49,186 nt of DNA from the NCBI GenBank assembly GCA_024639325.1, contig JAHEIO010000012.1, positions 15,966 to 65,151 on the forward strand, written 5' to 3'. The DNA is from Gammaproteobacteria bacterium (GTDB lineage Bacteria > Pseudomonadota > Gammaproteobacteria > Arenicellales > JAANXG01). Every line of letters begins with the position of its first letter. The first letter of the stretch is position 1. The notes beneath the pieces were generated by a model. It saw only the letters and a list, made by a program, of their open reading frames with translations, had not been told where the DNA came from and searched no databases. The position numbers were made by a program, and so were the translations under genes. This document shows positions 1 to 49,186 of the stretch, piece by piece.

Positions 1-2
1 GC

Positions 3-995
3 CCGGTCGATGCTGGCGTCAATCACGTCTTCGACGTCACCGTGCAGGTGGACGATACGGCCGTCGGCAGCACGCCGGATGCGACGGTGGCCACCACGCT
101 GACGATCACCGACGTCAACGATACGAGCGAAACCGAACCACCGCCGACAGGCGATGGTGGAGATACGGGTGAGCAGAGCGGTGGTGCAGGCGATGGTGGG
201 ACCGACGGCACCGGTTTCGATGATGCCCCCATCGACACACCCGAAACCGCCGGCGGTGTCTTAGACGGGACCACCGACATTTCCCTAACACCTGACGGTA
301 ATGTGCTCGCAAACTTGGACAAATCCGCTGACGACGGTTCAGGCAATTTAGAATTCCCACCGGCAGACGAGCCAGCCAGGGAGGAAGATGAAGAAACCGT
401 AGAGAAGGTTCCTTCGCAGGCTAATTATATCACCACCACCCACTACGGCGAGATAGTCAATCCTAACCAGTCATCGAAAAACCCGTCTGAACACGAAGCC
501 ATTGTCAGCCAACTCACGAAAGTCGCCCAGCACTTACGCGAGAGCGTACCGACCAGTTTCAGCAATTTCGACAACATAGCCATCAGAATAGAGGATTTCG
601 CGCAAGGGGCGCCTTTGATGCCCCCGTTAGAGTTGTCCATTAAGCTGCTGGATCTTATTGACCTAATGAAGCAAGAAATGAGTGAAGCTAATCTCTCCGA
701 TGAACAAATCCTGATCCTTACAGGCGCAATCGGCATCACAATAACGTTATCAGTGGGCTATGTCGCCTGGTTGTTGCGGGTCGGTTACCTTGCCACCAGC
801 TTGCTGACACTTACCCCAATGTTCATAAGGGATTACGATCCGTTGCTGGTGCTTGCCAAGAAACCTGGCGAGAAATATAAAGAAGACAATACGGATCACG
901 ACCAAGTAAGAGGAAACCATGAGGTGCTCGATCGACTGTTCGATGAAAACATCCATCGTAAGACTGGGCACCAACGACTTCCGGAGCCATCATGA
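3..995 (+). CDS. C-terminal end of a large cadherin-like repeat surface protein (5' truncated by the window)
   Basis: The frame is already open at the window edge, so the start lies upstream; 330 residues are visible. The first ~35 residues (VFDVTVQV, TLTITDVND) look like the last strand and linker of a cadherin-like/VCBS-type repeat. A Gly/Asp/Pro-rich acidic linker of roughly 100 residues follows. Near the end is a membrane segment around ILTGAIGITITLSVGYVAWL and a second hydrophobic stretch ending in a DPLLVLAK motif. I recall this kind of ending (hydrophobic hairpin, then DPLPVL) on giant tandem-repeat proteins of proteobacteria. A role in adhesion or as a surface scaffold is inferred. 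The stop codon overlaps the next gene's ATG by 4 nt, so the c-di-GMP enzyme downstream is probably translationally coupled. Confidence 0.7.
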   Translation, partial: PVDAGVNHVFDVTVQVDDTAVGSTPDATVATTLTITDVNDTSETEPPPTGDGGDTGEQSGGAGDGGTDGTGFDDAPIDTPETAGGVLDGTTDISLTPDGNVLANLDKSADDGSGNLEFPPADEPAREEDEETVEKVPSQANYITTTHYGEIVNPNQSSKNPSEHEAIVSQLTKVAQHLRESVPTSFSNFDNIAIRIEDFAQGAPLMPPLELSIKLLDLIDLMKQEMSEANLSDEQILILTGAIGITITLSVGYVAWLLRVGYLATSLLTLTPMFIRDYDPLLVLAKKPGEKYKEDNTDHDQVRGNHEVLDRLFDENIHRKTGHQRLPEPS

Positions 996-3900
996 ATCGA
1001 CTCGGCGCGGCCTTCAAGATCAGCCTTGCACTTACATTGCTCGCGACCAGCATTCTGGTTGTGGCGGAGCTGATTGGCATTGTACCCAACGAAAATTCTG
1101 GAATACTAGAGGGAAGAAAAAAGTTCTCCGAATCGCTTGCTATTCAGCTTTCAGCAGCGGCCACTCACGATGATTTCAAGTTCATTGAGAAAACGTTGGA
1201 CACTATTGTGCAACGAAATGCCGATGTATTTTCTGCACTCTTGCTCAGCGCTGATAATCGTACACTTTTTTCCGCAGGCAATCATGCTCGCCATTGGATA
1301 AAAGTTCCTTTCATGAAATCTACGCCAACTCATGTTCAGGTTCCTATTTTCAAACTTGATAAAATCTGGGGTGTTTTACAGGTAGCATTCTCCCCTCTTG
1401 AGAAAAAAACCAGGCCTCTGCCGCTCCTTGACTCTTTTATCGGCTTATTGCTTTTTGTGGGCTTGTCCGTGTTCCTACTTTTTTACCTGCTTATCAAGAA
1501 GGTGTTGCGCGAACTCGACCCTGGCTCTGTTGTCCCGGATCGTATTAAATCAGCATTCAATGCGCTGGCCGAAGGCCTGCTAATACTTGACGACAAACAA
1601 CAGATAATACTTGCCAACGATGCATTCGCAGAGAAGGTGCACGGAGAAGCGGACAATTTGATCGGGCGGAAAGCATCGTCCCTTGCGTGGGTTGTCCGAA
1701 ATGGTCGACGTAAGACAGACTACCCCTGGCAAATTTGCCTGAGAGAGCGACAACGACAAACCGGACGCGCGCTCAGATTCGAGGCTCCTGATCGCAGGGT
1801 AAGAACCTTTATGGTCAACTCTGCTCCGATACTAGACGCAAACGGAATCATACGCGGTGTGCTGGCCACGTTCGACGACTTCACCGATCTGGAAAAAAAA
1901 CACGAGGAGCTGAAACGGACTATTTCGAAGCTCAGCAAATCGAGGGAACAGCTACGGGACAAGACTCTGGAGCTCGAGTATCTGGCCACTCGCGACCCAC
2001 TGAGTGGCTGTCTAAATCGGCGGGCTTTTTTGGAGAAATATGAAACTGCCTTCTTTGACGCCAACGAAACGGGATCAGGCCTGGTTTGCCTGATGGCTGA
2101 TATCGATCATTTCAAAACCATCAATGACCGTTTCGGACATGTGGCGGGTGATAAAGTTATACAGTTCATCGCTGAAGTGTTGCACAGCAACTCACGCCCC
2201 GAAGATCTTGTCGGCCGTTACGGCGGAGAAGAATTTTGCCTGGTGCTGCCCGATACTGACATAGAGGAAGGTTTAACGGCCGCCGAACGCATCCGCAATG
2301 CCATTCAAAACGACTTCACAGACAGTTTAACCTCTACAAAGCGAATTACCATCAGTATTGGTGTCGCGGAACTCTGCGAGGAAATTACCGAACCCGCTGA
2401 TCTCATCAATCGTGCAGACAAGGCGCTTTATAACGCCAAAGAAAACGGCCGCGACCGGGTGGCACGCTGGTGTGCAGCGCACGATGACGACGATCACCGC
2501 GAAGCAGACCGCGATTCTTTGGACGCCGCAGCGGAAGACGCCGGTCGAGAATCCTACGTAGACCATCCAGAGCAGGCCAGCGACACGAACTCACTCCAAC
2601 AGCGCGTGTTCGAACTGGAAACGGAGCTGTCGCACAGCAAAGAGGTTAACAGGCAAAGTAACGGAATGGATCAGCTTACGGGGCTGCCCAATCGCCTTTT
2701 GTTTGCAGATAGAATGAATCAAGCGTTGGCGCGTAGCAAACGCCAAAATAATATGTCGGCGTTGGTATACCTCGATGTTGACGCCTTCAAGCGTGTAAAC
2801 GATGCATTGGGCCGCTGGGCCGGTGACCAGTTGTTGAAAACGGTGGCTAAGCGAATTGTGGCGGTGCTGCGTGCGGTTGATACAGTGACAGTGATGGGAA
2901 CGGAAATTGATCATGCCACGATATCCCGTCTCAGCAACGATGAGTTTGGCATACTCATCAATGATTTGTCGAGCGTGGAGCCGGTAACATGGATAGTCAA
3001 AAGAATTATGGACAAAATTACAGATCGGCTTGTGATTGATGGACACGAGATTTTATTAACCTGCAGTGCCGGTGTCAGTATATATCCGCACGACGGCAAA
3101 GATGCGGAGACTCTGCTGCGCAATGCGGGAGCAGCTCGAAACGCGGCCAAGCACCGATTTGGTCGCAATAATGTCAGGTTTTTTTCTTCCGATCTTAACA
3201 AATCCTCCTACCGTCAGTTGTGGATGGAAGGTCAACTTTATCGCGCCCTGGAAAACAACGAACTTGCCCTCTGCTACCAGCCTAAACTTGATCTCAAAAC
3301 TGGTGAGGTGAGAGGTATGGAGGCTTTGGTACGATGGCACCACCCGAAGTTGGGTATAATTTCACCGACGGACTTCATTCCCATCGCCGAACACACCGGG
3401 TTGATAGAAAATGTGTCTAATTGGGTGTTGCACAGTGCCTGCGAGCAGACCCAGCGATGGGTTGAGCAGGGCTTCACGGACCTTCACGTGGCGGTCAATC
3501 TTTCCAACATACAGCTACGCGATAAGAGACTCGCGGACGATGTTTTCAAAATTCTTGACCAGACTAGACTGCTTAGCAGCCATTTGGAACTCGAGATAAC
3601 GGAAACTACTATGATGGAGAATGTCGTTGTCGCTCTGGACACCATAAACCGCCTGCATGAAGCAGGCATACGCTTTGCGATCGATGATTTCGGCACCGGA
3701 TATTCGTCCCTGAGCTGCCTGAAGATCTTACCGGTAGATTCGGTAAAGGTCGACCGGTCTTTCTTGAGCGACACCTTCCCGCTGGAACAGGATCAGCTTA
3801 TTATCGGCGCGATTGTATCCATGGCTCATAGCATGGGCTTGCGGGTAGTCGCAGAGGGTGTCGAAACCCGTGCTCAACTGGGATTATTGCGCAACATGGG

Positions 3901-4006
3901 ATGCGATGAAGTCCAGGGATACCTGTTGGCTAAACCGCTGCCCACGGAGGCGGCAACCCAGTTTTTGCGTCAGCATGACCCTAAGAGCATCAGCTTTGCA
4001 GCCTGA
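992..4006 (+). CDS. Membrane-bound PAS-GGDEF-GGDEF-EAL cyclic-di-GMP enzyme
   Basis: A 1004-residue protein that probably makes and/or degrades c-di-GMP at the inner membrane. A TM helix at about residues 8-30 and another at about 147-168 flank a periplasmic sensor-like region of ~115 residues. A PAS-like domain (about 185-300), a coiled coil (about 300-330) and a first GGDEF domain with intact GGEEF (411-415) follow. A second GGDEF domain is degenerate: its signature reads SNDEF (648-652). An EAL domain starts with EALVRW (777-782) and keeps the DDFGTGYSS and EGVET motifs, so it looks catalytically competent. Two GGDEF domains before one EAL is not the commonest order. The gene begins inside the stop of the giant surface protein. 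A link between c-di-GMP and display of that protein is an inference from coupling; it lacks evident LapD-type features. Confidence 0.93.
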   Translation: MNRLGAAFKISLALTLLATSILVVAELIGIVPNENSGILEGRKKFSESLAIQLSAAATHDDFKFIEKTLDTIVQRNADVFSALLLSADNRTLFSAGNHARHWIKVPFMKSTPTHVQVPIFKLDKIWGVLQVAFSPLEKKTRPLPLLDSFIGLLLFVGLSVFLLFYLLIKKVLRELDPGSVVPDRIKSAFNALAEGLLILDDKQQIILANDAFAEKVHGEADNLIGRKASSLAWVVRNGRRKTDYPWQICLRERQRQTGRALRFEAPDRRVRTFMVNSAPILDANGIIRGVLATFDDFTDLEKKHEELKRTISKLSKSREQLRDKTLELEYLATRDPLSGCLNRRAFLEKYETAFFDANETGSGLVCLMADIDHFKTINDRFGHVAGDKVIQFIAEVLHSNSRPEDLVGRYGGEEFCLVLPDTDIEEGLTAAERIRNAIQNDFTDSLTSTKRITISIGVAELCEEITEPADLINRADKALYNAKENGRDRVARWCAAHDDDDHREADRDSLDAAAEDAGRESYVDHPEQASDTNSLQQRVFELETELSHSKEVNRQSNGMDQLTGLPNRLLFADRMNQALARSKRQNNMSALVYLDVDAFKRVNDALGRWAGDQLLKTVAKRIVAVLRAVDTVTVMGTEIDHATISRLSNDEFGILINDLSSVEPVTWIVKRIMDKITDRLVIDGHEILLTCSAGVSIYPHDGKDAETLLRNAGAARNAAKHRFGRNNVRFFSSDLNKSSYRQLWMEGQLYRALENNELALCYQPKLDLKTGEVRGMEALVRWHHPKLGIISPTDFIPIAEHTGLIENVSNWVLHSACEQTQRWVEQGFTDLHVAVNLSNIQLRDKRLADDVFKILDQTRLLSSHLELEITETTMMENVVVALDTINRLHEAGIRFAIDDFGTGYSSLSCLKILPVDSVKVDRSFLSDTFPLEQDQLIIGAIVSMAHSMGLRVVAEGVETRAQLGLLRNMGCDEVQGYLLAKPLPTEAATQFLRQHDPKSISFAA

Positions 4007-4241
4007 TTGGCCACCTGTGGTTCCCGAAATATTATCTGAGTATGCTCTTTAATCTGCAATGCGGTGACGACGGAGTTTAAGCTCAAATCGGCTATGCCCA
4101 CTCCTCAGGTATGGAATTGTGAGTCCTATTCTGGTGGTGTGGTCTGCGGTTTTGAAGGCGAGGCGATCTGTGAAGTGGAAGAGAGAAGCATTCAGGAAAC
4201 AGAGACCTGTGTGCAATAAGACTCTAGGCCATCTTAGGGAT

Positions 4242-5180
4242 TCAACCCACTACCCGGGTATTCCAAGGCCCACTGGGCTGCCAATGCTTTGAGAAGGCAC
4301 GACCGTGTATCAACTCTGTTGTTGGAGGCATGAGAAACTTCTCGAGAACTTGGCAAACCTGCTCGAGAGATGGAGAAACAGAAAGAGATAGAAGCATGCC
4401 TGTGCGAAGAAACGCATCCCATTGCTGGTTCTTCTGGTGGTCATCGTGGAACTCTGGACTGAGGCCGGACGGTGTTTTCTCGGGTAAGCGAGTTTCGCGA
4501 CGTGCAAAGGTGTTATTGATCGCCTCGGACAACATGGCTCCGTCGAAGTCAAGCCGCTGAGCCATCACCCAAAGGTCATAGAAATCCTTCATCCGGCTGT
4601 TCGCCATGCCCAGGTAGACCAGAGCCTGATACTTTTCCGCAACGACCGTTTCGCGCGGATAGGCAAGCAAAAGCGGCGCCGGAGATCCCAGCAAGGTAGG
4701 ATATTCAACGCGTTCAGGTTCAGGCGTCACGGCATCGCCGAATCCAATGTCGGCCTGGATGGGTATGCGAGCGCCGGCCAGTTCACCGCGCAGCGTCACG
4801 CGCATGCCCCCGTATTCCGTCACATCACGGATGGGGTCAACACGCACGCTGTCAGCGTGCAGCACGAGACCATCATCGGCGACGGCTGTGCTGCACAGGG
4901 CGCGAAAGGCATCTCGCACAGCGTCTTCACTACTATCGCCGAATCCGAGGAAGTCCACATCGCGGGTCGCGCGATATGCCTGGTCGTCCCAAAGGGTGAA
5001 AAGCATTGCCCCCTTCAGGATGAAGCGATCGCGGTACTCGGATTGGCTCAGCCGGTACAAGAGTCGTTCCAGACCATAGCGTGTCAGGATCAGTTGGAAA
5101 TCTTCCCCCCGTCGTCTCGCGAGCTCCAGTAGCCGGTCACGTATCGAAGCAGCGATGTTTTTCCTCCGGTTGCTGGTCAT
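4242..5180 (-). CDS. abiEii: AbiEii/AbiGii-family nucleotidyltransferase toxin
   Basis: A 312-residue nucleotidyltransferase-like protein of the AbiE type IV toxin-antitoxin family, associated with abortive phage infection. Seen directly: KGAMLF (about 56-61) followed by TRDVDF with the metal-binding DxD pair (D74, D76), and further down ETVVAEKYQALV and MKDFYDLW, both typical of the family. An ATG farther upstream at 5228 is possible. I chose the ATG at 5180 because it overlaps the upstream gene's TGA by 4 nt, the usual AbiE arrangement. Length is near the usual 300-320 residues, with no internal stop, so the toxin is probably intact. It sits in the accessory stretch between the c-di-GMP gene and ssrA. 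Confidence 0.9.
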   Translation of the reverse strand: MTSNRRKNIAASIRDRLLELARRRGEDFQLILTRYGLERLLYRLSQSEYRDRFILKGAMLFTLWDDQAYRATRDVDFLGFGDSSEDAVRDAFRALCSTAVADDGLVLHADSVRVDPIRDVTEYGGMRVTLRGELAGARIPIQADIGFGDAVTPEPERVEYPTLLGSPAPLLLAYPRETVVAEKYQALVYLGMANSRMKDFYDLWVMAQRLDFDGAMLSEAINNTFARRETRLPEKTPSGLSPEFHDDHQKNQQWDAFLRTGMLLSLSVSPSLEQVCQVLEKFLMPPTTELIHGRAFSKHWQPSGPWNTRVVG

Positions 5181-5788
5181 ATCGCTATCGATTCCAGATA
5201 AGGCCGCATGACGTTCTGAACGCGGCAAACCTTGGCGTACTTCCAGAGCTCATCCATGCTGCAGCGCCGCGACCGCCAGCATTCCCTTAGCGCTTCAATG
5301 GCAACATCCAGACCGATTTTGTTCCGGTACTTGAAACAGTCGGCGACGGTTTTCGCCGGGGTGAATAAAGGAATGGTCACTCCTTCGAACTGATGTTCCT
5401 CGACGCCGGATTTGAGCGCAACCGCAGAGAAACGGACAATCCGAAGGGGAGGGTAGTCCACCTGGGGTCGCCAGGCCTTCTCGCCGATGGCAAGCCAGAC
5501 TTCGAAGGGCGCCTGTGTGGTGAGTTCGTGAAAGCGAAGGGCGGAAAGGAGACAGACCACGCCTTTGGGCACGCGCTTACAGGCTTCTGCTAGAGAACGG
5601 TGTTCCGAAACGCCGCTGTCTGGAAGTACGTAAAGACCCCTGCCAATGCGGTGTAGCTTGCCAGCAGTAAGTAGCCGGCTGAGATACGTTCGGGGAATGC
5701 CGTGGGCGTCGAGGTCCCGAGGTCGCAGGACACCTGTTTTCCTTACCAGGTCGAGAATTCTGTCCGTATATGCAGTGGGTGTAGCCAT
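5177..5788 (-). CDS. abiEi: AbiEi-type antitoxin / transcriptional repressor
   Basis: A 203-residue protein with an N-terminal winged helix (TDRILDLVRKTGVLRPRDLD, then IPRTYLSRL, about 8-40) and the AbiEi_4 pattern (GRGLYVLP, VPKGVVCLLSAL, TPAKTVADCFKYR). Antitoxins of this family bind inverted repeats in their own promoter and repress the pair. The first in-frame start is GTG at 5794; ATG at 5788, two codons in, is preferred, although no strong ribosome binding site is visible. It is transcribed ahead of the toxin with a 4-nt overlap, and a strong dyad lies just upstream (5798-5847). The coding frame is intact. Confidence 0.88.
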   Translation of the reverse strand: MATPTAYTDRILDLVRKTGVLRPRDLDAHGIPRTYLSRLLTAGKLHRIGRGLYVLPDSGVSEHRSLAEACKRVPKGVVCLLSALRFHELTTQAPFEVWLAIGEKAWRPQVDYPPLRIVRFSAVALKSGVEEHQFEGVTIPLFTPAKTVADCFKYRNKIGLDVAIEALRECWRSRRCSMDELWKYAKVCRVQNVMRPYLESIAI

Positions 5789-5797
5789 AGACACTGA

Positions 5798-5847
5798 ATG
5801 TTACATAACCTAGTAATATAAACACAAATTACAAGTAATAGTAACAT
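5798..5847. promoter_or_regulatory. Inverted-repeat operator candidate upstream of abiEi
   Basis: Perfect 7-nt arms ATGTTAC (5798-5804) and GTAACAT (5841-5847) flank an AT-rich core that also holds TAGTAAT and ATTAC/GTAAT half-sites. The dyad overlaps the expected abiEi promoter. Binding by AbiEi is inferred from known AbiEi autoregulation. Confidence 0.5.
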
Positions 5848-6023
5848 GTTTACGTCAGTTCGCGGGCGTCAGCTACACTGCGCGTATGGTCAAAATACTC
5901 CAACCTATTGAGTTATAGTGGTTTCACTCTCCCTGTCGTGCGCCACTGAATCTTTGTTCTGCGGCGACTTACCCTTAGAATTCGAATCCCAATTCGGTAA
6001 CGCTGATACACGGGAGGAAGCTG

Positions 6024-6680
6024 ATGGAATGGGTTCGAATCTTGGCCTACATCACTGGCACGGTCGACCAAGCACTTCTCGTGCGCAACGAGTATCTGGC
6101 GGCCGAGAACCGGATCTTGCCGGCGCAGATCAAGGGTCGACTCTTGTTATCGGATGCGTAAAAGTAGACGCTTGCCGACATTGGCTACCGAGTCGGTCGC
6201 AAAGCGCTCGGGGACGTGGCGAACAGCGCCAAGCCGGACACGGTCCTGGGCTGGTATCGAAGATTCATCGCGCGGAAGTTCGACGGTTCAAAAGCACTCC
6301 GCTACCCTGGTCGACCCCGTGTTGATCGTGAAATCGAAGACCTGGTGGCGCGGATGGCCAAAGAAAATATCGATTGGGGCTACGACCGAATCGTCGGCGA
6401 GCTGGCTAATTTGGGCTATACCGTATCGGATGAGACCGTCGGAAACATCCTTCGTCGCTACGGCACTCTCCCGGCCCCGGAACGCAAACGAAACATGACT
6501 TGGAGAGATTTCATTAAGGCAAACATGGCAGCGAGTGTTTTTGCCGATTGGCTAATTTGTCGGCTTTACTGTCACCAATATCATGGTCGCTTTCAACTAC
6601 CTGTCGTTAGCCACCTGTCGTTAGCAGGTATCCCGCCAAGAACATATGGAGATGAAGCGGACGTACTTGAACCTCACTAA
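6024..6680 (+). pseudogene. Remnant of an integrase-core (rve) transposase with in-frame stops
   Basis: An ATG at 6024 with a good ribosome binding site (GGGAGGAAG) opens a reading frame that matches, from memory, the N-terminal half of a widespread rve-type transposase/integrase: MEWVRILAYITGTVDQ, RNEYLAAENRIL, YPGRPRVDREIEDLVARM, WGYDRIVGELANLGY, PAPERKR. The frame carries TAA at 6159-6161 and TAG at 6165-6167, then continues in the same frame. Similarity collapses near 6550, where the start of the catalytic core should be, and the DDE residues are absent. The element is dead. No terminal repeats are visible. Confidence 0.8.
6599..6625. repeat. 14-bp tandem duplication
   Basis: ACCTGTCGTTAGC occurs at 6599-6611 and again at 6613-6625, separated by one C. 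It lies just past the point where the transposase remnant loses similarity and may mark the scar of a deletion or replication slippage. Confidence 0.8.
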
Positions 6681-6950
6681 TTCAACGCTCACTACTTGGC
6701 AGCCATGATATTTTTCGGTGTCTTCGGTGATAACGTGGTTGGTTGGATTGAGGGTAGCGAGACCGCCCAGTGGTTCTGGCTTTTCTCGGGCGAGGGAGAA
6801 GTGCTCGCTGTCTTCGGCGTTCTTAGCGTGCTCGCGTTGTTCTCGTACTAGGTAAGGCTTGGTCGTGCCCTTAGAGAGTGGGATTGAATTGTGGTTGTAT
6901 CCGAGCTTCAGACGCCGCACGAGTTTTTTCACCATGGGGGTCCGTAACAA
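6681..6950. other. Gene-free spacer with a TEDTEK-type low-complexity frame
   Basis: No credible gene is visible here. Minus-strand translation gives a 109-residue open frame (6621-6950) with REQREHAKNAEDSEHF and ITEDTEKYHG. Frames of this TEDTE/REHRE style turn up repeatedly in intergenic DNA of unrelated bacteria and usually are not real proteins. I read it as a copy of such a dispersed sequence. Nothing else is seen between the transposase remnant and the tetR promoter. Confidence 0.35.
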
Positions 6951-7011
6951 GGGCGAGTGTGAGTAACGTCTATACTACTATTGATTATTTAAATTTATAA
7001 CTATATGATAT

Positions 7012-7060
7012 ATTTGAATATAAATAAAATATTGCAAATTATTCTATAGATATATAGAAT
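7012..7060. promoter_or_regulatory. Palindromic operator candidates in the tetR-cysC promoter
   Basis: In a very AT-rich stretch, ATTCTATA (7041-7048) and TATAGAAT (7053-7060) form a perfect 8-nt dyad around GATA. A second dyad has ATTTG (7012-7016) and CAAAT (7035-7039) with AATAT/ATATT inside. The tetR ATG follows 30 nt after the first. TetR-family regulators commonly bind such palindromes in their own promoter; binding here is inferred. Confidence 0.5.
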
Positions 7061-7090
7061 CACGTCGCATTCAGACTCAAACAGTGCGAC

Positions 7091-7705
7091 ATGCCCCAGA
7101 TCAACAGCGACAGATATCAGCAGCAACGTAAGCAGGCTATTCGGTCTGCGGCGGCCGTGTTTGCGGAAAAGGGTTTTCACGGCTCAAGTACCAAAGATAT
7201 CGCCGAGCGGATGGGTATCAAGCAGGGAAGCCTCTACTACTACTTCAAATCGAAGGAAGAGGCGCTGGGTGAGGTCTGCCTGTTCGGCATCGAGGATTAC
7301 GTGCATCGCATGGACGGCATTGCGAACGGCGACCAGCCCTTCGAAGCCAAGCTGATGGCAACGATCACATCGCACCTGTCGAGTTATCGCGAGAAGAACG
7401 AGGCGCTGAAGGTACATAACGACGAACGACTTTATTTGCCGGAAGAAAAGCGATACCGATTACGGCAACTTGGCAGTCACTACCGGCAAAGTCTTGAAGG
7501 AATTTTTGAGGAAGGGGTAAAAAGTGGTGCGCTGCGCGATTCGATCGACTGTCATTTTGCGGCACAGGCAGTGATCGGTATATGCAATGCGTGGGGCGAC
7601 TTGATCGTACGCGATCCGCAACTCGACATCTTTGACATTATTCAGAAGTGCACGGATCTATTGCTCAACGGATTCTGCGAGAGAAGAAAAGAAAAACGAA
7701 CGTAA
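7091..7705 (+). CDS. TetR/AcrR-family transcriptional regulator
   Basis: A 204-residue regulator. The N-terminal helix-turn-helix is clear: IRSAAAVFAEKGFHGSSTKD, then IAERMGIKQGSLYYYFKSKEE (about 17-60), close to the TetR_N consensus. The remainder is the all-helical ligand-binding/dimerisation domain, for which no ligand can be read. cysC starts 35 nt downstream on the same strand, so both are probably one transcript. The palindromes at 7012-7060 are probable autoregulatory sites. The pair lies between two mobile-element remnants, suggesting acquisition. The ATG at 7091 has no obvious ribosome binding site. Confidence 0.88.
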   Translation: MPQINSDRYQQQRKQAIRSAAAVFAEKGFHGSSTKDIAERMGIKQGSLYYYFKSKEEALGEVCLFGIEDYVHRMDGIANGDQPFEAKLMATITSHLSSYREKNEALKVHNDERLYLPEEKRYRLRQLGSHYRQSLEGIFEEGVKSGALRDSIDCHFAAQAVIGICNAWGDLIVRDPQLDIFDIIQKCTDLLLNGFCERRKEKRT

Positions 7706-7740
7706 ACAATCTGCAATCAATTACCGGAAAGGACAGAAAA

Positions 7741-8388
7741 ATGGCAGAACAAAAAGCAACCAACGTAACCTGGCATGACGGCGACGTCACTCGCACGGAT
7801 CGCTATGAAATCCTGCGGCAGAAAGGCGCAACCGTATGGTTTACCGGACTGTCCGGAAGTGGCAAAAGCACCATTGCCGTAGCCCTGGAAAATGCCCTCT
7901 ACAATCTGGGCAAACTTTCCTATCGCCTCGATGGCGATAATGTGCGCCTGGGCATCAACAAGAATCTCGGGTTCTCCGAAGAAGATCGCAAAGAGAATAT
8001 TCGGCGTATCGGCGAAATTGCAAAGCTGTTCGGCGACGCCGGGACAATCGCGTTATCCAGTTTCATCAGCCCGTACAAAGCCGATCGCGACGAAGTTCGC
8101 GCTCTGCACGACGCGGCCAATCTGAAGTTTGTTGAGGTGCACGTCGACTGCGCTCTTGACGTTGCGGAACGTCGTGATCCCAAGGGCTTGTACAAAAAAG
8201 CGCGTGCTGGAGAGATCAAGAACTTCACCGGTATCGACGACCCTTACGAGGCGCCGGTTGAGCCGGAGATTCAACTGCACACCGATGAAATGACGCTGGA
8301 GGAGGAAGTCGACATCATCATCAATTTCCTCATCGATAACAAAATCATAAAGAAAGAATACTATACGCGCGCAAGTGACGCGGCTTAG
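7741..8388 (+). CDS. cysC: Adenylyl-sulfate (APS) kinase
   Basis: A 215-residue CysC that phosphorylates APS with ATP to give PAPS, used in sulfate assimilation or sulfation. Seen: P-loop GLSGSGKST (36-44), DGDNVR (65-70), GFSEEDRKENIRR (78-90), and FISPY (109-113) with the serine of the APS-kinase ISP motif. The open frame extends upstream, but ATG at 7741 follows GAAAGGACAG and gives the family length. It is an orphan: no cysD, cysN or cysH is within the window, and it travels with a TetR gene between IS remnants. A role in making PAPS for a sulfotransferase is possible, but nothing here shows it. Confidence 0.92.
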   Translation: MAEQKATNVTWHDGDVTRTDRYEILRQKGATVWFTGLSGSGKSTIAVALENALYNLGKLSYRLDGDNVRLGINKNLGFSEEDRKENIRRIGEIAKLFGDAGTIALSSFISPYKADRDEVRALHDAANLKFVEVHVDCALDVAERRDPKGLYKKARAGEIKNFTGIDDPYEAPVEPEIQLHTDEMTLEEEVDIIINFLIDNKIIKKEYYTRASDAA

Positions 8389-8409
8389 GGGCAAGGGAAT
8401 GATAAAAAC

Positions 8410-8952
8410 GGTACTGTCGACTTGTTAACGTGCGCACGAATGTGGTCTGGTTTGGAGACAGATCATCCTGTGTTGTGCACAGGGCACTTGCTGCCATTTG
8501 AAAAACGCTCGCGAACGAAACTCACGATAGTGAGTCGCACGGACTAAATGACGACCTAATCTGAACAGGTTTCCGATCACGCCATGAACCGTGAGAAATC
8601 GTTGTGCCTGTTCCGCCGTGTTTAACCGACGCATTTGCCGCTCCCGTTGACGAGTAGGTTCTTAGGATACCTCGTCGAGGAACCAGGTATCACCGAAGCG
8701 GCCTCGTCCTTTTTTCAGTGCACGTGCGTAAGACAGGCCAAATTTGCCGCACCATTGTCGAATGGATTCGTACGAGACTGTGATCCCGCGCTCAGCGAGC
8801 AAATCCTCGACATCTCGAAAATCCAAGCAAAAGCGATGGTAGAGCCAAACTGCGTGGCTGATGATTTCCGGCGGAAAACGGTATCCATGATAAGGTAGTT
8901 CTTGCTTTTCGTCCCATCAGTCTGACCGATTCGCCTTTGAGTTGACAGTACG
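8410..8952. mobile_element. Internally deleted IS6-family element
   Basis: A minus-strand IS6-type transposase remnant is bounded by imperfect inverted repeats: GGTACTGTCGACT at 8410-8422 and, on the opposite strand, CGTACTGTCAACT ending at 8952 (11 of 13 match). They resemble the IS6 ends, which carry a GGcACTGT-type start. The span is ~540 bp, against about 800 bp for a complete IS6-family element. No target-site duplication is seen in the flanking 8 nt, so the insertion is old or rearranged. Confidence 0.72.
8425..8913 (-). pseudogene. IS6-family transposase, catalytic core deleted
   Basis: Minus-strand translation shows the IS6 N-terminal region: GYRFPPEIISHAVWLYHRF, DVEDLLAERGITVSYESIRQ, WCGKFGLSYARALKKGRGR, and GDTWFLDEV. 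After DEV the frame reads V-S-stop (TAA at 8662-8664). It then resumes in the same frame with the family C-terminus: PTRQRERQMRRL, AQRFLTVHGVIGNLFRLGRH, and a stop at 8425. The segment between the first catalytic Asp and the C-terminal region, holding the second Asp and the Glu of the DDE triad, is missing. The gene is inactive. A start upstream of 8913 is blocked by an in-frame TGA. Confidence 0.82.
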
Positions 8953-9077
8953 CACTCAAGAGAAGTCAGGACGGAACGCTTGGAAAACGGCGGGGGTCGC
9001 AAGCCAGTTTTTTCCGGCGTTCATTATGGTGAGGTTCGGCTCAGAAGGGCTCGGCCAACCGCCTATCTGCTTCCAGG

Positions 9078-9104
9078 ATTTGGACACAAAAATGTTGTCC
9101 AAAT
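9078..9104. repeat. Inverted repeat downstream of ssrA
   Basis: ATTTGGAC (9078-9085) and GTCCAAAT (9097-9104) are perfect 8-nt arms around 11 nt. AAATGTTGTCC and AAATGTTGCCC follow as adjacent 11-nt near-repeats. The site lies about 70 nt past the encoded CCA end of tmRNA, where an integrase attachment region or a terminator could be. No T-run follows, so a simple terminator is less likely. Confidence 0.45.
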
Positions 9105-9171
9105 GTTGCCCAAGTCATGTCTACCTCTGGGCAACAAGAACTTGTAACTTATTGATTTCTATAATATAAAT

Positions 9172-9524
9172 TGGTGGAGGCGGCGGGAATCGAACCCGCG
9201 TCCGTAAGCCCTCCGCGCACCGGATCTACATGCTTATTCTGTCTTTTTGTTAACCGGCCGTGCCCTGACAGACAAACGCACTAGCAGGCGAGCCCGCTTT
9301 AATTTAACGTGGCGCTAACGGACGCAGCGACACGCGATCCAATGTGATTTGACCCCTCGGATCCCTTTCCATCGGCAAAACGGGTGAGAGGGTTAGCCGG
9401 ATTAAGCGGCTAACTGGTAGTTGTCGTCGTTGGCAACTATAAGTTTGCGGTTGGATTAGCGAGGAGATCCGCACCTCGGCATGCCCCGATGGTTTCGCGA
9501 CCCACGTCGAAGCCAGTCGCCCCC
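9172..9524 (-). ncRNA. ssrA: Transfer-messenger RNA (tmRNA)
   Basis: tmRNA rescues stalled ribosomes together with SmpB. The 5' end GGGGGCG (9524-9518) pairs with CGCCTCC before an encoded ACCA at the 3' end (9172), forming the 7-bp acceptor stem. The T-arm GGGTTCGATTCCC and a near-standard 5' segment (CTGGCTTCGACG) are present. The mRNA part reads GCC AAC GAC GAC AAC TAC CAG TTA GCC GCT TAA (positions 9434 down to 9402), giving the tag ANDDNYQLAA, a variant of the E. coli ANDENYALAA. Length 353 nt is typical of one-piece proteobacterial tmRNA. smpB lies just upstream on the same strand; the 3' side faces accessory DNA. Confidence 0.97.
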
Positions 9525-9539
9525 ATAGGAAACTTCGAT

Positions 9540-9567
9540 ATTATATGGGGGCGGCGCCAGAAATCAA
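9540..9567 (-). promoter_or_regulatory. Sigma-70-type promoter of ssrA
   Basis: On the minus strand TTGATT (9567-9562) and TATAAT (9545-9540) are separated by 16 nt. The -10 lies 15 nt before the mature tmRNA 5' end, which leaves a short leader consistent with RNase P processing. The promoter sits between smpB and ssrA, so ssrA need not depend on smpB transcription. Confidence 0.7.
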
Positions 9568-9578
9568 AAGTGGCATCT

Positions 9579-10061
9579 TCAGCGCGTGCCGATTTTGGCC
9601 AGCCGATGCTTGTCCCGTTCCCACTCCCGTTCCCTGATTGCCGCGCGCTTGTCATGAAGCTTTTTACCCTTGGCTAGCGCGATTTTCAGCTTGACCCGCC
9701 CTTTTTTCCAGTACAGGGACAGCGGCACCACGGTGTATCCACTCCGCTCAACCGATCCGATCAGCCGGTCGATCTCACGCCGGTTGAGCAGCAGTTTGCG
9801 GGTACGGGTTGGGTCAGCCACCACGTGCGTTGACGCGGCAGGCAGAGGAGAGAAGTGGGCGCCGAACAGAAACAGTTCGCCGTGGCGGATGATGACGTAG
9901 CTCTCCTTGAGTTGCGCACGACCGGCCCTAAGACTCTTGACTTCCCATCCTTCAAGAGCGATACCCGCCTCGAATTCGTCTTCGAGGTGGTAGTCGTGCC
10001 GGGCTTTCCTGTTGAGTGCAATGGTGCTCGAAGGGGCCGCGGGTTTTTTCTTTTTTCCCAT
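9579..10061 (-). CDS. smpB: SsrA-binding protein SmpB
   Basis: A 160-residue SmpB that delivers tmRNA to stalled ribosomes. Motifs: [68 protein letters not shown] and [15 protein letters not shown], ending in a basic tail. The start at ATG 10061 (MGKKKK) is preferred over an upstream Met at 10094 because it fits the family length. It is followed on the same strand by ssrA, its RNA partner. Confidence 0.97.
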
Positions 10062-10202
10062 AATGTCAGTCTCAAGGTCCGTGAGTCCCCACAACCAGTA
10101 AAATCCAAGTGGTACGGCCAGGATGAGGCCACTATAACGTATCGATTTGCTACTATAAACCGATTAGAAACCACCACGACTAACAACTTACCTGCGCAAT
10201 CG

Positions 10203-10637
10203 ATGACCCACACCGTCAGGCGTTCCGCTATTGTTCCATTTGGGGCGGATAAAATGTATCGACTGGTTGCCGATATTCCACGCTATCCCGAGTTTTTGAA
10301 GTGGTGCAGCAACGCCAGCGCCGTCGAAAACACAGATGGGGACGTGATTGCGTGTCTTGAGATCAGTTTCAAGGGCCTGAAGAAATCGTTTACCACCCGG
10401 AACCGCATGTGCCCCGACGAAAGCATCGAGATGTCGCTGGTCGCGGGCCCGTTCAGCCGCCTCCACGGTATTTGGCAGTTTTCCAGACTGGAAGAGGACG
10501 CAAGCAAGATAGAGCTGGATATCGCTTTCGATTTCAATAACATCGTGGTTGCGAAAGTATTCGGCCCGGTGTTTTCCCACATTGCCAACCATCAGGTCGA
10601 CGCATTCCAGCAGCGCGCGCAGGACCTCTATGGATAA
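10203..10637 (+). CDS. ratA: RatA/COQ10-like START-domain protein
   Basis: A 144-residue polyketide-cyclase/START-fold protein of the RatA family (YfjG in E. coli). Members have been linked to ubiquinone binding (COQ10-like) and, in E. coli, to an anti-association effect on ribosomes. Motifs: VPFGADKMYRLVADIPRYPE, FLKWC, and a C-terminal FGPVFSHIANHQVDAFQQRA. The start at ATG 10203 matches the family N-terminus (MTHTVRRSAIV). It is divergent from smpB, with a 141-nt shared promoter region holding two ACTATAA copies about 20 nt apart. Its last codons overlap rnfH by 8 nt. Confidence 0.93.
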   Translation: MTHTVRRSAIVPFGADKMYRLVADIPRYPEFLKWCSNASAVENTDGDVIACLEISFKGLKKSFTTRNRMCPDESIEMSLVAGPFSRLHGIWQFSRLEEDASKIELDIAFDFNNIVVAKVFGPVFSHIANHQVDAFQQRAQDLYG

Positions 10638-10944
10638 TTCAACAACGATCAGGGTCGAGGTAGTCTACGCCCTGCCGTCGCGACAGCGTGTGGAGCGGGT
10701 GGCGGCGCCGATTGGCAGCACGGCGAGGGAGGTCATCGAATCATCTGAGCTGTTGAGCCGTTTTCCGGAAATCGACCTCGCCCGAAACAAGATCGGGGTC
10801 TACAGCCGGCTCATAGAACTCAACGCCGTGGTCCAGGACGGTGACCGCATCGAAATCTACCGGCCGCTGCGGGCCGATCCCAAATCGGTTCGACGTCAAC
10901 TGGCGAGAGAAGGCAAAACCATGGGGGGCGGTAAAAGCGAGTAG
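10630..10944 (+). CDS. rnfH: RnfH/RatB family protein
   Basis: A 104-residue ubiquitin-like (beta-grasp) protein of the RnfH (UPF0125) family. Seen: IRVEVVYALPSRQRV, GSTAREVIESS, IGVYSRLIELNAVVQDGDRI and EIYRPLRADPKSVRRQLAR, the conserved end. ATG 10630 lies inside the end of ratA (8-nt overlap), so the two are translated together, as in E. coli. The biochemical role is not settled. It converges on bamE, with 13 nt between the stop codons. Confidence 0.93.
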   Translation: MDNSTTIRVEVVYALPSRQRVERVAAPIGSTAREVIESSELLSRFPEIDLARNKIGVYSRLIELNAVVQDGDRIEIYRPLRADPKSVRRQLAREGKTMGGGKSE

Positions 10945-10957
10945 AGGCGGGGGCCGG

Positions 10958-11383
10958 CTACTCGTCGTCGTCCCAGATCTTTTCCCAGGTTCTCTTGAAA
11001 AACCCCTTGTCTTCCTGCTGGGACTCGGTAATCACCGTGCCGCCTTCGCCGCGTACTATGTTCTTCTCCGTGTTGACGCCGATATCGCCTTCGATACTTT
11101 TCATCCGGTCGCTTTCGAATACGACGGTGATGCGCCGCTTGATCTTTACTTTGCCCCGGCGTTCGAGGGAATAGAAATAATCCCATCGGTTCTGATGGAA
11201 AGGGTCTACAACGAGTGGTGTTCCGAGTATGTAGCGGACCTCCCGCTTCGTCATCCCCGGCTCGAGTTGCGACACCTCGGTTTCCGTTATCAGGTTTCCC
11301 TGCTGTATATCGATTTTATGCGTTTGGCATGCGCCGATCGATACCACCAGCAACAGGACAAGAGAGAGGCGAGCGTGGAGCAT
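10958..11383 (-). CDS. bamE: Outer-membrane assembly lipoprotein BamE
   Basis: A 141-residue lipoprotein of the BAM complex that folds outer-membrane beta-barrels. A lipoprotein signal peptide (LVLLLVVSIGAC, acylated Cys at about 19) precedes the SmpA/OmlA domain: LEPGMTKREVRYILGTPLV, FHQNRWDYFYSL and VFESDRMKSIEGD. A charged C-terminal tail (WEKIWDDDE) follows. Family members of this length with such a tail are common. In many relatives bamE is paired with fur; here fur is absent and a GNAT gene lies 83 nt upstream on the same strand. Confidence 0.95.
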   Translation of the reverse strand: MLHARLSLVLLLVVSIGACQTHKIDIQQGNLITETEVSQLEPGMTKREVRYILGTPLVVDPFHQNRWDYFYSLERRGKVKIKRRITVVFESDRMKSIEGDIGVNTEKNIVRGEGGTVITESQQEDKGFFKRTWEKIWDDDE

Positions 11384-11466
11384 AGGAATATCGATTGACT
11401 ATAAGTCCCAGTGTTTCAATTTACGAATCATACCGGACACGACCATCGTCGTCCAAACCGCCTTGC

Positions 11467-11946
11467 TTACAAATAACGTAGTACTGCAATTTCGTCGCAA
11501 TTGTAGAACTTGTAGCACCTTACACAGATACCCCAGACCTTTTCCGGCAAGATTGCTTTGGGAACCGTACGGAAATCGAGCTTGTGAAAAAATTCAGGGA
11601 CATAGGTCAGCGCCATGAGACGACCCAGGCCCCGATCTCTGGCCTCATCGATCAACAGTGCAACCAGGCGCGTGCCGAGTCCTGAACGCCCGAATTCTTC
11701 GTCCACGGCGAGACTCCTGATTTCGCCGAGTTCGTTTGGGAACAATTCCAGAGCGGCGCAGGCCGCAACCCGACCGTGCAGGTCGGCAATCCTGAAATCG
11801 ACAAGATTAATCTCAATATCCTCGACCGTTCGGGGCAGAAGATTGCCCCTGTCGGAGTACCCTTTGAGCAAATAATGGATAGCGGCGACGTCTTCCTGGC
11901 GCGCCGGCCTCAATGTCGGCCCCGGGGACTTGGCAAGCTCATTCAT
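11467..11946 (-). CDS. GNAT acetyltransferase resembling N-acetylglutamate synthase
   Basis: A 159-residue GNAT enzyme. Motif A is visible: EIRSLAVDEEFGRSGLGTRL, with a variant acetyl-CoA loop. LMALTYVPEFFHKLDFR and PEKVWGICVRCYKFYNCDEIA resemble the stand-alone N-acetylglutamate synthases that start arginine synthesis in bacteria lacking the classical kinase-GNAT fusion. The terminal C-x2-C-x5-C cluster is typical of that group. The 8-nt overlap with the end of recN suggests cotranscription with nadK and recN. Another amino-group substrate is possible. Confidence 0.75.
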   Translation of the reverse strand: MNELAKSPGPTLRPARQEDVAAIHYLLKGYSDRGNLLPRTVEDIEINLVDFRIADLHGRVAACAALELFPNELGEIRSLAVDEEFGRSGLGTRLVALLIDEARDRGLGRLMALTYVPEFFHKLDFRTVPKAILPEKVWGICVRCYKFYNCDEIAVLRYL

Positions 11947-13639
11947 CGAGTTTCAAGGAACGTTGCGCCCGGTGAGCAACGCGGACAAGCATATCTCTCG
12001 CGTGGGCCCGGGTCTTGTCCGTTATTTCTATCCCGCCCAGCATTCTGGCGATTTCGTCCTCTCGGGAGGGCCCATCCAGTGGTCTGACCTCAACGAACAC
12101 GCCGTCTCGTTCTTTTTTATGTATCCGAAGGTGTGCGTAGCCTTGTGATGCAACCTGCGCAAGGTGTGTTATGCACAGTACCTGCCGGGCCTGCCCCAGC
12201 AGACGAAGCTTTTGCCCCACGATCTCGGCAACGCCGCCGCCGATACCCACATCCACTTCATCGAACACCAGTGTCGGAACCCGGCCCACGGCCGAGATGA
12301 TGACCTGCAGCGCGAGGCTGATACGGGAAAGCTCGCCGCCCGAGGCGATCCTGCTGAGCGGCCCCAGCGGTTGTCCGGGGTTGGCGCTGACCTGATATTC
12401 GATCCGATCGCAACCGTAGCGCGTCAACTCTTCCTGCAAAGGTTCTGTTTTTACATGGAACCGGCCGCCGGCGATACCCAGTTCCTGCATCTGTTCGGTG
12501 ACAGCCCCGGATAACCGGTTGCCGGCGTCGCGACGGTGCGCTGTGATTTCTCGGGCACGATCCCGGTACTGGTTTTCCGTGGTCGATAGTTCCGCCGCGA
12601 GATCGGCCAGGTTCGCGCCGGCGTTTTCGATCTCCGACAGTTCGGTGTTCAATGCCTGCAGCCGCTGCGGAAGGTATGCCGGTTCGCACCGGTGTTTGCG
12701 GGCAAGATCAAGCATTGACTGGATGCGTTGCTCGACCCAGTGCAGGCGTTGAGGATCAAGCTCCTCCCTGGCCAGTTTCTGGTTGAGCTCTATGCCCGCT
12801 TCGTCGACCTGCACCAGGGCCTCATCCAGCAACGATTTGATATCCGCAACGTCTGGTGCAAATTCGACGAGGGTGTCGAGGCGCTGGATGCTCCGCGTCA
12901 GTAGTAAGCTGGCGGTGTTGTCCTCCGCTTCATGGAGGCTCTGGGCAACAAAGTGCATCCCCTCGATCAGTTCGTTGGCATGGGCCAGTCTACGATGCTC
13001 GAGTTCCAGATCTCCGTACTCGTTGACCGACATGCCCAGCGTTTCCAGTTCGCTTATCTGGTATCTGAGTATGTCCACGCGCGCAGCCCGGTCTTCGGCT
13101 GCCTGTGACAGGGCATCACGTTTCGCACGCAGCGACTGGAATCGATCGTAGAGCTCCGACAGCTCCTGCACCTGCGCCTGGATTCCGGCATAAGCATCCA
13201 GCACGCGACGCTGTGTCTCCCTGCGCAGGAGCGACTGGTGTTCGTGCTGACCATGAATATCGACCAGCAGGTTGCCTAGCTGTTTCAGCATTTGCACGGT
13301 TACGGGGCGGCCATTGACGTAAGCCCGCGTCGGTTTGTCGCTGTAGATGATGCGTCTGGTAATGCACGCACCGTCATCGCTCAGCGCCTGTTCGCGCAGC
13401 CATACGGCAGCATCATCGCCGGGCTGCAGGTCGAATGATGCCAGTATTTCGGCACCCCCGGCACCATGCCTGATGTTGCCCGCGTCCGCACGGGCGCCAA
13501 GGGCGAGGGACAGCGCGTCGATAAGTATCGATTTGCCCGCGCCGGTTTCACCTGTCAGGACCGTGAGCCCGGGACTAAGTTCCAGCTCGAGCTGCCGGAC
13601 GATTGCAAAGTCCCTTACGAACAGAGAGGTCAGCGGCAT
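11939..13639 (-). CDS. recN: DNA repair protein RecN
   Basis: A 566-residue SMC-like ATPase of double-strand break repair. Walker A GETGAGKS (about 31-38) follows the N-terminal LTSLFVRDFAIV. Family motifs are VNGRPVTVQMLKQLGNLLVD, IHGQHEHQSLL, a long coiled-coil middle (about 150-390), the signature LSRIASGGELSRISLALQV and Walker B VFDEVDVGIGG. Length is normal. It starts 5 nt after the nadK stop and overlaps the GNAT gene by 8 nt, so nadK-recN-GNAT looks like one transcript. No LexA box was identified. Confidence 0.97.
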   Translation of the reverse strand: MPLTSLFVRDFAIVRQLELELSPGLTVLTGETGAGKSILIDALSLALGARADAGNIRHGAGGAEILASFDLQPGDDAAVWLREQALSDDGACITRRIIYSDKPTRAYVNGRPVTVQMLKQLGNLLVDIHGQHEHQSLLRRETQRRVLDAYAGIQAQVQELSELYDRFQSLRAKRDALSQAAEDRAARVDILRYQISELETLGMSVNEYGDLELEHRRLAHANELIEGMHFVAQSLHEAEDNTASLLLTRSIQRLDTLVEFAPDVADIKSLLDEALVQVDEAGIELNQKLAREELDPQRLHWVEQRIQSMLDLARKHRCEPAYLPQRLQALNTELSEIENAGANLADLAAELSTTENQYRDRAREITAHRRDAGNRLSGAVTEQMQELGIAGGRFHVKTEPLQEELTRYGCDRIEYQVSANPGQPLGPLSRIASGGELSRISLALQVIISAVGRVPTLVFDEVDVGIGGGVAEIVGQKLRLLGQARQVLCITHLAQVASQGYAHLRIHKKERDGVFVEVRPLDGPSREDEIARMLGGIEITDKTRAHARDMLVRVAHRAQRSLKLDE

Positions 13640-13644
13640 GCAGG

Positions 13645-14520
13645 CTAGACGCGCTCTCCCCAGCCCAGCTTGGACCGCAATGCCGCATAGTGATTATTTT
13701 CCAGCGTCCGGATCAATTGCACGGCGTGACGGGATCGACACACCCGGATCTTTTCATCGCCGTCGAGATGGCTCTTGATCTGTCCGTCGAGGGAAATGTG
13801 AGCGCTGCCCTTTGCGATATTGATCATTTTGAATTCAACGATATTGCTGGCTTTCAGCGCAATCGGTCGCATGGTCAGGGTATGCGGACAAATGGGCACC
13901 AAAATGAGGGCTTCCAGTTGCGGGTGCAAAATGGGCCCCCCGGCGGACAGGGCGTAGGCGGTGGAGCCGGTGGGCGTGGCGACGATGACGCCATCACTGC
14001 GAGAGCCCATGACGAATTCACCGTCGATATAGGTCTGGAGTTCGATGAGCTTTTCCGTCTCACCCTTACCGATGACCATGTCGTTGAACGCGGTTTCATC
14101 CATGAGCTTTTCATCATTCTGCCATATCTCGACATCCAGCATCATGCGCTCCTCGGACTGGTACTCGCCATCGAGAATTCGCCCGATATCCTCATACATC
14201 TCATGCAGGGGAATATCCGTCAGGAATCCTAGCCGCCCCATGTTTATCCCTACCACCGGGATGCCGGTTTTCGCCAACGTGCTGGAGACATGCAGCATGG
14301 TGCCATCGCCGCCGATAACGATGCCCAGATCCAACGTTTTTTCGCCACTTGAACTGAATCGCCCGGCAAAGTCGGCGACGATATCGTCGGCGGTGGTCTC
14401 ACCGATTACGACCTCGATTTCGCGGTAACGCAAATATTCCGCCAAGCCGTTCATCGCCTCATGAACGCTCGAATCCTTGTACTTGCCGAAAAGTCCGATT
14501 GTATTGAAAATCTGAGGCAT
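13645..14520 (-). CDS. nadK: NAD kinase
   Basis: A 291-residue NAD kinase making NADP+ from NAD+ and ATP. Seen: GLFGKYKDSSV at the start, the GGDGT loop (VIGGDGTMLHV), GINMGRLGFLTD, FNDMVIGKG in place of the usual LNE/LND motif, and SDGVIVATPTGSTAYALSAGGP. The open frame runs to 14574, but ATG 14520 (MPQIFNTIGLFG) gives the family N-terminus. First gene of a minus-strand unit with recN; divergent from hrcA. Confidence 0.96.
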   Translation of the reverse strand: MPQIFNTIGLFGKYKDSSVHEAMNGLAEYLRYREIEVVIGETTADDIVADFAGRFSSSGEKTLDLGIVIGGDGTMLHVSSTLAKTGIPVVGINMGRLGFLTDIPLHEMYEDIGRILDGEYQSEERMMLDVEIWQNDEKLMDETAFNDMVIGKGETEKLIELQTYIDGEFVMGSRSDGVIVATPTGSTAYALSAGGPILHPQLEALILVPICPHTLTMRPIALKASNIVEFKMINIAKGSAHISLDGQIKSHLDGDEKIRVCRSRHAVQLIRTLENNHYAALRSKLGWGERV

Positions 14521-14652
14521 TTCTCTAAGGGCCGGCCCGCCGTGGTTCAACCCGCATATTACACTAGCCCGCATTTCTCAACAGGCGGCTAAGGATGCTT
14601 TTTGAGCATTGCAAACGTTGACGTAAATGAATTTGTACAATAACTATTGTGT

Positions 14653-14677
14653 CTTGAAAACGCCTGTCCTGCGCCAT
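14653..14677 (+). promoter_or_regulatory. Sigma-32-like promoter upstream of hrcA
   Basis: CTTGAAA (14653-14659) and CGCCAT (14672-14677) are spaced 13 nt from the CTTGAA hexamer. This approximates the heat-shock consensus CTTGAAA-N11-15-CCCCAT. It lies about 180 nt before the hrcA start. The -10 match is imperfect. Confidence 0.55.
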
Positions 14678-14860
14678 CGCCCGGGATCCTGGTGAGAAAT
14701 GCGGGCTAGGATCGCCAGTGATGACGGGGCGCCGGGGCAGCTGGAAACTGCCGGTTTCAGGGGCAATCCAGGTTGACAGAAGGGTTGCCGGGTTGATAGC
14801 GTCTCCAGGACCGATGGAAAGTGGCGTGAGCGCCCTCCGTTACCGTGGAATATCGATGCT

Positions 14861-15928
14861 GTGACTGAACTTGGTGAACGTGCTGAGACACTTTTAAAGG
14901 CTCTAATCGAACTGTATATCAACGAGGGTCAGCCGGTCGGATCACGCACGCTCGCCAGACATGCCGACCTGTCGTTGAGCCCTGCAACGGTCCGGAATGT
15001 CATGTCAGACCTGGAGGAACTGGGTCTCATACATGCCCCTCACACCTCCGCCGGCAGGGTGCCGACCGGACTGGGCTACCGACTGTTTGTCGACTACCTG
15101 CTGACCGTGGAACCTCTCAAGGAAGAGGCTGTTGACAGCATGCAGACAAGGCTGGCTTCCGAGTCGGACCCCCGCGTCTTGCTCTCAACGGCATCTGAAA
15201 TGCTGTCCAATGTGACGCATTTCGCCGGCTTGATTTTGATCCCTGGCCAGGAGAATGCCCGCCTGCGCCAAATTGAATTTCTCAAGCTGCCCTCCAACCG
15301 GGTGCTGACCATCCTCGTTACGGACGACGGCCGCGTTCAGAACCGGGTGATACCGACCGATCGAGAATATTCCAGCTCGGAGCTGACCGAGGCGGCTAAC
15401 TATTTCAACGACGCGTACAGTGGTTCCACACTGGCCAAGGTCCGTCGCATGCTGCTCGGCGAAATGAAGACGGACAGTGACAGAATGCATGACATCACCA
15501 AGACGGCGGTGGCTATGGCCGGAAAAATGTTCGATCAGGAAGAACAGGACACGGATGACGTGGTTCTCTCGGGAGAAGAAAACCTGCTTAGTATTCCGGA
15601 TTTGTGTCAGATCGACACCCTGCAGAAATTATTCGACGCCTTCAAGACCAAGCAGGATCTCCTGGATCTGCTGGATCGGAGTATGCGCGTCAACGGCATC
15701 AGCATATTCATCGGGGGAGAATCGGGTTACAAGGCATTGAACGATGTCAGTGTAATTACCGCGCCGTACCAGACCGGCGGAGCCGTGGTGGGGACCATAG
15801 GTGTGATCGGTCCGACCCGGATGAACTACGAGCAGGTCATCCCCATTGTCGACGTCACCGCTCGCCTCCTCAGCGGTGCCCTGTCGGGCGCAAAGCTGTC
15901 GGAGCATATCGAGGAAGCCGGAACTTAG
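14861..15928 (+). CDS. hrcA: Heat-inducible transcription repressor HrcA
   Basis: A 355-residue HrcA, a repressor that binds CIRCE operators and whose activity is tuned by GroEL. N-terminal winged helix: LKALIELYINEGQPVGSRTL, LSLSPATVRNVMSDLEELG and the nearby PHTSAGRVPTGLGYRLFVDY. C-terminal motifs are SIFIGGESG and GTIGVIGPTRMNYEQVIPIV. The start is GTG (14861); an ATG 5 nt upstream is out of frame. First of hrcA-grpE-dnaK-dnaJ. No CIRCE-like dyad (TTAGCACTC/GAGTGCTAA) is visible in its own leader or before grpE or dnaK, so its targets may lie elsewhere, for example groES. Confidence 0.96.
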   Translation: MTELGERAETLLKALIELYINEGQPVGSRTLARHADLSLSPATVRNVMSDLEELGLIHAPHTSAGRVPTGLGYRLFVDYLLTVEPLKEEAVDSMQTRLASESDPRVLLSTASEMLSNVTHFAGLILIPGQENARLRQIEFLKLPSNRVLTILVTDDGRVQNRVIPTDREYSSSELTEAANYFNDAYSGSTLAKVRRMLLGEMKTDSDRMHDITKTAVAMAGKMFDQEEQDTDDVVLSGEENLLSIPDLCQIDTLQKLFDAFKTKQDLLDLLDRSMRVNGISIFIGGESGYKALNDVSVITAPYQTGGAVVGTIGVIGPTRMNYEQVIPIVDVTARLLSGALSGAKLSEHIEEAGT

Positions 15929-16034
15929 CCCGCCCTTCGCTCCGGCCCGGCGTTGTCGGCACCTGCCCTGTAGGGGCGGCATCCTGTCGGGAAATCCGCT
16001 CCATCGGGACAAATCCCATTGGCGATCCTGCGGG

Positions 16035-16060
16035 CTTGAATTCCTGGTAAAGAGCCTCAT
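16035..16060 (+). promoter_or_regulatory. Sigma-32-like promoter upstream of grpE
   Basis: CTTGAA (16035-16040), a 14-nt spacer and CCTCAT (16055-16060, followed by TT) closely fit the sigma-32 consensus, 45 nt before the grpE ATG. Confidence 0.7.
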
Positions 16061-16105
16061 TTCTAGCGCATTGAATCAAAATCCAACGACGGTCAGCACG
16101 AATCC

Positions 16106-16756
16106 ATGAGCAAGCAATCGAGTAAAGAGAACAATAATGCGCCGAAATCCGATGACCTGGACGGGTTGAGCGAAGAGGTTAAAGCGCAATCAGCAGATGA
16201 AGATCAGGAGCCCACGCCGCTGCTTGGTGGCGAGGAGGACCCGGCACAGCTGCGCGTGGAACTGGATCTGCTCCAGGCCGCGCTAGAAGAACACAAAGAG
16301 AAATATCTACGCGCGCAAGCGGAGGTCGAGAACGTCCGCCGTCGCGCCCAGAACGACGTGGCCAATGCCCGGAAATTCGCCGTGGAAGGTTTCGCCGGTG
16401 AGGCGCTGCTGGTGCGGGACAGCCTGGAGCTGGCGCGCGCCGTCGAAATCAGCGACGAAGACAGAGGTTTGGTCGAAAAGATGAAGGAGGGCCTCGATCT
16501 TACGCTGAAGCAGCTGGATTCCGTATTCGAAAAGTTCGGCATCAAGGTTGTCGAACCTGTGCCCGGCGACAAGCTGAATCCGGAACAGCACCAGGCCATG
16601 ACCATACAGGAATCTGACGAAATCCAGCCCAATCACATCGTGACCGTGATCCAGAACGGTTATGCCATTCACGACCGCCTGCTGCGGCCCGCGATGGTCG
16701 TGGTGGCGAAGGCCGCCAGCAGCAGTAAAGCCGAAACTAAAGCGGAAAATACTTGA
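16106..16756 (+). CDS. grpE: Nucleotide exchange factor GrpE
   Basis: A 216-residue GrpE that releases ADP from DnaK. The first ~55 residues are acidic and low complexity. Then comes the long helical part (LRVELDLLQAALEEHKEKYL, RAQAEVENVRRRAQNDVANA) and the C-terminal beta domain (VVEPVPGDKLNPEQHQAM, VIQNGYAIHDRLLRPAMVVV). Length is typical of gammaproteobacteria with an extended N-terminus. The stop codon overlaps the -35 element of the dnaK promoter. Confidence 0.97.
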   Translation: MSKQSSKENNNAPKSDDLDGLSEEVKAQSADEDQEPTPLLGGEEDPAQLRVELDLLQAALEEHKEKYLRAQAEVENVRRRAQNDVANARKFAVEGFAGEALLVRDSLELARAVEISDEDRGLVEKMKEGLDLTLKQLDSVFEKFGIKVVEPVPGDKLNPEQHQAMTIQESDEIQPNHIVTVIQNGYAIHDRLLRPAMVVVAKAASSSKAETKAENT

Positions 16757-16777
16757 AAACGTGGGTGTGGGACCCAT
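16752..16777 (+). promoter_or_regulatory. Sigma-32-like promoter of dnaK, overlapping the grpE stop
   Basis: CTTGAAA (16752-16758), a 14-nt spacer counted from CTTGAA, and ACCCAT (16772-16777, followed by TAAT) match the heat-shock consensus. The TGA inside CTTGAA is the stop codon of grpE (16754-16756). Confidence 0.75.
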
Positions 16778-16830
16778 TAATCAGATAACCGTTTATTTTG
16801 TAACCAAATAGCAATAGTCGAGAACAAATC

Positions 16831-18768
16831 ATGGGGAAAATCATTGGTATAGATCTGGGCACCACGAACTCCTGCGTCGCGTTGATGGAGGGCGACAAGG
16901 CCCGCGTGATCGAAAACAGCGAAGGCGATCGAACCACACCTTCGGTTGTCGCGTTTACGGCTGAAGACGAGGTACTGGTCGGCCAGCCGGCAAAGCGCCA
17001 GGCGGTGACTAATCCGCACAATACTATGTTTGCCGTAAAACGCCTGATCGGTCGAAAGTTCAGCGAGGACGTCGTACAGAAGGACGTCGGTATCATGCCC
17101 TATAAAATCGTCAAGGCAAAAAACGGCGACGCCTGGGTACACGTCAACGGCAAGGATCTGGCACCGCCCGAGATTTCCGCGCGCATCCTGCAGAAAATGA
17201 AAAAGACCGCCGAAGATTACCTTGGCGAGGATGTGACTGAGGCGGTGATCACGGTGCCGGCGTATTTCAACGACTCACAGAGGCAGGCTACCAAGGACGC
17301 GGGCAAGATTGCCGGGCTGGATGTCAAGCGCATCATAAACGAGCCCACAGCCGCGGCGCTCGCCTATGGCCTGGATAAAAAGACCGGCGACCGCAAGGTC
17401 GCGGTTTACGACCTGGGCGGCGGGACCTTTGATATTTCCATCATCGAAATTGCCGAGATCGACGGCGAGCACCAGTTCGAAGTACTTTCCACCAACGGTG
17501 ACACCTTCCTGGGTGGTGAAGATTTCGATCGCTGCGTCATCGACTACCTGGCCGATGAGTTCAAGAAAGATCAGGGCATGGACTTGAGGGGTGACCCGCT
17601 GGCCATGCAGAGGCTCAAGGAAGCCGCTGAAAAAGCCAAGATCGAACTGTCGTCCAGCAACCAGACGGAGGTCAACCTGCCGTACGTCACGGCCGACCAG
17701 TCCGGGCCCAAGCACCTCAACATGAAGCTGACACGAGCCAAGCTCGAGGCGCTCACGGATGATCTGGTTCAGCGGACCATCGGTCCGTGCAAGACGGCGC
17801 TCAAGGACGCCGGGCTCAACGCAAACGAGATCGAAGACATAATCATGGTCGGCGGCCAGTCCCGAATGCCGAAAGTACAGGAAACCGTCAAGAATTTCTT
17901 CGGCAAGGAACCGCGCAAAGACGTCAATCCCGACGAAGCCGTGGCGGTAGGCGCCGCGATACAGGGTGGTGTGCTCGGCGGTGATGTCAAGGACGTCCTG
18001 CTGCTGGACGTCACCCCGTTGTCCCTGGGCATCGAGACCCTGGGCGGCGTGATGACCAAACTGATCGAAAAGAACACGACAATTCCGACCAAAACGTCCC
18101 AGGTATTTTCGACCGCGGACGACAATCAGCCCGCCGTGACCGTGCATGTCCTGCAGGGCGAACGCGAAATGGCCAAAGACAACAAGACCCTGGGCCGTTT
18201 TGACTTGAGTGATATACCACCGTCCCCGCGCGGTGTGCCGCAGATCGAAGTAACCTTCGACATAGATGCCAACGGCATCATGCACGTAACCGCCAAGGAC
18301 AAGGCTACCAGCAAGGAGAACAAGATCGTAATCAAATCGAGTTCCGGGCTGGACGACTCTGAGATCGAACAAATGGTCAAGGACGCCGAGCTGCATGCGG
18401 AAGAAGACAAGCAGGCCCGTGAACTGGTCGACGCGAGGAATCAGGGCGAGGCCATGGTGCACAGCGTCAACAAGTCCCTTCGCGATCTGGCCGACAAGGT
18501 CGATGCCGGTGAAAAGGACAAGATCGAGGCCGCCGTGAAGGATCTCGAGGAGGCGATCGAGGGCGAAAACGCGGAAGACATAAAGTCGAAGACCCAGACA
18601 CTCGCCGAATCGAGCCACAAGCTGGCCGAGGAGATCTACAAGCAGGCATCTGCGGAGCAGGGCGCCGACGCTGCCTCCGGGCAGACCTCGGGTGAGGAGT
18701 CGAAAGCGGGCGATGAAAATATCGTCGATGCCGAGTTCGAAGAGGTCAAGGACGAGGACAAAAAATAA
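16831..18768 (+). CDS. dnaK: Chaperone DnaK (Hsp70)
   Basis: A 645-residue Hsp70. The N-terminal ATPase has [48 protein letters not shown] and [11 protein letters not shown]. The hydrophobic linker and substrate-binding domain follow ([19 protein letters not shown]). The helical lid ends in [16 protein letters not shown], the EEV-like conserved tail. ATG 16831 is supported by the fixed N-terminus [10 protein letters not shown]. It has its own sigma-32-like promoter and is separated from dnaJ by a hairpin. Complete. Confidence 0.98.
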
Positions 18769-18793
18769 CTGCCGTTGGACTAAAATAGGGAAA

Positions 18794-18838
18794 TGTGACG
18801 GAGCGGGTCCACCTTGTTGGCGCCTGCTCCGTTTCACA
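18794..18838 (+). terminator. Hairpin between dnaK and dnaJ
   Basis: TGTGA-CGGAGC (18794-18804) pairs with GCTCCG-TT-TCACA (18826-18838) around a 21-nt loop, with a small bulge. No U-run follows, so it may be an mRNA-stabilising or partial attenuating structure rather than a full terminator. Confidence 0.5.
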
Positions 18839-18878
18839 TAGAGTACTTGCCTGAATAAAAAGAATTTGCGAATCCGTC

Positions 18879-20009
18879 ATGGCCAAGCGTGATTACTATG
18901 AGGTGCTGGGTGTCGAGCGAAACGTCTCGGATGGCGAGCTGAAGAAGGCCTATCGCCGCCTGGCCATGAAGCATCATCCCGACCGCAATCCCGACGATGA
19001 GGCGGCGGAGCGGAATTTCAAAGAAGCCAAGGAAGCTTACGAGGTCCTGTCGGACGCTCAGAAACGAGCCGCTTACGACCAGTTCGGACACGCGGGGGTC
19101 GACCCCTCGGCGGCGGGCGGCGGCTTCCACACCGGGCCCGGCGGTTTTGGCGATATCTTTGGCGACATCTTCGGCGACATCTTCGGCGCTGGCGGCAGAC
19201 GTTCATCGGGCCGGTCGCGAGGCGCCGACCTGCGGTACAACCTGGAGTTGTCGTTGGAAGAGGCGGTCCGGGGCACGGAAGTCAAGATTCGCATACCTGC
19301 CAAGGTTCTTTGTGGCACTTGCGATGGATCCGGCGCTGCACCCGGTACTTCTCCAACCAGCTGCAGCACCTGCAACGGCCAGGGACAGGTACGCATGCAG
19401 CAGGGATTTTTCTCCGTGCAGCAAACCTGCCCGCAGTGCCGGGGCAGCGGTCAGTCCATTGAGACGCCATGCTCCCGTTGCCGGGGCGCCGGAACCGTTT
19501 CCGAAACCAAGACCTTATCGGTAAAAGTCCCTGCCGGCGTCGACGACGGCGATCAGATTCGTCTCGGTGGGGAAGGCGAAACCGGAGGGCGTGGCGGTGT
19601 ACCGGGGGATCTCTATGTTCAAATCAACCTGAAACCTCACCCAATTTTCAAACGCGACGGCAGTGATTTGTACTGTGAGCTGCCGGTCAGCTTTGCCACA
19701 CTGGCGCTCGGCGGAGAGCTGGAGATTCCAACCTTGGGCGGACGTGCAAAACTCAAGATCCCCGCGGAGAGCCAGACAGAGCGCGTCTTCAGATTAAAAG
19801 GGAAGGGCGTTAAAAATGTCCGCGGGGGAGCCGTCGGTGACCTGTACTGCAAGATCAGCGTGGAAACGCCTGTGAATCTTACCAAAAAGCAGAAAACGCT
19901 GATCGAGGAACTGGAAACCTCGATCCATGAAGGCGGCAACCGCCACAACCCCCGTGAAGGTGGGTGGACCAGCAAGCTCAAATCGTTCTTCGACGATATC
20001 GTCGCCTGA
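18879..20009 (+). CDS. dnaJ: Chaperone DnaJ (Hsp40)
   Basis: A 376-residue class I J-protein. The J domain carries HPD at 33-35 ([11 protein letters not shown]). A Gly/Phe-rich linker contains near-identical [13 protein letters not shown] repeats. The four zinc-centre motifs are [24 protein letters not shown] and CSRCRGAG, followed by the C-terminal beta domains. It stimulates the DnaK ATPase. Full length. REP-like repeats begin 13 nt after the stop. Confidence 0.98.
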
Positions 20010-20022
20010 CCCCTCTAACCCC

Positions 20023-20125
20023 GTAGGAGCGGCGCCCCCGCCGCGATAGGGCAATCGGTGTTGTAGGAGCGGCGCCCCGCCGCGATAGGGCAATCGGTGT
20101 TGTAGGAGCGGCGCCCCGCCGCGAT
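20023..20125 (+). repeat. Three tandem REP-like units
   Basis: The core GTAGGAGCGGCGCCCCGCCG followed by CGAT occurs at 20023-20047 (one extra C), 20063-20086 and 20102-20125. The 39-40 nt spacing comes from an identical linker AGGGCAATCGGTGTT. Each core can fold into a GCGGCG/CGCCGC stem. A fourth copy lies after purF (48827-48848). They resemble the dispersed GTAGGAGC-type REP elements of gammaproteobacteria and sit between convergent genes. Confidence 0.85.
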
Positions 20126-20161
20126 TGAATCGGCCGGAGGCGGGCTTCCCACAAATTCTCT

Positions 20162-21151
20162 TTATTTCAGCGCGCCGCCGCAGCTCGAGCCGGCGCCCGC
20201 GGTACATCCGAAACAATGTGTGCCGACCGCTATCGGGCGGTTGGTCACGTCGTCGGGCTGCAGGTCCCAGAGATAGCGCTCTTTGCTTCCGCCGTAGGGT
20301 AGTTCAAGCATCTGGTTGAAATCGCAATCGAACACTCGTCCCTGCCAGTCCACGCTGATCAGATGGCGGCACATCAGGGCACTCACCGTGCTTGCCCTGA
20401 AATTTTCAACCAGCAGCTTCAGGTAATCCCGCCGTTGGCCGGTGCGATCCAGATAGTGGGCGAATCGGCTGATCGGCAGGTTGGTAATCGTCAACAAACT
20501 GTTGAATACAATGTCAAATTCGTCCAGCAGGCGGAGTTTGTAATGCGCTTCCAGTTTTTGCTGGTCAGGCGGCAGGAACGCGCCCCCCGGGTTGTAAACC
20601 AGATCGAGGACCAGCCCTTGATCGCGACCGTACCCAAGTTCGTTCAGAAGCACCAGGGCCTCGATGCTTTTCTGAAACACGCCGTCGCCGCGCTGCGCGT
20701 CGACGTTGCTCTTGGTATAGCACGGCAGCGAGCAGACCAGATGAACTCCTCTTTCGGCATACCATTGCGCGGTGTCGGTAAAGCCGGGTTCCAGAAGTAT
20801 GGACAGGTTGCAGCGGGAAGTTACGTGGATCCCTTTGGCGAGGAAACGGTCCACGATGCCGCGGAATCCGGGATTCATTTCCGGCGCCCCGCCGGTTATG
20901 TCCACACGCTCGATCCGTTGATTCTCGGCCCAGCCGATGATTCTGATTGCCGTGTCCCACGTCATGATTTCGGAACGTTTGGGACCGGCATCGACATGGC
21001 AGTGATTACATGCCTGATTGCACAACTTTCCCAGATTGATCTGCAATTCGCGCAGTTCCGAGCGACGCAGCGGTGCGAGTCCGCTTGCGCCGAGTACGCG
21101 AGTGAATGAGGGATCCAGCATGGCAGGTTGGACCACGTGCATGTAATTCAT
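20162..21151 (-). CDS. arsS: ArsS-like radical SAM / Cys-rich protein
   Basis: A 329-residue radical SAM enzyme. The [4Fe-4S]-SAM cluster motif CNQACNHC (C44, C48, C51) is followed by ITGGAPEMNPGFRGIVDRF. The C-terminus is Cys-rich: CFGCTAGAGSSCGGALK and an earlier DCDFNQMLELPYG. This matches, from memory, the radical SAM/Cys-rich family named ArsS after its role in arsenosugar synthesis. There is no arsM or other ars gene nearby. It lies 66 nt downstream of doxX on the same strand, at the end of the bufferin-type genes, so a role in that pathway or in metal/metalloid handling is open. Confidence 0.85.
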   Translation of the reverse strand: MNYMHVVQPAMLDPSFTRVLGASGLAPLRRSELRELQINLGKLCNQACNHCHVDAGPKRSEIMTWDTAIRIIGWAENQRIERVDITGGAPEMNPGFRGIVDRFLAKGIHVTSRCNLSILLEPGFTDTAQWYAERGVHLVCSLPCYTKSNVDAQRGDGVFQKSIEALVLLNELGYGRDQGLVLDLVYNPGGAFLPPDQQKLEAHYKLRLLDEFDIVFNSLLTITNLPISRFAHYLDRTGQRRDYLKLLVENFRASTVSALMCRHLISVDWQGRVFDCDFNQMLELPYGGSKERYLWDLQPDDVTNRPIAVGTHCFGCTAGAGSSCGGALK

Positions 21152-21217
21152 CGAGTGTTTTCCCCCAAATTCAAATTCCTCGAGCGGTCAATAATCCGTT
21201 GATTGAAAGCGAGACTG

Positions 21218-21679
21218 CTATGGCAATGTGTCTTCCATATATTTCTTTCTGATCAAATGGTCAATGGATATTTTACCCGGTCCGAAGAATATCGGTATCA
21301 GGAGCATGAGGCCCCAAAGCTGGTGCTGGTACACGCCAACCGGGTTCAATGTGGGGTAGGAAATGACGGCAATGATATTGAAGACAAACAGCGACACGGC
21401 AGCAAATCGGCCGCCGAGTCCGATGGCCAGCATGGCCGGAAACAATAATTCGGCGCCCGTTCCCAAATAGGCGGCAACCTTCGGGCTGAGTAGCGGAACC
21501 TGATATTCATGCTCGAACAGGAACAGGGTCGAATCCCAGCTCTGGAACTTGTTGACACCGGACTTCCAGAAATCCCAGGCTATCGACAACCGGATGCCGA
21601 GAAGCGCGATGGGCTGGAAAAACTCGAGCAGCTTGATGATGGGTCGTGCCAGACTCGTAAGCGTCGTTGTCACAGCCAT
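21218..21679 (-). CDS. DoxX-family membrane protein of the bufferin-type operon
   Basis: A 153-residue DoxX-like protein with about four membrane helices, including PIALLGIRLSIAWDFWKSGV, AELLFPAMLAIGLG and LWGLMLLIPIFFGPG. The pattern WKSGVNKFQSWDSTLFLFEHE is typical of DoxX proteins next to DUF692/DUF2063 genes. ATG 21679 is preferred over GTG 21688 because GAGG lies about 8 nt upstream of the ATG. It is the fourth gene after the precursor peptide, the usual place for a DoxX partner; its exact job there is unsettled (quinone-linked redox or metal transport have been suggested). Confidence 0.85.
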   Translation of the reverse strand: MAVTTTLTSLARPIIKLLEFFQPIALLGIRLSIAWDFWKSGVNKFQSWDSTLFLFEHEYQVPLLSPKVAAYLGTGAELLFPAMLAIGLGGRFAAVSLFVFNIIAVISYPTLNPVGVYQHQLWGLMLLIPIFFGPGKISIDHLIRKKYMEDTLP

Positions 21680-21728
21680 TAACTGCACCTCAGCAAGGTT
21701 AAGGGTGGTAGTCCGCCGCGCCTGAAAA

Positions 21729-22502
21729 TCAGCAAGCGGTAAAGTCGATCAGGGCTCGATTGCCAACGAAGCGGGACAGAAATCCGGTCAGATCGAATGC
21801 CGCATCGATGCGCTGTGCCGCGCCCAGGCAATCACCAAGCTGGTCGCCCCGGGCGAACATCGCGAGCATCGCGTAGTCACCGGCATCGAGAGGGTGCAGT
21901 TCAATCTCCTCGCCTTGCCTGAGCAAGAGGACATTCACGGCTCCGGCATCCAGGTCCACGGTCTGGTCTCCACTATAGCCTTCCTGATTGACGCGCCAGA
22001 TTTCGATGACCGGAAAAACCGATTGCATGAGTCGGCAGGCCGGATTCAGTCTGAATTGCAATCGTTCATATTGATCGGGGGCAATCAGCTGCAGCGCGTC
22101 GACGTCCATGGCATCGGCATCGGCTTCGTGGTAAACCTCGTGGTAGTTCCACTCCAGCTGCGCGACATCGGGCAGGTAAGACAATTTCTTCGCGGGCTCG
22201 AAGGTCGCGAGAAACGAACCGAATCCGCTACCGAAGGCGTGCAGGTCGCCGCTGGTGGACGGATTGCGTTTTATGAACTCATTGCTTGCATAGAGAAAAA
22301 ATCCTTCACCAACCAGCTTTTCGACAACCGGATAAACAGCGCGCAGTGCATCCGTCAGTCCGGTAAATACGTTGTTACGATATACCTGAAGCCTCAGGCG
22401 TGGCTCGAATGCGCCGGCTTTGACGTCCGCGGCAATCCCCACCGCATCGGCGTCCAGGACGTTCGCGCTGAACCGTTCCTGGACCTCACGCAACCCGGGC
22501 AT
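21729..22502 (-). CDS. bufC: DUF2063 protein, BufC/HvfC-like partner of the DUF692 enzyme
   Basis: A 257-residue protein. The N-terminal DUF2063 region has MPGLREVQERFSANVLD, RLQVYRNNVFTGLTDALR and AVYPVVEKLVGEGFF. DVAQLEWNYHEVYHEADA is also family-typical. Such proteins bind the DUF692 oxidase and present the leader peptide of the precursor, comparable to MbnC in methanobactin synthesis. The open frame starts at 22544; ATG 22502 gives the family N-terminus and a 17-nt overlap with bufB, which suggests coupled translation of the two subunits. Confidence 0.87.
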   Translation of the reverse strand: MPGLREVQERFSANVLDADAVGIAADVKAGAFEPRLRLQVYRNNVFTGLTDALRAVYPVVEKLVGEGFFLYASNEFIKRNPSTSGDLHAFGSGFGSFLATFEPAKKLSYLPDVAQLEWNYHEVYHEADADAMDVDALQLIAPDQYERLQFRLNPACRLMQSVFPVIEIWRVNQEGYSGDQTVDLDAGAVNVLLLRQGEEIELHPLDAGDYAMLAMFARGDQLGDCLGAAQRIDAAFDLTGFLSRFVGNRALIDFTAC

Positions 22503-23355
22503 GATCGGTCTCCTGCATGACGCTCTGCGCAATATTCGCCTCATCCACGAGCACGTCGAGTTCGGGCAAATCGGAATCCCATTCGATCAGGGTGGGTTTT
22601 GGCCCGTACATTGCGATGGCTTCACGATACAACGCCCAGACCTGGGGGCACACACGGTGGTCATGGGTGTCTATTATTATCGTACCCTGGTCATAGTGCT
22701 TGATGGTGTGGCCTGCGAGGTGGATCTCCCGGACCCGGGAGCCGGGTACCCGATGCAGGAAATCACCGGCGCTGAAGCCGTGGTTGTGCGCGTTGACGTA
22801 GATGTTATTGATGTCGAGCAGAAGGTCACAGTCGGCACTCTCCGCCACCGAGGCCACGAATTCCCATTCGCTCAGGTGGGAGTGTTCGAACTCCAGATAG
22901 CACGATACGTTCTCCACCATGATGGGTCGTTCGAGAATATCCTGTACCTGATGGATTCGCTCCACCAGATGGTTGACCACTTCCTCGGTATAGGGCAGGG
23001 GGAGAAGGTCGTTCAGATACCGTCCGCCAAATGATCCCCAGGAAAGGTGCTCTGACACGAAATCGGGCTGGTAGGCATCGATTAATTGCCCGAGCCGGCG
23101 CAAATGATCTCTATCGAGCGGATCGGTCGACCCCAAAGACAATCCGACCCCGTGAAAACTCAACGGGTAGTCGCGCCGAATGCGTTCCAGGTAAGCGTGA
23201 GGGACGCCGCCCCTGCCGAAGTAATTTTCACTGTGTACTTCCAGGAAGCCAACCTTCGGACTGGATTCAACGACCTCCCTATAATGCGGGCCCCGCAACC
23301 CGATCCCGGCGGAAGCCGGGATCGGATCACAGGTGAAAAATTCCCGATCAGGCAC
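22486..23355 (-). CDS. bufB: DUF692 multinuclear iron oxidase, BufB/HvfB-like
   Basis: A 289-residue DUF692 protein (TIM barrel, MbnB family) expected to oxidise Cys residues of the precursor peptide. Motifs: GIGLRGPHYREV, VGFLEVHSENYFG, LSFHGVGLSLGS, FVSEHLSWG, MVENVSCYLEFE, LLLDINNIYVNAHNHG, EIHLAGH and IDTHDHRVCPQVW. No ATG exists at the expected position. GTG 23355, overlapping the bufA TGA by 8 nt, is the best start. An in-frame ATG at 23427 would put 80 nt inside bufA. The first codons run through a perfect hairpin (23301-23324), which may limit translation relative to bufA. Confidence 0.9.
   Translation of the reverse strand: MPDREFFTCDPIPASAGIGLRGPHYREVVESSPKVGFLEVHSENYFGRGGVPHAYLERIRRDYPLSFHGVGLSLGSTDPLDRDHLRRLGQLIDAYQPDFVSEHLSWGSFGGRYLNDLLPLPYTEEVVNHLVERIHQVQDILERPIMVENVSCYLEFEHSHLSEWEFVASVAESADCDLLLDINNIYVNAHNHGFSAGDFLHRVPGSRVREIHLAGHTIKHYDQGTIIIDTHDHRVCPQVWALYREAIAMYGPKPTLIEWDSDLPELDVLVDEANIAQSVMQETDHARVA
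23301..23324 (-). repeat. Perfect 10-bp hairpin at the bufA/bufB junction
   Basis: CGATCCCGGC (23301-23310) and GCCGGGATCG (23315-23324) are perfect arms with a 4-nt loop. It lies in the first codons of bufB and could act as an attenuator or mRNA-stability element setting the precursor:enzyme ratio. It may also be a captured dispersed repeat; the amino acids it encodes still fit the family (IPASAGIGLR). Confidence 0.7.
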
Positions 23356-23602
23356 TTTCCAGGTTGCCGCCGACCAACTTTTCGCAGGATCCTGTCGGAA
23401 CCAGGACAAATGCGTCTTTCTGTCCATCCGCCTTGGAGGTGCCGGCACAGGAAGAATTAGCGGTCTGACAGTCGTTCTTACCCGCCTTGGCGACGCCGTA
23501 GCATTTTTCCATTTCGGCTGCGCTGGCATTCATCGCGACGCCGCTTACGCCCAATGCGATGAGACCGGAAATTGCACTGTTGATCAAAGTTCTGCGTTTC
23601 AT
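23348..23602 (-). CDS. bufA: DUF2282 bufferin-type RiPP precursor peptide
   Basis: An 84-residue precursor. Residues 1-29 form a signal peptide (MKRRTL, hydrophobic ISGLIALGVSGVAM, then NASAA). The mature part has four cysteines (C34, C45, C52, C73) in the DUF2282 pattern EKCYGVAKAGKNDC, NSSCAGTS and VPTGSCEKLVGG. In characterised bufferins, cysteines are converted to Cu-binding heterocycles by the DUF692/DUF2063 pair, and the exported peptide buffers copper. ATG 23602 has a strong ribosome binding site (AGGAG, 5 nt spacer); an upstream in-frame start at 23653 lacks support. First gene of bufA-bufB-bufC-doxX. Copper binding here is inferred from the family. Confidence 0.9.
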   Translation of the reverse strand: MKRRTLINSAISGLIALGVSGVAMNASAAEMEKCYGVAKAGKNDCQTANSSCAGTSKADGQKDAFVLVPTGSCEKLVGGNLESA

Positions 23603-23648
23603 TTTGGCTCCTAGTTTTCTATTGGTTTGGTTTCGTTTGATTAAAACA

Positions 23649-23708
23649 GACACCGATGTCGCTATGCATCCCGCACAAGACGGTTGACGCTATCGGATAC
23701 TCGGTGTC
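23649..23708. promoter_or_regulatory. Dyad in the leader region of bufA
   Basis: GACACCGA (23649-23656) and TCGGTGTC (23701-23708) are perfect 8-nt arms 44 nt apart. They lie in the 197-nt gap between the FIST gene and bufA, which holds no gene. A second G/C-rich dyad (AGACCC/GGGTCT) lies at about 23747-23761. The gap presumably carries the bufA promoter; I could not fix a -35/-10 pair or an ECF-type site with confidence. Confidence 0.3.
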
Positions 23709-23799
23709 CCCGTGCAGCGGCAGCATTGCAGGCTGCTCGATTGAGTAGACCCGGGGGGTCTCAAATAGCTTACAACGGATATTGCGTCCGCTCAATTCT

Positions 23800-24903
23800 T
23801 CACGCGTTGTGACAGCGAAAAGCCGCCAGAACGGTGCTGTACTGGTGCAAATGGCTATATTCGCCGATGGGCGCAATCTCGCCGTTGCCGTAAAAACCGA
23901 TCAGGGGCGTGCCGGGAAATATCTCGCGGGTCATGGCCATGTCCTTGTCGGTTCCCCCGAAGAAAAGCGGACCGCGGCTCAGGCAGGGAAACATGATCGC
24001 AAAATCCGGTACACCGCCCAGAGACCGGCGGCAGCTCAGAGCCGCATCACGCATGGTGCGTTCCGCCGTCAGTCGGTCGCGGATGGCCCAGAACAACCTC
24101 TCGCCCGGGCGCAGTGGGTGCGACAGGGTAATGGAACGATCTTCGGGATTCGCAGATACGATGTGATCCAACCGAAAGCGTCCCTCGTCTATGGCGGTTT
24201 CAGGCTCACCAAACGTGACGCCGCACATGACCATGTGCAGGGGAAGCTGCTCGCGCTTTCTGACCTCATCGGGCAGCGCATTAATCAGAACGTGCAGCGC
24301 GGGATAACTGGCAATACGGCGAATATCGTACCCCGTGGCCTCGTCGACCTCCATGGGCGCCGTAAGCACCTGTATGCCCCTGGCCGCGGCAACCTCCGAG
24401 CTGACGCCGTTAATGGCCACCTCCATGAATCCGTCCTTCACCAGGGCACCTGATTGCCATATGGCGAACGGGCCGTGTCCGAACTCGTCGCTCGTAATTG
24501 CGCCAAAGCGCCTGACCGGCTCGTCAAGCCAGCTTGCGGAGACGGCATTTGGAGTGCACAAACAGAGCCTGAGCTGATTGGGGTCAGACTGCTGACTCAA
24601 ACCCAGATGGACTTGTTCGGTGAACACCATGGCGGCTGCGCCGGAGCTGTCGATGACCCATTCTTCCTCGGTCAACAGACCCATTCCGGTTGCCCCGGTT
24701 ACCTGGGTGCAGCTGGCGGCGCGGGCGGCGGCCCTCACCGCCGGCAACGGGTCGTGAGCATAGTCTCCGGTGAGAAACAACAAAACGGCATTGGCACGCG
24801 TGGCCTCCGCTTTGTCGAGTGCGCGATGTACGGCACGACTGACGTGCCCCAATCTGTCGGGTCGCCCATGGCTGAGACCGGTTGCGACGGGGTTGTGCTG
24901 CAT
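23800..24903 (-). CDS. FIST-domain sensor protein
   Basis: A 367-residue FIST_N plus FIST_C protein. Family features: ANAVLLFLTGDYAHD, TGATGMGLLTEEEW, SLGGVPDFAIMFPCLSRG, and the C-terminal FFGGTDKDMAMTREIFPGTP, LIGFYGNGEIAPIG. FIST proteins are thought to sense small ligands and often stand next to signalling or redox genes. No output domain is fused. Start ATG 24903, with a GTG one codon earlier also possible. It lies 51 nt after nth and 197 nt before bufA on the same strand, so a regulatory link to bufferin production is possible but not shown. Confidence 0.9.
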   Translation of the reverse strand: MQHNPVATGLSHGRPDRLGHVSRAVHRALDKAEATRANAVLLFLTGDYAHDPLPAVRAAARAASCTQVTGATGMGLLTEEEWVIDSSGAAAMVFTEQVHLGLSQQSDPNQLRLCLCTPNAVSASWLDEPVRRFGAITSDEFGHGPFAIWQSGALVKDGFMEVAINGVSSEVAAARGIQVLTAPMEVDEATGYDIRRIASYPALHVLINALPDEVRKREQLPLHMVMCGVTFGEPETAIDEGRFRLDHIVSANPEDRSITLSHPLRPGERLFWAIRDRLTAERTMRDAALSCRRSLGGVPDFAIMFPCLSRGPLFFGGTDKDMAMTREIFPGTPLIGFYGNGEIAPIGEYSHLHQYSTVLAAFRCHNA

Positions 24904-24954
24904 CACTGGTTTGCGTTCGATTGCATGGAAACTGTGAATGTTGGTATCTGCAGT

Positions 24955-25596
24955 TTAAATCATACAGGCAGTCTTCTCGGGATACTCGCACACATCGCGA
25001 ATCACGCATTCAGTACATTTCGGCGAGCGCGCGGTGCAGGTATACCTGCCGTGCAGAATCAGCCAGTGGTGGGCGTCTTGCTTGAAGCGATCCGGGACCG
25101 CCCGCAGCAGGTGTTCTTCCACGGCAAGCGGAGTCTTGCCGGGTGCCAGGCCGGTGCGGTTCGCGACCCTGAAAATATGCGTGTCCACCGCAATCGTGGG
25201 CTGCCCGAATGCCGTGTTCAACACGACGTTCGCGGTCTTTCTGCCGACGCCGGGCAGGGCCTCCAGACCCCGTCGATCCCTGGGTACCTCGCCCTCATGT
25301 TTTTCCGCCAGGATGCGGGCGGTAGCTACGATGTTCCTCGCCTTGCTGTTGAACAGCCCAATGCTCCTGATGTAGGGCGTCAGTCCCTCAACGCCGAGTT
25401 TTGCCATGGCCCGCGGCGTGTCGGCAACGCGGAACAGCGTTTTCGTTGCCTTGTTCACGCTGATATCGGTAGCCTGTGCCGACAGCATTACCGCCACCAG
25501 CAGTTCGAATTCGGAGTCATATTCCAGTTCGGTAGTGGGGGCAGGCATACTCCGCTTGAGGCGGGTGAACAGCCTTGTACACGCTTTTTTGTCCAT
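24955..25596 (-). CDS. nth: Endonuclease III
   Basis: A 213-residue base-excision repair glycosylase/AP lyase for oxidised pyrimidines. Seen: VAVMLSAQATDISVNKAT, the helix-hairpin-helix LPGVGRKTANVVLN with the catalytic Lys, VDTHIFRVANRTGL with the catalytic Asp, and the terminal [4Fe-4S] motif C-x6-C-x2-C-x5-C (CTARSPKCTECVIRDVC). Length equals the E. coli enzyme. It is 13 nt after the RnfB-like gene, a neighbour pair common in proteobacteria. Confidence 0.97.
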   Translation of the reverse strand: MDKKACTRLFTRLKRSMPAPTTELEYDSEFELLVAVMLSAQATDISVNKATKTLFRVADTPRAMAKLGVEGLTPYIRSIGLFNSKARNIVATARILAEKHEGEVPRDRRGLEALPGVGRKTANVVLNTAFGQPTIAVDTHIFRVANRTGLAPGKTPLAVEEHLLRAVPDRFKQDAHHWLILHGRYTCTARSPKCTECVIRDVCEYPEKTACMI

Positions 25597-25609
25597 GCCA
25601 GGCCCGGAT

Positions 25610-26290
25610 TCAGCGAAGTGTTCCGCGGCGTGACCGGACTCTGGCGACGGCAGCCGATATCTCTGTTTTCATACGCTGTTTCGAGTCGGCCCGTTTGAGC
25701 GCGAGATGCTTTTTTCTGAGAGCCTCGTCTCGCTCTTGTTTGCGCAGCCGGTCTATTCTGGTCCGGGTCTGCTCTCTGGCCCGGTGAACTTGTGCGGGAG
25801 AATACTCCCTCCACCGCCAGTGCGATTCGGCCACCGAGGCGCCCGCCGGAATGAGATCGATACAGTCCACGGGACATGGGGGCAGGCAGAGTTCGCAGCC
25901 GGTGCAATCGTCCGATATCACGGTGTGCATCAGTTTCGGGCCGCCGACGATGGCGTCCACCGGACAGGCCTGAATGCACAAGGTACATCCGATGCACAGG
26001 CTTTCATCGATCACCGCCATCACTTTCGGTTTTGTCCGGCCGAACTCCGGATTCAGGGGTTTGCCGACGGTGTTCAGCAGCAGCGAGAGACCGGTGATCG
26101 TCTCGGTCCCGCCGGGCGGACACTGATTGATGTCCGCCCGGCCGTCACGGATTGCACGCGCGTATGCCACGCAGCGAGGGTAGCCGCACTGGGTGCACTG
26201 GGTCTGCGGCAGCCACTCGTCGATTTCCTCCACGGACGGCTTCGACGACTCGGCAAGGTCTCTGGCAATCACTGTGGTTTGCCGGGACAC
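25610..26290 (-). CDS. rsxB: RnfB/RsxB-like ferredoxin without membrane anchor
   Basis: A 226-residue iron-sulfur protein. An N-terminal four-Cys Fe-S domain ([10 protein letters not shown], then INQCPPGG) precedes two ferredoxin motifs, [16 protein letters not shown] and [19 protein letters not shown] long, highly charged C-terminal helix follows (about 160-226). The usual RnfB N-terminal membrane helix is absent: the GTG start at 26290 leads straight into [16 protein letters not shown]. No other rnf/rsx gene is in the window. It sits between metG and nth, an arrangement seen in bacteria that lack an adjacent full Rnf operon. Confidence 0.87.
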
Positions 26291-26309
26291 GATTCCACCC
26301 GGTCGGTCG

Positions 26310-28343
26310 TCAGGTTACCTTCATCCCCGGGCTGGCGCCTTCATCGGGTGACAGCAGCCAGATGTCCCGTCCCCCGCCTCCGGCGGCAAGTACCATGCCT
26401 TCGGAAACGCCAAAACGCATCTTACGGGGCGCCAGATTCGCCACCACCACGACCATTTTTCCTGTCAGGTCCTGCGGTTCGTAAGCGCCCTTGATGCCTG
26501 CAAAAACCGTGCGCTGGTGGTCGCCCACATCCAGGCTGAGTTTGAGAAGTTTGTCGGCGCCCTCGACGTGGGCCGCGTCGAGGATTCGCGCGATGCGCAA
26601 ATCGACTTTGGCAAATTCGTCGATACCGATGTGCTTGCCGTCTTCGTCTACCGAGTCGTTCGGTGCCGGTGGGGTATTCACTTCTGGCTCGTTCATGCTG
26701 CTCTCGATCATATTCTGAATGCTTTTGCTTTCGACCCTTTTCATTAAATGCTGGTAAGGTTCAATGGGGTGGCCGACCAGGGGGCTGGCCAGCTTCGTCC
26801 ACGCACCGGGGGCGGACACGGGACAGTTCAGCAGGGATTCGACCCGGCCCGCCGTCACGGGAAGTACCGGGCTGAGGTAGGTCATCAGGACCCGGAACAG
26901 GTTGATCGCGAGGCTGCAGGTGTCGTGCAGATAGGCGCCCTGATCGGGGTCCCTGGCGATTTCCCAGGGTTTGTGCCGGGCGATGAACTGGTTCGCCTGG
27001 TCCGCCAACGCCATGATCTCGCGCATGGCGCGGCTGAATTCCCGCCGCTCGTAGTGATCGGCAATGCGCTCGCCGGCGGCAACGAACCGATCGTACATCT
27101 CCGGATCGAAAACATCGTCTGAAAGACGGCCTTCGAATCGCTTCTTGATGAATCCCGCGGTCCGGCTGGCGATGTTTACGACTTTGCCGACCAGATCGGA
27201 GTTTACCCGAGCGAGGAAGTCCTCCAAATTGAGATCCAGATCCTCGACCTGGCTGTTGAGCTTGCCGGCGAAGTAGTAGCGCAGATACTCGGGATTCAGG
27301 TGGTCGAGATAGGTGCGCGCCGTAATGAACGTGCCCCGGGACTTGGACATCTTCTGACCGTTGACGGTAAGGAATCCGTGTGCGTACACGGCGCTCGGCT
27401 TTCGGAACCCGGCGCCGTCCAGCATGGCGGGCCAGAACAAGGCGTGAAAGTAGAGGATGTCCTTGCCGATGAAATGCACCAGCTCATTGGGGGAATCCCT
27501 GCCCCAGAAGTCGTCGAAATCCAGTTCGCTTTTCGAGCACAGGTTGCTGAAGCTCGCCTGATATCCGATCGGGGCGTCCAGCCACACGTAGAAGTACTTG
27601 TCCTTCTCCCCGGGGATCCGAAATCCGAAATAGGGTGCGTCACGCGATATGTCCCAGTCCCGAAGACCCGCGTCGAACCATTCTTTGAGTTTGTTGCGGA
27701 CCTGGCTCTGCACGTGGTCGCCCTGGGTCCAAATTCTCAGCATTTCCTCGAAATCGCCCAGTCTGAAGAAAAAGTGCTCCGACTCCCTCTCCACCGGGGT
27801 CGCGCCCGACACAGCCGATACCGGGTTCTTGAGATCGGTGGCGCTGTAGGTCGAGCCGCAGTTTTCACAGCTGTCGCCGTACTGATCCGCCGTGCCGCAA
27901 ACCGGGCATTCCCCGCGAATGTAGCGGTCCGGAAGGAACATCGCCTTGACCGGATCGTATGCCTGCTTGATGACCCGGCGTACGATGTGGTTCCCCGCGT
28001 TCAGCCGGTTGTAAATATTCTCGGCGCACTCGCGGTTTTCCTCGGAGTGGGTGGTGTAGAAGTTGTCCAGGCTGATGTGAAATTCGTCGAAATCGGATCG
28101 ATGTTCCACCGCGATCCTTGCGATCAGCTCTTCCGGGGTGACGCCATCGGCCTCGGCTTTCAGCATGATAGGCGTGCCGTGCGCGTCGTCCGCGCAGACG
28201 TAAATGCACTCGTGACCTTGTAGCCGCTGGAATCGGACCCATATATCGGTCTGAATGTACTCCAGCATGTGTCCGATGTGTATCGGACCGTTGGCGTAAG
28301 GCAGAGCACTGGTTACCAGGATGCGGCGCTTGGTCGGGCTCAA
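26310..28343 (-). CDS. metG: Methionyl-tRNA synthetase
   Basis: A 677-residue MetRS of the long form. HIGH motif in [20 protein letters not shown], zinc knuckles [23 protein letters not shown] in [13 protein letters not shown], an anticodon-binding helical domain, and a C-terminal tRNA-binding OB domain ([20 protein letters not shown]). The start is TTG at 28343: it directly precedes the conserved [17 protein letters not shown] and has AAGGA 7 nt upstream, while an in-frame TAA blocks any earlier start. It is divergent from mrp/apbC, as in E. coli. Confidence 0.97.
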
Positions 28344-28542
28344 GACTGTTCCTTAGTTATTGCCGTGTTGCGGGATATGCGGGAAGCCGGCTGTGCCTAA
28401 GGTATCAGCTATGACACCTTTCGCCAATATGCGCAGCGGTTGTCGAGTGTATTCAGCAGGCGCGATATTGTGGAATAATGACCGCTTGAATTCAGATCAA
28501 CAGGCTTCGCGGTCGCTGCGAGCGTAGCCAACCGAGATAAAC

Positions 28543-29631
28543 ATGACCCTGACTCAAGAGAATACGAAAGACATCCTGCGGGAGATCATCGACCCAAACA
28601 CCGATATCGATCTGATAACCGGCAAGGTCGTAAAGGACATCAGCATTGATCAAAGCGCGGTAACCGTGGAACTGAGCCTGGGTTACCCGGCAAAGAGCTG
28701 GGCGGGCGAACTCGCCGCCAGCGTGGAGCAGAAACTGCTCGCACTGGAAGGCGTCGACAAGGCTACGGTGAACGTTGGGTGGGAGATCGTGTCCCATACC
28801 GTGCAGAAGGGCGTCAAACCCCTGGAAGGGGTGAGGAACATGATAGCGGTGGCTTCCGGCAAGGGCGGCGTCGGCAAATCCACGGTTTCCGTCAACCTTG
28901 CTCTGGCCCTTTCCGCCGAGGGTGCCCGGGTGGGCATCCTCGATGCCGACATCTACGGTCCGAGCCAGCCGCGCATGCTGGGAGTGACCGGTAAACCCGA
29001 ATCCAAAGACGGAAAGAGCATGGAGCCGCTCACCAGCTATCATATTCAGGCCATGTCGATTGGGTTCCTCATAGACGAGGAGACTCCGATGATATGGCGC
29101 GGTCCGATGGTGACCCAGGCGCTCGAACAACTGCTCAAGGACACGCATTGGGACGATCTGGACTATCTGATCATCGACCTGCCGCCGGGTACGGGGGACA
29201 CGCAGTTGACGCTGGCCCAGCGTGTACCGGTAAGCGGCGCCGTCATCGTTACGACGCCCCAGGATATCGCGCTGTTGGACGCCCGCCGCGCCTACAAGAT
29301 GTTCGAAAAGGTGGAGATCCCAATTCTCGGCGTCGTGGAAAACATGAGCATGCACAAGTGCAGCAAATGCGGCCACGAAGAGCATATTTTCGGCGAAGGC
29401 GGCGGGCAGCGGATCGCCGAGGAATATGGACTGCCTTACCTCGGCGGCATCCCCCTCGATATACGGATCCGCACCGACGTCGACGGAGGGCGCCCCACCG
29501 TGGTGGCCGACCCCGACGGTGCTATTGCGGAGGTGTACCGCGGCATTGCACGCCGGACCTCGGCCAGGCTGGCTTCCCAGAAGCAGGACTATAGCGCCAA
29601 GTTCCCGTCGATCGTAATACAAAACTCCTGA
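28543..29631 (+). CDS. apbC: Iron-sulfur cluster carrier ATPase Mrp/ApbC
   Basis: A 362-residue P-loop ATPase that carries [4Fe-4S] clusters. An N-terminal MIP18/DUF59 domain (about 1-85) precedes the deviant Walker A ASGKGGVGKSTVSVNLALAL, DADIYGPSQPRMLG, IDLPPGTGDTQLTLAQ, and the cluster-binding CxxC in HKCSKCGHEEHIFGEGGG. Length is typical. Divergent from metG with a 199-nt intergenic region that must hold both promoters. The usual neighbour dcd is not present. Confidence 0.96.
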   Translation: MTLTQENTKDILREIIDPNTDIDLITGKVVKDISIDQSAVTVELSLGYPAKSWAGELAASVEQKLLALEGVDKATVNVGWEIVSHTVQKGVKPLEGVRNMIAVASGKGGVGKSTVSVNLALALSAEGARVGILDADIYGPSQPRMLGVTGKPESKDGKSMEPLTSYHIQAMSIGFLIDEETPMIWRGPMVTQALEQLLKDTHWDDLDYLIIDLPPGTGDTQLTLAQRVPVSGAVIVTTPQDIALLDARRAYKMFEKVEIPILGVVENMSMHKCSKCGHEEHIFGEGGGQRIAEEYGLPYLGGIPLDIRIRTDVDGGRPTVVADPDGAIAEVYRGIARRTSARLASQKQDYSAKFPSIVIQNS

Positions 29632-29637
29632 CCGCTA

Positions 29638-29769
29638 ATGCGGCCGGTTGCAGCCTCCGGGCAGGAGTACAAGAATCTCGTCGATGAAGCGATCTGTGAA
29701 ATGCGGCAACTGCCGCGCTGCGCGGCGGATAATATCGATGACGAACTGTCACACACAGGAGAGGATTAG
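29638..29769 (+). CDS. Possible 43-residue small protein after apbC
   Basis: ATG 29638 opens 43 codons ending in TAG, 6 nt after the apbC stop. The product is mildly acidic, with a helical-looking stretch YKNLVDEAICEMRQLP and IDDELSHTGED. Codon choice looks like that of the neighbours. There is no clear ribosome binding site and I recognise no family. It may be a small gene or chance. Confidence 0.25.
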   Translation: MRPVAASGQEYKNLVDEAICEMRQLPRCAADNIDDELSHTGED

Positions 29770-29851
29770 TCGTTTCGAACTAGTCCTTGGCTTGCTCGCC
29801 TGGAGCAGCATTCAAATTTATCCACCGGTATCAATCTGATACCATCGTTAC

Positions 29852-30940
29852 ATGTCCGGAAATGCGTTCGGAAAACTGTTTACCCTGACCAGCTTCGGTG
29901 AAAGCCATGGTCCGGCGCTCGGCGGGATCTTGGACGGCTGCCCGCCGGGGGTTTTGCTTGAAGAGGCGGACATTCAGCGGGATCTCGATCGCCGCAAACC
30001 GGGGCAATCGAAATACACTACCCAGCGCAGAGAATCCGATCAGGTCCATATCATGTCGGGAGTGTTCGAAGGCAGGACCCTCGGCACTCCAATCGGGTTG
30101 CTGATCCACAACGAGGACCAGAGATCGCGAGACTACGCGCGAATCAAGGATACCTACCGCCCGGGCCACGCCGATTACGTCTACGAACAAAAGTATGGAT
30201 TGAGGGACTACCGCGGTGGAGGCAGGTCTTCGGCGCGGGAGACGGCGATCCGGGTGGCCGCGGGAGCGGTTGCAAAAAAGTGCCTCAAAGAGTCCGCGGG
30301 GGTCGTCGTGCGCGGCTGCGTGTCTCAGATCGGATCCGTCCGAATGGAAAATTTTGACTGGGACGAGGTGGAGAACAATCCGTTTTTCTTTCCGGATGCA
30401 AACAAAACCGCGGAGCTGGCCAACCTGATCGACGCAACACGCAAGCGCGGTGATTCCGTCGGGGCGAGAGTCGATGTGGTAGCGCATGGTCTTCCGGCTG
30501 GATGGGGCGAACCGGTTTTCGACCGGCTCGATGCGGACATAGCCAAGGCAATGATGAGCATCAACGCGGTGAAGGGCGTAGAGATCGGATCCGGATTCGG
30601 CAGCATCCTGCAGCGAGGTTCGGAGCACCGTGACGAAATGACGCAGCGAGGATTCGTCTCGAACAATGCCGGCGGCATACTCGGAGGCATCTCCACGGGG
30701 CAGGACATCCGGGTCAGCATCGCCCTCAAACCCACGTCCAGCATACAGGTGCCCGGCAGATCCATCGACCGCGAAGGCGATGACAACAAAGTCGTCACCA
30801 CGGGCAGGCATGACCCGTGCGTCGGAATACGTGCGACGCCCATTGCCGAGGCGATGCTGGCGCTGGTTCTCATGGACCATTTCCTGAGACACCGGGGGCA
30901 GAACGCCGACGTCACTCCGGCCGCACCGATGATCGGTTAG
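29852..30940 (+). CDS. aroC: Chorismate synthase
   Basis: A 362-residue enzyme converting EPSP to chorismate with reduced FMN, the last shikimate step. Conserved: [96 protein letters not shown], and [16 protein letters not shown]. Full length. It is followed 18 nt later by an MFS permease on the same strand. It supplies chorismate to the tryptophan genes farther along, but is not adjacent to them. Confidence 0.98.
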
Positions 30941-30958
30941 ACAACCGTTATTTCGGAT

Positions 30959-32110
30959 ATGCCTTACTGGCGGCTGTCCGGGTTTTATTTTTTCTTCTTT
31001 GCATCACTGGGCGCCCTGACGCCCTACTGGCCTTTGTACCTGCAGTCGCTGGGTTTCGATCCGCTGCAGATCGGCGAGATCATGGCCATTCTCCTGGCTA
31101 CCAAGATCGTATCTCCTAATTTGTGGGCGTGGATGGCGGATCACGGCAGGGGCGCGCTGCCCGTGGCCCGGGTGGCCGCCATGCTGGCGTTGATCTGTTT
31201 CCTTGGCTTGTACTGGAGCGATAAATTCTGGTCGGTGGCGCTGGTCATGTGTGGGTTCAGTTTTTTCTGGCACGCCGTTCTGCCGCAGGTGGAGACGGCC
31301 ACGTTCAACCATCTGGGGAACACGGAGCGGTACTACGGCAGGGTCAGGCTGTGGGGATCCTTAGGCTTCATTCTGTTCGTGCTTCTGCTGGGTCCACTGG
31401 TCGAACGGTACGGCGCGGCCATCTCACTGCCCGCGGTTGCGTTCGCGTTGTTCTGCGTTTGGTTTGCGACCCTGTTGATCCCGGAACCGGGGCGATTCTC
31501 ATCGGAGGTGCGCAGTCTGCCATTCAGAGGCCTGTTCAGGAATCCAGAGGTTCCGGCGGTTCTGTTTTGTTGCTTGTTGATGCAAGCCAGTCATGCGCCC
31601 TACTACGCATTCTTCTCTATATTCCTGAGTGCGCATGGGTACTCGACGAGCCTGATCGGCGGGTTGTGGGCGTTCGGCACCTTGTGCGAGGTCGGTATAT
31701 TCTATTTCATGCACCGACTGCACAATCGTTTTTCCGCGATCGGGCTGTTCATGTTCAGCTTTGTCGTGACCGCACTGCGCTGGGTGCTCCTTGCGTTGTA
31801 CCCGGAATGGCTCGTGCTTGTGGTGTTTACACAATCACTGCATGCGGTCACGTTCGGGGTATACCACGCGGCCGCCCTCCAGCTCGTTCGAGGTCAGTTC
31901 AAGGGAAGCCACCAGCATCGGGGCGTCGCGCTCTACGGCAGCGTGAGCTTCGGCATCGGAGGCGCTCTGGGCAGCTTGTACAGCGGCTATTTGTGGTCCG
32001 AGGCGGGGCCCGGTACTGCATTCGGAGTTGCGGCTGCGGTGGCTGCCTGCGGAGCCGCACTTGCCATGGCCATCGCGACCAGTCAAAAGTCGTCAGGAGC
32101 CTGTCAATAA
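30959..32110 (+). CDS. MFS permease of the HcaT-like (MFS_1_like) group
   Basis: A 383-residue transporter with about 12 hydrophobic segments. Family pattern: YFFFFASLGALTPYWPLYLQ, SLGFDPLQIGEIMAILLATK, and VETATFNHLGNTERYYGRVR, LWGSLGFILF, matching the 3-phenylpropionate-type (HcaT) permease group. The C-terminal half has HAVTFGVYHAAALQLVRGQF and ALYGSVSFGIGGALGSLYSG. The substrate cannot be read. It lies 18 nt after aroC and probably shares its transcript. Confidence 0.88.
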   Translation: MPYWRLSGFYFFFFASLGALTPYWPLYLQSLGFDPLQIGEIMAILLATKIVSPNLWAWMADHGRGALPVARVAAMLALICFLGLYWSDKFWSVALVMCGFSFFWHAVLPQVETATFNHLGNTERYYGRVRLWGSLGFILFVLLLGPLVERYGAAISLPAVAFALFCVWFATLLIPEPGRFSSEVRSLPFRGLFRNPEVPAVLFCCLLMQASHAPYYAFFSIFLSAHGYSTSLIGGLWAFGTLCEVGIFYFMHRLHNRFSAIGLFMFSFVVTALRWVLLALYPEWLVLVVFTQSLHAVTFGVYHAAALQLVRGQFKGSHQHRGVALYGSVSFGIGGALGSLYSGYLWSEAGPGTAFGVAAAVAACGAALAMAIATSQKSSGACQ

Positions 32111-32124
32111 ATAAGGTTCTTGAC

Positions 32125-32583
32125 TCAGCTGCTGGCCCTCATGTCATGGTCAACAGCATTTGCATCCACTGATTCGCGAATCGTACCGGACACGCCGGGC
32201 TCGTCTTGCGGCGGTCCGAAATACTGCCTCGTGTACCACCCGATATTGTCGAGCAGGTCAATTTGATCGATATCCGATCGCATCGATTTGAGAAGTTTTT
32301 CCCGCACGCGCCCGAGCGCGGTAAAAGTGTCCTCCAGGGTGATCGCTGCGTTCAGGTGCCCGCAGCGATTGAGGCAATAGACCTTGCGTACAATTTCCTG
32401 TATCAGTTCGTGGTGAACCGCATCTGGCGAAAGCAGGTCGTTGATGTCGTCGAATTTGTCCCGCAGCGGCACCTGATGCCGGCCCAGGCGGTCGGCCCAC
32501 CAGACAATCAGCTCCCTGAACCGGGCGGTCCGACCGGGTCGGATAGTCGAGTTTTCCATCTGCTGATTCACTATTACGGACAT
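32125..32583 (-). CDS. Conserved-looking hypothetical protein
   Basis: A 152-residue, mostly helical, soluble protein of no family I recognise. Features: FRELIVWWADRLGRHQVPLR, DKFDDINDLLSPDAVHHELI, VRKVYCLNRCGHLNAAITL and LLDNIGWYTRQYFGP. Two cysteines lie close together (C-LNR-C). Codon use and composition look like real coding. ATG 32583, with an internal ATG at 32559 also plausible. It converges with the MFS gene (14 nt between stops) and is divergent from leuC. Confidence 0.65.
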   Translation of the reverse strand: MSVIVNQQMENSTIRPGRTARFRELIVWWADRLGRHQVPLRDKFDDINDLLSPDAVHHELIQEIVRKVYCLNRCGHLNAAITLEDTFTALGRVREKLLKSMRSDIDQIDLLDNIGWYTRQYFGPPQDEPGVSGTIRESVDANAVDHDMRASS

Positions 32584-32654
32584 CTATTGTGCTAACATAT
32601 TCCAGTTTTGAATCCCAGTTAGGTATACGAACCCATCTGCACTAGATATCAACT

Positions 32655-34058
32655 ATGGCCGGAAAAACATTATATGACAAGCTCTGGGAGGGGCACGTCA
32701 TCCGCACCGAGGCGGATGGAATCAGTCTGTTGTATATCGACAGACACCTGGTTCACGAGGTGACATCGCCGCAGGCTTTCGAGGGACTGCGTCTAGCCAA
32801 CAGGAAACCGTGGCGGGTGCATGCGAACCTCGCAGTGGCGGATCACAACATCCCGACAGTGAACCGGGGGTCCGGCATCTCCGATCCCGTGTCGCGGCTT
32901 CAGGTCGAGACACTGTCGGCAAATTGCCGGGAATTCGGAATTACCGAGTACCCCATCGAGGACATCAGGCAGGGAATCGTTCACGTCATCGGGCCCGAAC
33001 AAGGTGCAACGCTGCCGGGAATGACCGTGGTTTGCGGGGATTCTCACACGGCTACTCATGGGGCATTTGCCGCGCTGGCATTTGGAATAGGCACTTCCGA
33101 AGTCGAGCATGTTCTGGCCACCCAGTGCCTGCTGCAGAGCAAATCGAAAAACATGCGTGTCAATATCGATGGTGAGCTGGGGCGGGGCGTAGCCGCCAAG
33201 GACGTCATACTGGCGATCATCGGCCGCATTGGAACTGCGGGTGGCACCGGCTATGTCGTCGAGTACACCGGCTCGGCTATCCGTGACATGGGAATGGAAG
33301 GCAGGATGACCGTGTGCAACATGACTATCGAAGCCGGAGCGCGGGCAGGCATCATTGCCTGTGATGACAAAACCCTGGACTACGTCAACGGCCGTCCTTA
33401 TGCCCCAACCGGAGAATTGTGGGATAAAGCCCGTGACCTCTGGTCGGATCTGCACAGCGATTCGGACGCCTCGTTCGACCTGGACGTCGAATTGGACGCC
33501 GGACAGATTGCGCCCCAGGTAAGCTGGGGCACTTCACCGGAAATGGTTTGCGCCGTGGACGGGAAGGTGCCGGATCCGGCGGACGAAAAAGATCCTGCGC
33601 GAAAGGAAGGAATCGGGCACGCACTGCAGTACATGGGTCTTGAGGCGGGAATGCTCATTACGGATATCCGCTTGGACAAGGTGTTCATCGGCTCGTGCAC
33701 CAATGCGCGTATAGAAGATCTTCGGGCCGCCGCAAGCATCGTGCGCGGGAAGAGGGTGGCGAGCAACATTGATTTGGCCATGGTGGTCCCCGGGTCCGGG
33801 CTGGTCAAGCAGCAGGCCGAGGCCGAGGGGCTGGCCGATACGTTTGTCGAGGCCGGGTTTGAATGGCGTGATCCGGGTTGCTCGATGTGCCTCGCGATGA
33901 ACGCCGATCGTTTGAATCCCGGCGAACGCTGTGCCTCGACCTCCAACCGCAATTTCGAGGGACGGCAGGGCAGGGGCGGCCGAACTCACCTGGTGTCGCC
34001 GGCCATGGCGGCGGCCGCGGCGGTGAGCGGGCATTTCGTTGATGTGAGGAACTGGTAA
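32655..34058 (+). CDS. leuC: 3-isopropylmalate dehydratase large subunit
   Basis: A 467-residue aconitase-family subunit isomerising 2- to 3-isopropylmalate in leucine synthesis. The [4Fe-4S] ligands C348 ([11 protein letters not shown]), C409 and C412 ([10 protein letters not shown]) are present. Other motifs: [20 protein letters not shown] and [20 protein letters not shown]. Length equals E. coli LeuC. leuD begins 2 nt after the stop. First gene of leuCDB-asd; leuA is not in the window. Confidence 0.98.
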
Positions 34059-34060
34059 TC

Positions 34061-34708
34061 GTGGAAGCATTCTCGAGCATTGAAGGTATCGTCGTCCCCA
34101 TCGACCGGGCAAACGTGGATACGGATCAGATCATCCCGAAGCAGTATCTCAAATCGATCAATCGTACGGGCTTTGGTCCCAATCTGTTCGACGACTGGCG
34201 TTACCTCGATCCAGGGGAACCAGGCGACGATCACAGCAAGCGGCGATTGAATCCGGATTTCGAACTCAATCAGGACCGTTACCGGGGCGCGCGGATTCTG
34301 CTGGCGCGGAAGAATTTTGGCTGCGGCTCATCTCGTGAGCATGCACCCTGGGCTCTGCTCGACTTCGGCATACGGGTGATTCTTGCGCCAAGTTACGCTG
34401 ACATTTTTCATAATAACTGCCTCAAGAACGGCATACTGCCAGTCACACTTGCGGAAGATGAGATTGATGATTTATTTCGGAAAGTGACCGCAACGCCAGG
34501 TTTCACCCTGGGAGTTGACCTTGTCAGGCAGACCGTGAGCGCGAGCCCGGACCAGATCTTCAACTTTGAGCTGGACGCCGGATTGAAACGGCGATTTCTA
34601 GACGGTCTGGACGATATCGGTATTACCCTGGAGCACGCGGCCGAGATTCGGGCATATGAGGAACAGCGGCGGCGCGAAGCGCCATGGTTGTTCGACGAGC
34701 TGACTTGA
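34061..34708 (+). CDS. leuD: 3-isopropylmalate dehydratase small subunit
   Basis: A 215-residue swivelling subunit partnering LeuC. Conserved: [20 protein letters not shown], the [20 protein letters not shown] loop, and [13 protein letters not shown]. The start is GTG at 34061, 2 nt after the leuC stop, implying coupled translation. Complete. Confidence 0.97.
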
Positions 34709-34789
34709 ACGCTGTTTCGGGCTGCTTCGACGCATGCCGGGGCAATTTCAGTATTTCAGGGTTACGTTACTTTTCGATACTATTTGGTC

Positions 34790-35866
34790 ATGACTAGCAA
34801 AGTGTTGATATTGAGCGGTGACGGTATTGGTGCCGAAGTTACCGCGCAGGCAGAAAAGCTGATCAACAACCTCGCAGATCGGTATGGAATGCAGGTTGCA
34901 CTGGAATCGGGGCTCGTGGGTGGCGCTGCCTATGACGCGACCGGGACTCCGCTACCCGAGGAAACCCTCGACAAGGCGAACAATTCGGACGCAATTCTGC
35001 TCGGAGCGGTCGGCGGCCCGGCGTGGGAGCAACTACCCTTCGAGAAACGCCCCGAACGCGGACTTTTGGGCCTGCGGTCAGAATTGGCCCTGTTTGCCAA
35101 TCTCAGACCCGCCATTACCTACGCACAACTGGCGGACGCGTCCAGCCTGAAATCTGAACTGGTATCCGGGCTGGATATCATGATCGTCAGGGAACTCACC
35201 GGCGGGATCTACTTCGGCCAGCCCAGGGGCGTACGCGAAGCGGTCGGCGGCGAGCGGGAGGGATTCAACACCCTGGTATACAAAGAATCCGAGATCAGCC
35301 GCATCGCGCACGCGGCGTTCGCGGTTGCTCGAAAACGCAGCAAAAGACTTTGCTCGGTAGACAAGGCTAATGTCCTGGAGTGTACGGAGCTTTGGCGCGA
35401 GGTGGTCACCGAAGTCGGCAAGGAATATCCCGACTGCGAATTGACCCATATGTACGTCGACAACGCCGCGATGCAACTGGTGCGTCAGCCCAAGCAGTTC
35501 GACGTTATCGTTACCACAAACATGTTTGGGGATATCCTGTCGGATATTGCTGCAATGCTTACGGGGTCCATCGGCATGCTGCCCTCCGCTTCGTTGGACG
35601 ATAGAGGCAAGGGAATGTATGAACCGGTACACGGTTCCGCACCGGACATCGCCGGCTCGGACAAGGCGAATCCTCTGGCTGCGCTGCTGTCGGTGGAAAT
35701 GATGCTGCGCTACTCCCTGGGGCAGCCACAGTTGGCGGACAAAGTTGGAAGCGCGGTGAAATCGGTCCTGGACAAGGGGCTGCGTACGATAGATTTGTAT
35801 AGAGGTGAAGGTGTTGTCGTCGGTACGGAGGAAATGGGCGATGCGGTCATTGCCGAACTGGAATAA
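34790..35866 (+). CDS. leuB: 3-isopropylmalate dehydrogenase
   Basis: A 358-residue NAD-dependent oxidative decarboxylase of leucine synthesis. Seen: [79 protein letters not shown] and [23 protein letters not shown] 34790 is chosen over TTG 34784 two codons upstream. It is 81 nt after leuD and 20 nt before asd. Confidence 0.97.
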
Positions 35867-35886
35867 CGGGGCGCAATATTTTAGTA

Positions 35887-36909
35887 ATGAGTAAGTCGTA
35901 TAACGTTGCCGTTGTCGGCGCGACCGGGGCAGTCGGCGGTGTCATGCTGGAGATTCTCGAAGCGCGCGAGTTCCCGGTCGAACGGGTGTTTCCGCTAGCC
36001 AGTGAGAGATCGGCGGGTGCAACGGTATCTTTCAAAGGCAGGGCATTGAAAGTCGGCAATCTGGCGGAATTCGATTTTTCGAATGCGGACATTGGATTGT
36101 TCTCGGCGGGTGCCTCGGTATCGAAAATATATGCTCCGAAAGCCGCGGACGCCGGTTGCGTGGTAATCGACAACACGTCCCAGTTCAGGTACGACGACGA
36201 TATACCTCTGGTCGTGCCGGAGGTGAACGCGACGGCAATCGCGGGTTATGAGTCGCGCGGCATCATCGCCAATCCGAATTGTTCCACCATCCAGATGGTG
36301 GTGGCCTTGAAGCCGGTCTATGACGAGGCGGGCATAGAGCGTATAAACGTCTGCACGTACCAGGCGGTTTCCGGCTCGGGAAAGAGCGCGATCGAGGAAC
36401 TGGCCTCCCAGACCGCCGCTTTAATGAATGGAAAAGAGGCTGAAATAAAGGTTTATCCCAAACAAATTGCCTTTAATGCGCTTCCTCACATAGACGTTTT
36501 CCAGAATAACGGCTATACCAAAGAAGAGATGAAACTAGTTTGGGAGACCCGTAAGATTATCGGAGACGATTCGATTAGGGTGAACGCCACTACCGTTCGA
36601 ATTCCGGTGTTCTATGGGCACTCAGAAGCAGTTCATTTGGAAACCCGGCAGAAAATTACCGCCGGCAGGGTTCGCGAACTGCTGCGGAATGCCCCGGGAG
36701 TGGAGGTGCTGGACGAAGCGAAAGACGGCGGCTATCCGACCGCGGTGACCGAGGGAGCGCACCGGGACGCAGTATTCGTCGGCAGAATAAGAGACGACAT
36801 ATCACATGAACGCGGCATTGACATGTGGATTGTTGCCGACAATGTGCGCAAAGGGGCCGCCCTGAACAGTGTACAGATAGCCGAACATCTGGTAGAAAAC
36901 CATATGTAA
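35887..36909 (+). CDS. asd: Aspartate-semialdehyde dehydrogenase
   Basis: A 340-residue enzyme reducing aspartyl phosphate for lysine/DAP, threonine and methionine synthesis. Seen: NADP loop VVGATGAVGGVMLEIL, active-site Cys in NPNCSTIQMVVAL, YQAVSGSGKSAIEELASQT, and FYGHSEAVHLE. Length fits the short Asd form placed between leuB and fimV in Pseudomonas-type gammaproteobacteria. Confidence 0.97.
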   Translation: MSKSYNVAVVGATGAVGGVMLEILEAREFPVERVFPLASERSAGATVSFKGRALKVGNLAEFDFSNADIGLFSAGASVSKIYAPKAADAGCVVIDNTSQFRYDDDIPLVVPEVNATAIAGYESRGIIANPNCSTIQMVVALKPVYDEAGIERINVCTYQAVSGSGKSAIEELASQTAALMNGKEAEIKVYPKQIAFNALPHIDVFQNNGYTKEEMKLVWETRKIIGDDSIRVNATTVRIPVFYGHSEAVHLETRQKITAGRVRELLRNAPGVEVLDEAKDGGYPTAVTEGAHRDAVFVGRIRDDISHERGIDMWIVADNVRKGAALNSVQIAEHLVENHM

Positions 36910-37024
36910 TTATGAAGTTACTTAGACTTTGTGAGTAATTTATCTAAAATAGTAAGATAACTATAGGTAAACAAGCCGTTTTATTTTTTAACTACTATTC
37001 GGCCAAATTCGAGTGGACACCACT

Positions 37025-40000
37025 ATGACATCGCACGATTCCCGCTACTTCAGTCTCGCCAGCATTCTGCTGGGCCTGACGGCACTGCTGTTTATCGGTC
37101 CGGTCCACGCACTCGGCCTGGGCAAATTAAGTGTACTCTCCGCCCTCGACGAGCCCCTGGTCGCCGAAATCGAACTCACTTCAGTGGAGGACGGCGTGCT
37201 GGATTCCCTCGAACTAAAACTGGGATCCGCGGAGGATTTTGAACAGGCCGGTGTTCTGCGGGAAACTTTCCTGAAAACCTTTGAATTCACGGTAGTCAAG
37301 GGCGGCGTGCCTAAAGTAAGGATCAATACAGATTTTCCAGCCAAGGAGCCGTTCCTGCATTTCCTGATCCGCGCCACGTGGGATGATGGGAACTTGTTGC
37401 GCGAGTACACCGCGCTGCTGGATCCTCCCCTGTATGCGGAGAAACAACCCACGGCTGTAAGCTCTCCGGGCGTGCTCCAGGAGGTCGAGCAGCTGTCCTC
37501 CGATGATTCAGGCGTTAGTCCCGCGAGCGAATCTTCTGCGGAATCCGTCGCTGCCGAATCAATGGCTTCCGGACAGCCGGCCAGCGGCGCGTTCACGGGC
37601 GCAGAGTACGGGCCGACTGAGGCGGGGGACACCCTGTGGGGCATCGCTTCACGTTTTGATGCCCGTGACGTTGACATTAACGTCTACCAGATAATGATCG
37701 CCCTGCTACGGGAAAACCCGGACGCCTTCATAGACAACAATATCAACCGCCTGAAGAAGGGACAGATACTCCGGCTGACCAATCCAGATGCCGTGGGCAG
37801 GGATGAGGCAAGCCAGGCCTATCAGACACAGCTTGAGGAATGGGAGTCGTTCAGGATCGCCGCTGCCGGGTCTACCGACGTTGTCAAGGTTCCATCGGAC
37901 GAGTCTCCCGCCGCCGTCGAGACCGAGCCTTCATCGAGTTCCGCGGAAAGCCCGGCTGAGGAAAGCGCGGCCGCCGGGCAGGATTTGTTGAAGATCGTCC
38001 AGGCCAGCCTGGAAGAAGAGGGCGGCGGCACCGGAACCGAGTCAGCACAGGCAAATACCGCTGCCCAGGCCGAGAAAGAGATTGGCATGCTGCAGGAGAA
38101 GATCTCCACCCTCGAAGAGTCGCTGGTATCCGCCGAACTCCAGAACAAAGAATTGCAAGAACGCGTGACCATGCTCGAGGAACAGGTCATCAATGCGCAA
38201 AGACTGGTAGAACTGGAAAGCCAGGAACTCGCGCTGGCGCAGGACCAGGCGGCAAGGCAACAGGAGGAGAAACAGCTCCTCGAACAGCAGATAGCGGAAC
38301 AACAGCTGCAGGCGGAACAGGCCGAGCTGCAAGCGGAACAGGCAAAGCTGCAGGCGGAACAGGCCGAGCTGGAGGCGGAACAGGCCCGGCTGGAGGCTCA
38401 AACCGCGGAGTTGGAAGCGCAGGCCCGGCTGGAGGCTCAAACCGCGGAGTTGGAAGAGCAGGCCCGGCTGGAGGCTCAAACCGCGGAGTTGGAAGAGCAG
38501 GCCCGGCTGGAGGCTCAAACCGCGGAGTTGGAAGAGCAGGCCCGGCTGGAGGCTCAAACCACTGAGTTAGAAGAGAGTGCCGAACCTGGTGAAGCTGACG
38601 AAACGATGTCCGAGCAGCCTCAGGCCGCTGATGCCGGGCTCGCTGAACCGGAGGCGATGGCAACGGTACCGCAAGCACCCGCGGCTGAAGTCGATATGCC
38701 CGCCGACCAGGCTGAAGCCGAATCGGTCGTGGAAGAGCAGTCGGCCGCGCAGTTAGATGAGACCCGAATCGATTCGAGTCAGGATACCGCGACCGCCACC
38801 GTGCCGATGCCGGCTAAACCCCAACCCAAAGCCTGGTGGGAGAGCACTGTCGATTACATCATGGGCAGTTCGATGAGTGTCATCGCCGCCGGCGCGGGTG
38901 CCTTGTTGCTACTGGCCGGGGGCATCATGTTTGCTCGTAGACGGAGATCGCTTGCCGAATTCGAGGAAAGTATCCTCTCCGGTAGCGGTCTCGAAGGCCA
39001 GTCGGATACGACGGACAGGGCGGCCAATAAAAACACCGATACGTCGTTCTTGAGTGACTTCGGCATGGCCGGCATGGGCAGCATGCAGGCGGATGAAGTT
39101 GATCCTCTGGCCGAGGCCGAGGTGTACATGGCCTATGGTCGGGACGAGCAGGCCGAGGAAGTGCTCAAGGAAGCGGCGACACGCAGCCCACAACGGCACG
39201 AACTCAAGCTCAAACTGCTCGAGATCTACCAGCAACGGGAAGATATCAAATCGTTCGAAACACTCGCGGAAGAACTCTACCCGGCAGGAGGGCAGGGTGA
39301 TCCGGAGACCTGGAGCAAGGTGGTTAAAATGGGCGCAAAAATGAACCCCAATAATCCGCTCTTCTCCCAGCATGTCGAGGATACGCAGCCGTCCACGGTG
39401 GACCCCGGGGGCCTGCTGGATGCCGCGGACGAACCGAAACTGCCTGAACAGGCAGCATCGCAGATGAACGAGACCGATCTACCTGATGAAATTGTCACCC
39501 AGGCATCGGGGGCCGTTGATCCAGCAATGCATCCGTTCCCGCCACCGGATGAGAGTGTGGGTATAGACGAGGAGTTCGATCGAATCAAAGAGCAAATAGA
39601 CATGCCCAACCTGTCCGAGACCGAGCCCGTCGTTGAAGGTTCGGCTGGTTTGTCGGAAGACGATTCGGAAATGCTGGATTTTGCAAGTAATGAACGATCC
39701 GATCTGGAATTCGATATCGATCTCAATGATGCGGACAAGCCGGAAAAAGACGAACTAACGAATGAGGAACTGTTAAAAACCGCGCAGAAGGAAGAAGCGA
39801 AAACCCGGTCCACCAATGACGACTTCGCATCAGAGGTGAACGAAATCGATATTGCCGATCTCGACTTGGCGGAAATAGACGAGCCCACGCTGCAAACCAA
39901 CGCGCTGTCGTCGGACAGCGATATGGAGAGCATCGATATGCCCGATGTGGGCTCGGATAATTTGCCGACCGGTGAATCCGGCAGCCGCGAACCCGCGGAA

Positions 40001-40240
40001 GAATCTGCCAGGGACGTGAGCAGAAATTTCGGTGTCGTTAAGGGCGGGGCCAATGCTGTGGATGAGTCCGAGGCCGGGTCCGAAAAGTGGGACGAAGCTG
40101 CAACCAAACTCGACCTTGCCCAGGCCTACCTCAACATGGGCGACAAGGCCGGTGCACGCAGCATTATCGACGAGGTAATGAAGGAGGGAAGTCCGGCCCA
40201 GAAAGACCAGGCGGCCGTGCTCCAGGCGCGAATAGGTTAG
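37025..40240 (+). CDS. fimV: FimV/HubP-family polar hub protein
   Basis: A 1071-residue inner-membrane protein organising the cell pole and type IV pili/peptidoglycan in relatives. Signal peptide (ILLGLTALLFIGPVHALGLG) and FimV N-terminal domain (LSVLSALDEPLVAEIEL). A LysM domain follows at about 190-260 (GDTLWGIASRFDA, NINRLKKGQILRL). A Glu/Gln coiled coil (about 340-520) contains the 13-residue repeats. A single TM (SVIAAGAGALLLLAGGIMFA, then RRRR) leads to a long acidic cytoplasmic region ending in a TPR-like FimV C-terminal domain (ATKLDLAQAYLNMGDKAGAR). ATG 37025 is preferred over GTG 37013. Preceded by an AT-rich 115-nt promoter region with a TTATCT/AGATAA dyad (36940-36960). Confidence 0.95.
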   Translation: MTSHDSRYFSLASILLGLTALLFIGPVHALGLGKLSVLSALDEPLVAEIELTSVEDGVLDSLELKLGSAEDFEQAGVLRETFLKTFEFTVVKGGVPKVRINTDFPAKEPFLHFLIRATWDDGNLLREYTALLDPPLYAEKQPTAVSSPGVLQEVEQLSSDDSGVSPASESSAESVAAESMASGQPASGAFTGAEYGPTEAGDTLWGIASRFDARDVDINVYQIMIALLRENPDAFIDNNINRLKKGQILRLTNPDAVGRDEASQAYQTQLEEWESFRIAAAGSTDVVKVPSDESPAAVETEPSSSSAESPAEESAAAGQDLLKIVQASLEEEGGGTGTESAQANTAAQAEKEIGMLQEKISTLEESLVSAELQNKELQERVTMLEEQVINAQRLVELESQELALAQDQAARQQEEKQLLEQQIAEQQLQAEQAELQAEQAKLQAEQAELEAEQARLEAQTAELEAQARLEAQTAELEEQARLEAQTAELEEQARLEAQTAELEEQARLEAQTTELEESAEPGEADETMSEQPQAADAGLAEPEAMATVPQAPAAEVDMPADQAEAESVVEEQSAAQLDETRIDSSQDTATATVPMPAKPQPKAWWESTVDYIMGSSMSVIAAGAGALLLLAGGIMFARRRRSLAEFEESILSGSGLEGQSDTTDRAANKNTDTSFLSDFGMAGMGSMQADEVDPLAEAEVYMAYGRDEQAEEVLKEAATRSPQRHELKLKLLEIYQQREDIKSFETLAEELYPAGGQGDPETWSKVVKMGAKMNPNNPLFSQHVEDTQPSTVDPGGLLDAADEPKLPEQAASQMNETDLPDEIVTQASGAVDPAMHPFPPPDESVGIDEEFDRIKEQIDMPNLSETEPVVEGSAGLSEDDSEMLDFASNERSDLEFDIDLNDADKPEKDELTNEELLKTAQKEEAKTRSTNDDFASEVNEIDIADLDLAEIDEPTLQTNALSSDSDMESIDMPDVGSDNLPTGESGSREPAEESARDVSRNFGVVKGGANAVDESEAGSEKWDEAATKLDLAQAYLNMGDKAGARSIIDEVMKEGSPAQKDQAAVLQARIG
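38381..38575 (+). repeat. Five 39-bp tandem repeats in the fimV coiled coil
   Basis: Units start at 38381, 38420, 38459, 38498 and 38537. Each encodes QARLEAQTAELE plus a final Glu or Ala. Units 2 to 4 are identical at the DNA level, the first differs at its last codon, and the fifth has a few changes. A run of shorter Q-A-E-L-Q-A-E heptad repeats precedes them. Near-identity points to recent slippage; 13 residues keeps the frame and the helix. Confidence 0.93.
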
Positions 40241-40300
40241 CCTCGGATCATGGATCGCCCAGCGGCAGGTCGCCGCCCTGGTGGGTGATATGTAAGAGGT

Positions 40301-41083
40301 ATGGGTCGTATTGCGGCGGGCGTTGAGTATGACGGCTCCGGATTCGCTGGCTGGCAATACCAGAATGGTCAGCGCACCGTTCAGGATAGCCTGCAAGCCG
40401 CTCTATCGTCGATTGCGAACCATCCTGTAGGCGTCATCACCGCCGGCCGCACCGACGCCGGCGTGCATGCCGCGTGCCAGGTGGTGCACTTCGACGTCGA
40501 TGCCGACCGCAAGCCGTACCAATGGCTGCGCGGAACCAACACCCTGCTGCCGGACGATATTTCCCTGCTCTGGCTCAAGGAAACAGCAGAGGATTTTCAC
40601 GCACGGTTCACTGCGATCAATAGGTCCTATCGGTATATCGTTCTCAACAGAACGACGCCTCCCGCCCTTCACCGCGGCAAAGTAGGCTGGTACCGCCGTT
40701 CGCTGGATGAAGTTACAATGCGCGCCGCCTGTGCGCCTCTGATCGGCGTCCACGATTTTTCATCTTTTCGCGCTTCGGGCTGCCAGGCAAAGAGTCCAGT
40801 TAGGAACCTCGAACGAATAAGCATTGGAAGATATGCAAATTGGATTTGGTTTGATATGGTGGCCAACGCTTTTCTGCAACACATGGTCCGAAACATCGTC
40901 GGCACGCTGATCGCGGTCGGCGCTGGGGAAAGATCCGTTCAGTGGCCCGAAGAAGTGCTCGGAGCACGTGATCGGAGACTGGCGGGTGTAACGGCGCCGC
41001 CCGACGGCCTGTACCTGACTTCGATCAGTTACCCGGAAAGATACCGCCTGCCTGCCGATGTTGCTGAAATTCGATACTGGTGA
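40301..41083 (+). CDS. truA: tRNA pseudouridine(38-40) synthase TruA
   Basis: A 260-residue enzyme modifying the anticodon arm. Catalytic Asp in AGRTDAGVHAACQVVHFD; N-terminal YDGSGFAGWQYQ; C-terminal FLQHMVRNIVGTLIAVGAG. Length near the 270-residue norm. ATG 40301 follows AGAGG. It lies 60 nt after fimV and 48 nt before trpF, in the usual order. Confidence 0.97.
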   Translation: MGRIAAGVEYDGSGFAGWQYQNGQRTVQDSLQAALSSIANHPVGVITAGRTDAGVHAACQVVHFDVDADRKPYQWLRGTNTLLPDDISLLWLKETAEDFHARFTAINRSYRYIVLNRTTPPALHRGKVGWYRRSLDEVTMRAACAPLIGVHDFSSFRASGCQAKSPVRNLERISIGRYANWIWFDMVANAFLQHMVRNIVGTLIAVGAGERSVQWPEEVLGARDRRLAGVTAPPDGLYLTSISYPERYRLPADVAEIRYW

Positions 41084-41131
41084 CGATGCCTGGCCTGGCG
41101 CGATGTGCAGGACGAAATTTGAATACATGCT

Positions 41132-41758
41132 TTGAAAACGTTGATCAAGATCTGTGGGATAACGAGTCTGGCTGATGCGCGCATGGCTGTGGCGGCAGGC
41201 GCTCGTGCGCTCGGTTTCGTGTTTTACGAACCGAGTTCCCGCTTCGTAGCAACGGATCAGGCGAGGGAAATCGTCAATGAAATGCCACCGTTCATTACAA
41301 CCGTGGCGGTGCTGGTCAACCAGTCGACGCTGGAGGTGTCCCGTTTATTGGAAGCGGTGCCCGTAAACATCCTACAATTGCACGGCGACGAGACCCCGGA
41401 CCTATGCGATTCCTACAGGTATCCATACATCAAGGCAATCAGGGCGCGTTCCGTTGTTGACGCCAGCCATGAGACCGTAAACTATCCGTCTGCCAGGGCT
41501 TTCCTGTTCGATACACTGGTCCAGGATCAATACGGCGGTACCGGGGAGCCCTTCGCCTGGCAACGACTGCCGGATTCCGTACAAAAACCCGTGATCTTGG
41601 CGGGTGGGCTGTCTGCGGCAAACGTGGCAAACGCGATACGAACCGTGCGACCCTATGCTGTGGACGTAAGCAGCGGCGTTGAATTCAGCAAAGGGAGCAA
41701 GGACGCTGCCAGAGTGCAGCACTTTGTTGAAGCGGTGCGATGTGCCGACACCGACTAA
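41132..41758 (+). CDS. trpF: Phosphoribosylanthranilate isomerase
   Basis: A 208-residue TIM-barrel enzyme of tryptophan synthesis. Catalytic Cys in IKICGITSLADARMAV, general-acid Asp region YAVDVSSGVEFSKGSKD, and LQLHGDETPDLC. The start is TTG at 41132 giving KTLIKICG; the nearest ATG, 5 nt upstream, is out of frame and stops after one codon. No strong ribosome binding site is visible, so expression may be modest. It heads trpF-trpB-trpA. Confidence 0.95.
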   Translation: MKTLIKICGITSLADARMAVAAGARALGFVFYEPSSRFVATDQAREIVNEMPPFITTVAVLVNQSTLEVSRLLEAVPVNILQLHGDETPDLCDSYRYPYIKAIRARSVVDASHETVNYPSARAFLFDTLVQDQYGGTGEPFAWQRLPDSVQKPVILAGGLSAANVANAIRTVRPYAVDVSSGVEFSKGSKDAARVQHFVEAVRCADTD

Positions 41759-41784
41759 CCTGAACTGCGGGACGAGATCTGAAA

Positions 41785-43002
41785 ATGAGTGTGGTTGAAC
41801 CAATATTGAACTATGAATACCCCGACGAAAAGGGCCACTTTGGTCCTTATGGCGGAATATTCGTCGCTGAAACACTGATGCATGCTCTGGATGAGCTGAA
41901 TCGGACCTACCAGCGCTTCAAGTGCGACCCCGATTTTCTGGACAGGTTCGACCAGGATCTGAAGCACTACGTCGGGCGTCCGTCTCCTCTGTATTTTGCA
42001 CAAAGACTGACCGCGCACTGCAAAGGGGCAAGAATTTTTCTCAAACGTGAAGATCTCAACCATACCGGAGCGCATAAAATCAACAACACCGTCGGCCAGG
42101 CGCTGCTGGCACAGCACCTCGGAAAACCCAGGATCATCGCGGAGACCGGAGCCGGACAGCACGGCGTTGCGTCTGCCACTGTCGCCGCGCGGCTGGGCCT
42201 GGAGTGCGTCGTTTACATGGGTTCTGAAGACATCATACGCCAGTCCAGCAACGTATATCGAATGAAGCTGTTGGGCGCGGAAGTGGTGCCGGTGACGTCC
42301 GGATCGAAAACTCTGAAGGATGCCCTGAACGAAGCTCTCAGGGACTGGGTAGCGAACGTCGATTCGACATTTTACATCATAGGCACCGTTGCCGGTCCGC
42401 ACCCTTACCCGGAAATGGTGCGTGATTTCAATTCGGTTATCGGACGTGAGGCGCGGCAGCAGATACTGGAACAGGCCGGCCGGCTGCCGGATGTCCTGGT
42501 TGCGTGTGTGGGCGGAGGGTCAAACGCGATGGGCCTGTTTTACCCGTTCATCACGGATGAAAGCGTTCTTTTGCACGGTGTCGAGGCCGCCGGCGAGGGA
42601 CTGGACACGGGCAGACACGCGGCGCCGCTGAATGCCGGAAAGGTGGGCGTCCTGCACGGGCAGCGCACCTACCTCATGGAGGATGAGAATGGTCAAATCA
42701 TCCAGACCCATTCAGTATCGGCGGGCCTGGATTATCCCGGCGTTGGGCCGGAGCACGCGTGGCTCAAAGATATCGGCCGCGCGCAGTACAGCGCGGCCAC
42801 CGACATTGAAGCCCTGGAAGCCTTCCACTTGCTGACGCGACTTGAGGGGATCATTCCCGCTCTAGAGTCGAGTCATGCGCTGGCTCACGCGCTGAAGCTC
42901 GCGCCGACCATGGCGGAGGATCAGATCATCATAGTCAATCTCTCCGGCCGCGGGGACAAGGATATTCACACCGTGGCACGAATCGAGGGAATAGACGTCT
43001 GA
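41785..43002 (+). CDS. trpB: Tryptophan synthase beta subunit
   Basis: A 405-residue PLP enzyme joining indole and serine. PLP Lys in [19 protein letters not shown], phosphate loop [30 protein letters not shown], and the end [18 protein letters not shown]. It starts 26 nt after trpF, and its TGA shares one base with the trpA ATG. Complete. Confidence 0.98.
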
Positions 43003-43832
43003 TGTCTCGACTCGAAATGAAATTTTCCGAACTCAGGGGCCTGAACAAAGCGGCACTGGTCACGTTCATCACAGCCGGCGACCCGAGTCCGGACATTACG
43101 GTACCTCTGATGCACGCCCTGGTAGATGCGGGGTCCGACGTCATAGAACTGGGGGTTCCCTTTTCCGACCCTATGGCCGACGGTCCCGTGATCCAGGCGG
43201 CGAGCGAGCGCGCATTGGCAGCCGGGGTTACCACCACGGACGTGATCGAACTGATACGCGGCTTCAGAGAAAACGACAAATCGACGCCGATCGTGCTGAT
43301 GGGTTATCTCAATCCCATAGAAATCATGGGGTACGAGGATTTTGCATCCTCCATAGCCGATGCCGGTGCCGATGGAATCATCGTTGTGGACATGCCACCG
43401 GAAGAAGGCGTTGAGCTGGGCGGTGTGTTGAAGGCTCAGGGGATCGACAACGTACATCTGTTGGCGCCGACAAGCACAGCCGATAGGATAAGGCTTGTTT
43501 GCGATGACGCCAGCGGATTCATCTATTACGTTTCGCTGCGAGGCGTAACCGGCGCCGCCACCCTGGATCTCGGGGAAGTCAGGTCGCGTCTTGCTGCTAT
43601 CAGAGTCCATACCAATTTGCCTTTGGGCGTGGGTTTCGGAATCGACAGTCCCGCTGCCGCCGCGGAAGCGGCCGAATTCGCCGACGCGGTAATCGTGGGT
43701 ACCGCACTCGTACGCATCGTGGCGGAGAACTCGGATAGTCCGGAAACTTTGATACGTAAGGCATCGGCATTCATCGAAAGCATGAGCAGCGCGATGGATC
43801 TGGCAGCTCGGAACGAGGCAGCCGCGGAGTGA
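43002..43832 (+). CDS. trpA: Tryptophan synthase alpha subunit
   Basis: A 276-residue TIM barrel that cleaves indole-3-glycerol phosphate. Catalytic Glu in [19 protein letters not shown] and catalytic Asp in the same segment; ITAGDPSPD near the start; [11 protein letters not shown] and GVGFGIDSP phosphate-binding loops. Overlaps trpB by one nucleotide (TGATG) and accD by four (GTGA), so translation of all three is coupled. Confidence 0.97.
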
Positions 43833-44719
43833 ACTGGTTCGAAAAAATCCTACCCCCCAAAATCAAGTCCGGGGCGGGAAGCGGCAAGCGCGGCGTACCC
43901 GAAGGCCTTTGGACGAAGTGCCCTGATTGCGGTGCGGTGTTGTATCGTGCGGAACTCGAAAGGGGCCAGGCGGTGTGCCCGAAGTGCGATCAGCACATGC
44001 GGATTTCGGCAAAAGCAAGGCTGACTCACTTTTTAGACGATGACGATTGGGAGGAGATCGCATCTGATCTCAAGCCCGTGGACACACTGAAGTTCAAAGA
44101 CAGGCGCAGGTACAAGGATCGCCTGAATGAGGCGCAGAAGGCCACTGGGCAGACGGATGCGCTGATCACGGTTCGGGGTACGATCGAGCGCAGACCTCTG
44201 GTTGTCGCCGCTTTTGAGTTCGAGTTCATGGGCGGGTCGATGGGCTCAGTGGTCGGCGAGCGATTCGTTCAGGGGGTCGATCGCTGCATCGACGAGGGTA
44301 TTCCATTCGTTTGCTTCAGCGCATCCGGCGGAGCGCGCATGCAGGAAGCACTCGTCTCACTGATGCAAATGGCCAAAACCAGTACCGCGCTAACGCGCCT
44401 GTCGCGGCGGAGGTTGCCCTATATATCCGTGCTCACCGATCCTACCATGGGAGGCGTGTCGGCAAGCCTGGCGATGCTCGGGGACGTGATCGTTGCGGAG
44501 CCGAAAGCGCTCATAGGTTTCGCGGGACCCAGGGTCATAGAGCAGACCGTGCGGGAAACCTTGCCGGAAGGCTTCCAGCGCGCCGAATTCCTCCTTGAAC
44601 ATGGTGCAATCGACATGATTGTGCGCCGACACGAAATGCGCGGCACGATCCACAGCCTGTTGACCACCCTCATGCCTGAATGGAAAGCGGCACCACCAGA
44701 ACCCGCCGGTGGTGAGTAG
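43829..44719 (+). CDS. accD: Acetyl-CoA carboxylase carboxyltransferase subunit beta
   Basis: A 296-residue subunit that, with AccA, transfers CO2 from biotin to acetyl-CoA in fatty-acid synthesis. N-terminal zinc ribbon with two CxxC motifs ([22 protein letters not shown]), then the crotonase-fold domain: [57 protein letters not shown]. The start is GTG 43829, overlapping trpA by 4 nt. The fixed N-terminus [11 protein letters not shown] supports it. Confidence 0.97.
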
Positions 44720-44743
44720 CCGTTGTCTTGCAGCCCATAGACC

Positions 44744-46009
44744 ATGACCCTGGAGCGGTGGCTTCGCTACATCGAGTCCGTGCATTTCAGGTCAATCGAC
44801 CTCGCGCTCGATCGGGTAAGCACAGTAATGCTCAGGGTGCTGCCGAACGGCCCGGGATTTTGCTCGATCAGTGTAGCCGGCACCAACGGCAAGGGTTCCG
44901 CCGTCGAAGTTCTTACCAGTATCTTGCGCCAGACCGGGGTGCGTGTGGGCACATACACATCTCCACATTTGGTCAACTATACCGAGCGCATACGAATCGA
45001 CGGACACGAAGTCGATGAGAAGGAGTTGTGCGCGGCATTCGCCCGGATCGAGGAAGAGAGGCGGGAGACTCCTCTAACCTATTTCGAGTTCGGAACCCTG
45101 GCGGCGCTTGTTATCTTCGAGGAGCGGGGAATCGATGTTGCCGTACTGGAAGTCGGTATGGGAGGTCGACTGGATGCCGTGAATGCCGTGGATGCCGGCG
45201 CCGCCCTGATTACCAGCATATCGATCGATCATGAGCATTGGCTCGGCAAAGATCGGCACAGCATTGCGATCGAGAAAGCCGCTATTTTCAGGCCCAACAA
45301 ACCCGCGGTATGTGCCGACCCCGATCCGCCAGCCGCCATCCGCGAGCATGCAAACTCGATCGGAGCTGATTTCTATCAATTGGGGCGGGATTACGACATG
45401 ATAGAAAGCGGCAGCGGATGGCAATGGTCAGGCCCGAAGGGGCGGTTCGGATCGCTTCGATTGCCGATGGAGGGCAAATTTCAGGCCAACAACGTGGCGG
45501 GTGCGCTGATGGTGCTGACGTGCATCGACCAAATCGTTCAGATCAACCAGGAGCAGATCTGCAAGGGACTGTCGTCACTCCGCTTGAGAGGTCGGTTTGA
45601 GATCATGGAGGGTCCACCGCAAATCGTCCTGGATGTCGCCCACAATATGGCCGCAATCCGGGTGCTATATGAAAATTTGAAAAAACATGTGTGTCCTGGT
45701 CGAACATTCGCTGTGTGCGGAATGCTGAAAGACAAACCTGCAAGAGCGATAGGTGAATTACTGAATCCGTTAATAGACGAGTGGCATGTTGGCACCATCC
45801 ATGATCCGCGGGGTCGTTCCGCCGAGGAGCTCGCGGTGGAAATCAGCGCAACGAGTTCAAGCCCGGTGTCGTCCCACGACTCGGTCCTGTCGGCGTTCAG
45901 GGCTGCACGATGCGCCGCAAATTCTACAGATCGAGTGCTCGTTTTTGGTTCATTCCATACCGTGGGTGATATAATCCGCGCCCTGGAGGGTGACGGTGTA
46001 TTGTATTGA
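44744..46009 (+). CDS. folC: Folylpolyglutamate/dihydrofolate synthase
   Basis: A 421-residue Mur-ligase-like ATPase making dihydrofolate and adding glutamates. P-loop VAGTNGKGSAVEVL, TYTSPHLVNYTERIRIDG, EVGMGGRLDAVNAVD, SISIDHEHWLG, and DVAHNMAAIRVL. Length normal. It lies 24 nt after accD, and its TGA shares a base with the next ATG. Confidence 0.97.
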   Translation: MTLERWLRYIESVHFRSIDLALDRVSTVMLRVLPNGPGFCSISVAGTNGKGSAVEVLTSILRQTGVRVGTYTSPHLVNYTERIRIDGHEVDEKELCAAFARIEEERRETPLTYFEFGTLAALVIFEERGIDVAVLEVGMGGRLDAVNAVDAGAALITSISIDHEHWLGKDRHSIAIEKAAIFRPNKPAVCADPDPPAAIREHANSIGADFYQLGRDYDMIESGSGWQWSGPKGRFGSLRLPMEGKFQANNVAGALMVLTCIDQIVQINQEQICKGLSSLRLRGRFEIMEGPPQIVLDVAHNMAAIRVLYENLKKHVCPGRTFAVCGMLKDKPARAIGELLNPLIDEWHVGTIHDPRGRSAEELAVEISATSSSPVSSHDSVLSAFRAARCAANSTDRVLVFGSFHTVGDIIRALEGDGVLY

Positions 46010-46632
46010 TGGCGAAATCAGCTGTTGAGTCAGAATTTGATTTGAAAAAACGACTTGTCGGAGCCTTTGTCCTGATCGGGTTTGGCGTAATTATTCTGCC
46101 CGCGCTGCTGGGGGGCAAAGGCCCCCAATTTGGCGAAGAGGGTGCGCCGGTTACTCCCAGGCTGGAATCAAAGGTATTCGTGTCAAAGATCACTCCCATC
46201 GGGGGCGAGACACCTCAGCCAATATCTGGCACGGTACGAACGAAGAAACCCGAAACGATTGCTGAGGCGGCGACGCCGGTTCCGGCCATGGTTTCTCCGT
46301 CGAATACCGGCAACTCCGGGAAATCGATTGCCAAGACCGAGCCGGCAGCACGGCAGAAGCTGAAGCCCAAATCCAAACCAGTTGCCAACAGCAATGAACC
46401 TGGGTGGGTGGTTCGCGTCGGCACCTTTGCGAAGCAAGACAATGTGGAACGCGTCGTAAAAAGGCTGCAGCAGGCGGGATTCGAAGCGTCCACCACCAGT
46501 GTCAAGACAGACAGGGGTTCCGTCACGCGAGTGTGGATCGGGCCCTATACGAAACGCGTGGAAGCTGCTCGCATGCGGACGCGGGTGCGGCAGGTCACCG
46601 GTGGAGAGGGTTACATAGCCGCATATCCATGA
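46009..46632 (+). CDS. dedD: DedD-like SPOR-domain protein
   Basis: A 207-residue bitopic inner-membrane protein. Short basic cytoplasmic tail, TM helix VGAFVLIGFGVIILPALLGG, Pro/Lys-rich periplasmic linker, and a C-terminal SPOR domain (GWVVRVGTFAKQDNVERVVK, TSVKTDRGSVTRVWIGPYTK) that binds denuded septal peptidoglycan. ATG 46009 (TGATG with folC) is preferred over TTG 46006. The position between folC and cvpA is the conserved dedD locus. Confidence 0.9.
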   Translation: MAKSAVESEFDLKKRLVGAFVLIGFGVIILPALLGGKGPQFGEEGAPVTPRLESKVFVSKITPIGGETPQPISGTVRTKKPETIAEAATPVPAMVSPSNTGNSGKSIAKTEPAARQKLKPKSKPVANSNEPGWVVRVGTFAKQDNVERVVKRLQQAGFEASTTSVKTDRGSVTRVWIGPYTKRVEAARMRTRVRQVTGGEGYIAAYP

Positions 46633-47123
46633 ATTGGTTCGATCTGGCGATTCTTGGCGTGGTTCTGGTGTTCGCGATCATCGGGATAGTGCGGGGATTT
46701 ATCAAGGAGGTGTTGTCCCTGGCATCCTGGATACTTTCGTTCTGGGTGGCATTCACATTCGCCGAAGCGGCAAGCTACGCGTTCGAAGCTTATATCGACG
46801 CGCCGCTGCTTAGGCTGGTGGCCGCGTTTGCAGCCTTGTTCGTATTTACATTGTTGCTGCTGACCATTATCAGCTATCTGCTTCACAAATTGCTTTCCGT
46901 GAGCGGGATCAAGGGAACCGATCGAGCCCTGGGCGGCATATTCGGTGCGGTCAAAGGGCTGGTCATCATTGCGGTACTTATCTTGTTCGCGCAGGAAACC
47001 GCGATACCCCAGGAAGACTGGTGGAGATCTTCCGAGCTTGCCAGACATTTCCACCCGCTTGTCGTGGTCATCAGGGATCTGCTTCCAATAGAAATGACCG
47101 GTCCACCGCAGCAGGCCGGGTAA
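46629..47123 (+). CDS. cvpA: CvpA family membrane protein
   Basis: A 164-residue protein with about four membrane helices. N-terminal NWFDLAILGVVLVFAIIGIV, then RGFIKEVLSLASWILSFWVA, and KGTDRALGGIFGAVKGLVII near the third/fourth helix. Named for colicin V production; more recent work links it to envelope stress and bile tolerance. ATG 46629 overlaps the dedD stop by 4 nt. purF follows 135 nt later, the classic cvpA-purF pair. Confidence 0.94.
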   Translation: MNWFDLAILGVVLVFAIIGIVRGFIKEVLSLASWILSFWVAFTFAEAASYAFEAYIDAPLLRLVAAFAALFVFTLLLLTIISYLLHKLLSVSGIKGTDRALGGIFGAVKGLVIIAVLILFAQETAIPQEDWWRSSELARHFHPLVVVIRDLLPIEMTGPPQQAG

Positions 47124-47258
47124 TGACCGGCCCGTATATTGCTAATCTGCGTGTTGCATCACGGCGCCGGAATTCGACGGCATTTGCGGCTTGACCCCGT
47201 CGCAGATTGGTTCATACTTCTTGCTCGAACATGACCATATTGGCGATGTAACTCTTCT

Positions 47259-48785
47259 ATGTGCGGCGTCATTGGAATTCTGGCACAGGGCCCGGTCAAT
47301 CAGGCGATATACGACGGGCTGACACTGGTTCAGCACCGTGGGCAGGATGCGGCTGGGATTATCACCAGTGACAACACAAAGGTCTATCTCCGCAAGGACA
47401 ACGGACTTATAAGGGACGTGTTCCATACCCGTCACATGCGACATTTGGCTGGAAACATGGGCATCGGTCATTGCCGATATCCCACTGCCGGGTCCAGCTC
47501 GCCTGCCGAGGCGCAACCTTTCTACGTCAACTCGCCGTTCGGACTGGCCCTTGGACACAACGGCAATCTTACCAATGCGGCGGAACTGAGGGATAGTCTT
47601 TACCGCGAGGATCTGCGGCATCTCAATACCAACTCCGACTCGGAGATCCTGCTCAACGTTCTGGCGCACGAACTGCACGCGGTTCTCGGGGGGCGGCGAG
47701 ATCAGCAGCTGAATTCCGGTGATGTATTCCAGGCGGTTGAAGGTGTTTACAGACGGGTTCGGGGTGCATTCGCAATTGTCGCCATGATCGTCGGTGGTGG
47801 GCTGCTTGCTTTCAGGGATGCCTACGGCATTAGACCGCTGGTCTATGGAGCCAAGAGGAACGCGAACGGGCTATCGCACATGTTCGCGTCCGAAAGCGTG
47901 GCTCTGGATGTGCTTGGATTCGAACTGGACTGCGACCTCAGGCCGGGAGAGGCAATATACGTCAACTACCGCGGGGAGGTGGACCGACGGGTCTGCGTAT
48001 CCAATGGGCAGCAGGCACCCTGTATCTTCGAGCACGTTTATCTGGCCAGGCCCGATTCCATCATCGATGGCATAGCGGTTCACAAAACGCGTTTGCGCAT
48101 GGGCGAAAAGCTTGCACACAAGCTGCAGCGGGAGTGGCAAGACAAGGATATCGATGTCGTCATCCCCATACCTGATACTAGCCGTACGGCCGCGCTGCAA
48201 ATGTCCTATGAACTGGGTTTGAAGTATCGTGAGGGCTTCATAAAGAACCGTTACATTGGCCGTACGTTCATAATGCCCGGTCAGGAGCAACGGCAGAACT
48301 CGGTCCGTCAGAAACTCAATCCCATCGAGCTGGAATTCAAAGGGAAAAATGTCCTGCTTGTGGATGATTCGATAGTTCGTGGCAATACCTCCACCAAGAT
48401 AATCCAGATGGCGCGCGATGTGGGGGCGAAAAAAGTATATTTCGCATCCGCCGCTCCGCCGGTCCGATTCCCAAATGTGTATGGGATAGACATGCCGGAT
48501 GGCGATGAACTCGTTGCCTGTGGCAGGAGCGAAGAAGAAATCTGTCGCGAGATTGGCGCCGATCGGCTGATATTTCAGGACCTGGAAGATTTGATCGATG
48601 CCGCCCAAGAGGGTAATCCCTCGATCACTCAGTTCGAAACCTCGTGTTTCGACGGCAGCTACATCACCGGGGATGTCAGCGAGGATTATCTCTACAACCT
48701 GAGAAAAGTTCGCAGCGACGACGCCAAGTCACGCTCATCGAAGACGCTGGAGCTGAATGACGTAAACAGTTACAGCTATTCCTGA
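47259..48785 (+). CDS. purF: Amidophosphoribosyltransferase
   Basis: A 508-residue enzyme for the first step of purine synthesis, PRPP to phosphoribosylamine. The N-terminal nucleophile glutaminase is exposed after Met removal: MCGVIGI with Cys2, [37 protein letters not shown]. The PRPP site is [20 protein letters not shown]. Length matches E. coli PurF. No PurR-like operator was identified in the 135-nt upstream gap. Confidence 0.98.
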
Positions 48786-48826
48786 CCGATTCGATCCGAC
48801 GCCAAACCATGATTTTTTGGATTGGC

Positions 48827-48848
48827 GGGAGCGGCGCCCCGCCGCGAT
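48827..48848 (+). repeat. Single REP-like unit after purF
   Basis: GGGAGCGGCGCCCCGCCGCG followed by AT is the same core as the three tandem copies after dnaJ, in the same orientation relative to the plus strand. It lies between convergent purF and lpxH and can form a GCGGCG/CGCCGC stem, possibly acting as a terminator or mRNA 3' stabiliser. Confidence 0.75.
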
Positions 48849-48889
48849 CGCTCTCAGATTCCCTGGATTCATGATGCTTCAGTTTTCGT

Positions 48890-49186
48890 TCAGACTTGTA
48901 CCGGCGGGAAATCCGAGCCGCGCGCGGAAAGCCGAAAGATGCCCGATTCGTAGCGAAGCACGCTGTTTTGCCCATTCCAGTCTCCCAGAACAATACGGGT
49001 GGATCGCCGCCCGTCAACGGTGACGGGATGGATGCCCGGACGGTGCGTATGGCCGTGGATCAGGAACTGCACATCATGCTTCGCTATTTCACTCTCTACC
49101 GCGTCCTGATTGACATCCATGATATCCATGCTCGTCATTGACGTGTGCAGAGCACTCTGGGATCGGGCACTGAGCGCGAGTTCAAT
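48890..49186 (-). CDS. lpxH: UDP-2,3-diacylglucosamine diphosphatase, C-terminal part
   Basis: The frame is open through the right edge, so the 5' end is missing; about 98 residues are visible. MDIMDVNQDAVE and LIHGHTHRPGIHPV, followed by RIVLGDWNGQNSVL, are the conserved C-terminal motifs of LpxH, the calcineurin-like hydrolase that makes lipid X in lipid A synthesis. The HGHTH motif supplies metal ligands. It converges with purF. Confidence 0.9.
   Translation of the reverse strand: MELALSARSQSALHTSMTSMDIMDVNQDAVESEIAKHDVQFLIHGHTHRPGIHPVTVDGRRSTRIVLGDWNGQNSVLRYESGIFRLSARGSDFPPVQV

Follow-up and report, generated by a model that had tools for sequence, protein, structure and literature searches.

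The window, by which we mean the whole stretch of DNA analysed (49,186 nucleotides of contig JAHEIO010000012.1 from the gammaproteobacterial assembly GCA_024639325.1), carries on its minus strand a four-gene bufferin-type operon followed directly by an ArsS-like radical SAM gene. The features of the locus are as follows.

20063..20125, no strand assigned: 24-nt GC-rich repeat, two exact copies, between arsS and dnaJ
20162..21151, minus: arsS-like radical SAM gene, ATG at 21151
about 21218..21679, minus: doxX
21729..22502, minus: bufC, DUF2063 partner, ATG at 22502
22486..23355, minus: bufB, MNIO bufferin maturase, GTG start at 23355
23348..23602, minus: bufA, DUF2282 bufferin-1 precursor, 84 aa, ATG at 23602, stop at 23348
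23800..24906, minus: FIST-domain gene (PF10442, PF08495), upstream block
24955..25596, minus: nth, endonuclease III (TIGR01083), upstream block
25610..26290, minus: rnfB (TIGR01944), upstream block
26310..28343, minus: metG, methionyl-tRNA synthetase (677-aa ORF, named by eye), upstream block

The complete bufferin-type set proposed in the earlier note is borne out by family models. BufA matches PF10048 at 84 bits, has four Cys residues that align with those of other BufA proteins, and begins with an N-terminus that looks by eye like a signal peptide. BufB scores 387.7 bits against NF050167 (cut-off 310) and also matches PF05114; its start codon overlaps the bufA stop. BufC (PF09836, 74.7 bits) overlaps bufB by 17 nt, and DoxX (PF07681, 56 bits) is, like BufC, above the Pfam cut-off, whereas its 66 bits against the HvfX-family model fall below that model's cut-off of 80. 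The window thus has all four core genes of a Buf1 cluster, namely a DUF2282 precursor with four Cys, MNIO, DUF2063 and DoxX, and differs from one in that arsS comes directly after doxX. As the note had stated, the radical SAM gene lies on the same strand 66 nt behind doxX, and its product scores 426.5 bits against TIGR04167 (cut-off 300). Pfam finds only Radical_SAM (PF04055) and DUF3641 (PF12345) in this protein, no solved structure matched it by sequence, and matches to the PADLOC viperin models were weak (E of 1.7e-4 and 9.1e-4). Downstream of arsS, on the opposite strand, lie dnaJ (family match) and dnaK, grpE and hrcA (by eye), and none of the eight flanking genes (FIST, nth, rnfB, metG, dnaJ, dnaK, grpE, hrcA) is an arsenic gene, in agreement with the note. 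The repeat between arsS and dnaJ, which we take to resemble REP, has a third, degenerate copy close by, as judged by eye.

The earlier note had named a lack of conserved adjacency as something that would speak against its proposal. We found the bufABC-doxX-arsS order in 23 of 47 ArsS loci, window included (20 complete copies and 3 truncated by contig ends), so that 22 genomes besides the window's share it within the relatives' set, and it also occurs in L090 and in two genomes of family f122, which belongs to another order. The adjacency is retained in five families of the window's order plus f122. On these counts we rejected a recent chance linkage in one genome. In family f11 doxX and arsS are separated by -4 to 30 nt when the first start codon is taken, with the genes overlapping in 4 of 6 loci, and in f122 they are 9 nt apart; this tight spacing, together with adjacency across families, makes the arrangement look like a real operon. 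At 15 further MNIO loci of the order, some of which run into contig ends, no arsS was seen. Elsewhere in the class arsS lies beside 2 of the 11 BufB-type loci fetched, which were picked out of 16 because their matches were about 795 bp long, similar to that of the window bufB. One of the remaining five, L201, breaks off 188 nt after doxX and is thus uninformative on arsS. Adjacency beyond the order refers to the matches listed, with the f122 cases having surfaced through the fetched BufB loci. Family f125 (G172, G288) was rejected as the same arrangement, since its MNIO gene is on the strand opposite to ArsS and some 4 kb away, next to an ArsS-ArsM pair.

The place of arsS is also kept where the buf genes are missing. 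The metG-rnfB-nth(-FIST) block stands in front of arsS at 17 of the 23 loci with buf and at 17 of the 24 without it, and FIST precedes arsS at 17 of all 47 loci, whether buf is present or not. Among 109 genomes of the window's order, 80 have ArsS, 48 have MNIO and 41 have both. ArsS thus occurs without detected MNIO in 39 of 80 genomes, with the qualification that G003 and G025 are cut by contig ends and that many genomes are incomplete. A bufferin-modifying enzyme would be expected only or mainly alongside MNIO, which is not the pattern in this order. We then compared partners across 369 genomes of the class, scoring up to 5, 6 or 8 first-look candidates per genome depending on the search. 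The arsenosugar glycosyltransferase TIGR04282 was found in 175 of 183 genomes with ArsS and 18 of 186 without it (175/8/18/168, odds ratio 204, kinship ignored), and MNIO in 120 of 183 and 100 of 186, respectively (120/63/100/86, odds ratio 1.6, kinship ignored). The association of ArsS with MNIO is weak at every level (p of 0.026 in the class, 0.016 in the order and 0.021 in 60 near genomes, kinship ignored). This many-genome comparison points to a long-standing neighbour that works with other partners and would not be a new bufferin modifier.

We therefore favour, at a probability of roughly 0.68, a canonical Buf1 operon that stands before, and is probably co-transcribed with, the ArsS of an arsenosugar-type pathway, the two sharing no substrate. 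On this reading bufABC-doxX would have lodged between an old metG-rnfB-nth-FIST block and arsS, with arsS probably becoming the last co-transcribed gene of the buf operon. By analogy with the published family, in which the central Cys residues of Buf1 are the modified ones according to the 2025 bufferin survey (PMC12452194), BufB and BufC would turn the two central BufA Cys into thiooxazoles, and the exported peptide would bind copper. ArsS would act separately, most likely attaching the 5'-deoxyadenosyl moiety of SAM to a trivalent (organo)metalloid, the reaction published for ArsS; a review (PMC12159101, citing Cheng 2021) describes how a radical SAM enzyme adenosylates arsenic in arsenosugar biosynthesis. 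TIGR04283 and TIGR04282, which lie behind argG elsewhere in the window genome and both score over cut-off, would serve this arsenosugar-type pathway as well. What buf and arsS have in common would then be a place, probably a transcript and perhaps a metal-stress response, while their substrates stay separate. The window resembles arsenosugar clusters in an ArsS over the TIGR04167 cut-off, in its conserved Cys set and in having both glycosyltransferases in the genome; it differs from them in that its ArsS is far from the glycosyltransferases and adjoins buf and nth, in that no ArsM was found in the genome, and in residues of the window's ArsS clade described below.

A different substrate has to be weighed at this point. 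In the 95.55% complete window genome the best ArsM candidate of all 32 scored was a generic methyltransferase at 84 bits, and a search with an ArsM alignment at 1e-30 gave no match among the 5 of 24 candidates scored. That no ArsM was found in this genome counts against a plain arsenic reading. No match to the ArsM alignment was found in 104 of 183 ArsS genomes of the class (up to 5 candidates scored per genome), and among the relatives 30 of 47 ArsS genomes lack an ArsM match above 160 bits while TIGR04282 is over cut-off in 45 of 47. We compared the window's clade with 51 arsenosugar-context ArsS proteins, taken from loci where a gene of an ArsM, glycosyltransferase or permease family lies no more than 6 kb away (18 other loci were unused). 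At positions 130, 131 and 140 the clade has W, Y and mostly C, against F, mostly L and mostly A in the comparison group, and these clade-specific differences suggest that its substrate may differ. It is thus conceivable, and in our estimate unlikely, that the nth-linked ArsS clade has switched from methylated arsenic to another metalloid or a small thiol that is adenosylated, still with TIGR04283 and TIGR04282. Against such a switch, ArsM matches are present in eight f10 and five f1 genomes having the same ArsS clade. G005, G008, G009, G010 and G011, five genomes of the window's family with buf-linked ArsS, each have an ArsM match of at least 183 bits. Most columns that are 95% fixed in arsenosugar-context ArsS are also unchanged in the clade. 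The window protein has both the CX3CX2C cluster-binding motif and the C-terminal Cys motifs, and C44, C48, C51, C261, C276, C313, C316 and C324 are present and fixed in buf-linked and arsenosugar-context ArsS alike. Neighbours or an undetected type of ArsM could moreover supply dimethylated arsenic.

Trees bear on whether the linkage is pure coincidence, with arsS under its own promoter and a buf cassette that landed upstream once and was then inherited or lost. Eight loci repeating relatives' contigs were dropped from the trees and the ArsS residue comparison, and the BufB tree excludes linked BufB proteins that contig ends cut to under 200 aa. ArsS proteins of this locus, buf-linked and buf-less, form one clade (99/97 with 54 rows, 100/99 with 56 rows; the second tree omits four distant long-branch rows of the first, and many more distant loci are in neither), within which the two states interleave in both trees, in line with the favoured reading. 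On the ArsS tree 7 changes of the buf state are required, 2 of them forced by starred branches, and 20 linked BufB group in a single clade (80/72). The last two results and the 66-nt gap would fit coincidence. Against it, the f122 and L090 loci are also linked, and their BufB proteins fall outside the main linked clade; buf may have been inserted next to arsS several times independently, although an AU test does not reject a single origin of linked BufB (p of 0.23). The overlapping f11 genes also argue against coincidence. A crude scan found no promoter- or terminator-like match in the doxX-arsS gap, which is weak evidence because the region as a whole gave fewer promoter/terminator matches than its shuffles (0 versus a mean of 2.1; 2 versus 5.3). 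In an alignment of f1 DNA no motif upstream of bufA was visible in the window. On balance we judge coincidence quite unlikely.

The earlier note had proposed that the radical SAM enzyme extends the bufferin pathway. In such a five-gene variant it would further modify bufferin, or adenosylate or load a metalloid on the thiooxazole sulphurs. Conserved order and strand, the overlaps and short gaps in f11 and f122 and the weak co-occurrence with MNIO speak for it. Against it, arsS persists at its locus without buf and in genomes without detected MNIO, follows TIGR04282, is missing from most other MNIO and BufB-type loci examined, and by Pfam shows only the two domains named above. In addition, no column differs in consensus between buf-linked and buf-less ArsS at the thresholds used; only at column 54 is D found in 96% of buf-linked versus 58% of nth-linked ArsS. 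In an alignment of the window's BufA with 23 further linked and 14 unlinked homologues (8 BufA-like rows at or below 60 bits left out), no residue is fixed in linked BufA yet absent from unlinked BufA. Given the co-occurrence pattern, the persistence of arsS at its locus without buf and no linkage-specific feature of precursor or enzyme at these thresholds, we rejected the enzyme as a bufferin maturase and consider further modification of the peptide improbable. We give least credence to the five-gene cluster working as one unit in two gammaproteobacterial orders, with an ArsS that acts on bufferin, for example by adenosylating a thiooxazole-held metalloid; were this true, copper buffering and arsenic detoxification would meet on one peptide.

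Overall the earlier interpretation is partly supported. It had held that arsM or arsenosugar genes linked elsewhere to the enzyme would count against it, and this applies to the co-occurring glycosyltransferase and not to ArsM, which was not found in the window genome. According to the 2025 survey, further conserved genes in bufferin clusters are extremely rare, and unrelated genes were admitted only if at most 10 bp away (PMC12452194). Under that limit an arsS neighbour at 66 nt would be missed, while the overlapping copies of four f11 loci and the 9-nt f122 copies would pass.

Conserved adjacency can thus mislead the mining of RiPP clusters, as a gene behind a complete cluster keeps its place without the cluster and tracks another pathway. 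The window's ArsS clade is tied to separately encoded TIGR04283 and TIGR04282 in genomes without detected ArsM, and this leads one to ask what its substrate is in those genomes. A shared transcript, if there is one, would put copper buffering and an arsenosugar-type pathway under one control.

Between 23602 and 20162 the minus strand of the window carries a full Buf1 set followed by a TIGR04167 radical SAM gene:

23602-23348, minus strand, bufA of the Buf1 set
23355-22486, minus strand, bufB, scoring 387.7 on the bufferin-maturase profile (cut-off 310)
22502-21729, minus strand, bufC of the Buf1 set
21679-21218, minus strand, doxX of the Buf1 set
20162-21151, minus strand, radical SAM gene (arsS), scoring 426.5 on TIGR04167 (ArsS; cut-off 300)

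bufA overlaps bufB and bufB overlaps bufC, bufC and doxX are 49 nt apart (40 nt if an upstream GTG start is taken), and 66 nt separate doxX from the radical SAM gene. Profile scores and coordinates confirm the earlier note's description of a complete bufferin set with a radical SAM gene directly behind it. The five genes are preceded on their own strand by FIST, nth, rnfB and metG; beyond arsS, dnaJ, dnaK and grpE lie on the opposite strand (metG, dnaK and grpE named by eye). Between the convergent arsS and dnaJ ends, at 20063-20125, a GC-rich, REP-like repeat of 24 nt occurs twice with identical sequence; a further copy with 2 mismatches is found at 48825-48848.

The five-gene arrangement is genuine, and its genes are conserved neighbors. 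The near set comprises 60 genomes, counting the window's; ArsS scores above cut-off in 47 of them, and we examined the DNA around the 46 matches outside the window. The order bufA-bufB-bufC-doxX-arsS is found on one strand in 20 loci, the window's among them, and is visible in three more as far as their contigs reach. Across the order, ArsS is present in 80 of 109 genomes and an MNIO (bufferin maturase family) gene in 48 of 109, and in 22 of the 80 the positions put MNIO upstream of ArsS at a distance of up to about 2.5 kb; G025, where a contig ends, retains bufC and doxX alone. A radical SAM search of named genome contigs kept 80 loci, four with buf genes beside arsS; three are contigs of near-set genomes (G004, G008, G040) and one, L090, is new. 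In two genomes of another order in the class (family f122) these five genes recur, with a doxX-arsS gap of 9 nt and nth and FIST upstream, and in family f11 this gap is −4 to 30 nt, with overlap in four of six loci. In G035 (L065:1674-2740) bufA is duplicated in tandem before bufB. A GAAACTT...GTC-like pair about 13 nt apart, resembling an ECF sigma promoter, is shared by the DNA upstream of bufA in L043, L050, L042, L054 and L047 and was not seen in the window, both by eye from an alignment.

No arsS was seen beside 15 further MNIO loci of the order, several of which end at contig ends. Three of them (L188, L190, L191) have DUF2282 precursors, seven have no precursor matching the profile used, and five (L177, L178, L179, L186, L189) have other Cys-rich precursors with weak scores. 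These five are MNIO operons of families f1, f3 and f7 whose short precursors show a CKG pattern and are perhaps Buf2-like; the one scanned, from L179, has no Pfam match. In family f10, MNIO and DUF2063 are fused (PF05114 + PF09836; 550-565 aa) at L205:4127-5779 (G051) and L206:3980-5677 (G043), adjoined by two and one DUF2282-type precursors, respectively; MNIO frames of 538-584 aa occur in 17 f10 genomes, the Pfam scan covering L205 and L206 only. In L192 and L193 (f125) an MNIO-DUF2063 pair and an ArsS-ArsM pair lie on opposite strands, ~4 kb apart.

The earlier note proposed that the radical SAM enzyme might further modify the bufferin. This is disfavored: arsS occupies the same place without buf genes, ArsS and BufA show no linkage-tied residues, and ArsS tracks TIGR04282. 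At least one metG, rnfB, nth or FIST gene lies upstream on the same strand in 17 of 23 buf-linked and 17 of 24 buf-less loci. Seven of the 13 loci without this upstream block have no upstream DNA, among them G014, where the block is on the other side of arsS and on the opposite strand; the block is replaced by arsenosugar-type clusters in G036 and G054, and is absent despite upstream DNA in G026, G030, G035 and G046. The trees place every nth-linked (at the block without buf) and buf-linked ArsS used in a single clade (support 99/97, 54 rows; 100/99, 56 rows, with f122 added), outside which the arsenosugar-cluster ArsS of these trees fall. Within it the buf state needs 7 changes, two forced by starred branches, a count that does not separate gain from loss. 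Because arsS keeps the block without buf and the two states interleave in one clade, the block and arsS are taken as stable flanks between which a buf cassette is, or once was, located. On a contig titled Nitrospira (L082), ArsS is preceded by metG- and FIST-family genes and followed by a TIGR04282 gene and a putative second glycosyltransferase of that cluster; since this ArsS sits inside the clade of the window's locus (56-row tree), the contig may be mistitled or may have received the genes by transfer.

We compared 51 arsenosugar-context, 24 buf-linked and 26 nth-linked ArsS. Most columns with one residue at ≥95% in the arsenosugar-context set are retained at >90% in both other sets, the exceptions being L36, F130, L169, L180, R262 and F274. 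Both linked sets have W130 and Y131, where the arsenosugar set has F and mostly L, and at position 140 every buf-linked and 85% of nth-linked ArsS have C, versus 94% A among arsenosugar-context ArsS. No column differed in consensus between buf-linked (90%) and nth-linked (80%) ArsS, and none was fixed in 24 linked BufA yet absent from all 14 unlinked BufA. The alignments thus give no sign of adaptation to bufferin.

Co-occurrence likewise points ArsS elsewhere than to MNIO, in tables that include many incomplete genomes. In 369 genomes of the class, uncorrected for kinship, ArsS and TIGR04282 agree in 343 (both in 175, neither in 168, ArsS alone in 8, TIGR04282 alone in 18; odds ratio 204), and ArsS and MNIO give 120, 63, 100 and 86 (both, ArsS only, MNIO only, neither; odds ratio 1.6, p 0.026). 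The corresponding near-set counts, also uncorrected, are 45, 2, 2 and 11 for TIGR04282 over cut-off and 33, 14, 4 and 9 for MNIO (p 0.021). In the order the ArsS-MNIO association remains (p 0.016, kinship-uncorrected), and MNIO was not detected in 39 of 80 ArsS genomes, two of them (G003, G025) cut by contig ends. Behind argG, the window's genome encodes a TIGR04283 protein (232.7 bits, cut-off 182) and then a TIGR04282 protein (147.4 bits, cut-off 134).

A review (PMC12159101), citing Cheng 2021, describes a radical SAM enzyme that adenosylates arsenic in arsenosugar biosynthesis. No ArsM was found in the window's genome by profile search (best 84 bits) or with an ArsM alignment at 1e-30 (5 of 24 candidates scored), which is at odds with a straightforward arsenosugar interpretation, although these searches may miss other ArsM types. 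ArsM matches >160 bits occur in 17 of 47 near genomes with ArsS, including five f1 genomes with buf-linked ArsS, versus 0 of 13 without; in the class, the alignment matches in 79 of 183 ArsS genomes versus 10 of 186 others. With ArsM not found here and matched in only part of the ArsS genomes, the substrate of the nth-/buf-linked clade may differ from that of arsenosugar-context ArsS.

PMC12452194 describes four core genes per bufferin cluster, with further conserved genes extremely rare and unrelated genes admitted only within 10 bp; its main text does not mention ArsS, DUF3641, arsenic or arsenosugar, and radical SAM occurs only in the reference list. PMC12668002 treats thiooxazole metallophores. 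Among the papers listed by literature searches on bufferins and on ArsS, none appeared to treat a bufferin-ArsS link. Taken together, the most plausible reading of the radical SAM gene is an ArsS of an arsenosugar-type pathway adjoining an ordinary Buf1 operon, with which it perhaps shares one transcript.
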